DNA from: Spirochaetales bacterium
GTDB taxonomy: Bacteria > Spirochaetota > Spirochaetia > Sphaerochaetales > Sphaerochaetaceae
NCBI GenBank assembly: GCA_012838895.1
Contig: DUOJ01000084.1
Location: 1-42,095, forward strand
DNA: 42,095 nucleotides
Reading direction: 5' to 3'
Program-made: the position numbers and the translations under genes
Part shown: piece after piece, positions 1 through 42,095 of the stretch
How positions within the stretch are numbered: the first letter of the stretch is position 1
How the letters are laid out: the number at the start of each line of letters is the position of its first letter
Notes under the pieces: model-generated
The model's database searches: none
What the model saw: the letters and a program-made list of their open reading frames with translations, nothing else
What the model was told of the DNA's origin: nothing

Positions 1-2
1 AA

Positions 3-1187
3 GCCTCTAAGCAATTCTTAGAGCACCTCGAGTATCTCCACTACGATATGTACGCTGAGGAGGCGACTAAGCCTCTGAAGAGTAAGATTGAGGCGGTTAT
101 TGGGGGGGCTAAAGAGGTTGAACTAATTTATTACATGGCGCTTCAACCCTCCCTCTACGAAGAGACAATTAACCAAATTAAAGAGGTTGACTCCACCCTC
201 TCCTGTAAATGTGAATTGACAAAAAAAATTGTAGTTGAGAAGCCGTTTGGCTTCGACCTAGAGAGTGCTGAGCGCTACAACGCAATCCTCCTCCAAGCTT
301 TTGATGATAAAGAGATCTACCGAATTGACCACTACTTGGGGAAAGAGTTTATGCAAAACCTCCTCATCTTACGGTTCCACAACGATATTATCCGCTCCAT
401 TTGGGACAACCGTTCAATTGAGGCGATTCAAATTATCTTCGATGAGACCCATGGGGTCGACCAACGTCTCGGCTTCTATGAGCAAATTGGGGTGGTGCGC
501 GACACAATTCAAAACCACATAATGCAGATTATTACCTATCTGACAATGAGTGAGCCGGCTACCCTCTCCCCCGAAGATATTGCTATTGAGAAGGTGAAGG
601 TGCTCCGTTCGATTGCCCCTATTAGCGAGTTTTACACGGGACGCTACGAGTCACTCGGCGCCAATAGTGGGCGTATTGTTGAGACCCCCACCTATGCTGC
701 GTTTAACCTCTCGGTCAACACCTACTACTTTGCCGGAGTGCCAATCTTTGTCCGGACCGGAAAAATGCAAGAAGAGGCGAAATCACTTATCTATGTCAAA
801 TTTAGGAACACCACCGGCAAGGTGATGCACGATGAGACAATAGGGGAAAATGGGGTGATTATCACCATCCACCCTGAACTCACTATCGATATAAACATGA
901 ACTTGAAGCAACCCAACACCTCATGGAAGAGTAAGCCAGTGAGGTTCCGCTTCAACCAAGCCGAAACCTTTGGAGCTAACACCCCAGAGGCGTATGAGCA
1001 GATCGTTAAAAAGATATTCCAGGGCGATAAAAGCCTCTTCCCCACGATGCGCGAAATTAGCGAATCGTGGAGAATAGTGACCCCCATGTTGGCCAAAGAC
1101 CACCACATGGAGGTCTATCCGGTAAGAACGCTCCCTAGATTTGCCCAAAATATGGCAGCGGAGAACGGCTTTACCTGGTTTGATTAA
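3..1187 (+). CDS. zwf: Glucose-6-phosphate 1-dehydrogenase, C-terminal part (5' end outside window)
   Basis: Oxidises glucose-6-phosphate to 6-phosphogluconolactone with NAD(P)+, the first step of the oxidative pentose phosphate pathway, in the cytosol. The frame is open to the left edge, so the N-terminal 90-100 residues with the Rossmann glycine motif are missing; about 394 residues remain of a usual 480-500. The active-site signature RIDHYLGKE lies near positions 321-347, preceded by the conserved EKPFGFD stretch (about 239-259). The C-terminal (beta+alpha) domain runs to the stop. It converges on the DUF438 gene and the two stop codons share the palindrome TTAA at 1184-1187. Family identification is secure; cofactor preference cannot be read from this part. 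Confidence 0.95.
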   Translation, partial: ASKQFLEHLEYLHYDMYAEEATKPLKSKIEAVIGGAKEVELIYYMALQPSLYEETINQIKEVDSTLSCKCELTKKIVVEKPFGFDLESAERYNAILLQAFDDKEIYRIDHYLGKEFMQNLLILRFHNDIIRSIWDNRSIEAIQIIFDETHGVDQRLGFYEQIGVVRDTIQNHIMQIITYLTMSEPATLSPEDIAIEKVKVLRSIAPISEFYTGRYESLGANSGRIVETPTYAAFNLSVNTYYFAGVPIFVRTGKMQEEAKSLIYVKFRNTTGKVMHDETIGENGVIITIHPELTIDINMNLKQPNTSWKSKPVRFRFNQAETFGANTPEAYEQIVKKIFQGDKSLFPTMREISESWRIVTPMLAKDHHMEVYPVRTLPRFAQNMAAENGFTWFD

Positions 1188-2389
1188 TCTTCAAACTCAT
1201 CCAGGAGGCGCTTGTCCCCTTTAAGTTTTTGTATGGGGGCAATGTCTTGGCTCACCTCTAAGGTCCCCATGTAGTTCCCCTCATCGTCGCGAATAGGCCA
1301 GTAGCGGATATGGACATATTTGTCGCCAAGGTGGATGTAGAATTCGGCACTGTCGCGTTCTCCCGACTTAAACTCATCTAAGATTTTCTCAACAATATGG
1401 ACACTGGCGGGAGGGTGGCAGTTGGAGACCTTACGCCCTAAGATTGCGGTTGTTCTGGGGAAGATTCTCTCGCTCGATTGACTGAAGTAGAGCACCTCAT
1501 CGTTGGCATCAACTACAGTCATATCGATGGGGAGGGTGTTGAGGACTCTTGTCAACATCTCGGGGGAGAAAGAACCCGAGGGGAGCTTCACAACCCCAGA
1601 GCCCAAAAGGGAGGCGTCAACCTTCGCATCTTGTAGCTGGGGCGGTGTCCAGTCGGGGTGGTTATCCATTAAACAGAACCCTACTTCAGCACTCTCATCG
1701 GCAATTTGACGCCAGTCGGTTAAAAAGAAGACCTCACTCACCATTGGAATCAAGATATCTTCCTCTTTAGAGATCATCGAGAAGATTTTTGTCTTTACCT
1801 CTTCGAGTTGCTCTAGGAAAGAGTCTCTGTTTTCCCAAGAGAGGGTGGCACGTGCCTCTTTAATAGCTGCTCTTATCTCATCGTCGACCCCCCACATAAC
1901 TTGGGGTGGGGCGGTGATACCGTAACGCTCCATGATGGGGAACCAGAGGTTCTCCTTGCGCGCATAGTGGCGGTCAATTTGCCACAGCTCTTCTAAGTTG
2001 GCTTCAAGGGATTTAACAGCCCCTTTGTCACCGCCCTTGAGACGTTCACTGTTGGGGTCAATTTGACCACTAAAGAGGCGCTCAATAGCACGGTTCTCCT
2101 CTTTCAACACCCACGCTGGGTGACCAATTTCCCGGTCTTTACGCTTACCGGGGGAGACCCCGTCGATAGAGCCCTCAAAGAGGGTGGCGTGGACATCACA
2201 CAGTTTTTGAATCTCCTCAACCTTAACTTCTCCCTGCTCAACGAGTGATTTTTCAACATCAGCTATCTCTTGGGCACTCACGCCGGTAAACTCTTTAATA
2301 AACTCTTCGCGCACTTTATCGAAATCGTCTCCGGCGTGGAGTCGCTTAATAAGGTCTTTCAGTAACTTCTCTCTATTTGTTTGAGACAT
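1184..2389 (-). CDS. DUF438 / hemerythrin-like / PAS sensor protein
   Basis: A 401-residue soluble protein with three parts visible: an N-terminal DUF438 region (about 1-75), a hemerythrin-like HHE region with spaced His/Glu residues (HPAWVLKEE, about 90, and RHYARKENLWFPIMERYG, about 140-160), and a C-terminal PAS domain (about 270-385). This architecture is known in anaerobes and is thought to sense oxygen, NO or redox state through a di-iron or haem site; the ligand here is inferred. No output domain follows the PAS, so it probably signals through a partner. The start is set by AGGAGG just upstream of ATG at 2389. It overlaps the upstream DUF1858 gene by 17 nt, so the two are one operon. 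Confidence 0.85.
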   Translation of the reverse strand: MSQTNREKLLKDLIKRLHAGDDFDKVREEFIKEFTGVSAQEIADVEKSLVEQGEVKVEEIQKLCDVHATLFEGSIDGVSPGKRKDREIGHPAWVLKEENRAIERLFSGQIDPNSERLKGGDKGAVKSLEANLEELWQIDRHYARKENLWFPIMERYGITAPPQVMWGVDDEIRAAIKEARATLSWENRDSFLEQLEEVKTKIFSMISKEEDILIPMVSEVFFLTDWRQIADESAEVGFCLMDNHPDWTPPQLQDAKVDASLLGSGVVKLPSGSFSPEMLTRVLNTLPIDMTVVDANDEVLYFSQSSERIFPRTTAILGRKVSNCHPPASVHIVEKILDEFKSGERDSAEFYIHLGDKYVHIRYWPIRDDEGNYMGTLEVSQDIAPIQKLKGDKRLLDEFED

Positions 2390-2624
2390 AAATATCCTCC
2401 TCGATATAATATCCGTGCTCTCTTAGGCTTTGAATAACTTGCTCTAAATCTATATTCCGCATAGCTGCCCCTTTGGGGAGGGTCATCAATTTGCCCACCG
2501 TGTTGAGCATCAGCGGTTTGACAATCTCGGTGAAACCGAGGTTGGCTAAGATTGAGACTAACTCAGGGTATTGAGTGCAGAGAGCATTAACACTCTCATT
2601 CAAGTTAATATACTTTTTATCCAT
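2373..2624 (-). CDS. DUF1858 domain protein
   Basis: Small protein of 83 residues matching DUF1858: a helix bundle with the pattern VNALCTQYPELVSILANLGF followed by a second helix pair. DUF1858 proteins commonly sit next to or are fused with DUF438/hemerythrin proteins in anaerobes; the biochemical role is unknown. I chose ATG at 2624 because a GGGGGGAG ribosome-binding site precedes it; an in-frame upstream ATG at 2675 lies inside the promoter region and would add 17 hydrophobic residues. First gene of a two-gene operon with the DUF438 protein. Confidence 0.75.
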   Translation of the reverse strand: MDKKYINLNESVNALCTQYPELVSILANLGFTEIVKPLMLNTVGKLMTLPKGAAMRNIDLEQVIQSLREHGYYIEEDIYVSNK

Positions 2625-2646
2625 ACTCCCCCCTATTGTAGGGATG

Positions 2647-2675
2647 ATAATAAAAATTGTCCGTTGCAATTGCAA
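2647..2675 (-). promoter_or_regulatory. Putative promoter of the DUF1858-DUF438 operon
   Basis: On the minus strand TTGCAA (2670-2675), 17-bp spacer, TATTAT (2647-2652), about 23 nt ahead of the DUF1858 start. The -35 box is inside a perfect palindrome. Confidence 0.5.
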
Positions 2676-2676
2676 C
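2663..2676. promoter_or_regulatory. Perfect 14-bp palindrome over the -35 box (putative operator)
   Basis: GTTGCAATTGCAAC is identical to its own reverse complement and covers the -35 element of the DUF1858-DUF438 promoter. The position suggests a repressor or redox-regulator site; the regulator is unknown. Confidence 0.5.
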
Positions 2677-2683
2677 TTTATTT

Positions 2684-2714
2684 AAAAACCCCCAACAATG
2701 CAATAGTGGAGGTT
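2684..2714 (-). terminator. Possible intrinsic terminator of fadD
   Basis: Minus-strand stem AACCTCC/GGGGGTT (one G-T pair, about 17-nt loop) running into TTTTT, directly after the acyl-CoA synthetase stop and before the next promoter. The loop is long, so this is tentative. Confidence 0.35.
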
Positions 2715-2730
2715 ATGGCGTTGAACTTCT

Positions 2731-4638
2731 TTAAGCGAAGAGGGCACTAATCTCTTTTTGGTAGAGCTCATTAATTTTGTGGCGCATCACCTCTTCCTTA
2801 GCTGAGAGTTCTCGCCCAACTTGGAACTGCCGGGCAATAATCTCAAAGCGTCCAATTAGTTCATAGTTCTTAAACCCATTTTTTGCACTAACTAGAGCGT
2901 TAATCTCCCGGTTTAGGAGCGCCTTCACCTCCTCCATCTGACTTAAATCGAAGCGGGCTAGATAGGGAATTCCACTCTCCTTTAGGTAGAACTCAACTTG
3001 TTTAGTGTCGAGAGAGAGGAGGGCTCCCAGATATTTTTGGTCTTGCCCCACCACCACCGCTTGCTCAATGAAGGGGGACTCTCTGAGGCGCGCCTCAATG
3101 GGGAGGGGTTCAATGTTCTCCCCACCATTGAGGACAATTGTATCTTTGGCGCGCCCTTTGATGGCGTATTCACCCCGATGGGTCCAGACTCCAATATCAC
3201 CGGTATTGAGCCACCCATTTTTGTCGATGACAGCTTGGGTGAGGTCGTCCCTCTTATAGTACCCCTTCATAACCTGTTGCCCTTTGATGTAGATTACCCC
3301 CTTAACACCCGGAGGGGCCAATTTCCCCTCTTCGGTAACTATTTTAATCTTTGTTTCAGGAAGAACGTTGACCACCTCCGCTACCTGGTGTCTAATGTCG
3401 CGAAGACCAATAACAGGGGCTGTTTCAGTAAGGCCATACCCATCGAGGAGGGTGATTCCAATAGCCCTAAAGAAGGTGTCAACCGATTTAGGGAGGGAGC
3501 CCCCTCCCGAAACTCCAGCTTTGAAGTTCTCGCCAAATTTCTTCTTAATGGAACGAAAAACCAAGAGGTCTCCCAACCAACGTAAAGGGGTGAGGAGAAT
3601 CAACGGAATAATTGCCACCAAGAGGTCTAAAGGGTAGAAGCGCTTCTTAAACTGGGGCATCCGGTTGGTTACCATAGTTAAAAAAAGGTTATGGGCTTTG
3701 CCTACTGCTACAAAGAAGTGGAACAGGGCCCTAACAACACCACTCTTTCCCTTGATGTTTTGGTAGATGCCCGCTTTGACCGCCTCCCAAATACGGGGCA
3801 CCGACCCCATCCAAGTGGGGTTAACCCGCTGAAGGTCAAACAACATAATCTTCCCGATGGGTTTTGAATAGGCGATTGTGGAGGCTTGGGAGACGATTAC
3901 ATACTGCAGGATCCTCTCAAAGGAGTGCCAGACAGGTAGGACGGAGAGCCACCGCTCCCCTTTACCAAAGCTGACCATCTTAGGGAGCTGCTCCAGTTGG
4001 AAGAGGAAGTTAGTGTGGCTTAAAACAACCCCTTTGGGCTCACCGGTAGTGCCACTGGTGAAGATGATGGTGGCGGTATCATCTCCTTCACCTTTTGAAA
4101 TCTCACCTTGGACAAAACTGGGATTGGTTAAGAGGAGCTCTTCTCCCCTTTGCATCACCTCTTTGTAGGTTATAAAGGTGACTTTGGGGTGGGTTAATTG
4201 GTCTAGATAGGTGGCGTAGTGAACTGTATCAATGATAACAATTGTCTTCAGTTGAGGCAGCTGCTCAGCTAAGAGGAGAATCTTATAGGCTTGCTCTGAA
4301 TTCTCCGCAAAACAGAGGCCACTTTCGGTCGTCTTAAGGATAAATTTGAGTTCGTAGGGCATAGCATCACGCCCTCGCGGGACATCACTTGCCCCAAGGG
4401 AGAGGATTGCCATATCGGCCACCAACCACTCTTGGCGGTTGTCGCAGATTAAACCAACATTGTCGCCCCGCTTTACCCCAAGGGTATTAAGTCCAGCAGC
4501 CAAGGAGGAGACCTCCTTGAAAAATTGATTATAGGTGGTAGGGTGGAAGATTCCACTCTCATCTTTGCTTAATTGAGCGTCGTTGTTGCCATAGCGGTCA
4601 ACAACCTCGGTTAGTAGTTGGGGAAGAGTTTTATACAT
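2731..4638 (-). CDS. Long-chain acyl-CoA synthetase (AMP-forming)
   Basis: A 635-residue adenylate-forming enzyme that activates long-chain fatty acids to acyl-CoA using ATP and CoA, acting at the inner face of the cytoplasmic membrane. The AMP-binding P-loop TIIFTSGTTGEPKGVVLSH is around residues 192-210, the A5-type motif LLDGYGLTETAPVIG in the middle, and WLNTGDIG with a downstream lysine region near the C-terminus. A hydrophobic stretch (LLVAIIPLILLTPLRWLGDL) matches the membrane-associated segment of FadD15/FAA-type ligases. AGGAGG precedes the ATG at 4638. It is transcribed alone from its own promoter. Chain-length specificity cannot be read from sequence. Confidence 0.9.
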   Translation of the reverse strand: MYKTLPQLLTEVVDRYGNNDAQLSKDESGIFHPTTYNQFFKEVSSLAAGLNTLGVKRGDNVGLICDNRQEWLVADMAILSLGASDVPRGRDAMPYELKFILKTTESGLCFAENSEQAYKILLLAEQLPQLKTIVIIDTVHYATYLDQLTHPKVTFITYKEVMQRGEELLLTNPSFVQGEISKGEGDDTATIIFTSGTTGEPKGVVLSHTNFLFQLEQLPKMVSFGKGERWLSVLPVWHSFERILQYVIVSQASTIAYSKPIGKIMLFDLQRVNPTWMGSVPRIWEAVKAGIYQNIKGKSGVVRALFHFFVAVGKAHNLFLTMVTNRMPQFKKRFYPLDLLVAIIPLILLTPLRWLGDLLVFRSIKKKFGENFKAGVSGGGSLPKSVDTFFRAIGITLLDGYGLTETAPVIGLRDIRHQVAEVVNVLPETKIKIVTEEGKLAPPGVKGVIYIKGQQVMKGYYKRDDLTQAVIDKNGWLNTGDIGVWTHRGEYAIKGRAKDTIVLNGGENIEPLPIEARLRESPFIEQAVVVGQDQKYLGALLSLDTKQVEFYLKESGIPYLARFDLSQMEEVKALLNREINALVSAKNGFKNYELIGRFEIIARQFQVGRELSAKEEVMRHKINELYQKEISALFA

Positions 4639-4684
4639 AGCGCCTCCTTTTTATGTTGACACATATTGAAATAATGTCAGATAC

Positions 4685-4713
4685 AATATATAGTCTTTAT
4701 ATTGCAAGGGCAA
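4685..4713 (-). promoter_or_regulatory. Putative promoter of the acyl-CoA synthetase gene
   Basis: Minus strand: TTGCCC (4708-4713), 17-bp spacer, TATATT (4685-4690). An inverted repeat TATTGC-AAGG-GCAATA at 4700-4715 overlaps the -35 box and may be an operator. The rest of the 4639-4891 gap is AT-rich with no gene seen. Confidence 0.35.
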
Positions 4714-4891
4714 TAGGTAAATGGATTATCAAAAGAAGCATTTACCCATAAAGCAAAAGAGGAAAGGTTCTAGTAATTTGTGTTTACAATGAAGTTTAGG
4801 GCAAAAAAAAGCTAATAAAGATGAACTATTAACTTGTAATGATATCCAAATATGTTACCATTAAACGACCTTGTGTCAAAAGTGAGATGAG

Positions 4892-6901
4892 ATGGTTTTA
4901 GACATTCTTTTCAACATTGCTATGCTTTTGTCCCTCAGTATTGTCTATACGACCCACAACCTACGCCGCTTAAAAGCAGGTCCCTTAAGAAACCTAATAA
5001 TGGGGATCATCATCGGAGCGGTTGGTATTTTAATTATGAGTCGCCCCTTTGTCTACCAAGAGGGGGTCTTCTTCGATAGTCGCACAATCTTGATTGGGGT
5101 CTCGGGGATGTTTTTTGGTCTCATTTCCACCTCAATCGCTAGTCTCATTATGATTGTCTTCCGCCTCTTTATTGGGGGAAGCGGAGCATTAACTGGGATT
5201 CTTTCAATTTTGTGTTCTTTGGGAGTGGGGACCCTTTGGCACCGCTGGCGCTACCCAAAGTTGATTGAAGAAGAGCCGGTAGCCCGCTTTGAATTCTACC
5301 TAGTGGGTTTAGTTATCAGTGTCTTAGAAGTACTATCTTTCTTAACTATCCCCAATCAAGCCCAATTTGAGATAGCTAAGTTGATGAGCATACCAATTTT
5401 AATCCTCTACCCCGTGGTTATCTATCTCCTCTCGCTCCTTTTAACAATCCAGCTTAGGGAACATACCCTTGCCAATCAACTGCGCCTCAGTGAGATGCGC
5501 TTTAAGTTGATCTTCCGTGATGCCCCGATGGGGGTAACGATGACCGACACCTTAACTGGCAAAGCCCTTGAAGTGAACCAACGCTACCTCGACATAATTG
5601 GTTATAGTCGTGAAGAGTATTCAAAGCTCACTTGGATGGATATAACCCACCCCGACGATTTAGCGATTGCCCAAGAAGAGTTTGAACTCCTCTACCGGGG
5701 AGAAATCGACTTCTACGCCATCGACAAGCGCTACCTGCGTAAGGACGGGTCACAGGTGTGGGTCCATATCGCTGTCTCACGCCTTGAGGGGACCCTCGAC
5801 AAGCGCCATGTCCACCTCTGTATGGTGACCGATATCACAGCGCGCAAGGAGAGTGAGAGGGCCCTCTACTACGCCAACACCCACGACCCCCTCACCGACT
5901 TGGGCAACCGTCTCATGTTCGAGGAGGCCCTCAAGCAACACAACCGGGAAGAGTTATACCCCATGGGCCTCATAATCTTTGATATCAATGGTCTTAAACT
6001 GGTCAACGACGCTTTTGGCACCGAAGGGGGCGATGAACTCTTAGTGAAATTGGCTAACGAGGTGAAAATAATTGGTGAGGAGAAGGGGACCCCTTGCTTC
6101 CGCATCGGAGGCGACTCCTTTGCCTTCATCTTAACTAATAGGTCCAAGCAGGAGATTCAAGAGCTAATCAAAGAGTTACAGGGGCGTCTCAATCCCATCC
6201 AAGTCCAAAATGTTGAGTTAACTATCTCGTTTGGAATGGCCCTCAAATACGACTCATTCATGAGTATCGATGAGGTTATAAAGCGGGCTGAGAACGACCT
6301 TAACAGGAGTAAACTAAGTGAAAACCCTTCAAGTAGGAGTCGGGCTGTGAATACTATCCTTTCAGCATTACTAGAGAAAAATCCCCGTGAAGAGCTCCAC
6401 TCTAGGCGGGTTAGTGAATTAGCCTCCCGTCTAGGGGCCCATTACGGCCTCTCTTTAAAGGAGGTGGGGGAACTAAAGACAGTGGGTCTCCTCCACGATA
6501 TTGGCAAAATTGCTATCGATGAGACTATTCTCAATAAAGCCGACAAGCTCACTACAGAGGAGTGGGAGGCGATTAAGCGCCACCCCGAGACTGGCTGGCG
6601 TATCTTGAGCTCAGTAGGGGAGTTTGGTGAGTTGGCCACCTATGTGTTGACCCACCACGAGCGCATCGATGGGGAGGGCTACCCATTGGGACTAAAGGGG
6701 GATGCTATCCCTCTCCAGGCGCGGATGATTGCGATTGCTGATGCTTACGATGCGATGACAAGCGAACGTACCTACAGGGCTAAGTTATCAAAAGAGGAGG
6801 CTGCTAAGGAGTTGAAGACCCATGCATCGACCCAATTTGACGTAGCACTAGCGCGCCTCTTTGTTGAGAAGGAGTTAAGCCTTGTTTGGGAGGATCTCTA
6901 A
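4892..6901 (+). CDS. Membrane-bound PAS / degenerate GGDEF / HD-GYP c-di-GMP signalling protein
   Basis: A 669-residue cyclic-di-GMP turnover protein. Residues 1-190 hold about six hydrophobic segments of the 5TMR-LYT sensor type; a PAS domain follows (about 200-310), then GGDEF (about 325-480) and HD-GYP (about 490-665). HD-GYP is intact: HDIGK at 535-539 and HHERIDGEGYP at 588-598, the metal-binding and signature residues of c-di-GMP phosphodiesterases. The GGDEF signature reads GGDSF at 406-410, losing the key glutamate, so the cyclase half is probably inactive or only binds GTP. Net activity is predicted to be c-di-GMP hydrolysis under control of a membrane signal. The ribosome-binding site is weak (GAGATGAG). 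The 3' end overlaps the convergent 156-residue gene by 27 nt. Confidence 0.9.
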   Translation: MVLDILFNIAMLLSLSIVYTTHNLRRLKAGPLRNLIMGIIIGAVGILIMSRPFVYQEGVFFDSRTILIGVSGMFFGLISTSIASLIMIVFRLFIGGSGALTGILSILCSLGVGTLWHRWRYPKLIEEEPVARFEFYLVGLVISVLEVLSFLTIPNQAQFEIAKLMSIPILILYPVVIYLLSLLLTIQLREHTLANQLRLSEMRFKLIFRDAPMGVTMTDTLTGKALEVNQRYLDIIGYSREEYSKLTWMDITHPDDLAIAQEEFELLYRGEIDFYAIDKRYLRKDGSQVWVHIAVSRLEGTLDKRHVHLCMVTDITARKESERALYYANTHDPLTDLGNRLMFEEALKQHNREELYPMGLIIFDINGLKLVNDAFGTEGGDELLVKLANEVKIIGEEKGTPCFRIGGDSFAFILTNRSKQEIQELIKELQGRLNPIQVQNVELTISFGMALKYDSFMSIDEVIKRAENDLNRSKLSENPSSRSRAVNTILSALLEKNPREELHSRRVSELASRLGAHYGLSLKEVGELKTVGLLHDIGKIAIDETILNKADKLTTEEWEAIKRHPETGWRILSSVGEFGELATYVLTHHERIDGEGYPLGLKGDAIPLQARMIAIADAYDAMTSERTYRAKLSKEEAAKELKTHASTQFDVALARLFVEKELSLVWEDL

Positions 6902-7345
6902 AATCTTAACTAGATCGAGGGGCTCTAAGCGGTAGCGCGAACCCGCCCCTTGGAAGAAGCCGTGGTCCCTAATAAGGTGGATATGGAGGTCGGTATAGGT
7001 TATCGCTTTGTCGAGCTCTCGGTTGACTACCGTTGTATTGACCTTATCGTACATTCCAGGGCCTCCAAAAGGGGAGGGGAGCTTGCCTCTAACAGAGTCA
7101 ACGCACACTTCAAAGTGGGGTTCAATTGAGATATATTCTCCCAGCCCCCTAAGACCCAAGTCACGAAAATATTGCATCCTCTCAGCAATTGCTTCAACTG
7201 TAGTATTGGCGTAGTGGACCAGCTTCTCATCGGTGGCAATGATGTCGACAAGTTTACGTTTATCGGGGCCCAAAAACCCATCTAATGTGATTACACCGGG
7301 GGCCATCTGTTTTTGAATCTCATCATAAATCGGTGTCTGTTTCAT
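6875..7345 (-). CDS. Conserved-looking protein of unknown function, last gene of the nqr operon
   Basis: 156-residue soluble protein that I do not recognise. No signal peptide or membrane segment; one cysteine only. Visible features are a Pro/Gly-rich centre (LPSPFGGPGMYDKV) and a histidine-containing stretch (TDLHIHLIRDHGFF, about 115-130) reminiscent of metal-binding patches, though no known motif fits. AGGAG lies upstream of ATG at 7345, 9 bp after the nqrF stop, so it is cotranscribed with nqrB-F. Codon use matches its neighbours. A role in assembly or regulation of the complex is inferred only from position. Confidence 0.75.
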   Translation of the reverse strand: MKQTPIYDEIQKQMAPGVITLDGFLGPDKRKLVDIIATDEKLVHYANTTVEAIAERMQYFRDLGLRGLGEYISIEPHFEVCVDSVRGKLPSPFGGPGMYDKVNTTVVNRELDKAITYTDLHIHLIRDHGFFQGAGSRYRLEPLDLVKILEILPNKA

Positions 7346-7354
7346 CCTTCACTC

Positions 7355-8455
7355 CTAGAATTTGTCGTAGTAGACTGCATCTTCAGCCACCCCTATGTCG
7401 TGGAGCACTGCGATACAGGCATCAATCATCCCGGGGCTTCCACAGAGGTAGGCTTCGCTGTTTTGACCATTGGTAGCTCGCCTGCGCACCACTTCGGTAA
7501 TGAGCCCCACTTCACCTTCCCACTTATCTTCGGCTGCTGGTTCACTCAACGCAGGGATAAAGGTGAAGTTTTCCAATCGCCCTTCAAGCTCTTTCATCTC
7601 ATCCAAGAGGAAGAGGTCTTTTCGGGTGCGTGCCCCAAAGAAGTAGGTCGCCCGTCGCTTATCGCCCCTCTCAGCCATATCGAGGAGAATAGCCTTTATA
7701 GGGGCCATTCCTGATCCTCCGGCAATGAAGATTAGATCTCTATCGTTATCTCGTAGATAAAATTCACCGTAGGGTCCGTTAATCATAATCGTCTCTCCCA
7801 CCTTGAGGTGTTCGTGGACATAGGTGGTGCAAATTCCGTGGGGGACGAGGCGTATTTGGAGCTCGACATGATTTTGATTAGAGGGGGAGCTAGCCATTGA
7901 GTAGGCGCGGTAGACCGATTCATCACTCAACGCATACTCGGGGACTTGAAATTGGACAAATTGCCCCGCCTTAGGTTCAATGATTGGGGGGTCTATCAAC
8001 TTGAGGGTCACCTCTTTAATGTCGTGGGTGAGGTCGACAATTTTCTCCACTTGGGTGGTGAACTCTTTAACTAGGAAGAGCTCCTCTGGGATGATAATCT
8101 TGATCGGGTTTTTCACCTTGAACTGGCACGAGAGGCGCATCTGGTTGGCAATCTCCTCCGGGCTCATCCAAGGGAGTTCGGTGGGGAGGTAGGCCCCTCC
8201 CCCCTCAACAACCTGCACCTTGCAGAGGCCACACGAGCCACGCCCTCCACAGGCGCTGGGGATAAAGATCCCCTCACTTACCAGGAGGCTTAAGAGGGGC
8301 TGTCCCCCTGGCACTATCAACTCCCGTTCGTTGTTGATTGTGATACTCACATCACCGTAGTTGCCTACAGTGGCGTCGGCAATCACCAGCAAGAGGGCCA
8401 AAAGAGTGGCAATTGCCGTAATAATTGCGACACTGACAATTAATGTTACTACCAT
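7355..8455 (-). CDS. nqrF: NQR complex subunit F: NADH-oxidising FAD/[2Fe-2S] flavoprotein
   Basis: 366 residues: one N-terminal membrane helix (about 3-27), a plant-type [2Fe-2S] domain with CGGRGSCGLC (about 69-78) and a later cysteine (RLSCQF), then a ferredoxin-reductase FAD domain (RAYSMASSP) and NAD-binding domain (AGGSGMAPIKAI; YLCGSPGMID near the C-terminus). It takes electrons from NADH into the Na+-translocating NQR complex. AGGGG precedes the ATG. The subunit is NQR-specific: Rnf complexes use RnfC/RnfB instead. It lies 9 bp after nqrE in the same operon. Confidence 0.92.
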   Translation of the reverse strand: MVVTLIVSVAIITAIATLLALLLVIADATVGNYGDVSITINNERELIVPGGQPLLSLLVSEGIFIPSACGGRGSCGLCKVQVVEGGGAYLPTELPWMSPEEIANQMRLSCQFKVKNPIKIIIPEELFLVKEFTTQVEKIVDLTHDIKEVTLKLIDPPIIEPKAGQFVQFQVPEYALSDESVYRAYSMASSPSNQNHVELQIRLVPHGICTTYVHEHLKVGETIMINGPYGEFYLRDNDRDLIFIAGGSGMAPIKAILLDMAERGDKRRATYFFGARTRKDLFLLDEMKELEGRLENFTFIPALSEPAAEDKWEGEVGLITEVVRRRATNGQNSEAYLCGSPGMIDACIAVLHDIGVAEDAVYYDKF

Positions 8456-8464
8456 CTTCTACCC

Positions 8465-9058
8465 CTATGTGATTTGGATCATGCCAGAGAACCCCATAAA
8501 TGCCATCGCCATGAATCCGGCAATGATAAGGGCAATGCCGGCTCCCTCAAGGCCAATTGGGATTTTGGCGCCCCTCAGTTTGTTACGGATTCCAGCCATT
8601 GCCATGATGGCGATGAACCACCCAATGCCACTGCCTAACCCAAAGAAGAACGATGTTATAAAGGAGTACTCCCTAATCACCATAAAGAGGGAGGCTCCCA
8701 AGATAGCGCAGTTAACGGTGATGAGGGGGAGGAAGATTCCAAGAGAGAAGTAGAGGTTCTCGCTATAGCGCTCAATAACCATCTCAATAAGTTGGACAAA
8801 GGCGGCAATGATGATGATAAAAACAATAAAGCGGAGGTACTCAAGCTGGAAGGGGACCAAGACTAAGTAGTAGACGGCCCAATTGAGGGGGGTGGTGACA
8901 GCCAAGACAAAGGTGACAGCAATGCCGAGACCTGCACTTGTCTCCAACTCCTTACTGACAGCTAAGAAAGAACACATCCCTAGATAGTTCGTTAAGAGGA
9001 TGTTGTCGGTGAAGATTGCCGCAAAAAAGACCGCTACTGGAAAAAGAAAGTTACCCAT
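8465..9058 (-). CDS. nqrE: NQR complex membrane subunit E
   Basis: 197 residues with six hydrophobic segments. The sequences LGMCSFLAVSK and ITVNCAILGASLFM are the conserved half-repeats of NqrE/RnfA, each with the cysteine that helps bind the intramembrane iron centre; the end FMGFSGM is NqrE-like rather than RnfA-like. AAGGAGGG precedes the ATG. It overlaps the end of nqrD by 8 nt (ATGGGTAA), implying translational coupling. Confidence 0.92.
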   Translation of the reverse strand: MGNFLFPVAVFFAAIFTDNILLTNYLGMCSFLAVSKELETSAGLGIAVTFVLAVTTPLNWAVYYLVLVPFQLEYLRFIVFIIIIAAFVQLIEMVIERYSENLYFSLGIFLPLITVNCAILGASLFMVIREYSFITSFFFGLGSGIGWFIAIMAMAGIRNKLRGAKIPIGLEGAGIALIIAGFMAMAFMGFSGMIQIT

Positions 9059-9662
9059 TTTTGCCCTCCTTCATCACCCCTTCGTGGACAACCCAAATGA
9101 GAATTGCCAACATGAAGAACCCTCCCGGGGGCATCACCATAATGGCCCATTTGGTCCACCACGAACCGAGCACTTGGTAGCCCCAGATTGTCCCACTCCC
9201 CAACAGCTCCCGCACAAAAGCGATTATGAGGAGGACGTAACCGTACCCCATTCCGCTCGCTAGTCCATCAATTAGGGAGAGGGTTGGTTTGTTCTGCAGG
9301 GCAAAAGCCTCTACGCGCCCCATGACGATACAGTTGGTAATAATCAACCCCACATAGGGTCCAAGCTGTTTCCAAATCTCAGGGTTGTAGGCTTTGAGGA
9401 TGATATCGACGATGATGACGTAAGTGGCGATTACCAGCGTCTCAACCATCATCCTAATTCTAGAGGGAATCTGCTTTCTAAAGAGGGAGATGGTCCAGCT
9501 TGAGAGGGCGGTAGTAAACATCACCCCCAGCACCATCACCATCGTATTGGCCAGTTTGTTAGTCACCGCCAGTGTAGAACAGATTCCGAGGATTTGGACA
9601 AAAACAGGGTTATCTTTCCCCAACGGTGTTAAAAAGGTCTTTTTGACCATTCCACGTGCCAT
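9051..9662 (-). CDS. nqrD: NQR complex membrane subunit D
   Basis: 203 residues from ATG at 9662, which is preceded by a GGGGGG ribosome-binding site and lies 1 bp after the nqrC stop; an upstream in-frame start at 9695 would run into nqrC. Six membrane segments and the conserved LGICSTLAVTNKL and LIITNCIVMGRVEAFAL motifs with iron-binding cysteines identify NqrD/RnfE. Together with NqrE it forms the symmetric membrane core that carries electrons across the membrane and couples this to Na+ movement. Confidence 0.92.
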   Translation of the reverse strand: MARGMVKKTFLTPLGKDNPVFVQILGICSTLAVTNKLANTMVMVLGVMFTTALSSWTISLFRKQIPSRIRMMVETLVIATYVIIVDIILKAYNPEIWKQLGPYVGLIITNCIVMGRVEAFALQNKPTLSLIDGLASGMGYGYVLLIIAFVRELLGSGTIWGYQVLGSWWTKWAIMVMPPGGFFMLAILIWVVHEGVMKEGKNG

Positions 9663-9663
9663 C

Positions 9664-10245
9664 TTATTGCCCCCCTTTAAGTGTAGCGCTCTCACTAATG
9701 GCGCGGTTCATAATATTCTTGAAAGCATCACTGGTACGCGTCGCACCGGTAATCGCATCCATCTCACTCTTAGCAGCAGCTGTCCCCTCCTCAACAAGGG
9801 AGAAGGGACCCTCTTTGCCCCTAAATTGTTGGCTAAACCACGGCTCTTCGATGCGTGCTCCCAACCCAGGGGTCTCGTTTTGGGCAAAGACTGAGACCCC
9901 GGTAATGGTTTTGAGGTCCTCCTCAAAGCCCACTAAGATGGTAATCTCTCCCCAGAGTCCGGGCCCCTTAAAGAGCTTAACGTAGGTATTACCACCAACT
10001 ACATAGACCTCACCCACCTCTTTCACCACCGACTCGTAGAGGCTGTTAACCCCCTCCACATCGCCACTGTGCTCCACACCTGCCGCATCGAGGATACTGC
10101 GGCGCATGAAGAAGAGCTCATTCATTGCCACCCGCTCTCGTGTTAAGAGGTAAAGTGAAGAGGTGAGCACTATACAGATGATGGTCACCACCGCCATGAA
10201 AACGAGTGGTTTTATCCGCTTTGTATAGAAAGTTTGACTTTTCAC
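9664..10245 (-). CDS. nqrC: NQR complex subunit C, covalent FMN subunit
   Basis: 193 residues: one N-terminal membrane helix (about 13-35) and a periplasmic FMN-binding domain. The flavinylation motif is DAITGATRTS near residues 162-171, where the last threonine of GATxT is expected to carry FMN attached by an ApbE-type flavin transferase (not in this window). The start is GTG at 10245, overlapping the nqrB stop by 4 nt, with AAGGAGGG upstream. It is shorter than classic NqrC (about 255) and nearer RnfG in size, yet sits between nqrB and nqrD as in NQR operons. Confidence 0.88.
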   Translation of the reverse strand: MKSQTFYTKRIKPLVFMAVVTIICIVLTSSLYLLTRERVAMNELFFMRRSILDAAGVEHSGDVEGVNSLYESVVKEVGEVYVVGGNTYVKLFKGPGLWGEITILVGFEEDLKTITGVSVFAQNETPGLGARIEEPWFSQQFRGKEGPFSLVEEGTAAAKSEMDAITGATRTSDAFKNIMNRAISESATLKGGQ

Positions 10246-11165
10246 CCCTTAGCCCTCCTTTTAGCACGTAGGTCTTTGATGTAGTAGTCGATAAGAGGGG
10301 CAAACATGTTGGCTAGTAAAATGGCAAAGGTGACCCCCTCGGTCCAGTTGGAGAAGGTTCTGATTAAGACAACGAAAATTCCAAAGAGGGAGCCATAAAT
10401 ATAACGTCCTAGATTGGTGCTTTGAGAAGCGGAGACCGGGTCGGTAATCATGAAGAAGGCTCCCAGCAAGAAGCTCCCACTTAAGAGGGCGTAGAGGGGA
10501 TTGACCGTTAAACCGGCACTCCAGAAGATGGTTTGTAAAATAAGGAAAGAACCAATTGAGGCGACCACAATCTTCCAGTTGGCACTCTTCTTATAGATCA
10601 AGTATAGACCCCCCAAGATGATTAAAAGGGCACTCGTTTCACCAAAACTCCCCCCGATGTTGCCCAAAAAGAGGTTTAGGAGCGACTCGTTTTGGGTAAC
10701 CAACGGAGTAGCTGCCGAAATAGCATCGGCTTTGGTGAGCCAAGTGGCAATCCCACCGACATAGCTAATGGCGGTTTGAGGCATCACAAAGCGGGCTGTC
10801 AGAGGCACTCCAAAGCTGATGTAGATAAAAGCACGCGCTGCCATGGCTGGATTGAAGATATTGCGCCCAAACCCACCAAACACCATCTTCCCAAAGACAA
10901 TCCCAAAAGCAATTCCCAAAGCGGCAATCCAGAGGGGGATGGTGGGGGGGAGGGAGAGGGCATAGAGGGCGCAGGAGACGTAGAGCGATTCGCTCACCTG
11001 TAGATTGTAGCGGCGGGCCATCAACCACTCTGCCAGCAACCCTACCGCCACCACCACCATCAACACTGCTAAGTAGCGCCACCCAAAGAGGTAAATTGAG
11101 GCTAGATGGAGGGGAACCAACGCGATTAGGACATTGCGCATCGGCTGTTGTTTTTGTATTTTCAC
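10242..11165 (-). CDS. nqrB: NQR complex subunit B (NqrB/RnfD family), covalent FMN membrane subunit
   Basis: 307 residues, mostly membrane helices, with the family signature FGRNIFNPAMAARAFIYIS and the flavin-attachment region DAISAATPL, where the threonine is the expected FMN site. I place the start at GTG 11165: AAGGAG lies 6 nt upstream, whereas the longer frame from TTG at 11180 would itself contain that ribosome-binding site. At about 307 residues it is shorter than typical NqrB (about 415) and close to RnfD. First gene of the operon; no nqrA precedes it, only the promoter and the unrelated dnaE-like gene. Confidence 0.88.
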   Translation of the reverse strand: MKIQKQQPMRNVLIALVPLHLASIYLFGWRYLAVLMVVVAVGLLAEWLMARRYNLQVSESLYVSCALYALSLPPTIPLWIAALGIAFGIVFGKMVFGGFGRNIFNPAMAARAFIYISFGVPLTARFVMPQTAISYVGGIATWLTKADAISAATPLVTQNESLLNLFLGNIGGSFGETSALLIILGGLYLIYKKSANWKIVVASIGSFLILQTIFWSAGLTVNPLYALLSGSFLLGAFFMITDPVSASQSTNLGRYIYGSLFGIFVVLIRTFSNWTEGVTFAILLANMFAPLIDYYIKDLRAKRRAKG

Positions 11166-11188
11166 ATCTTTCTCCTTCAAACGCTGTC

Positions 11189-11217
11189 ATTGTAACCTAT
11201 GTTATTACATCTGTAAA
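11189..11217 (-). promoter_or_regulatory. Promoter of the nqrB-F operon
   Basis: Minus strand: TTTACA (11212-11217), 17-bp spacer, TACAAT (11189-11194). This gives nqr its own transcript, starting in the 63-bp gap after the DnaE2-like gene and leaving a short leader of about 15-20 nt before the GTG. Confidence 0.55.
11191..11209. promoter_or_regulatory. Inverted repeat in the nqr promoter (putative operator)
   Basis: TGTAA-N9-TTACA spans the spacer and touches the -10 box of the nqr promoter, a repressor-like position. The regulator is unknown. Confidence 0.4.
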
Positions 11218-11228
11218 AACCTTTAATT

Positions 11229-14054
11229 TTAAATTGAGATAAACTTGAAAGCCTCAATTGAGATTGCCCCCTCATCACATACAACGCGCCCCTCTATTAA
11301 AAGGGGGAGATTGCGCGCTATAAGGTGGGCGTAGCGCGTATAGACGTTGGGGAAGAGGATTACTTCAAAGAGGGCTGTCTCATCTTCGAAGCTAGTGAAG
11401 CTCATCACCTCGCGGCGGATGGTGTAGACCCTCTTTTGAGTTATAGGCCACCCCACCACGGCTACCTTCTGCCCCACACAATGCTTCAAGTTAGCCCCCT
11501 TAAGGGGAGTCACCTTCCGGTAGAGGGCTAAAGGGTGCCCTTCGCGTAGGAACCCCAATGTCTCAAACTCTCTCTCCAACTCTTGACGCGTAGTAGGGTG
11601 GCACTTGCCAGTCGAGGGGAGGGGGGGAGGAGCGAAGAGCTCCCCCTGACCCCCCAAGGAGTGCCCCCCTCTGCTGTGTGTTAAGAGGGCCCTAATTTGT
11701 AGAGAGCGACCCATAGTGGGGGCTAAAGCGTCAAAAGCCCCCCCATTGACGAGGGCCACTAAATCATCTCTAGGTAGAGAGAGGCGCTGAGTAAAATCGG
11801 TTAGAGTTAAAAACTCTCCCCCCCTCGAGCGCTCTTCTATGAGAGCTTGAGCCCCTTTGAAGCTCAAGTTAGCAATAGCCATCAACCCTACAACCACCTC
11901 CTTACCCCTTCCCCAGTAACGGTAGCGGCTCAAGTTGATATCAGGACCCACCGTTTTAAGGCCCATTCTTCTACTCTCGCTGATATAGGCGAGGGTGTGG
12001 TAGTACCCCCCACCATTGGAGAGGACAGCTGCCATAAACTGGGCCGGGTAGTGTCGCCTTAAGTAGGCACATTGGAAGGAGAGGAGGGCGTAGGAGGCGC
12101 TGTGGGCTTTACAGAACGAGTACCCCTCAAAGGAGAGCATCATCTCCCAAACAGACTCTATAACCTCTTCACTAATCCCATTTTTAAGGCACCCTTGGTA
12201 GAAGAGCTCTTGAAACTGTCCTAAGCGCTTCCCTCGCTGTTTGGTGATAACTTTACGCAAAGCATCGCCTTCAGCCTCATTGAAGGCGGCGAGGGCGATG
12301 GCGACTTTAGAGAGGTCTTCTTGGTAACACATGATCCCATAGGTCTCCCCCAAGAGCTCCTCTAAGTGGGGGTGGAGAGGCTTCCAGTCGCCCCCTTTGA
12401 GGCGTCGCACGTACTCTTTTATAAACCGATTAGCGGCCGGTCTTATGATTGAGGAGTGGATTACGATGTGTTCAAAGTCCCCCTTCCCACTCTTTATCTG
12501 GAGTTGTCGCATAGCGGGGGATTCAAGGTAGAAGACCCCCATTGAGTCCCCTCGCGCCAACATCGCCTGTGTCGCCTCATCTTCACAGGGGAACCAGCGC
12601 CTCTCATCGATAATCTCCCCTTCAGCTTCGAGGTTGGCTAAAGCGTCGCGCACCACCGCTAAAGAGCGGTTTCCCAGCAGGTCAATCTTCACCAAGCCAG
12701 CCGCTTCACACCCCTCCTTCTCCCACCCCAGGAGGGGATACCCCTCAGCTGAGTACTCTACCGGGGCATAGTCGGCGATAGGTTTGGGGGTCACCACCAC
12801 TCCACCACAGTGGAGGGAGAGGTGGTGGGGAAACCCCTCTAGAAATGTGGCAATACTAATAATCTCCTCCCCTAAATTTCCCTCGGGAAGTGAGGTTAGG
12901 CCATAGACGCGTAGCGTTTCGCGGAGCGCTGAGCGACGCCTAAAGCGGTTGTGGTTAGCGACGCGTGCACAGTGGTCTCTCTCAAACAGCGCTATTGTTG
13001 CCTCCAATACCCCATCACGCTCATCCCAGGCAAAGTCGACATCCAAATCTGGGGGGTCTTGCCGCTCTCTATTTAAGAAGCGTTCAAAGTAGAGGTTGTG
13101 GAGGAGGGGGTCGACATTGGTGATCTCGAGGGAGTAGGCGACCAGTGAGGCGGCCCCCGAGCCACGACCGCAGGTGCGACTTGCTAAGGCGACGATATCA
13201 GAGAGGACGAGAAAGTAGGGGGCAAACCCTTTAGTGGTTATAACCTCCAACTCATACTCCAAGCGCCCTAGAATAGCATCGGAGAGTTCCCCATAGCGCC
13301 TCTCGGCTCCTGCATAGACTCGCTTGTAGAGTTCGGCTTGGCTATCAGGATAATCGGGGAAGGCGAGGGAATCAAAGAGGGTGAGACCCGAGCAGCGGTG
13401 GGCCACCTTCTCACTGTTAGCAAGGGCCTCTTCCCAGCCACTAAGGGCCTCCCTGTAGCGCTCTAGAGGGAGGAGTACTTCTCCCTTAATCTCCTCCAAT
13501 AGCCCTAAAGTGGTCCCCTCGCCAATAGCCCGCAAAACACGATGGGCTCCCACCTCCTCCTTAGAGAGGAGAGAGGCGTCATCGAGGGCTAAGAGGGGGA
13601 GAAAGAGACTACGAGCAGTGGGGACAGCCCCAAAGTTGGTGGGGCTCACCCCACCATAGATGTACTCAACCCTTCCAGCGACCCTCTTTAAAACTTCAGG
13701 AGAGAGGGAGGCGAAGATTAGCCCAGCACCATACCCTTCAATTGAGGCGAAGAGATCAAAAGCCTTCTCCATCTTCTTAGCTGAGAGGAGGCGGGTGAGG
13801 TTGGAAAACCCCTCTTTAGAGGTGACGAAAGCAAAGAGAGAACCAAACGAAGAGGTTAGTTCAGCTCCCACTAAGACCTCAACAGAGTACTCTTTACCCA
13901 CCTCCCTCAGGTGGTGGAGGCCATAGAGGTTGTCTCTGTCGGTGATAGCAACCCGCTTAACCCCCTCTTGGCTGAGGCGCTCCATTAACCTCTCGGGGGT
14001 TATAGTCCCCCACAGAAGGGAGTAGTAGGTGCGAATTGCTAGACGGCTAGCCAT
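11229..14054 (-). CDS. dnaE2: DnaE2/ImuC-type error-prone DNA polymerase III alpha
   Basis: 941-residue C-family polymerase. Catalytic aspartates are present: PDLDVDF at 335-341 (D336, D338) and KIDLLG with D458. CGRGSGAAS precedes them, and VANHNRFRRRSALRE around 366-380 is typical of the DnaE2/ImuC branch. The C-terminus is an OB fold ending at SFEDETALFEVILFP and IEAFKFISI, without the tau-binding tail of replicative DnaE (about 1150 residues). The N-terminal PHP domain has lost its metal ligands: the usual HxH at the start reads LAIRTYYSLL and AITDH reads AITDR, so proofreading by PHP is unlikely. Its start overlaps the ImuB-like gene by 8 nt (ATGGCTAG) with no clear ribosome-binding site, so translation is probably coupled. 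Predicted role: translesion or mutagenic synthesis. Confidence 0.85.
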   Translation of the reverse strand: MASRLAIRTYYSLLWGTITPERLMERLSQEGVKRVAITDRDNLYGLHHLREVGKEYSVEVLVGAELTSSFGSLFAFVTSKEGFSNLTRLLSAKKMEKAFDLFASIEGYGAGLIFASLSPEVLKRVAGRVEYIYGGVSPTNFGAVPTARSLFLPLLALDDASLLSKEEVGAHRVLRAIGEGTTLGLLEEIKGEVLLPLERYREALSGWEEALANSEKVAHRCSGLTLFDSLAFPDYPDSQAELYKRVYAGAERRYGELSDAILGRLEYELEVITTKGFAPYFLVLSDIVALASRTCGRGSGAASLVAYSLEITNVDPLLHNLYFERFLNRERQDPPDLDVDFAWDERDGVLEATIALFERDHCARVANHNRFRRRSALRETLRVYGLTSLPEGNLGEEIISIATFLEGFPHHLSLHCGGVVVTPKPIADYAPVEYSAEGYPLLGWEKEGCEAAGLVKIDLLGNRSLAVVRDALANLEAEGEIIDERRWFPCEDEATQAMLARGDSMGVFYLESPAMRQLQIKSGKGDFEHIVIHSSIIRPAANRFIKEYVRRLKGGDWKPLHPHLEELLGETYGIMCYQEDLSKVAIALAAFNEAEGDALRKVITKQRGKRLGQFQELFYQGCLKNGISEEVIESVWEMMLSFEGYSFCKAHSASYALLSFQCAYLRRHYPAQFMAAVLSNGGGYYHTLAYISESRRMGLKTVGPDINLSRYRYWGRGKEVVVGLMAIANLSFKGAQALIEERSRGGEFLTLTDFTQRLSLPRDDLVALVNGGAFDALAPTMGRSLQIRALLTHSRGGHSLGGQGELFAPPPLPSTGKCHPTTRQELEREFETLGFLREGHPLALYRKVTPLKGANLKHCVGQKVAVVGWPITQKRVYTIRREVMSFTSFEDETALFEVILFPNVYTRYAHLIARNLPLLIEGRVVCDEGAISIEAFKFISI

Positions 14055-15198
14055 AGAAGAGGGTCGTGGCCCGCCTTAAACCGGCTCCACCGTAGCGTAC
14101 CCTCGTTGAGTCGGCCACCGCCTCAACGCTCGCCTTAAGGGGAGGGGTAAAGAGGTCGCCTCCACTTGAGGGGGCCAAGTTGGTCAACTTAACAGCGATG
14201 GAGTTGATTCTTCCCCTCCTCAAAATCTTCTCGCACCCTCGCCAAGCAGCCTCCAATAGCTCCTCATCCCCCTTGAGGGGAGACTTCGAGTTGATCCGCT
14301 CACTACACCATTTCCCGTCATCGTAGAAGAGATGGGTTTCGACAGAGTAACACTCCAAATTCTCCCGACGGAGACTCAGCCCCACCCCCTCAATTGCCCT
14401 TAAAAGTCCCCCCCTAATCTCATCGAAAGAGAGGGCACTTTGGGCAAAATCGACCCTCTCCTCTAGGGTGCGCTCTCTCAAGGAGCGGGGGTCAACTAAA
14501 GAGGGGTCAATTCCAAGAGCGGCCTCCTTGAGGGCTAAGCCACGTCGTCCCAGTAGGGTTGTCGCCTCAACGTCACTCAAGGTGGCAATCTCCCCGATAG
14601 TAGTGAGGGAGGCAATCTGTAAGAGGGCCCCTATCTTAGGACCCACCCCTGGCAAAAGGGAACTGTCTTGGACCGCGAGAAAGGGGGACTCCTCCCCCTC
14701 ACGCACTTCAATAATCCCCTCTGGTTTAATGGTGCGGGTTGCAATTTTGGCCACCAGCTTGTTGGTAGCACTCGCCACTGCCACCTCAAGGTTCAACTCC
14801 TCTAAAAGGGCCCTCCTAACCTTGACTCCACAGTCAATGGGGGGACCAAAGAGGCGACTAGTACCACTCACATCGAGGTAGAGGTGCCCCTGTGAGTCGT
14901 TCTGGATAGTGGGGGTGAAGTGGGAGGCAATCTCTAGAAGGGAGTGCTCCACCTTGGCGGCTAAGTGGGGGTTGGGGGGGAGTACTTTGAGTTTAGGGAG
15001 CCTTGCAAAGGCCCGACTTAAGCTCATCCCAGCCACAATCCCCTCTTTAATGGCCCGTGAAGAGGAGGAGATTACTATGGGGCGATTGGCTGAGGGGTGG
15101 GCAATGACATAGGGATAGTCGTGTAAAGAGGGTTCTATGAGGGGGAGAATCGCTGCTTGGAAGTTGGGAAGGTTGATGTGGATTACAGCACTACCCAT
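14047..15198 (-). CDS. imuB: Catalytically inactive Y-family polymerase, ImuB-like
   Basis: 383 residues with Y-family fold: palm/finger region, helix-hairpin-helix (SLLPGVGPKIGALLQIASL, about 190-210) and little finger. The three catalytic carboxylates are gone: the DinB motif HVDMDAF reads HINLPNF (7-13) and the SIDEAYLD motif reads SQGHLYLD, so it cannot polymerise. That is the hallmark of ImuB, a hub that links DnaE2 to the beta clamp. A degenerate clamp-binding candidate, GGDLF, sits where DinB proteins have QLxLF. ATG 15198 was chosen over 15243 because AAGGA precedes it and it overlaps DUF72 by 8 nt (ATGGGTAG). I see no ImuA/RecA-like gene beside it. Confidence 0.8.
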   Translation of the reverse strand: MGSAVIHINLPNFQAAILPLIEPSLHDYPYVIAHPSANRPIVISSSSRAIKEGIVAGMSLSRAFARLPKLKVLPPNPHLAAKVEHSLLEIASHFTPTIQNDSQGHLYLDVSGTSRLFGPPIDCGVKVRRALLEELNLEVAVASATNKLVAKIATRTIKPEGIIEVREGEESPFLAVQDSSLLPGVGPKIGALLQIASLTTIGEIATLSDVEATTLLGRRGLALKEAALGIDPSLVDPRSLRERTLEERVDFAQSALSFDEIRGGLLRAIEGVGLSLRRENLECYSVETHLFYDDGKWCSERINSKSPLKGDEELLEAAWRGCEKILRRGRINSIAVKLTNLAPSSGGDLFTPPLKASVEAVADSTRVRYGGAGLRRATTLFYG

Positions 15199-15967
15199 CG
15201 AGGAGTTCCTTGAGGGAGAGGGCATTTTGGACCGCTTGCCCACCCCTGTGGTTGTTAAAGTAGACGAGGGTGAGGGGGGTGGTGGCCGCGAGGGTTCGCG
15301 CTCTCTCGGCTATAGATAAGAGCTCTTTTGGGGAGTAGAGGTAGTCGTAGCGACTGGCAACATCACTGCCCCACCAGTTCTCTTTGTTCCTCCCATGGAG
15401 ACGGAGGTATGCAAAAGGGGCTGTCACCACGTCAATGTGGGGGGGGAGGTTGGTGAGGTTGGGGAGGTCTAGCGCTACCAAGGCGACCTGGCGCTCCCTT
15501 AAGGCTTCGATAGTGCGGTTGTTGTACCATTGGGTGTGGCGAAACTCAACGGCGAGGGGTAACCCCTCCCAATAGTGCAAAAGGGCATCGAGGTAGCGGC
15601 GTTGCTCAACTTCGTAGTGGAAAGAGTAGGGGAACTGGAGGAGAAGGGCTTTGAGGGTGTTGGCCTTCAAAAGGGGTTCAAGGGCCCTCCTAAAAGTTTG
15701 GGCCTCACTGCGCCACTCGGCGGGGACAATCTTGTGGGTCAAGCTTTGGTGGGCCTTTAGAGTGAAGGAGAGGGAAGAGTTAACTTCCCCCATCGCCCTC
15801 AATTGGTCAGCTGTGGGCATCCGGTAGTAGCTGAAGTTGAGCTCGACGGTGGTGAAATACTCCCCATAGCGCTCCAAAAACTGCTCACTTGGTGTCCCTT
15901 TGGGGTAAAAAGGACCCACCCAATCGTTATAACTGTAGCCACTGGTGCCAACCATTATTGTTCCCAT
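15191..15967 (-). CDS. DUF72 (YecE-like) protein heading the mutasome cassette
   Basis: DUF72 TIM-barrel family protein, 258 residues from ATG 15967 or 254 from ATG 15955. Diagnostic patterns are VGTSGYSYNDWVGPFYP at the N-terminus, TVELNFSYYRMPT, LQFPYSF, AVEFRHTQW, and AYLRLHGRN followed by TLVYFNNHRGGQAVQNA at the C-terminus. The family's biochemical function is unknown; links to DNA or RNA processing have been suggested from gene neighbourhoods. Here it is the first gene of a tightly overlapping three-gene unit with an ImuB-like protein and DnaE2, the place where ImuA usually stands. Function in DNA damage tolerance is inferred from that context. Confidence 0.88.
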   Translation of the reverse strand: MGTIMVGTSGYSYNDWVGPFYPKGTPSEQFLERYGEYFTTVELNFSYYRMPTADQLRAMGEVNSSLSFTLKAHQSLTHKIVPAEWRSEAQTFRRALEPLLKANTLKALLLQFPYSFHYEVEQRRYLDALLHYWEGLPLAVEFRHTQWYNNRTIEALRERQVALVALDLPNLTNLPPHIDVVTAPFAYLRLHGRNKENWWGSDVASRYDYLYSPKELLSIAERARTLAATTPLTLVYFNNHRGGQAVQNALSLKELLDG

Positions 15968-15973
15968 ACTTGA

Positions 15974-16002
15974 GGTATACTATACATTTGTTTAGTTATC
16001 AA
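15974..16002 (-). promoter_or_regulatory. Promoter of the DUF72-imuB-dnaE2 cassette with two palindromes
   Basis: Minus strand: TTGATA (15997-16002), 17-bp spacer, TATACC (15974-15979). An inverted repeat GTATA-C-TATAC (15975-15985) covers the -10 box and a second, GATAAA-T-TTTATC (16012-16024), lies just upstream of -35. The layout resembles a damage-inducible operator, but neither matches the LexA boxes I know. Transcription would begin near 15967, giving an almost leaderless message or favouring the ATG at 15955. Confidence 0.4.
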
Positions 16003-16213
16003 GAGGGGGTAGATAAATTTTATCCCTTACCACTTTATTAGGGTATATCTTGTTAACTAGTGGTGAGGGTCGCTCCCCCTGTGGCCTCTTCCATCAGAGC
16101 CTACACTTCCCCTTTCTTTCTTTAGGTAAAGACCCTCTGGGGAGTTGACCAATACCCCTCTTACCCTAGTTAAGCCCAAGGGCCTCCTTGTCACTACCAG
16201 CTCAAAGGGGACC
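16003..16213. other. Intergenic region between hydA and the DUF72 cassette
   Basis: No gene seen. It holds the upstream palindrome of the DUF72 promoter (16012-16024) and the 3' untranslated region of the hydrogenase operon. The minus strand has a weak hairpin around 16081-16102 (GGCTCT/AGAGGCC) but no good U-tract, so I do not call a terminator. Confidence 0.5.
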
Positions 16214-17992
16214 TTAAGGAGTAACCTTCTCCTTCTTGGCATAGGTGGTGTGGAGTAATTCGTGGGACTTGTGGCTAAGGGGCTTCTCGAGGAACTCTGC
16301 GTAGATCTGTTGAATGGCCGGGTTGTCGTGGCTCTGGCGCAAAGGCTTCCCCTCATCCTCTTGGTAGATTGCCCCAATGCGGGCTAAGCGCACCGCGTCG
16401 GTGGTGAAGCGGGGTTGTCCCCCCCCACCAATACAACCACCGGGGCAGGTCATCACCTCGATGAACTGGAATTCAGCGGGGTGGTCTCGAATATACTCAA
16501 CAACACTAGCGGCGTTTCCCAAGCCGTGGGCCACTGCCACCTTCACCTCTTTCCCCTCTAAGAACGACCAAGCATCGACAGTTCCACTCAAGGTGACTGA
16601 GGCGGTCTTCACCCCCTCAAGTCCTGCTAAGGCTTCGATATGAAGGTCTTCACTCGCCAAAGAGCGCCCTGTTGTGACGGCGTGGACAGTCCTGAGGGCC
16701 GCCTCCATCACCCCTCCGGTGTTAGCAAAGATGTCAGCCGCTCCGGTCGAGAGGCCCAAGGGGGAGTCCATTTCGCCATCGGGGAGGGCTATAAAGTCGA
16801 CGCCACCCATCTTTATAAGGTCCCCCAATTCACGCGTTGTCAAAACATAGTCAACATCTTGGTAGCCACTGGAGCGCATCTCGGGGCGTACCGCTTCAAA
16901 CTTTTTGGCGGTACACGGCATCACCGAGACCACCACCATGTCAGCGGGATCAACATTGGCCTTTTGAGCATAGTAGGTCTTGGCCATCGCCCCAAACATC
17001 TGCTGGGGACTCTTACAGGTGGAGATCTTATCTAAAATCTCGGGAAAATAGTGCTCAGCATAGTTTATCCAACCGGGGGAGCAACTGGTAAATTGGGGTA
17101 GGCGTGTCTCTTGCCCCAAGATAAAGTGGTTACGTAGGCGTGTTAAGAGTTCGGTCCCCTCCTCCATAATAGTTAAGTCGGCGGCAAAGTTGGTATCAAA
17201 GACAGCATCAAAGCCCAGTTCGCGAAGCGCACTCACCATCTTCCCCGTCACGAGAGTCCCCGGGGGGAGCCCAAAACACTCCCCCAAGGCGGCTCGAATG
17301 GCGGGTGCTGTTTGGACAACAACATGCTTCTGGGGATTGTCGAGGGCCTTCAAGACAAATTCGATATGGCTCGTCTCAATAATCGCCCCCACCGGGCAGA
17401 CCGCGGCACACTGGCCACACTGGACACAGGTGATACTCTCTAAAGCATCGTTGAAGGCGGGGGCAATCGTTGTGTGGTACCCCCTAAATTGGGCCGAGAG
17501 GGCTCCCACCCGTTGCACTTCACTACACACCTGGACACAGCGACGACACTTGATACATTTGGCACTGTCGCGTATCAGGGCGACACTGCTGGTGTCGAGC
17601 ATCGCTGGAGGTTTCTCTCCCTGGTAACGTACTTCACGAATCCCCAACTCCAGGGCTAGTTGGCGCAGTTCACAGTCGTCACTACGCTCACAGAGTTGGC
17701 AATCTCCCTCGTGTTCACTCAACAGGAGTTCAACCACCACCTTGCGAGATTCACGTGCCTTGCGGGAGTTGGTGTGGATTACCATCTCCTCCTGTACCGG
17801 GGTGGTACAGGCCGCCACGAGGGTGGCGCGTCCTTCAACTTCAACCATACAGACGCGGCAAGCCCCCATCGGGGTGAGCCCCTCTAGGTAGCAGAGGGTA
17901 GGAATTTTTATCCCGACACTCTTGGCAGCCTCCAAGATTGTACTATTGTCACTAACATTTACCTGTTTACCGTTTATCGTTAATTTACACAT
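16214..17992 (-). CDS. hydA: [FeFe]-hydrogenase catalytic subunit HydA
   Basis: 592 residues from ATG 17992 (GGAGGGGG upstream; the start overlaps hydB by 8 nt, ATGTGTAA). Reversibly reduces protons to H2. N-terminal [2Fe-2S] domain with CYLEGLTPMGACRVC and ACTTP, a Cys/His [4Fe-4S] region (HEGDCQLCERSDDC), two [4Fe-4S] clusters (CIKCRRCVQVC; CVQCGQCAAVC), then the H-cluster domain with all three signatures: TSCSPGW, MPCTAKKFE and MTCPGGCIGGGGQP. This is the layout of NADH-linked multimeric hydrogenases. There is no C-terminal SLBB or [2Fe-2S] extension. Maturation genes hydE/F/G are not in the window. Confidence 0.96.
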   Translation of the reverse strand: MCKLTINGKQVNVSDNSTILEAAKSVGIKIPTLCYLEGLTPMGACRVCMVEVEGRATLVAACTTPVQEEMVIHTNSRKARESRKVVVELLLSEHEGDCQLCERSDDCELRQLALELGIREVRYQGEKPPAMLDTSSVALIRDSAKCIKCRRCVQVCSEVQRVGALSAQFRGYHTTIAPAFNDALESITCVQCGQCAAVCPVGAIIETSHIEFVLKALDNPQKHVVVQTAPAIRAALGECFGLPPGTLVTGKMVSALRELGFDAVFDTNFAADLTIMEEGTELLTRLRNHFILGQETRLPQFTSCSPGWINYAEHYFPEILDKISTCKSPQQMFGAMAKTYYAQKANVDPADMVVVSVMPCTAKKFEAVRPEMRSSGYQDVDYVLTTRELGDLIKMGGVDFIALPDGEMDSPLGLSTGAADIFANTGGVMEAALRTVHAVTTGRSLASEDLHIEALAGLEGVKTASVTLSGTVDAWSFLEGKEVKVAVAHGLGNAASVVEYIRDHPAEFQFIEVMTCPGGCIGGGGQPRFTTDAVRLARIGAIYQEDEGKPLRQSHDNPAIQQIYAEFLEKPLSHKSHELLHTTYAKKEKVTP

Positions 17993-20900
17993 TGGCCCCC
18001 TCCTCGTTGATATGTTTGCCGTAGTCACAACGGAGACAACGGCGCGCCTGTTCGTGGGCTACCACCTCACTCCAGGGGAGTTCCACCTCTTCAAAGTTGT
18101 GTTTACGTCTCTCGACAGGGATTTGCCTTATTGGGGCCCTCTCTATCATCGAGATCTCAGCATCGGGGTCGTAGCTACTCTCTATCACCTTCTCATAGCG
18201 CCAGAAGGCGTGACTTTCCCCCGTTAAGAAGAGGTCAATTCCTATGGCAGCCCTCTCTCCAGCTCCAATTGCTTCAACGACACTCGAGGGGCCATCTGAG
18301 CAATCACCCCCGGCGTAGATCCCTTTAATGTTGGTCGCTTGGGTGACAGGGTCGACTGCTATAAAGTTTTTATCGTTGAGGATTAAATTGAGGTCCCCCG
18401 TTAACCCCTTGAGGTCTAAGCGTTGACCAATTGCCATAATAACTTGGTCAGCTTTAATCACTATCCGCTCCTGGCTTTGGGCCATAGGGCGCCGTCGCCC
18501 CGAAGCGTCAAAAGAGCCGAGCCCCATCTGGAGACAACTCACCGCTTTCACCCTTCCTCGACTATCTTTAATAATCTCAACTGGTTGGGTTAGGGCAGTA
18601 ATTTTGACCCCCTCTTGGAGTGCTTCATGTACCTCCTCAGCGTAGGCGGGCATCTCATCTTGGCTACGGCGGTAGATGATTTCGACCGTTTCAGCGCCGA
18701 GGCGTAAAGCGGTACGAGCTGCATCGATAGCGGCATTACCCCCTCCAATCACGACAATGTTTTTGCCAACCTTAACTGATCCCCGGATATTGTAGCGCTG
18801 GAGGAAGGGGACCGATTGGACCACCCCCTCAGCCTCTTCACCAACCAACCCCATCGAGAGGGAGTTGGGGGCTCCAATAGCCAAGAAGAGGGCTTCATTC
18901 CCCTCTTCTTGGAGGCTCTCAAGGGTGAAGTCTTTACCAAGCTCCTTCTCGGTAATAATCTCTACCCCCATACGCTCCACCATCCGCACCTCACGGGCAA
19001 TCGTCTCACGGGGGAGGCGGTAGGCGGGGATTGTCTGGACCAACATCCCTCCGGGGCGGGGGGACGCTTCGTAGACCTTCGGTTTATAACCGAGGCGGGC
19101 TAAGAAGTAGGCGCAAGTTAATCCCGCTGGACCAGCTCCAATAATGGCAATCTTGCGCTGACTATTAACTTCACTGTGGCGCACCTCAGGAATTTGAATG
19201 GTCACCTCCTGGTCAACCATAAAGCGCTTAATGTTACGCACCGAGACGGCTGAATCGAGCGAGAGACGGCGACACTTATCTTCACAGGTGTGGAAGCAGA
19301 CCCTGGAGCAAATTGCTGCAAAGGGGTTGCGCTCGCGGTGGAGGAGGAGAGCCTCCTCGTAGCGCCCTTCACCCACGAGGGTGACGAACCCGGGGACATC
19401 GACATGGGCCGGACAGGCACTTTGACACGGAGCGCGCACCAGGCCGGGACACACTCCAGCTTCACAGTGGTGGTCTCTGATGTGCTCCTCATATTCGCTT
19501 CTAAAGTGGCGAATAGTTGAGAGGACCGGGTTGGGGGCTGTTTGCCCCAAACCACAAAGGGCCGTCTCTTGAATCCACTCCCCCAACTCCACGAGCTGCT
19601 CTATGTCCCCATCTTTCCCCTCTCCGTTACAGATGCGGTTGAGAATCTCAAGCATCCGTTTTGTGCCGACGCGGCATGGGACACACTTTCCACACGACTC
19701 CTCTTGGACAAATTCGAGGAAATAGCGGGCCACGTCGACCATACACGAGTGGTCATCGAGGACGATTAACCCCCCCGACCCCATGATAGCCCCCAGCTTT
19801 TTGAGAGGTTCATAGTCGAGAGGTACCACGAGGTGCTCTTTGGGGATACATCCCCCTGAGGGGCCCCCAATTTGGGCCGCTTTGAAAACACGCCCCTCTT
19901 TAAGTCCGCCTCCTACCGAGAAGATTAGATCTCCCAGCGGGGTACCGATAGGAATCTCAACTAAACCGGTTGTCTTAACCGAACCGGCGAGGGCGAAGAC
20001 CTTAGTCCCTTTGCTCGCATCGGTACCACTAGTAGCGTACCATTGGCTCCCATAATCGAGGATTGCCCCCACATTGGCGTAGGTTTCAACGTTATTAAGG
20101 AGGGTGGGCTTTCCCCAAAGTCCTTTTTGGGCAGGGAAGGGGGGACGGGGGTGGGGTTCACCCCTCTTCCCCTCAATCGAGTTGATTAGGGCCGTCTCTT
20201 CACCACAGACGAAAGCACCACTGCCCATCCTAATATCTAGATCAAATGAGAAGGGGGTTCCCAAGATTTTATCACCCAAAAGGTTGCACTCTCTAGCTTG
20301 CTGAATGGCCCTCTCGAGACGGGCTACAGCCAAGGGGTACTCAGCTCGCACATAGACATACCCTTGTGTGGCCCCCACGGTGTAGGCGGCAATCGCCATC
20401 CCCTCAATTAGGGAGTGGGGGTCCCCTTCAAGGATCGAACGGTCCATAAAAGCCCCCGGGTCCCCCTCATCGGCGTTACAGAGGAGATACTTCTCTTCCC
20501 CCTTCGCCTCACGGGTGAGGTGCCATTTGAGCCAGGTGGGGAAGCCAGCCCCACCGCGCCCCTTAAGACCACTCGCTTTCACCGCATCGATTACCTCGTT
20601 CGGCGAGTAGCTCTCTAGCACTTTAATCAGTCCCTGGTACCCCCGGCGACCAATCGAGGAGTCAATTTCGAGGGGATTGACGGTGCCACAGTTTCTCAGC
20701 ACTATTTTGCGTTGAGGCCCCAAGAAGGCCGAATCCTCCTCTTTTAAGACCTTCTTCTGGTCGTGATCGTCACTAAAGAGGAGCTCTTCAACTACCTTAC
20801 CCCCAATGAGGTGGTCTTGCACCACCTTAGCTACATCGTTGATGCTCAAGTTTTCGTAGATGATATTGTCGGGGACAATCTTGATAATAGGACCTTTGGA

Positions 20901-21104
20901 ACAGGGCCCCATACAACCGGTGGGGATTACATTCACCTGCAGGTTATGGGCTTTTATCGCCTCCTCGAAGGCCCCCTTAATCTCAAGAGAGCCACTGGCG
21001 ATACATCCACCACCGGTACAAATTAAGAGCGCTGTTTGTTCCCGCTCTTGCAAGGTTTTTTCAATTATCTTCGCAGCTTTTTGTTTAAAATTATTAAGAC
21101 TCAT
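17985..21104 (-). CDS. hydB: HydB diaphorase subunit fused to a GltD/NfnB-like NAD(P)H oxidoreductase
   Basis: 1039 residues from ATG 21104 (GAGGGGGG upstream). Three parts: a thioredoxin-like [2Fe-2S] domain with cysteines 29, 34, 64 and 68; a NuoF-type FMN/NADH domain (GRGGAGFPTW, ADEGDPGAFMDR, and the [4Fe-4S] motif ESCGKCVPCR); and, in place of the usual C-terminal two-[4Fe-4S] ferredoxin domain, a GltD/NfnB-like flavoprotein (about 560-1030). The last has its own cysteine-rich N-terminus (CQSACPAHVDVPGF, CSRVCFHTCEDKC), a dinucleotide fold IIGAGPAGLTCAYFLARLG and a second VIGGGNAAIDAARTAL. NuoF takes NAD(H); the GltD half probably handles NADP(H) or NAD(H), so the complex may couple H2, NAD(H) and a second donor. 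Bifurcation is inferred, not shown. Confidence 0.93.
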   Translation of the reverse strand: MSLNNFKQKAAKIIEKTLQEREQTALLICTGGGCIASGSLEIKGAFEEAIKAHNLQVNVIPTGCMGPCSKGPIIKIVPDNIIYENLSINDVAKVVQDHLIGGKVVEELLFSDDHDQKKVLKEEDSAFLGPQRKIVLRNCGTVNPLEIDSSIGRRGYQGLIKVLESYSPNEVIDAVKASGLKGRGGAGFPTWLKWHLTREAKGEEKYLLCNADEGDPGAFMDRSILEGDPHSLIEGMAIAAYTVGATQGYVYVRAEYPLAVARLERAIQQARECNLLGDKILGTPFSFDLDIRMGSGAFVCGEETALINSIEGKRGEPHPRPPFPAQKGLWGKPTLLNNVETYANVGAILDYGSQWYATSGTDASKGTKVFALAGSVKTTGLVEIPIGTPLGDLIFSVGGGLKEGRVFKAAQIGGPSGGCIPKEHLVVPLDYEPLKKLGAIMGSGGLIVLDDHSCMVDVARYFLEFVQEESCGKCVPCRVGTKRMLEILNRICNGEGKDGDIEQLVELGEWIQETALCGLGQTAPNPVLSTIRHFRSEYEEHIRDHHCEAGVCPGLVRAPCQSACPAHVDVPGFVTLVGEGRYEEALLLHRERNPFAAICSRVCFHTCEDKCRRLSLDSAVSVRNIKRFMVDQEVTIQIPEVRHSEVNSQRKIAIIGAGPAGLTCAYFLARLGYKPKVYEASPRPGGMLVQTIPAYRLPRETIAREVRMVERMGVEIITEKELGKDFTLESLQEEGNEALFLAIGAPNSLSMGLVGEEAEGVVQSVPFLQRYNIRGSVKVGKNIVVIGGGNAAIDAARTALRLGAETVEIIYRRSQDEMPAYAEEVHEALQEGVKITALTQPVEIIKDSRGRVKAVSCLQMGLGSFDASGRRRPMAQSQERIVIKADQVIMAIGQRLDLKGLTGDLNLILNDKNFIAVDPVTQATNIKGIYAGGDCSDGPSSVVEAIGAGERAAIGIDLFLTGESHAFWRYEKVIESSYDPDAEISMIERAPIRQIPVERRKHNFEEVELPWSEVVAHEQARRCLRCDYGKHINEEGANV

Positions 21105-21639
21105 CTTCTTCCCCCCTCTCTTCAAGGTAGGGTTCTAAGAGGTGTTTTATCTGACTCTCTTTGACCCTCTGGTGAACATCTTCATCAACCATCACCACCG
21201 GTGCTAAACCACAAGCACCAAAACAGCGCCCCACTTCGAGGGAGAAGTGGCCATCCTCGGTGGTCTCCCCAACCCCGATTTTAAGCTCCTTAGAGAGGGC
21301 TGCCAGCACCTCCTTCCCTCCGCGCACATAGCAGGCGGTCCCCATACAGACCCGAATGGTGTGTTTACCGCGGGGGGTGGTGCTAAAGAAGGAGTAGAAG
21401 GTTACTACCCCGGCAACTTCGCTGTAGGGGATCTCTAGTTTCTCACTTATATGGATTAAAATTGGTTTGGGCAGGTAGCCCAACAGGTTTTGGGTCGATT
21501 GCAAAACTGGTATGAGAGAACCTCTCTCGCCCCGTTTTTGGGCTATGATGTCATCTATTACCGGGATAACATCCTCAATCTTCAGTTCACGGTTAGAGCT
21601 CATTACGCTCTCACTTTGTTGTGTTGCCAAATGAGTCAT
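21094..21639 (-). CDS. hydC: NuoE-like [2Fe-2S] subunit of the hydrogenase, HydC
   Basis: 181-residue thioredoxin-like protein that shuttles electrons within the HydABC complex. The four cluster cysteines are visible as CMGTAC and CFGAC, with the preceding NuoE pattern VVTFYSFFSTTPRGKHTIRV. AAAGGAG lies upstream of ATG 21639. It overlaps hydB by 11 nt; gene order hydC-hydB-hydA is standard for trimeric NAD-dependent [FeFe]-hydrogenases. Confidence 0.93.
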   Translation of the reverse strand: MTHLATQQSESVMSSNRELKIEDVIPVIDDIIAQKRGERGSLIPVLQSTQNLLGYLPKPILIHISEKLEIPYSEVAGVVTFYSFFSTTPRGKHTIRVCMGTACYVRGGKEVLAALSKELKIGVGETTEDGHFSLEVGRCFGACGLAPVVMVDEDVHQRVKESQIKHLLEPYLEERGEEDES

Positions 21640-21692
21640 ATTCGCTCCTTTTGTTGTCTATTCCAATAGGCGCCTCACTTTTAATATCCTTT

Positions 21693-21775
21693 TTGTAACA
21701 TTTTACCACGTGAGTATTAGCAATGCAAATATAAAGATTATATTATTTGAATATATTAAGAAGGTTGTAACATTT
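21693..21775 (+). repeat. Pair of 11-bp direct repeats in the hyd/usp divergent promoter region
   Basis: TTGTAACATTT occurs at 21693-21703 and again at 21765-21775, 72 bp apart, between the divergent hyd and usp promoters. The first copy covers the hyd -10 box; the second is upstream of both promoters. A related TTGTAAC lies in the nqr promoter. Confidence 0.4.
21700..21728 (-). promoter_or_regulatory. Promoter of the hydCBA operon
   Basis: Minus strand: TTGCAT (21723-21728), 17-bp spacer, TAAAAT (21700-21705). The -10 box overlaps one copy of an 11-bp repeat TTGTAACATTT (21693-21703), and an inverted repeat GTAA-CATT-TTAC lies at the same place. Confidence 0.5.
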
Positions 21776-21824
21776 GAAAGCGAATAGAGAATATTATTGC
21801 AAATATGAGTTAACATTGTTCTTT

Positions 21825-21853
21825 TTGACTAAAAGATTATCTACCCCTATACT
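21825..21853 (+). promoter_or_regulatory. Promoter of the universal stress protein gene
   Basis: TTGACT (21825-21830), 17-bp spacer, TATACT (21848-21853), close to the sigma-70 consensus, followed by AGGAGG at 21861-21866. Confidence 0.65.
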
Positions 21854-21873
21854 TAACTACAGGAGGTATTGCG

Positions 21874-22764
21874 ATGGAGAGAGCCATAGTAGCAACCGAC
21901 TTATCGGAAGCGAGTGACGTTTTAGTTGAACACCTGGGGTTTTTAAAAGAGTTTGGTGTCAAGTCTCTGTTACTTCTGCAGTGTCCCGATTACCAAGAGA
22001 TTGCCAGTGAAATCTACCCCTACGTCTCATCAATTCAAAACGATGCCATTGAGCAACAGCAACGTGTTCTAGAGAAGCTCGGCTTTGAGGTAGAGATACG
22101 CATCTCAATCGGGAACGCCAAACGGGAGATCAACCGTATTGCTGAAGCAGAGGCGTTCCCCCTAATAGTGATTGGCTCCCAAGGGAGGAGTCTATTGGGA
22201 GGGGCCTTTCTGGGGGGCGTTGCTCATGAGGTGATGCTCAACGCCCAAAAGCCCCTCCTGATAGTACGCCTTGCCCTCAACAAGGAGAGGGAGTTTTGCG
22301 TCCAAGGGGTGAGTGGTGAGGGGGTGACAAATCACATCCTCTACGCTACCGATTTCTCCCAAGGGGCTGAAGCAACCTTCAACTACCTAGAGGAGCTAGT
22401 GGCTGAAGGGGGTGTTGGCAAAGTGACCCTTTTCCACGTCCAAGACCGCTCCCGCATCGAACCCTATCTAATCGAACGGTTAGGCGAATTTAACCGGATC
22501 GATACCGAACGCTTAGAGGAGCTCAAAGGGCGCCTAGAAGCGAATGGTAAGTGTAAGGGTGAGGTGAAACTGGTCTATGGCGACCCCCACACCGAGATCA
22601 TCGATGAGATTTACCACGGAGAGGCGACACTGGTGATGCTTGGCACACAGGGGAGGAGCTTCTTTAAAGAGCTCTTTGCCGGGAGTGTTAGCCAGTTTAT
22701 AGCGCGTCGCTCCCCCATCCCCGTCTTGTTAGTCCCCATCCCCATTGAGAGAGGAGAGAAGTAG
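21874..22764 (+). CDS. Tandem universal stress protein (two UspA domains)
   Basis: 296 residues forming two UspA domains (about 1-140 and 150-290). Both keep an ATP-binding loop of the G-x2-G-x9-G type: GSQGRSLLGGAFLGGVAHEV in the first and GTQGRSFFKELFAGSVSQF in the second, so nucleotide binding is plausible. Such proteins accumulate under starvation or redox stress in the cytosol. AGGAGG lies 7 nt before the ATG. It is divergent from the hydrogenase operon and shares its control region, and it is directly followed by the SPS/SPP-like frame. Confidence 0.9.
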   Translation: MERAIVATDLSEASDVLVEHLGFLKEFGVKSLLLLQCPDYQEIASEIYPYVSSIQNDAIEQQQRVLEKLGFEVEIRISIGNAKREINRIAEAEAFPLIVIGSQGRSLLGGAFLGGVAHEVMLNAQKPLLIVRLALNKEREFCVQGVSGEGVTNHILYATDFSQGAEATFNYLEELVAEGGVGKVTLFHVQDRSRIEPYLIERLGEFNRIDTERLEELKGRLEANGKCKGEVKLVYGDPHTEIIDEIYHGEATLVMLGTQGRSFFKELFAGSVSQFIARRSPIPVLLVPIPIERGEK

Positions 22765-23897
22765 TCAGCGTATACATTGCAATTATTAAGATCAACGGTT
22801 TTACCCCCGGTAGAGAGATTGAGACAGCCCATACCCTGTTAAAGGAGTTTCCCCACTACAAAGGGGGAGAGGTCGACCTCTTTACCCACCACAAGGGGGC
22901 TCTTGAGTACAAGCCAATAGGGGAGAAGGGGCGCCTCGTCCTCCTTAACACTTTAGACAAAGTTGAGCAGGGGGAGTTTCTCGACCACTATGTGGAGCGC
23001 CTCATCGAGTTCCTCCATATCCAAAGACGCCTCCCTAACCTAATTTATGGCGACTGCCCCGAGGGGGAGTATGTGGCGCGTGAGGTTGCCGCCTACTTTC
23101 AAATTGGAGAGGAGGGGAAGAGCCTCTTCTCGCCCCCCAAAGATTTGATAGAGAGGATGAACTCGATAGAACATCTTCTCATCAGTGATTTTGACAACAC
23201 CCTCACCGGAGACCATAGGGCCATTGAAGAGCTCAAAGAGATCTTAGATATCCACTACCCAAAGCTCGGCTTTGCCATCGCTACCGGTCGTCAAATCGAC
23301 TCCACCCTCGATGGGTTATACCAATACGACTTTCCTCCCCCCGACACTATTATCTCTGCGGTGGGGGCCCAAATCTTCTATGGGGAGGAGCTCTATGAGG
23401 ATGAGGGGTGGGCCCACTACATTAAGAAAAATTGGAATCCGCAAAGAGTAATCACTCTACTCGAAGAGTTTGATGAGATCGACCCCCAATGGCTCTTTAC
23501 CCGTGAGGGGGAGAGTCGTGTGAGCTACTACATCGACTTTGTTGAAGATGAAGAGCTCTTCGTGGAGCAGCTAAAAGAGAGGTTAGATGCCCACCAATTG
23601 TCGTATCATCTAATCTTTTCCCACAGCCACTACCTCGATGTCCTCCCCTATAGAGCTTCCAAAGGGGCTGCCATCGACCATGTGATTGGGAGGTGGAACC
23701 TCAATCCTCACCAAATCATCACTGCGGGCGACTCAGCTAACGACCTAGAGATGTTCACCCGGAACCTCAAAGGGATTGTTGTGGCCAACCACGAAGAGGT
23801 GTTGGCCTCCTTTAGGGGCCAAGACCACCTCTTCTTCTCCCCCAGCCCCTTTGCTAGGGGGGTAATCGAAGGGCTACACCATTTTAAGGTAATCTAG
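22764..23897 (+). CDS. HAD-type sucrose-phosphatase domain joined to a sucrose-phosphate-synthase N-terminal remnant; start unresolved
   Basis: From 22992 the frame encodes about 301 residues with a clear SPP-type HAD domain: DFDNTLTGD (nucleophile motif) and GDSANDLEMF (metal-binding motif IV). The same frame is open and protein-like back to 22749, and its product resembles the start of bacterial sucrose-phosphate synthase: INGFTPGREIETAHTLL then VDLFT, and PNLIYGDCPEGEYVAREVAA matching the PDxIHGHYADAG region. The rest of the GT-B glycosyltransferase domain is absent. No ATG, GTG or TTG occurs in this frame between the usp stop and GTG 22992. The part after GTG 22992 lacks a ribosome-binding site, so a rare start near 22764-22785 or frameshifting from usp is possible. 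The 3' end overlaps the convergent aconitase gene by 24 nt. Confidence 0.65.
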   Translation, partial: VSVYIAIIKINGFTPGREIETAHTLLKEFPHYKGGEVDLFTHHKGALEYKPIGEKGRLVLLNTLDKVEQGEFLDHYVERLIEFLHIQRRLPNLIYGDCPEGEYVAREVAAYFQIGEEGKSLFSPPKDLIERMNSIEHLLISDFDNTLTGDHRAIEELKEILDIHYPKLGFAIATGRQIDSTLDGLYQYDFPPPDTIISAVGAQIFYGEELYEDEGWAHYIKKNWNPQRVITLLEEFDEIDPQWLFTREGESRVSYYIDFVEDEELFVEQLKERLDAHQLSYHLIFSHSHYLDVLPYRASKGAAIDHVIGRWNLNPHQIITAGDSANDLEMFTRNLKGIVVANHEEVLASFRGQDHLFFSPSPFARGVIEGLHHFKVI

Positions 23898-26390
23898 TAA
23901 GACATGGTGGAGGATCCCTCCACTTTGGTAGTACTCAACTTCAACTGGTGAATCTAATCTGACTAAGAGCTCTAAATTATAACTCTCTCTGCTGGGGGGA
24001 GTGACCTTTAAGGTGAGTCTCATCTTAGGTTCTAACTTAATGGGAACCGCAAGGGAGAAAAGTTCATCCCCCCGCAAAGAGTGTTCTGTCACAAACTCTA
24101 AGGGGAGGACCCCCATCCCCACCAAGTTGGATCGGTGGATTCGCTCAAAGCTCTTGGCGATGACCGCTTTCACCCCCAAGAGGAGGGCCCCTTTAGCGGC
24201 CCAGTCACGCGAAGAGCCACTACCATACTCTGAGCCAGCTATGATTATTAAATCAGTTTTCTCCCTCTGGTAGGCCATAGCTGCCTCGTAGACAAACATC
24301 ACCTCTTCTGAGGGGAACTTCTTAGTATAGGAGCCCTCTACCTCGGGGGTTAATTTCTGGTGGATACGGCGGTTCCCAAAAGTACCCCGAACCATCACCT
24401 CGTGGTGCCCTCGCCTGCTCCCATAGGAGTTGAAATTCTCCACACTAACCCCTCGTGATAGTAGGTATTGCCCTGCGGGGTAGGTTGCCTCAATACTACC
24501 GGCTGGAGAGATGTGGTCGGTGGTGAATGAGTCGCCAAGATAGAGGAGAGCCCTTCCATCAACAACCGAGCCACGCCCCCCTTCAAGGTTTTCAAAGAAG
24601 GGGGCTTTAGCAATATAGGTTGAAGAGGGGTCCCAATTGTAGCGCTCACTCTCATCCACCTCTAAGGCTTGCCAACTCGCATCCCCCTCAAAGATTGCTT
24701 GGTAGCTCTCTTTGAACGCCTCCTCTTTGAGGTAGAGGGCAATGTGCTTGGCTATCTCTTCCTTGCTGGGCCAAATATCTTTTAAGTAGACCCCATCGCC
24801 TAATTGGTCTTTATCAAAGTCGATCTCCATCGTCCCTGCTAACGCATAGGCGACCACTAAGGGGGGGCTCATCAAGTAAGAACTCTTAACGTTCTTGTGG
24901 ATGCGCCCTTCAAAGTTGCGGTTTCCCGAGAGGACTGAAACTAAGTTCAACTCCCCGTCCTCTTGGGCCCGCTCAATAGCGGGGTCAAGGGGGCCTGAGT
25001 TGCCGATACAGGTGGTACACCCATAAGCGACAATATTAAAGCCCAGAGCTTCAAGTGGTCCAATTAAAGCTGCCTTCTCTAAGTAGCTACGTACCACCTT
25101 GGAGCCGGGAGCTAAAGAGGTCTTCACCCAAGGGGGCACTTTGAGCCCTTTTGCTATAGCGTTACGCGCTAAGAGGGCTGCCCCAAAGATTACTGAAGGG
25201 TTGGAGGTGTTGGTACAACTGGTGATCGCAGCAATAGCTATCATGTTGTCTTTAAGGGTCACCTCACTACCACCACTCAAGATTACCTTAGTTGGGGTAT
25301 TAATTTGAACTATCTTCTCTTTTGCCCCACTTAAGGGGATTTTGTCTTGAGGACGTCTGGGGCCAGCTATCGAGGGGACAATTGAACCCAAATCGAGCTC
25401 TATGACCTCATCATAAACTATCTTTTCAGAAGGAGAGTAGAAGAGGTGGTTAGCCTTGGTGTAGAGCTCCGTTAGGAGGGCCTCCTCCTCTCTACCGGTA
25501 AACCTTAAGTATTCTAGGGTCCGCTCATCAACGGGGAAGAAGCCCACCGTGGAGCCACACTCCACCGACATGTTGGCAATAGTGGCTCTATCGGGGATGG
25601 CTAGAGAGGCTAGACCTGAACCAAAGTACTCAACAAAGGCCTCCACCACCCCCACCTTTCTGAGGAGGTGGGTGATGGTGAGGACAAGGTCGGTGGCTGT
25701 GCACACCTCATCCATCTCCCCCGTTAAATGGACCCCCACGACACGGGGAACCCCCATGAAGTAGGGCTGCCCCAACATAGCTGCCTCAGCTTCTATACCC
25801 CCCACACCCCAACCCAAGATCCCCAATCCATTAATCATCGGAGTGTGACTATCGGTCCCCACCAGAGTGTCGCTGTAGAGGAGACCCTCCTCCTCGCGCA
25901 CCACTTGGGCCAGATATTCGAGGTTAACTTGGTGACAAATGCCCGAGTTGGGGGGGACAACCCTTAGGTTGGAAAAACTCTTTTGGGCCCACTTTAAGAA
26001 GGTGTAGCGCTCCTTGTTGCGCTCATACTCTTTGGCTACATTTTGCTCTAAGCTCACGTCACTTCCCCAGTAGTCAACTTGTACCGAGTGGTCGACAATT
26101 AGGTCAACTGGAATGTGGGGATTGATAAGAGACGCCTCTTTGACATACTCCCGCATAGTTGCCAAATCGACAATGGCAGGAACCCCAGTAAAATCTTGCA
26201 TTAAGACCCGAGCAGGGTGAAAGGCGATCTCTTGCCCAATCTTACGCTGTAGCAAAGCTTCAGCGTAAGAGGAATAACCCCTCATAAGGGCGTTTTCATA
26301 TAAGATACGCAGAGAGTAGGGGAGGCTTTCTACCCCCTCCAGAGGGTAGTAATGGTAATCTCTATTGTTGATGGTTAGTTTAGTTTTCAT
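23874..26390 (-). CDS. acnA: Aconitate hydratase, AcnA/IRP type
   Basis: 838 residues; interconverts citrate and isocitrate through aconitate in the cytosol. [4Fe-4S] ligands are visible: SCTNTSNPSV and YGCTTCIGNSGPL. C-terminal swivel domain with GDSFTTDHISPAG, GSRRGHHEVMVRG and GSEYGSGSSRDWAAKG, the active-site serine/arginine loop. Somewhat shorter than E. coli AcnA (about 890). AGGAG lies before ATG 26390, only 8 bp after the stop of the upstream peptidase/propeller gene, so the two are likely cotranscribed, an unexpected pairing. No other TCA-cycle gene is near. Confidence 0.95.
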   Translation of the reverse strand: MKTKLTINNRDYHYYPLEGVESLPYSLRILYENALMRGYSSYAEALLQRKIGQEIAFHPARVLMQDFTGVPAIVDLATMREYVKEASLINPHIPVDLIVDHSVQVDYWGSDVSLEQNVAKEYERNKERYTFLKWAQKSFSNLRVVPPNSGICHQVNLEYLAQVVREEEGLLYSDTLVGTDSHTPMINGLGILGWGVGGIEAEAAMLGQPYFMGVPRVVGVHLTGEMDEVCTATDLVLTITHLLRKVGVVEAFVEYFGSGLASLAIPDRATIANMSVECGSTVGFFPVDERTLEYLRFTGREEEALLTELYTKANHLFYSPSEKIVYDEVIELDLGSIVPSIAGPRRPQDKIPLSGAKEKIVQINTPTKVILSGGSEVTLKDNMIAIAAITSCTNTSNPSVIFGAALLARNAIAKGLKVPPWVKTSLAPGSKVVRSYLEKAALIGPLEALGFNIVAYGCTTCIGNSGPLDPAIERAQEDGELNLVSVLSGNRNFEGRIHKNVKSSYLMSPPLVVAYALAGTMEIDFDKDQLGDGVYLKDIWPSKEEIAKHIALYLKEEAFKESYQAIFEGDASWQALEVDESERYNWDPSSTYIAKAPFFENLEGGRGSVVDGRALLYLGDSFTTDHISPAGSIEATYPAGQYLLSRGVSVENFNSYGSRRGHHEVMVRGTFGNRRIHQKLTPEVEGSYTKKFPSEEVMFVYEAAMAYQREKTDLIIIAGSEYGSGSSRDWAAKGALLLGVKAVIAKSFERIHRSNLVGMGVLPLEFVTEHSLRGDELFSLAVPIKLEPKMRLTLKVTPPSRESYNLELLVRLDSPVEVEYYQSGGILHHVLLDYLKMV

Positions 26391-26398
26391 GGTCGCTC

Positions 26399-28936
26399 CT
26401 AGAGGGGTGAAGTAAGCATTTGGTCAGCTAGTAAGAAGTTTAAGTTGAGGCTAAATGAGAGGGCGGGTTTAAATTCCCGCACACTGGAGGCCATAGCAAT
26501 AGAGGGGTGGATAGTCGTAGTGCCAATCGCGATATCGCTATTGAGGGCGAGAGAGAGGTAGACATCCTCCTCCCAGTCGAAGTTGGTGTTGTAGAGGTAG
26601 AGGGCTGTTTGAGCCCCTATAGTGAGCCCCAAAGCCGTTATTCCTCCAAAGGGGATAGGGTAGTCAAAGAGCCCCAAGGGGAGACGGTAGCGCAGGGTGA
26701 CTAACCCCTTCACAAGTCCCACCTTTCTTTGGATATCGAGGTAGTCGGGCAAGAGGGTAATAATAGCTGTATTTTGGTGGGAGATAGCGGTATCTAATTT
26801 TAACTCTATCGCTTGGTGAGTTCTCCCTAAGGGAATCTGTCCCCCCAGTGAAACACGAGTGAAGAATAAGGGCTCCTGAGTTGCGAAGTAGTAGTAGGCA
26901 TAGAAGGCCCCTGTTAGGGAGGCCTTCCACCTCCCATAGTAATCTTTGGGAGCTGAGTAGGAGGTGTAGGCGTAGCCCACTTGAGCCGTCGTTTCCATAA
27001 CTTTTGTCTCAAAAACTCCCCCCACCCCCAAGAGCGTCGATATACTATGGAGTCCCTTAGGGGAGTAGCCATTATATATGGGGAGAGAGGTAATGAGACT
27101 CAAAGTCTGTTGTCTCCCAAAGGTGGCATCAAGGCTTAGCGAGAGGAAGTCAAGGTCTAGCTGGTAGGTTGCTTCTCCAGAGAAGAAGGCTTGTTCCAAT
27201 GAGTAGCCTCCACTCAATAGAACTGTGTGGCGATTCAAGGGACTTACAAAGAGGAGGGTAGCTCCAGGAGAGAGTTCATCAACTAAAGAGGGGAGCCAGA
27301 AAGAGAAGCGGGGCCAGTCAACATAGTGCTTCCCTTCAAGACTTATAATCTCTCTCTCCAAAGGGAGCTCTCCAGGGGGAGGCAATTCAGCTACCGTCTC
27401 ACTTAAAAGGGGCAACTCTCTCAAAGCAAAGCCCTTACTGGTATAGGTGGAGTAGTAGAGGTTATTATCAAAGATAACACCCCCGGTTATTCCGATGGGG
27501 TCTTCCCCAATCAGCAACAAAGCACCACTCTCTAAGTTGTAGCTGTAGAGATCTAAATCTAAAGAGAAGAGGAGCTCGCTATTACCGTTAAAGCGGAGGT
27601 TGTAGACCTCAGCTAAAGCAGGCTCCCACAAAATAGTCTTATTACCCTCATAAAGAACCACTACAGTCGATAACCCCTGCTTAACCTCTATAAAGGCAAT
27701 CCTCTTTCCATCAGGTGAGAAGATGGGTTGGTAGGCATCAAAAGCGAGCTCCTCTAAGCTCCCAACCTCAACTAAAGTGTGGTCCTTGTCGGTGGCAATT
27801 AGTTTAGAGCCATCCCAGTTGGTAGCTAAATAGTTGTAGCGCCCCCCAGAGGTAATTCTTTCCAGACTCTTATCCAATAAATGGTAGCGGTAGATATCAC
27901 GGTAGCTCTCATCGCCCCTTTTGGTCCAATAGTGGGTGAAATAGAGGGTCTCTCCGTCCCCACTAAAGGCGAGTGAGCTGATGGGTAAAATCGCCTCTTT
28001 AGTAATACTCTCTCCCGCTAGGCGGTAGACAAAGCTCCCTGTATCGAGGTCGTAGCCATACCCTAAGAGGCCTCTATCTGTAAGGTAGGGGAGGTAGTAA
28101 TCTCCATCAGGGGTAATAATTTCATTCCACTCGTAATCCCTATAGAGGAGGGTATCTTCTCCAGAGAGGGCTTCCCCAAAGAGCTCTTTAGCACTCTTAC
28201 CTAGAACCCTCTTAAAGGTGTAGGAGAGGCCAAAGAGGGGCCAAGAGGTGAACTTCCGGTTGACCTCAAGGAAAGCCTCCCTCCCATAGGTAGAGATGAG
28301 ATGGTTCACCATCAAGTAGCCAGTAACATAGATCCGACTAGTGGGGGGATAAGATGAGCCATAAACTCCTTGGTTAATACTCCACATCGTATTAGTTACC
28401 AAGGGGGCTCTCCAGTTGAGGGCAAAGTGGGAGTAAGCCCCCCGTGCCTGCTCCATATAGGTGGTTATCCCCTCTATCCAGTAGCCAGGCATTAGGGCTG
28501 AATTGACTACCAGGGCCCCTGGCCCAAAAACATTAGACAGGGAACCCCCAATTCCCACCGGAGAGGTGAGGTGGATATAGTGGGTCAACTCGTGGGTAAA
28601 GAGAGTTTTTAACCAAGGAGCTGAAGAGCCTAAAAAACGATCAGCAGGGCTATTTAGATAGAGGGCAATCTTATGGGGAAGGGGACTATAGTAGCCATTA
28701 CTGGTGGCACTTTGGCCAATTAAGATAACTGGAATTCTCCCCTTAGGATAATGGTCTAAAAGGGTGGTGATCTCTTCATAGACCTCTTCACTAAAAGAGG
28801 CCACCTCAAGAGCCGCTTCTCTATCTTCTCTATCGTAGATTATTTGAAAGTGGTCATTTAAGATCTGCTCTTTAGCTCCCAGTGTAAACACCACCAACAG
28901 CAGAGTAAAAACCAACCACCAAAATCTCTTTCTCAT
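26399..28936 (-). CDS. Exported peptidase-MA-like / beta-propeller / beta-barrel protein
   Basis: 845 residues from ATG 28936, chosen because it gives a clean signal peptide (MRKRFWWLVFTLLLVVFTLG); the frame extends to GTG 28987 but that adds a proline-rich lead. After the signal comes a gluzincin-like zinc-peptidase region with HELTHYIH (about 115-122) and a downstream WIEGITTYME that supplies the third ligand. The middle has TolB-like propeller repeats (SSLAFSGDGETLYFTHYW; PIFSPDGKRIAFIE). The C-terminal third is rich in alternating aromatic strands with outer-membrane barrel character and may anchor the protein. No ribosome-binding site stands out. Function: probably surface or periplasmic proteolysis; substrate unknown. 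Confidence 0.75.
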   Translation of the reverse strand: MRKRFWWLVFTLLLVVFTLGAKEQILNDHFQIIYDREDREAALEVASFSEEVYEEITTLLDHYPKGRIPVILIGQSATSNGYYSPLPHKIALYLNSPADRFLGSSAPWLKTLFTHELTHYIHLTSPVGIGGSLSNVFGPGALVVNSALMPGYWIEGITTYMEQARGAYSHFALNWRAPLVTNTMWSINQGVYGSSYPPTSRIYVTGYLMVNHLISTYGREAFLEVNRKFTSWPLFGLSYTFKRVLGKSAKELFGEALSGEDTLLYRDYEWNEIITPDGDYYLPYLTDRGLLGYGYDLDTGSFVYRLAGESITKEAILPISSLAFSGDGETLYFTHYWTKRGDESYRDIYRYHLLDKSLERITSGGRYNYLATNWDGSKLIATDKDHTLVEVGSLEELAFDAYQPIFSPDGKRIAFIEVKQGLSTVVVLYEGNKTILWEPALAEVYNLRFNGNSELLFSLDLDLYSYNLESGALLLIGEDPIGITGGVIFDNNLYYSTYTSKGFALRELPLLSETVAELPPPGELPLEREIISLEGKHYVDWPRFSFWLPSLVDELSPGATLLFVSPLNRHTVLLSGGYSLEQAFFSGEATYQLDLDFLSLSLDATFGRQQTLSLITSLPIYNGYSPKGLHSISTLLGVGGVFETKVMETTAQVGYAYTSYSAPKDYYGRWKASLTGAFYAYYYFATQEPLFFTRVSLGGQIPLGRTHQAIELKLDTAISHQNTAIITLLPDYLDIQRKVGLVKGLVTLRYRLPLGLFDYPIPFGGITALGLTIGAQTALYLYNTNFDWEEDVYLSLALNSDIAIGTTTIHPSIAMASSVREFKPALSFSLNLNFLLADQMLTSPL

Positions 28937-29067
28937 AAGAGAAGAATAGGGGCAAAGGGGGGGTAAAGGCAAGAAAGAATCACTCACAAAGGAATTTAGT
29001 TGAAAAATAATAAAAAGTAGATTAAAGTTAGTTTGGCGTATAAATACTACGCAAAAGGAGGAATAAA

Positions 29068-30369
29068 ATGATACAAGAGTTTTCTGTCAAGAATTTCAGG
29101 TCTATTAAAGAGAAGCAGACCCTCAGTTTCGTAGCCAATAAGAGATATGCAACTGGTTTTGAGGAGCATCTTTGTGTCACCGTTGCTCCAGGAGTTGAAC
29201 TTTTAAAATTGGCTCTTCTTTATGGATACAACGCTTCAGGAAAGTCGAATATGATTTTAGCACTCGACTTCTTAAGAGATTTAATCTTAGAGATAGATGA
29301 GACTACTGAAAAAGCTATTGAATTCACCCCATTCCTCTTTGACGAAGAGTATAAAAAATCTCCGGGTGAATTCTCTATGACTTTTTTCCATGAAGGGATT
29401 AAGTACCAATATAGTATCTCAGTAGACAGTGAAAGAATCTATGATGAGGAACTCATTTTTTGGCCCCATGGTAGACCCTCTCTCCTATTTGAGCGCCACT
29501 GGGATGCTGGTAATAAAGTCTCCAAGATAAAAGTTGGTTCAATGATTTCTTTGAAAGTGGCCGATAAAAGGATATTAGAAGGGAATACCCTAGAACACAG
29601 GAGCGTTATTGCTGCCTACAGGCAAAGTAATATCCACAACGAGAGATTAGAAGAAGTTAAAAACTATTTTATGAATAATTTTATGCCTATCATTAATCCG
29701 AAAATTGGACTCTGGAGGTGGCATAGTAGAAAATTCTTTAAAAATAGCAAAAATAGAGAAATGTTGACAGATTTCTTGAAAAGAGCTGATCTTCAAATTA
29801 GTGATTTAGAGATTAGGGAATTTCCGATTTCAGTAGATGAAGATTTTTTGAATTCTCTTAAAGCCAGCGGGTTTCCCGAAAAAGAAATTAAGCATTTAGA
29901 AGATAAGCAAGAATTGGAAGGAAATGCTCTTTACTTCATTCACGAAACAACTCAGGGAAGTTTTGATTTACCAGCAGAAGAGGAGTCAGACGGAACTCTC
30001 CGTTATTTTGGGTTTACAGGGATTGTTATGGAATTGCTGAAGAGTAACCACGCAATTGCTATTGATGAGTTAGAGACTTCTCTCCATCCCGATTTAGTTA
30101 ACTATCTAATAGAGATTTTTCTTATAAATTCAAAAGGGTCACAAATTTTTGCTACCACACATGCTCAATACTTAATGGAGAACGAATACGTTAGGCGAGA
30201 CATGGTTTGGTTCTGCGAGAAAGGGGGTGATGGGGGGAGTGAGTATTATAGTGCTCAAGATTTTGGACTTCACAAGAACCACAACTTAGGGAATTTCTAT
30301 AGAGCAGGTAAGTTAGGAGGGGTTCCTGTCTTAGGTTCTCCCTTAATAGAGGGAGAGGAAGATGAGTAA
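29068..30369 (+). CDS. rloA: AAA-family ATPase, RloA-like defence protein
   Basis: 433-residue ABC/SMC-type ATPase of the AAA_15/AAA_21 group. Walker A GYNASGKSN (about 54-62), signature-like EESDGTLRYFG, Walker B AIAIDELETSLHP and the H-loop region ATTHAQYLME are all intact. Such ATPases pair with Toprim-like nucleases in anti-phage systems. Its partner here is RloB: the rloB ATG overlaps the stop by 8 nt (ATGAGTAA). GGAGG lies before the ATG. The gene is AT-richer than the flanking core genes and uses different codons, consistent with horizontal acquisition. Confidence 0.88.
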   Translation: MIQEFSVKNFRSIKEKQTLSFVANKRYATGFEEHLCVTVAPGVELLKLALLYGYNASGKSNMILALDFLRDLILEIDETTEKAIEFTPFLFDEEYKKSPGEFSMTFFHEGIKYQYSISVDSERIYDEELIFWPHGRPSLLFERHWDAGNKVSKIKVGSMISLKVADKRILEGNTLEHRSVIAAYRQSNIHNERLEEVKNYFMNNFMPIINPKIGLWRWHSRKFFKNSKNREMLTDFLKRADLQISDLEIREFPISVDEDFLNSLKASGFPEKEIKHLEDKQELEGNALYFIHETTQGSFDLPAEEESDGTLRYFGFTGIVMELLKSNHAIAIDELETSLHPDLVNYLIEIFLINSKGSQIFATTHAQYLMENEYVRRDMVWFCEKGGDGGSEYYSAQDFGLHKNHNLGNFYRAGKLGGVPVLGSPLIEGEEDE

Positions 30370-31024
30370 GAAGAATCATAAGAAGAAGCTGAAAAAAACC
30401 ATTGCGATTATTGGGGAAGGTATTACAGAATGGTGTTAATTTACATATTTAAGACAGGATAGGTGCTATAATTTTAAGTTGGCTCCTGAACTGCCTAAGC
30501 ATACAGATTTTGAAAATATCTTTGCTAGTGCAAGAAGGCTAATTAGTTCAGGTTATGACCTTGCTTTCTGCATCTTGGATATTGATTCAATTAAGTATAA
30601 TAATCAGCTACAAAAATTCAAAAATATTTGTAAAAAATTACCAAAATCAATTATTCCAATAACCAGTAACCCTTGTATAGAATTCTGGTTTTTTCTCCAT
30701 TTTATGGATTACACCAGCGATAAAGGATATTCAAGTTGCCAAGAGGTGGTGAGGGCACTTGAGAAATACATTAAAAATTATGAAAAGACGAAAGAGTTTT
30801 TGTCAAAAGAAAAAGTTTTTAAAATGATGGAAGAAGATGGAAAGTTAGCAAGAGCTTTAAAACATGCTTCCAAATTATTAGAAAAGTTGAAACAAAAACC
30901 AGAAAATTGCTCTTACACAGAAATTTCTTGTTTGATTAGTCAATTGGAATTGTGCAGAGAGTGTGGCTTCGAAGAGGATTGTGTAGGTTGCAGTAGAAAT
31001 ACTTTGTCAGTCCTTTTTAGATAG
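30362..31024 (+). pseudogene. rloB: RloB-like Toprim-family partner, broken by an in-frame TAA
   Basis: Reading from ATG 30362 gives 25 residues, then TAA at 30437-30439, after which the same frame is open to 31024. Ignoring the stop, the 220-codon product is a full-length RloB: a basic N-terminus, the motif GEGITEWC-stop-F that matches the family EGxTExxYF, ILDIDS (second acidic motif) and the signature SNPCIEFWFFLHF. The stop falls exactly at the conserved tyrosine, so one base change (TAT or TAC to TAA) explains it. Without readthrough the system should be inactive. A downstream start at 30479 would lack the first acidic motif. Confidence 0.85.
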
Positions 31025-31171
31025 GCGTTGCGATTGACCCACTAAAGCTATAAAAATTAAATCACAGTTTTTCTCTTAATCATTAAGACATCTATTACGA
31101 CTAATGGATGGAAAGGCAAGAAAGAAAAGAATTTTAGATAACAAAGGGGTATTAGCATCGATTTCAATTGC

Positions 31172-31199
31172 TTGACGCCCCTTGGTTTGATAGTATGAA
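31172..31199 (+). promoter_or_regulatory. Promoter of the outer-membrane protein gene
   Basis: TTGACG (31172-31177), 16-bp spacer, TATGAA (31194-31199), with GGAGG a few bases before the ATG at 31234. The rest of 31025-31171 shows no gene. Confidence 0.5.
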
Positions 31200-31233
31200 T
31201 TACTAGTAAACTGAAAAGGATGGAGGCATTCCT

Positions 31234-31800
31234 ATGAACAAAAAGGTATTAATCGTTATAGCAATCATAGTGTTGGTTGGCAGCTTCTCTTTAGGTGCTG
31301 CTATTCCAAGTGTCTTTGATATCGGATTGAATAACACTTACAGTGTTCTCTCTTTTATGGCGGTGGAAGAAGGGGGGTTAGCCCAATATACTCCTGGAAT
31401 ACGTATAACAGGGTATCCCTGCAAGTGGTTTGGTATATCGGCTGATGTTGCTGTTTTCGCGCCATTCGCTGAGAGCCTAGAGAGTGGTGATTTTTTATTA
31501 GAAGTGGGAGCTGACGGAGTATTCCGCTACCCCTTTGGCTTGGTTGAGCCCTATTTAGCAATTGGTCCCGCTTACCGAATGACTGTAGGAAAGGACAAAT
31601 TCGTTTTTGAGGAGGAGGTTTTGCTGAGTGTCCGTGTTGGGTTAGATTTCAACATCTTGCCTATGCTGGGGATTGGAGTTGAAGCGCGTCACTTCTTAGA
31701 CATTCCTACTTTGATTGCTGGTCCTGAAGAGAACGCTTTCTTTGAAATTATGGCCTTATATAACACGAGAGTGGGCATTACTGTCAAAGCTAAGTTTTAA
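31234..31800 (+). CDS. Small outer-membrane beta-barrel protein
   Basis: 188 residues with a signal peptide (about 1-22, ending SLGA) and about eight alternating hydrophobic strands (for example FRYPFGLVEPYLAIGPAYRM, VLLSVRVGLDFNILPMLGIG), finishing in VGITVKAKF with the terminal phenylalanine recognised by the BAM machinery. This is the pattern of OmpW/OmpX-like barrels; no closer family is recognised. It converges on the DUF3783-like gene, the stop codons sharing TTAA at 31797-31800. Confidence 0.75.
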   Translation: MNKKVLIVIAIIVLVGSFSLGAAIPSVFDIGLNNTYSVLSFMAVEEGGLAQYTPGIRITGYPCKWFGISADVAVFAPFAESLESGDFLLEVGADGVFRYPFGLVEPYLAIGPAYRMTVGKDKFVFEEEVLLSVRVGLDFNILPMLGIGVEARHFLDIPTLIAGPEENAFFEIMALYNTRVGITVKAKF

Positions 31801-32015
31801 TCATTATTTTTTTGAGGTGGGTTAGCCTTCATGTAGGCATGGTCGCTAGCCACCTCACTGACAACCTCTCCCAACTTCATGGTTAGGGAGTTCTCAGTGG
31901 TAACGGCGAAGGCCACTTCGCCCTTGCCTTCCATTACTGCCTTTACAGCTCGCATGACGTTGTAGATCTCTTCCCTCTCAAAATTGTGCATAATAACTAC
32001 TTTAGTCTCTTTCAT
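31797..32015 (-). CDS. DUF3783-like small protein
   Basis: 72 residues resembling DUF3783: VVIMHNFEREEIYNVMRAV, then FAVTTENSLTMKLGEVVSEV. Proteins of this type are about 80-120 residues and of unknown function. GGAG lies just before the ATG. Monocistronic, between an outer-membrane protein gene and the flavodiiron operon. Confidence 0.65.
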   Translation of the reverse strand: MKETKVVIMHNFEREEIYNVMRAVKAVMEGKGEVAFAVTTENSLTMKLGEVVSEVASDHAYMKANPPQKNND

Positions 32016-32065
32016 AGCTACTCCACTTGGTTCATCTTTTGAGCTAATCTACCACACTCCCCAGT

Positions 32066-32094
32066 TTGCCTAAAGCCTCCATCCTCATTATATT
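32066..32094 (+). promoter_or_regulatory. Promoter of the fprA-sod operon
   Basis: TTGCCT (32066-32071), 17-bp spacer, TATATT (32089-32094), 29 nt before the GTG start. Confidence 0.45.
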
Positions 32095-32123
32095 TACCCA
32101 GAACACTAATAGAGGAGGCTAAT

Positions 32124-33347
32124 GTGCATATCACCAGAGAGGTTGCTAATCAAGTTTATTGGGTTGGAGGTAATGATAACCGCCTAGAGCGCTTTGAAAA
32201 CATGTTTGCTCTTCCCCAAGGAGTCTCTTATAACTCCTACCTTATAGTCGATGAGAAGACAGTCCTTCTTGATACAGTTGACCGCGCCATTAGTGAGCAG
32301 TACTTAGAGAATATAGCGGGGGTCTTAAAGGGGAGACCTTTAGACTACCTCGTTATTAACCACATGGAGAGCGACCACTGTGCCAACATAGAGGCTATTT
32401 TACGCCTCCACCCCGAAGTGACCGTAGTAGGCAATAAAAAGACCTTTGATTTCTTCTCTCAGTACTACAAGAGCGACCTCTCTAAGAACTCACTCGTTGT
32501 TAAAGAGGGTGACACCCTCAATATTGGCAAGCACACCCTTAAGCTCTACATGGCACCCATGGTCCACTGGCCTGAGGTGATGTTTACCTTTGAAGAGAGC
32601 CAAGGGATCCTCTTCAGTGCCGACGCCTTTGGCTCTTTTGGTCTCTTAAGGGGGAATCTCTTTGCCGATGAAGTTGACTGGCCCTCCCTCTTCCTAGATG
32701 AGACGCGGCGCTACTATGCCAATATAGTGGGGCGTTACGGCTCCCAAGTGCAGGCTATCTTTAAGCGATTACCTTTAGATAAGATTAAAATGATCTTCCC
32801 CCTACACGGACCACTCTGGAGAAAAGATTTAGAGATAATCTTAAGTCTCTACAATAAGTGGAGCACCTACACCCCAGAGAAGAGGGGAGTGGTGCTAGCC
32901 TACGCTTCAATGTATGGCAATACTGAACATGTGGTCTTCGCCTTGGCTAACAAGTTAGCCCAGAGGGGAGTCAAAGATATTAGGATATGGGATGTCTCTA
33001 AGAGTGAACCCTCCTTTATAGTTAGCGACCTCTTTAAGTACAGTCACTTTGTCTTTGCTTCCCCCACCTACAACATGCACCTTTACCTCCCCTTTGAGTC
33101 GCTCCTAAGAGAGTTGGCTCTCCTCAACTACCAGAAGAGGCGGGGAGTTTTAATAGGGAATCATACCTGGGCCTCTGCAGCTATTAAGACGATGCAGGGA
33201 CTTCTGGGTCAAATGAAAGAGATTGAGGTTTTAGGTGAACCTCTTGATATCCTCTCCTCCTTGAAAGCAGAGCGTGAGGGGGAGTTGGATGCGTTGGCTA
33301 CTCTTCTAAGTGAAGATATCCTCAAGAGCTCTGCCAATGGAGAATAA
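32124..33347 (+). CDS. fprA: Class A flavodiiron protein (O2/NO reductase)
   Basis: 407 residues: metallo-beta-lactamase-like diiron domain (1-250) and flavodoxin domain (about 255-400). Diiron ligands are all present: H80, E82, D84, H85 (HMESDH), H148, D167 and H228. The FMN site begins YASMYGNTEHV. It reduces O2 to water or NO to N2O in the cytosol, protecting oxygen-sensitive enzymes such as the hydrogenase. No rubredoxin or flavin reductase domain is fused, so a separate electron donor is needed. The start is GTG 32124 with GAGGAGG upstream; the ATG two bases earlier is out of frame. Confidence 0.94.
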   Translation: MHITREVANQVYWVGGNDNRLERFENMFALPQGVSYNSYLIVDEKTVLLDTVDRAISEQYLENIAGVLKGRPLDYLVINHMESDHCANIEAILRLHPEVTVVGNKKTFDFFSQYYKSDLSKNSLVVKEGDTLNIGKHTLKLYMAPMVHWPEVMFTFEESQGILFSADAFGSFGLLRGNLFADEVDWPSLFLDETRRYYANIVGRYGSQVQAIFKRLPLDKIKMIFPLHGPLWRKDLEIILSLYNKWSTYTPEKRGVVLAYASMYGNTEHVVFALANKLAQRGVKDIRIWDVSKSEPSFIVSDLFKYSHFVFASPTYNMHLYLPFESLLRELALLNYQKRRGVLIGNHTWASAAIKTMQGLLGQMKEIEVLGEPLDILSSLKAEREGELDALATLLSEDILKSSANGE

Positions 33348-33348
33348 G

Positions 33349-33966
33349 ATGTTCAAACAAATTACCCTTCCCTATAAGTATGACGCATTAGAGCCCTACA
33401 TTGATGCTCTAACAATGGAGACCCACTACACTAAGCACCACGCTGCTTACACCAACAATTTCAACACAGCCTTGAGTAGTCTCCCCCAATTTGACCAGAT
33501 GTTGGCTGAAGATATCTTGGCCAAACTCGATGAGATTGATGATATTGCCCTTAGAAACACCGTCCGTAACAACGGAGGTGGTTTTTGGAACCACAATCTC
33601 TACTTCTCAATTATGTCACCCAAGGGGACCAAAGAGCCCCAGGGAGAATTAGCAGAAGCGATCAATGAGACCTTTGGGTCCCTGGCTAACCTCCAAGAGG
33701 AGCTCACTAGATTAGCCAATACCCGCTTTGGTTCGGGCTGGGCTTGGCTCTCCACCGATAGTAGCGGTAAACTCTACACTTCAAGTACCCCTAACCAAGA
33801 CAACCCCCTAATGGAAAGAAATGGGCATATCCCCATCCTAGGAATCGATGTCTGGGAGCACGCCTACTACTTGAAATATAAGAACGTGAGGGGCGACTAC
33901 GTTAAAGCTTTCTGGAGTGTTCTCGACTGGTCTAAAGTTGAAGAGTTCTACGAAGGAGCTTTCTAA
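33349..33966 (+). CDS. sodA: Superoxide dismutase, Mn-type by signature residues
   Basis: 205 residues from ATG 33349, 1 bp after the fprA stop and preceded by GGAG; in-frame upstream starts lie inside fprA. Metal ligands are in HHAAYTNN, WNHNLYF and DVWEHAYYL. The family test positions favour manganese: NNGGGFWNH has glycine where FeSOD has glutamine, and TPNQDNPLM has the MnSOD glutamine. Converts superoxide to O2 and H2O2. It forms an oxygen-defence operon with fprA and is followed by a strong terminator. Confidence 0.93.
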   Translation: MFKQITLPYKYDALEPYIDALTMETHYTKHHAAYTNNFNTALSSLPQFDQMLAEDILAKLDEIDDIALRNTVRNNGGGFWNHNLYFSIMSPKGTKEPQGELAEAINETFGSLANLQEELTRLANTRFGSGWAWLSTDSSGKLYTSSTPNQDNPLMERNGHIPILGIDVWEHAYYLKYKNVRGDYVKAFWSVLDWSKVEEFYEGAF

Positions 33967-33972
33967 ATTAAC

Positions 33973-33998
33973 TAAGCACCCCCAGCCGGGGGTGCTTA
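33973..33998. terminator. Intrinsic terminator after sodA
   Basis: Perfect 11-bp stem TAAGCACCCCC/GGGGGTGCTTA with a 4-nt loop (AGCC), starting 6 nt after the sod stop. It lacks a long U-run (ATTTAA follows), but the stem is very stable. Confidence 0.75.
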
Positions 33999-34065
33999 AT
34001 TTAACCCTAATTACTGGTAATTAATTATTATAACTAGAAATAAACTACTATTTCCCTAAAAAGGC

Positions 34066-34094
34066 TTGTACCCTCCAGAAGTAGTTATTACATT
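34066..34094 (+). promoter_or_regulatory. Promoter of the lipoprotein gene
   Basis: TTGTAC (34066-34071), 17-bp spacer, TACATT (34089-34094), followed by GGAGGAAGG before the ATG at 34125. Confidence 0.45.
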
Positions 34095-34124
34095 CCACGC
34101 AATGTTATAAAGTTGGAGGAAGGT

Positions 34125-34634
34125 ATGCGAAAGAGAGTAGTTTTTGTATTGTTCATGCTACTAGCTGTAGCAGCTCTACTGTTTATTGTCAGTTGTCCAA
34201 ATGAACTAACAGAACCAGGGGACCAAGATGATGAGCGTGGATTCACACTAGAAGTTGTCGACAAGGATGACAACCTCACCCTTGTGCTAACTCCTGCGGT
34301 GGATCAGGAGATAAAGGTGAAGATTAAGTTAGATGATAACACTTATCTTGATACCGACAGCGAAGATCTTGAAGTAGCTATTAAGTGGTTCCACAAAGAA
34401 GAACCCGCCACTACCCTAAGCACCAATGATACTTACAAAGTGACCGAAGATAGTTCAAATAAGACTATTAGTGTCACCGTTACCATAGAGGACTTAGGAG
34501 AGGGGAGCTGGGAGGTTGCCTCTAAAACAATAGGTTTAGCCATGATCTCTGTCGTTGATGGGGCAGACGGCGTTACCACCTGGATTCCCGCGACTCATAA
34601 CGAGGATGGCGGACTGAAGCCTAGCTTCTCATAA
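34125..34634 (+). CDS. Lipoprotein, 3' end probably supplied by the adjacent insertion sequence
   Basis: 169 residues from ATG 34125 (AGGAAGG upstream). Signal peptide with a lipobox FIVSC, the cysteine being residue 24, so it is a lipid-anchored export product. The remainder is acidic with beta-strand-like repeats (LTLVLTPAVDQEIKVKIKL; KTISVTVTIEDLG) and no recognised domain. The reading frame runs into the left end of the IS1634-like element at about 34593, so the last dozen residues and the stop are probably not native. The gene may therefore be truncated. Confidence 0.65.
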   Translation: MRKRVVFVLFMLLAVAALLFIVSCPNELTEPGDQDDERGFTLEVVDKDDNLTLVLTPAVDQEIKVKIKLDDNTYLDTDSEDLEVAIKWFHKEEPATTLSTNDTYKVTEDSSNKTISVTVTIEDLGEGSWEVASKTIGLAMISVVDGADGVTTWIPATHNEDGGLKPSFS

Positions 34635-36184
34635 ATCACCTTCTGCTTTTCCAGAAGTTCGCCGCAACGGAGTCGCTTTCCGGGCATCTGGACACAGTCG
34701 ATGACATCTAGCGTATCGAGCAGGCTCTGAATTGAGTAGGAGGAGAACAGGTTCCCATCCTGCATCTTCTTCTTGATGTACGAGACATAGATCAGCGCGA
34801 TGAACTGGACGAACAGTTTGCCCTCCAGACTCTTCTGAGAAGAGACAAGGGTTCGTCTCATGCCCAAACGATCCTTAAGATCGTTGAAGGCCTTCTCCAC
34901 GACTTCCTTGTTCCTGTAGAGCTGGAGTGCCTCGATTGCATCCATCTTCTGGTTGCTGATGAGGGCGAAGAACCCATGGTATCTCTTAGCTTTCGCTACT
35001 GCTTCGGGTATGACTGCCGCCTTGGTCCCTCGCTTGGGTGTGGAGGTAATGGTGAAATATTTCGTGTACTGTTTCTCATGCTCAGGAACACGTTTGCCGC
35101 TTTCCAGTTCGTCCCGCAACGTAATCAACTGAAGGTCAAAGGCCTTCTCATCCTCGGCGGCTTTGTCAATGTTGAAGAAATAATGGATGTAGATCCTTCT
35201 CTCTTCGGAGATGACATCGTTCTTGTAGGGACGCACCTGCTCATAGTCCCATGTGGTGCGTACACTATGGTGGTAGAGCTCGTAGGCGCTGTTGTAGTGG
35301 TCAAAACTCCTAAATCCATCATACAACGGTTCAAGGTTGTTCCGCAGGAACTTGAGTCCCATGGAAACCGACATCAGGAACTTGAGGTGCTCTTTATACA
35401 GGGCATCGATGTTCTCCTTGCTGTAGAAACCCCGGTCCAAGACCAACGAGACCTTCTCATACCCTGCATCCCTGAGATCATTTAGCAAGGGACTCAGTGT
35501 TTTCGAGTCGGGAATATTACCAGCAAGCTGCCGGTAGTAGTACGGAAGCTGGGACGTGCTGCCGAACACCAAGGCGAGATTGATCTGCGGCAGTTTGTCA
35601 TGCTCCTTGTTCTTTCCGTATTTGACCTGCTTCAGCTGTTGCGAGTAGCTGGAGATGCTGGTGGTGTCATACGCCCAGTACTCGCCGTCAACCTTCCGTT
35701 TCTTGAGGATTGAGAAGAACTGTTGCCGGTGTGATTCCTCCACTGCTGCGAAAAGCTCGCTGCTTCTCTGTGAAGGGATGTCCTTGCCGAATGGATGATG
35801 GTGCGTATGAGACCATTTGGCAAACCTTGAGAGCGCAGTACGATCTTCTAGGAGCAGAAAGTACACGATGGAAAGAATCTGCCTATAGGATTGGGGGAAG
35901 ATGGTCTTCAGTGCCGAAGTGATGCCCAATCTCTTGCCAATACAGTCGAACAGGTAGGTGGCACCGTAGAAAGATCTTTTGGGAAGTACTTCGGCTTTAG
36001 CCTCGACAACTAGCTTGTTCCTGACCCTGCCATCGGTCGGGATGATCTCACCGGTGACATCGTCTACACGTCCGATGAGAACCCGTTTGCTCCTAGATTG
36101 TTTGAGTTCCTTGACCCAGTACGATGTGGATTCATACGCGTAGGTGATTCCCGACCGTTTATCCTTCTGGTGGACAATTGCCAT
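34595..36184 (-). CDS. IS1634-family DDE transposase
   Basis: 529 residues from ATG 36184 (AGGAGA upstream; longer starts at 36199 and 36250 possible). DDE positions: YWAYDTTSIS (first D), SLVLDRGFYS (second D) and the Y/R/E/K block YRNKEVVEKAFNDLKDRLG (E), with the long insertion typical of IS4-superfamily enzymes. It has GC content and codon use unlike the flanking lipoprotein. The stop codon sits at the very left edge of the element. Confidence 0.9.
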   Translation of the reverse strand: MAIVHQKDKRSGITYAYESTSYWVKELKQSRSKRVLIGRVDDVTGEIIPTDGRVRNKLVVEAKAEVLPKRSFYGATYLFDCIGKRLGITSALKTIFPQSYRQILSIVYFLLLEDRTALSRFAKWSHTHHHPFGKDIPSQRSSELFAAVEESHRQQFFSILKKRKVDGEYWAYDTTSISSYSQQLKQVKYGKNKEHDKLPQINLALVFGSTSQLPYYYRQLAGNIPDSKTLSPLLNDLRDAGYEKVSLVLDRGFYSKENIDALYKEHLKFLMSVSMGLKFLRNNLEPLYDGFRSFDHYNSAYELYHHSVRTTWDYEQVRPYKNDVISEERRIYIHYFFNIDKAAEDEKAFDLQLITLRDELESGKRVPEHEKQYTKYFTITSTPKRGTKAAVIPEAVAKAKRYHGFFALISNQKMDAIEALQLYRNKEVVEKAFNDLKDRLGMRRTLVSSQKSLEGKLFVQFIALIYVSYIKKKMQDGNLFSSYSIQSLLDTLDVIDCVQMPGKRLRCGELLEKQKVIYEKLGFSPPSSL

Positions 36185-36204
36185 ATCTGCTCTCCTCATT
36201 ATGT

Positions 36205-36233
36205 ATTGTAACTCATAACGAGGTAAAGAACAA
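36205..36233 (-). promoter_or_regulatory. Transposase promoter
   Basis: Minus strand: TTGTTC (36228-36233), 17-bp spacer, TACAAT (36205-36210), about 20 nt before the transposase start. The spacer contains the repeated motif ACTCATAACGAGG, a possible self-regulation site. Confidence 0.45.
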
Positions 36234-36291
36234 TAGAAATTGAGAAACAAACTGTAAGAATAAAAGAATTTATATCGGATTCAGCATCTAA

Positions 36292-36984
36292 TTCTCGTTA
36301 GGTGTTTCGGTAAAGCAGGGTATAAGTGCCAATGGTAACGAGAAGAATGTCTTAGTCAAAGGTAATGAGATCTACAACCATCTCTTAGTAACTGGAGCTA
36401 GGTTCTATACTGTAGACGGAGGAATCCGTATCAGTGCTTACTCTGTATCAGCAACGAGTGAATTTTAGTGACTATTTTCTACCTGTCGCTGATACTGGAG
36501 AAGTCTTAGATTTTACTGATAGCATGTTAACCACCTACTTCAGTTTAGAGAGTAGCGGAGATGCCTTAAAAGAGCCGGAGAGGTTGTTCTACTACAATAA
36601 CTACCACCATGTAAACAAATTTAGGTTTGAGACCAAAGATTCTATTGCTGACACTCTAGCAGCGACTGTGACGCAATACGATAAGATGATAGCTACATTT
36701 ACCGGTGGAGATGGTGATAAATTCGATACCAATGTTGAGGTCCTTGAAAGTTACTTTACCTCTATCTATAAGATGGCTTCTACAAAAGCTCCTATATCAT
36801 CTACTTGGATATGTGATGAATACCCAGACATAACAGACCTACAAGGTGCAGAAGAACAGCTAAAAATTGAAGAAGATGGCACTGTCCTTTATTTAACAGA
36901 GGGTGACTATGCAGAACTGCTAGATGTTATCAATAGCGTTGCACCAAATCAAATACCATCTATTGATAAAAGGAGTTTTGTCAG
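36292..36984 (+). pseudogene. Frameshifted gene remnant right of the insertion sequence
   Basis: Two adjoining open frames look like one broken protein. The first runs from about 36292 to a TAG at 36466-36468 (VSVKQGISANGNEKNVLVKG ... SATSEF). The second, one base ahead, continues across a TTTT run as SDYFLPVADTGEVLDFTDSM and on through an acidic, Tyr/Phe-rich stretch to about 36980. A GTG at 36434 could also open the second frame (about 228 residues to 37120). Composition resembles the lipoprotein to the left, so it may be the rest of that gene or a neighbouring paralogue; family unknown. From about 36970 the sequence changes to the foreign island. Confidence 0.45.
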
Positions 36985-37001
36985 CAGGTGGTTTTTTGTT
37001 T

Positions 37002-37047
37002 GCCCGAAAGTGCTTGATTTAAGCCACTTTCGGGCTTTGTGCTTTTT
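37002..37047 (+). terminator. Intrinsic terminator at the island edge
   Basis: 11-bp perfect stem GCCCGAAAGTG/CACTTTCGGGC with an inner CTT/AAG pair, followed by a T-rich tail ending TTTTT (37043-37047). Confidence 0.65.
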
Positions 37048-37157
37048 GTCTTGTAGCAATAGTTGGTGTTTTAGAGCTGCCGTTTTCGGAGGATACTTGA
37101 CACGAACTTGCGGCTGTTAAGTGTTTATTTTTAACGATTAGACCTCTGGGGGTGTGC

Positions 37158-37193
37158 ATCTTTTAACGATTTGCCTTGTAATCGTTAAAAGAT
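37158..37193. repeat. Perfect 14-bp inverted repeat (hairpin or binding site)
   Basis: ATCTTTTAACGATT and its exact complement flank an 8-nt loop. A partial copy (TTTTTAACGATTAG) lies just upstream near 37128-37141. No U-tract follows on the plus strand, so a protein or recombinase binding site is as likely as a terminator. Confidence 0.5.
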
Positions 37194-37204
37194 ACTGCTA
37201 CGGC

Positions 37205-37232
37205 AAAAAAAACAGCCCGCCGATTGGCGAGC
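37205..37232 (-). terminator. Minus-strand terminator, copy A of a duplicated 44-bp repeat
   Basis: On the minus strand GCTCGCC-loop-GGCGGGC (one G-U pair) is followed by TGTTTTTTTT. The surrounding 44 bp (37208-37251) match 39146-39189 at 36 positions. No gene ends here now, so it looks like the leftover 3' end of another recombinase-type gene. Confidence 0.5.
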
Positions 37233-37300
37233 AAAATACCTTGACAACCTTGGATGATGATCCCCGTGATTAAAGGTTTTGAAGGGATATGTGGATGTGT

Positions 37301-37329
37301 TTGACAAAATCAGTCGCACAATGTATACT
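37301..37329 (+). promoter_or_regulatory. Promoter of the AbrB-ABC cassette
   Basis: TTGACA (37301-37306), 17-bp spacer, TATACT (37324-37329): nearly perfect sigma-70/sigma-A consensus, the strongest promoter in the window. Confidence 0.75.
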
Positions 37330-37339
37330 GGTAATATAA

Positions 37340-37357
37340 ATCATACTTATCATACTT
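37340..37357 (+). repeat. Tandem 9-bp repeat between promoter and abrB (putative operator)
   Basis: ATCATACTT occurs twice in immediate succession just downstream of the expected transcription start. The position suits autorepression by the encoded AbrB-type regulator. Confidence 0.45.
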
Positions 37358-37376
37358 TATGAACGGAGGGCTCATA

Positions 37377-37604
37377 ATGAATAAACCTAAAGGCAAATAC
37401 GCTTGGACGGTCAAAGTAGGTGAAAAAGGGCAGATTGTTATCCCAAAAGAAGCCCGTGAAATATTTGACATCAACCCCGGAGAAACCTTGATTATCTTGG
37501 GTGACGAAAAACAAGGCATAGCGATACCGCCCAAAAATGCTTTTAATAAACTTGTCACAACAATCTTTGATGGCACTACGCCAAAAAGAGGTGACGAAGA
37601 ATGA
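37377..37604 (+). CDS. AbrB/MazE/SpoVT-type transcriptional regulator
   Basis: 75 residues from ATG 37377, chosen for the GGAGGG ribosome-binding site; an ATG at 37359 lies upstream of that site. The swapped-hairpin DNA-binding pattern is clear: GEKGQIVIPKEAREIFDINPG then LIILGDEKQGI. Such regulators frequently precede ABC-2 exporters in Firmicutes and probably control them. It overlaps the ATPase gene by 4 nt (ATGA). Codon use is Firmicutes-like and unlike the chromosomal core of this window. Confidence 0.85.
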   Translation: MNKPKGKYAWTVKVGEKGQIVIPKEAREIFDINPGETLIILGDEKQGIAIPPKNAFNKLVTTIFDGTTPKRGDEE

Positions 37605-38326
37605 ATGCAATCACAATTACAAATATGTCAAAAAAATACGGCGAATTTACAGCAGTAGATGAATTGAATCTGACGATCGAGCAAGGTGAACTGTTTTCTC
37701 TTTTGGGTGTCAACGGTGCGGGAAAAACCACAACGATCAAGATGCTGTCCTGTTTGATTAAGCCAACGGGCGGCGATGCGGTTCTGCTCGGAGATAGCGT
37801 AAAGGAACACCCGCAAGCTGTCAAAGCGAAAATCAATATCTCGCCGCAGGAAACAGCAGTAGCCGCCAATTTATCAGTCATCGAAAACTTGGAGCTTATA
37901 GCGAGCATTTATGGTAAGGACAGCAAAACAGTAAAGAAAAGTGCAGATAAAATGGCGACGCAGTTCAGGCTTGACGGTGTACGGAACAAAAAATCAAAGC
38001 AGTTGTCGGGCGGTATGCAGAGGCGGCTTTCCATTGCAATGGCTTTGATTTCAAATCCCAAAATCCTGTTTCTTGACGAGCCCACTTTGGGGCTTGATGT
38101 GCTTGCCCGCCGCGAACTGTGGACATGCATTAAGTCATTAAAAGGAAAGGTGACAATCATCCTTACAACACATTATTTAGAGGAAGCGGAAGCGTTGTCC
38201 GACCGTGTGGGCATCATGGCAAACGGAAAATTGACGGCGATTGGGACGGTAGCAGAATTGACCGAGCAGACCGGTACAAGCAAGTTGGAGGACGCTTTTG
38301 TTATGCTTTCAGGAGGTGCTGTATGA
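37601..38326 (+). CDS. ABC transporter ATP-binding protein
   Basis: 241 residues; drives export by the adjacent permease. Walker A GVNGAGKTTTIKM (about 37-49), signature LSGGMQRRLSIAMALISNP, Walker B ILFLDEPTLGLDV and H-loop TTHYLEEAEAL are intact. Resembles drug- or bacteriocin-export ATPases. Coupled on both sides by 4-nt ATGA overlaps. Confidence 0.92.
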   Translation: MNAITITNMSKKYGEFTAVDELNLTIEQGELFSLLGVNGAGKTTTIKMLSCLIKPTGGDAVLLGDSVKEHPQAVKAKINISPQETAVAANLSVIENLELIASIYGKDSKTVKKSADKMATQFRLDGVRNKKSKQLSGGMQRRLSIAMALISNPKILFLDEPTLGLDVLARRELWTCIKSLKGKVTIILTTHYLEEAEALSDRVGIMANGKLTAIGTVAELTEQTGTSKLEDAFVMLSGGAV

Positions 38327-39072
38327 GAATTGTTTTGTTTGCTAAACGCAACACAAAAGAGATTTTACGCGATCCCACCAACCTCTTTTTCGGATTGGGG
38401 TTTCCGCTTATACTCTTGGTTCTGCTGTCCATCATCAATGCCAGCATCCCCACCGAAGCGAATAACACGATGTTCTCGATTGAAAACCTCGCACCCGGTT
38501 TAGCAATGTTTGGAACCGCTTTTATGGCATTGTTTTCGGGGATGCTGTTGTCAAAAGACCGTACCTCATCGTTCTTAATGCGCTTGTTCGCCTCGCCTAT
38601 GACTTCTTTAGATTTCATATTGGGCTACACTTTGCCATTGTTCGTTATGGCATTAGCGCAAGCCGCAATCACGTTGTTTGCTTCCTGTCTTGCTGGGCTT
38701 GAACTTACCGTCAATCTCCTGCCTGCGATTCTCGTGACAGCACTGAGCTCGCTTTTGTTTGTGGGTTTTGGCTTGCTTTTCGGTAGTATGATGAATGAAA
38801 AGGCGGTCGGCGGCATCTGCGGCGCAGTGCTGACGAATGTCGCAGGATGGTTGTCTGGGGTATTCATTCCGCTTGATTTAATTGGCGGCGCTTTCAAAAA
38901 AGCGGCTGACATTTTACCGTTTTATCATAGTGTGCAAGCAATAAAAGCAGTCTTATACGGAAATTTTGGCGAACTGCTACCGCATTTGACAATTATATTG
39001 GGTTATTCGGTTGTCATTTTTGCACTCGCAGTTATCGTCTTTCAGCGCAAAATGAGTGGTGGTAAGGCATAG
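38323..39072 (+). CDS. ABC-2 type permease
   Basis: 249 residues with about six membrane segments and the ABC-2 family layout (N-terminal RNTKEILRDPTNLFFGLGFP coupling helix, later AVGGICGAVLTNVAGWLSGVFIP and the C-terminal FYHSVQAIKAVLYG). Pairs with the upstream ATPase to make a dimeric exporter. Substrate unknown; drugs, peptides or lipids are typical. Confidence 0.9.
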   Translation: MRIVLFAKRNTKEILRDPTNLFFGLGFPLILLVLLSIINASIPTEANNTMFSIENLAPGLAMFGTAFMALFSGMLLSKDRTSSFLMRLFASPMTSLDFILGYTLPLFVMALAQAAITLFASCLAGLELTVNLLPAILVTALSSLLFVGFGLLFGSMMNEKAVGGICGAVLTNVAGWLSGVFIPLDLIGGAFKKAADILPFYHSVQAIKAVLYGNFGELLPHLTIILGYSVVIFALAVIVFQRKMSGGKA

Positions 39073-39145
39073 AATTCATGTGTGGAGAGCGGCATAGGGC
39101 CGAAGATATGCTACACACCCCCACACAAAAAGATAAAGCTTAGCC

Positions 39146-39170
39146 AAAAACAGCCCGCCTGAAGGCGAGC
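39146..39170 (-). terminator. Terminator of the serine recombinase gene, copy B of the duplicated repeat
   Basis: Minus strand GCTCGCC-TTCA-GGCGGGC then TGTTTTT, 31 nt after the recombinase stop. Belongs to the 44-bp repeat shared with 37208-37251. Confidence 0.6.
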
Positions 39171-39201
39171 CATATACCTTTGCAACCTTGATATGGCAAT
39201 G

Positions 39202-39504
39202 TTAAGCTGTGACTTCCGAGCCGTTTTTGAATCTGAATGTCATTGCGCCATCTTGGTCGACCGTCACTTGGTCGATTACAGTAAGCCATAGTTTTTCGTC
39301 AAACTCGTCTATGGCAAGCGGTCGGATCTCAATGTCTTTGATGAAGCTTTCGATGATTTTGCCCTTGCCAAGGCGTTCTCGCCTGATTGCTTCCAACTCG
39401 TCGACTTGCTTTGAAGCCTTGTGGTGGCGTTCGAGATAGGCGTTGTTACGCTCCGTCCATTTCTTCTGGTCTACTGCTGATCGGGCATTTTCATAAATTG
39501 CTTT
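39202..39504 (-). pseudogene. C-terminal end of a large serine recombinase, interrupted by IS66
   Basis: The last 100 residues of a large serine recombinase of the Firmicutes conjugative-element type: a long coiled-coil segment (NARSAVDQKKWTERNNAYLE ... KQVDELEAIRRERLGKG) and the typical ending FDEKLWLTVIDQVTVDQDG with FRFKNGSEVTA. The frame is in phase right up to the left inverted repeat of the IS66 element at 39505, so the rest of the gene should continue beyond 42095. The catalytic serine domain is not in the window. Confidence 0.75.
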
Positions 39505-39573
39505 GTAAGCGCTCTATAAATATCGCTTCCTAATAATATTGCTATCGACTAGCCTCTTTGCAGGAGGAGAGCG

Positions 39574-39924
39574 ATGGAAATCAGACTTGAAGATTATAAC
39601 TTCTACATTCGAGCAGGTCGGAGCGATATGCGAAAGAGCTCTGTTGGCCTGGCACTTATCGTACAAGAAGATATGGGATTGCGACCTTTTGAGAAATCGG
39701 TTTTTCTCTTCTGTGGATCCAACCGCAGAACCATCAAAGCAATAGTTTGGAATGGCAACGGCTGGCTTGAGATCATCAAACGTCTTGAGTGTGGTTCTTC
39801 TTTTAAGTGGCCCACTACCGCTGATGAAGCTTTGAGAATCAAGGTGGAAGATCTTCTTTTGCTACTCAAAGGCTACGATATTTGGCGTCAATTCCCTGTC
39901 TACACTCCACAGCTTGTAGGTTAA
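39574..39924 (+). CDS. tnpB: IS66 accessory protein TnpB
   Basis: 116 residues of the IS66 Orf2/TnpB family: FYIRAGRSDMRKSSVGLALI, VFLFCGSNRRTIKAIVWNGNG and a closing FKWP motif. Required for IS66 transposition; biochemical role not settled. GGAGG precedes the ATG. Confidence 0.92.
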   Translation: MEIRLEDYNFYIRAGRSDMRKSSVGLALIVQEDMGLRPFEKSVFLFCGSNRRTIKAIVWNGNGWLEIIKRLECGSSFKWPTTADEALRIKVEDLLLLLKGYDIWRQFPVYTPQLVG

Positions 39925-39996
39925 ATTAATGGCCTAAAATGCATAACATTAAGCATTTATATTGATATAATTTACATATTATGCTATCATTGGCTC

Positions 39997-41661
39997 ATGA
40001 AAACAGGAAAGATCACAAAAGAAGATCTCATGAAAATGGACAAGGAGGAAATGGCATCACTTGTCATAAATCTCTCTTCCATCATACAGGCTCAATCTGA
40101 GGAAATCGCTAATCTCAAAGAGTTATATAAGCTGAAGACTGCAGAACGATATATCCCCTCCTCTGAACAGATGGGATGGTTGTTCCAAGAGTTGGAAATC
40201 CTTGATGCAGTCTTGGCTATGGACCCTCAAGAGGAAGAGACCTCTGAAGTTGCCTCTCATACCAGAAAGAAGAGAAAACGCCTCAATGCATGCACTGCCC
40301 CGGCAGATACTCCGGTGTGTGATGTATTTCATAACGAAGATGCTACAGAGAGTATTGTAGGGAAAGATGGTATTGCCTATAAGCGAGTAGAAGATAAGGT
40401 AGTAGATAAGATTGCTATTATCCCTCGTAAGGTAGTTGTTGAGCGTCACCATTATCCTCAGTACAAAACGGTAGACGTTGATGCTGGACAGGATAATAAC
40501 AAGATAATCCTCTATCCCAGTGCCAGTGCAGCATTGGGAGCGAGCCCCAGCATTGTAAGTGATGTAGTGCTTAGTAAGTTTGATGACCATCTTCCTCTTT
40601 ATCGACAGGAAGAGATCTTTGCCAGGGAAGGCTTCTTCCTCTCGCGCCAGAAGCTGGCCTCCTGGGTGATTCGTTACTACGAAGACCTGTTGCCCTTCGC
40701 CAGTTACTATAGAAAGCAGGTCTATCAATCTGCATTCTTGAGTAAAGATGAGACGAGGGTCACTGTACTGGATGTGAAGGGATCTACAGGAAAGCCTTCG
40801 ACCAATGGTTTCATGTACATCACCATAGCAGATACCTTTGATGAGGCTACAGGTAATACCCGCTCGTTGGTATTGTTGGATTATATACAAGGACGTTCGC
40901 GTGAGGTTCTTTTTGAAGATATTGAGCGCTATGGATATAGAGGGTATCTCCTCACCGATGGATTGAATGGGTATCTTTCTTATCCTAGTGACAAACACTG
41001 CGTTTGTTGGGTACATGCAGTACGGAAGCTGAAGCAGCTTCTGAAGGTCAACAAAAAGAATGTTCATGCCCTTCGTATTATCAATGAAGCGGCAAAGCTT
41101 TATAAAATTGATGAGCGGTATCGCAAGATGCTCAAATCCAAAGAGATTGATGCAGAGACTTTCCTCTCTCTCAGAAGAGAAGAATCGGAGAAAGTCATCG
41201 ACACCATCTATGAGATTGTTGATGAAGTGAGACAATTTTACAGCCATGCTGGGGCAATAGGCGATGCTGTTAGCTACCTTGAGAATTATCGAATCTATAT
41301 GAAGAACTACCTTGATGTGGTAGAGGCCACACCTTCGACCAACGCGAACGAGAGGGTGGCGAAATCCTTCGCGCTTGGCAGGCGAAATTGGCTGTTTGCC
41401 CAAACCGTAGACGGTGCTGATGCCTCTGCCTTCTTCTTCTCGATAATTGAAACTGCAAAGCGAGCAGGCCTGAGAGCAGATGATTATCTTGAGGCCATCT
41501 GCACCTTTGGACCCGGAACCAAGAGCGAGGCCGAGTGGGAGGCATTGATGCCTGATAAGGTTGATTTGACTAGGCTCAATGAGTGGCGTGAGCGCCGCCT
41601 CAATGCAAAACCTGATTCCAATCGCGAAAAGCCGTACCATTTCGTCGGTGCCACTCGCTGA
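39997..41661 (+). CDS. tnpC: IS66-family DDE transposase TnpC
   Basis: 554 residues: N-terminal leucine-zipper-like helix and divergent zinc-finger region (1-130), then the DDE_Tnp_IS66 domain (LSKDETRVTVLD, LTDGLNGYLSY, CWVHAVRKLK) and the C-terminal TNANERVAKSFALGRRNWLFA with the catalytic glutamate, ending in the IS66_C tail. The frame appears intact. No good ribosome-binding site at 39997, so translation may be coupled or start slightly later. Confidence 0.93.
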   Translation: MKTGKITKEDLMKMDKEEMASLVINLSSIIQAQSEEIANLKELYKLKTAERYIPSSEQMGWLFQELEILDAVLAMDPQEEETSEVASHTRKKRKRLNACTAPADTPVCDVFHNEDATESIVGKDGIAYKRVEDKVVDKIAIIPRKVVVERHHYPQYKTVDVDAGQDNNKIILYPSASAALGASPSIVSDVVLSKFDDHLPLYRQEEIFAREGFFLSRQKLASWVIRYYEDLLPFASYYRKQVYQSAFLSKDETRVTVLDVKGSTGKPSTNGFMYITIADTFDEATGNTRSLVLLDYIQGRSREVLFEDIERYGYRGYLLTDGLNGYLSYPSDKHCVCWVHAVRKLKQLLKVNKKNVHALRIINEAAKLYKIDERYRKMLKSKEIDAETFLSLRREESEKVIDTIYEIVDEVRQFYSHAGAIGDAVSYLENYRIYMKNYLDVVEATPSTNANERVAKSFALGRRNWLFAQTVDGADASAFFFSIIETAKRAGLRADDYLEAICTFGPGTKSEAEWEALMPDKVDLTRLNEWRERRLNAKPDSNREKPYHFVGATR

Positions 41662-41664
41662 CAT

Positions 41665-42012
41665 TCAAAGTGATTCATTGCTTGCAGCCCTGATGTTCTT
41701 CAGCAGGGCTAGCAGAGCATCTTCACCTAATACCTCAATTTTTGCTCCATAGTAGTCAATGGTAATAATTTGACGAGCTGTGGTTATTGTATTACGGCTC
41801 ACCTTACCTAAGTCGACCAGCTGGGTGTGCTTTGGTGTGCTGGCTGCTTTGGTTGCAATTCGTTCCCGGACAGCCAGCCATCCATAGAAGGTCCCTCTGG
41901 GGATGTCTGCCATGATGGCATATCTTTGGTAGGAGCCTCCGGTTTTGACAAATTCGTCCGCTTTTATGAGATGATTCAGTTTCTCGCTCACTTCATATGT
42001 CCTGTCGCCCAT
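41665..42012 (-). CDS. tnpA: IS66 TnpA-like protein encoded in reverse at the right end
   Basis: 115 residues with an HTH-like segment (YQRYAIMADIPRGTFYGWLA) and a C-terminal IDYYGAKIEVLGEDALLALL that match the IS66 TnpA layout (helix-turn-helix plus GADxALL-type tail). GGGAGG precedes ATG 42012. In canonical IS66 elements tnpA is upstream of tnpB on the same strand; here it is convergent with tnpC, 3 bp from its stop. Confidence 0.7.
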   Translation of the reverse strand: MGDRTYEVSEKLNHLIKADEFVKTGGSYQRYAIMADIPRGTFYGWLAVRERIATKAASTPKHTQLVDLGKVSRNTITTARQIITIDYYGAKIEVLGEDALLALLKNIRAASNESL

Positions 42013-42095
42013 AGGTTATTCCTCCCTAAACTTAGACTATGACCAGTCTAACAACGGAGAGTAAAAGGATTAATACCAATTTATAGAGCGCTTAC

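Follow-up and report, generated by a model that had tools for sequence, protein, structure and literature searches.

The window analysed here (the whole 42,095-nucleotide stretch of a Sphaerochaetaceae contig) carries a three-gene operon that is real and widely conserved and that encodes a mutasome of a recently recognised kind, with a DUF72 protein as a fixed component and with probable SOS control. Taken as a whole, the operon is quite likely to be an SOS-controlled translesion-synthesis mutasome of the DnaE2B-iPolY-RecA kind in which DUF72 serves as a dedicated third component.

Layout of the operon

The genes lie in the order DUF72-iPolY-DnaE2, all on the minus strand, as one operon:

15191-15967, minus strand: DUF72 gene, 258 aa, TIM barrel (PF01904 E 7e-59, 200 bits versus a cut-off of 25.3)
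14047-15198, minus strand: catalytically dead Y-family protein (iPolY, ImuB-like), 383 aa, IMS and IMS_C domains
11229-14054, minus strand: DnaE2 error-prone polymerase, 941 aa, catalytic Asp kept, PHP metal site degraded

Both junctions are overlaps of 8 nt, with the iPolY start at an ATG inside ATGGGTAG and the DnaE2 start at an ATG inside ATGGCTAG; the best iPolY start is the ATG at 15198. The preliminary description had placed the start and end of the region correctly, and the three genes with 8-nt overlaps that it reported agree with the reading frames, families and overlaps found here. The flanks are unrelated energy genes (Rnf-type downstream of the operon, [FeFe]-hydrogenase upstream), and the source assembly amounts to 1.73 Mb at 85% completeness. 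Adjoining the [FeFe]-hydrogenase gene is a single 1046-aa ORF (window 17985-21125) that joins NADH dehydrogenase 51K (NuoF-like) and glutamate-synthase-small-subunit-like parts.

The dead Y-family protein and its polymerase

In iPolY, the E. coli Pol IV residues D8/D103/E104 are replaced by N10/G105/H106 (numbering of window 14047-15201), so the Y-family member has indeed lost all three catalytic carboxylates, as first proposed. The replacements are invariant in a 15-row alignment and therefore represent a fixed dead signature of the iPolY family, not random decay. Two motifs lie near the C terminus:

14149-14157, minus strand: DLF, putative clamp-binding motif of iPolY (D349-L350-F351, nearly invariant in 15 rows)
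14065-14139, minus strand: C-terminal RecA-N-terminus-like motif of iPolY (profile match to RecA; motif class from PMC6511836)

When the iPolY profile is compared with 12 spirochaete RecA proteins, it matches best at the N-terminal oligomerisation motif of RecA in every one (12/12), with scores that 0-12 out of 81,238 background windows attain. The protein ends ~5-10 aa past this motif, which means that the fused ImuB-C domain is missing. That absence is judged from iPolY length; the ImuB-C model PF20114 had no match in 14 genomes, and it is an insensitive detector that also overlooked two plasmid ImuBs. The predicted iPolY structure has a pTM of only 0.63.

DnaE2 keeps its catalytic aspartates (PDLDVD, 336-340, and D458) and has lost the PHP histidines (LAIRT, TDRDN), in line with what had been read from the window before; such PHP decay is common and typical in DnaE2 (PMC3919608). 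Phylogenetically, the operon DnaE2s are a single clade (support 100/99) that groups with Bacteroidota PolY-linked DnaE2 (99/99), apart from three ImuA/ImuB-linked DnaE2s and from DnaE1. Likeness to DnaE2B is judged from this grouping with the Bacteroidota proteins, as distinct from placement in the published DnaE2B tree. The original label "ImuB-like" thus holds to the extent that the protein is a dead Y-family member and fails in two respects, namely the missing fused ImuB-C and a DnaE2 outside the ImuA/ImuB-linked clade.

Comparison with known mutasomes

The cassette itself contains no ImuA/RecA-like gene, as originally noted, and none was detected with either the ImuA model NF033429 or an ImuA alignment. 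Against the source genome (85% complete), NF033429 matched only RecA itself; as a positive control, the same model detects three known plasmid ImuAs (1e-9 to 1e-18). The alignment search, which was run over 26 genomes and had no positive control, returned no match. A separate observation comes from another spirochaete genome of the same class, where a weak ImuA-model match lies directly beside a divergent Y-family match (G086:C155:2109-3513), possibly a true ImuA-ImuB pair.

With the ImuA-ImuB-DnaE2 mutasome of Caulobacter and Mycobacterium, the cassette has in common its operon logic, a dead Y-family protein, DnaE2 and (very probably) LexA control, and the layout found in Desulfosarcina (see below) corresponds to lexA-x-imuB-dnaE2. 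It differs in lacking ImuA and the fused ImuB-C, in having a DnaE2 of another clade than the DnaE2A group, and in the addition of DUF72. A DnaE2B-iPolY-RecA mutasome type is proposed in PMC12926913, and ImuA-less DnaE2 variants with RecA as the ImuA stand-in are described there and in PMC6511836. In that type (gbDinB2- and scDinB2-type), as in the cassette, DnaE2 falls outside the ImuA/ImuB-linked clade and is accompanied by a dead Y-family partner with a RecA-N-terminus-like motif, in genomes where neither ImuA nor ImuB is found. The difference is that the cassette has DUF72 as a conserved first gene; the main text of PMC12926913 makes no mention of DUF72, and no report of DUF72 as a fixed mutasome component was found in the open-licence literature searched. 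The cassette is therefore not strictly of the ImuA-ImuB-DnaE2 kind and fits the DnaE2B-iPolY-RecA kind, to which DUF72 is a new addition, so that the catalogue of ImuA-less mutasomes gains a DUF72-containing type.

The idea that DUF72 stands in the place of ImuA is right as to gene order and wrong as to kind, DUF72 being a TIM barrel and not RecA-like. Since iPolY keeps a RecA-N-terminus-like motif, RecA itself is the natural stand-in and, judging from these motifs, probably fills the ImuA slot.

Conservation of the DUF72 linkage

Among 120 relatives, DUF72 lies immediately upstream of every one of the 21 iPolY orthologues (20 from the same family and 1 from the same class), and DnaE2 follows downstream wherever the contig is long enough (a contig end cuts DnaE2 in two of the 21). 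The next-best Y-family matches in these relatives have neither DUF72 nor DnaE2 beside them. A scan of public genomes found DUF72 upstream at 35 of 38 loci (including Treponema, Gracilinema, Spirochaeta, a Myxococcota MAG and Desulfobulbaceae), and among 296 sampled Spirochaetota genomes every locus over threshold (15/15) has DUF72 upstream in the same three-gene order. The counts of 21/21, 35/38 and 15/15 rule out an accident of one genome. Three loci are exceptions: L067, the only DUF72-less spirochaete locus, is immediately preceded by transposase-like genes, and its iPolY is truncated, lacking the N terminus; L074 begins at a contig end; and L077 (Desulfobulbus) has an iPolY but, over the 3.8 kb that precede it, no DUF72.

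In Desulfosarcina ovata, a mobilizable plasmid carries the order lexA-DUF72-iPolY-dnaE2, annotated as lexA-DUF72-hypothetical-DNA polymerase III alpha; the gene called "hypothetical" there encodes an iPolY that bears the same signature. A plasmid search with iPolY as the query returned distant Y-family proteins only. Within the Sphaerochaetaceae, DUF72 occurs in 20/20 genomes with iPolY versus 1/53 without it (Fisher 5e-17, a value that ignores relatedness and genome size). In Desulfobulbaceae, the gap from DUF72 to iPolY reaches ~500 bp. Free-standing DUF72s in other spirochaetes lie away from polymerase genes, which indicates that DUF72 can act alone; in the DUF72 tree, operon and free-standing proteins cluster apart, yet without a strict single clade. 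The proposed survey of DUF72 beside imuB/dnaE2 thus finds a linkage that recurs across Spirochaetota and Desulfobacterota. With no co-regulated ImuA found and the linkage not confined to one genome, the earlier idea of DUF72 as a conserved partner in an ImuA-less mutasome-like cassette is supported. As far as gene neighbourhoods can tell, a linkage this close to perfect, in which DnaE2 and its catalytically dead partner are seldom without DUF72, would tie DUF72 to mutagenic repair.

Promoter, operator and probable SOS control

The operon promoter in the window reads TTGATA-17 bp-TATACC, and its spacer holds a palindromic operator:

15997-16002, minus strand: -35 hexamer TTGATA (assigned from sequence; position kept as CTTGATT/CTTGACT in >40 loci)
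15979-15996, minus strand: spacer palindrome ACTAAACAAATGTATAGT (consensus ACTATACNNNNGTATAGT), operator and probable LexA box
15974-15979, minus strand: -10 hexamer TATACC (assigned from sequence; spacing kept in relatives)

Both the hexamers and the spacer palindrome of this promoter, first suggested to serve all three genes in common, are strongly conserved in relatives. At 42 loci (22 distinct sites), the 17-bp spacer of TTGATT...TATATC contains the palindrome ACTATACNNNNGTATAGT or a sequence near it. A generic sigma-70 promoter scan did not call the operon promoter, owing to the scan's -10 rule. The DUF72 ATG follows the -10 hexamer by 6 nt in the window and by ~6-8 nt in most relatives' loci, so close that the operon mRNA is probably leaderless.

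Genome-wide, ACTATACNNNNGTATAGT with 2 mismatches is no richer than its reversed control. The stricter consensus YAACANWTRTATAGTA, used for the operator search in Sphaerochaetaceae, is matched 31 times across 24 family genomes, versus 0 times for the reversed control pattern. These fall before the DUF72 operon (7), hprK-ptsH-lexA (8), rpe-dtd-recA (9, plus 1 overlapping contig end), a radical-SAM gene of DNA modification/repair type (4) and others (2). In Sphaerochaeta-type genomes, the operator class of the DUF72 promoter is therefore found elsewhere almost exclusively ahead of the lexA and recA operons, and an operator common to all three is very probably a LexA box. By this comparison of sites, the cassette is very probably under LexA (SOS) control in such genomes, and the Sphaerochaetaceae gain a candidate LexA operator. 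In the source genome, lexA (a gene that was to be looked for outside the cassette, as was imuA) is present; its operon has weak partial operator sites only, none convincing, and recA has no operator in the stretch examined. SOS control of the cassette in the source genome is thus proposed by analogy with Sphaerochaeta.

Two further sites were observed. In four genomes of three genera (L210, L211, L222, L223), the operator stands directly before the radical-SAM gene, which is TIGR03916-like (its score is below the curated cut-off) and likely a further SOS gene. The best other operator-like site in the source genome, ACTCAACATCCGTATAGT (G000:C102:8561-8578; L178:1362-1379), lies ~150 bp upstream of an mraZ-like gene at the start of a cell-division cluster, where damage control of division is possible.

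Fold and predicted DNA site of DUF72

To our knowledge, the DUF72 family is widespread and has no assigned function; among 14 control genomes, 9 have PF01904 matches (including E. coli, B. subtilis and archaea). The AF2 model of the operon protein (pLDDT 86.7) has 1VPQ/TM1631 as its best fold match (TM 0.87). The match to endonuclease IV (5zhz) is weaker (TM 0.59), a likeness at fold level only, and the distant matches also include sugar epimerases and lyases. DUF72 residues N44, Y47, Y48, K71, H78, Q111, R143 and R189 correspond to the TM1631 site and do not vary among 17 operon DUF72s. Their counterparts in Tm1631 (N44, Y47, Y48, K72, H79, Q114, R145, R191) have been proposed to hold DNA phosphates or to act as a DNA wedge (PMC3828134). 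The operon proteins thus share with the Tm1631/DUF72 (YecE) family the fold, the predicted phosphate-binding residues and the two-tyrosine motif, and differ from it in their link to a mutasome and in Tm1631 Q50, W53 and R54, which are not kept (M, A and D in the window). Solved DUF72 structures have no metal site (PMC3828134), which makes nuclease activity uncertain.

DUF72 also occurs near a second kind of mutasome. The PolB2-iRadA-PPB2 system (PMC11791011) is likewise a three-gene damage-inducible polymerase operon, with DUF72 and lexA enriched nearby, and DUF72 is likened there to UV-damage endonuclease; it differs in having a B-family polymerase and in that DUF72 is only enriched "to some degree" near the polB2 mutasome genes. 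A DUF72 neighbour in two unrelated mutasome types indicates a role in DNA damage. A LexA-linked, fixed place in an error-prone polymerase operon, together with the PolB2 neighbourhood, leads to the hypothesis that DUF72 couples damage recognition or processing to mutagenic synthesis.

Proposed working and alternative explanations

In the proposed scheme, DNA damage would lead to RecA filaments, LexA cleavage and de-repression of the probably leaderless promoter, and coupled translation would yield DUF72, iPolY and DnaE2. iPolY would act as the scaffold, its RecA-N-terminus-like tail docking on RecA (the slot of ImuA in the classical system) and its DLF motif docking on the clamp, so that the proteins could form a complex in which DnaE2, without PHP proofreading, would copy past the lesion. 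The part of DUF72 would probably be to bind or process damaged DNA for DnaE2, its TIM barrel being endonuclease-IV/UVDE-like and carrying a two-tyrosine wedge and a predicted phosphate-binding site that is intact.

One reading of DUF72, somewhat less likely than not, is that of a true mutasome subunit, a lesion-recognising or lesion-incising TIM barrel that passes damaged DNA to the error-prone polymerase; in that case, the family might recognise damage in partnership with translesion polymerases throughout life. Of similar probability is an SOS-induced repair enzyme (e.g., a damage-specific endonuclease) that is only co-expressed and serves a separate, excision-like branch. The endonuclease-IV-like barrel with its conserved predicted DNA site would suit such an enzyme, as would the free-standing DUF72s that have no polymerase neighbours and the wide DUF72-iPolY gap in Desulfobulbaceae, whereas the gene overlaps, and a linkage and gene order kept almost perfectly in two phyla, argue for stoichiometric coupling, and the enrichment of DUF72 near polB2 mutasome genes (PMC11791011) also speaks against a separate branch. 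It is unlikely that DUF72 replaces ImuA functionally by bridging iPolY and DnaE2 or regulating both. Its place in the cassette is the same, the Desulfosarcina order mirrors lexA-imuA-imuB-dnaE2, and neither ImuA search detected an ImuA; yet the DUF72 fold differs, iPolY keeps its RecA-binding-like motif, and iPolY lacks the fused ImuB-C, which also contributes to ImuA binding (PMC12926913).

Quite unlikely, too, is a substrate other than DNA (nucleotide pool or sugar phosphate), with the linkage reflecting damage-stress metabolism: the epimerases and lyases among the distant fold matches and the lack of any known DUF72 activity leave room for it, while the repeated linkage to polymerases and lexA and the conserved predicted DNA-phosphate site point to DNA. 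Vertical inheritance or hitchhiking without function, which could draw on the mostly spirochaetal loci and the single DnaE2 clade, appears very improbable given that the order is kept from Spirochaetota to Desulfobacterota at protein identities down to ~35-45%, and on a plasmid as well, that spirochaetes have a common operator, and that the one spirochaete locus without DUF72 (L067) is that with transposase-like genes upstream and an iPolY without its N terminus.

A second, divergent DUF72 paralogue (L143-L150) was also observed, which family-wide occurs only in operon-carrying genomes (16/20 versus 0/53, a comparison that genome size may confound); it lies away from polymerases and is sometimes found within 20 kb of the operon.
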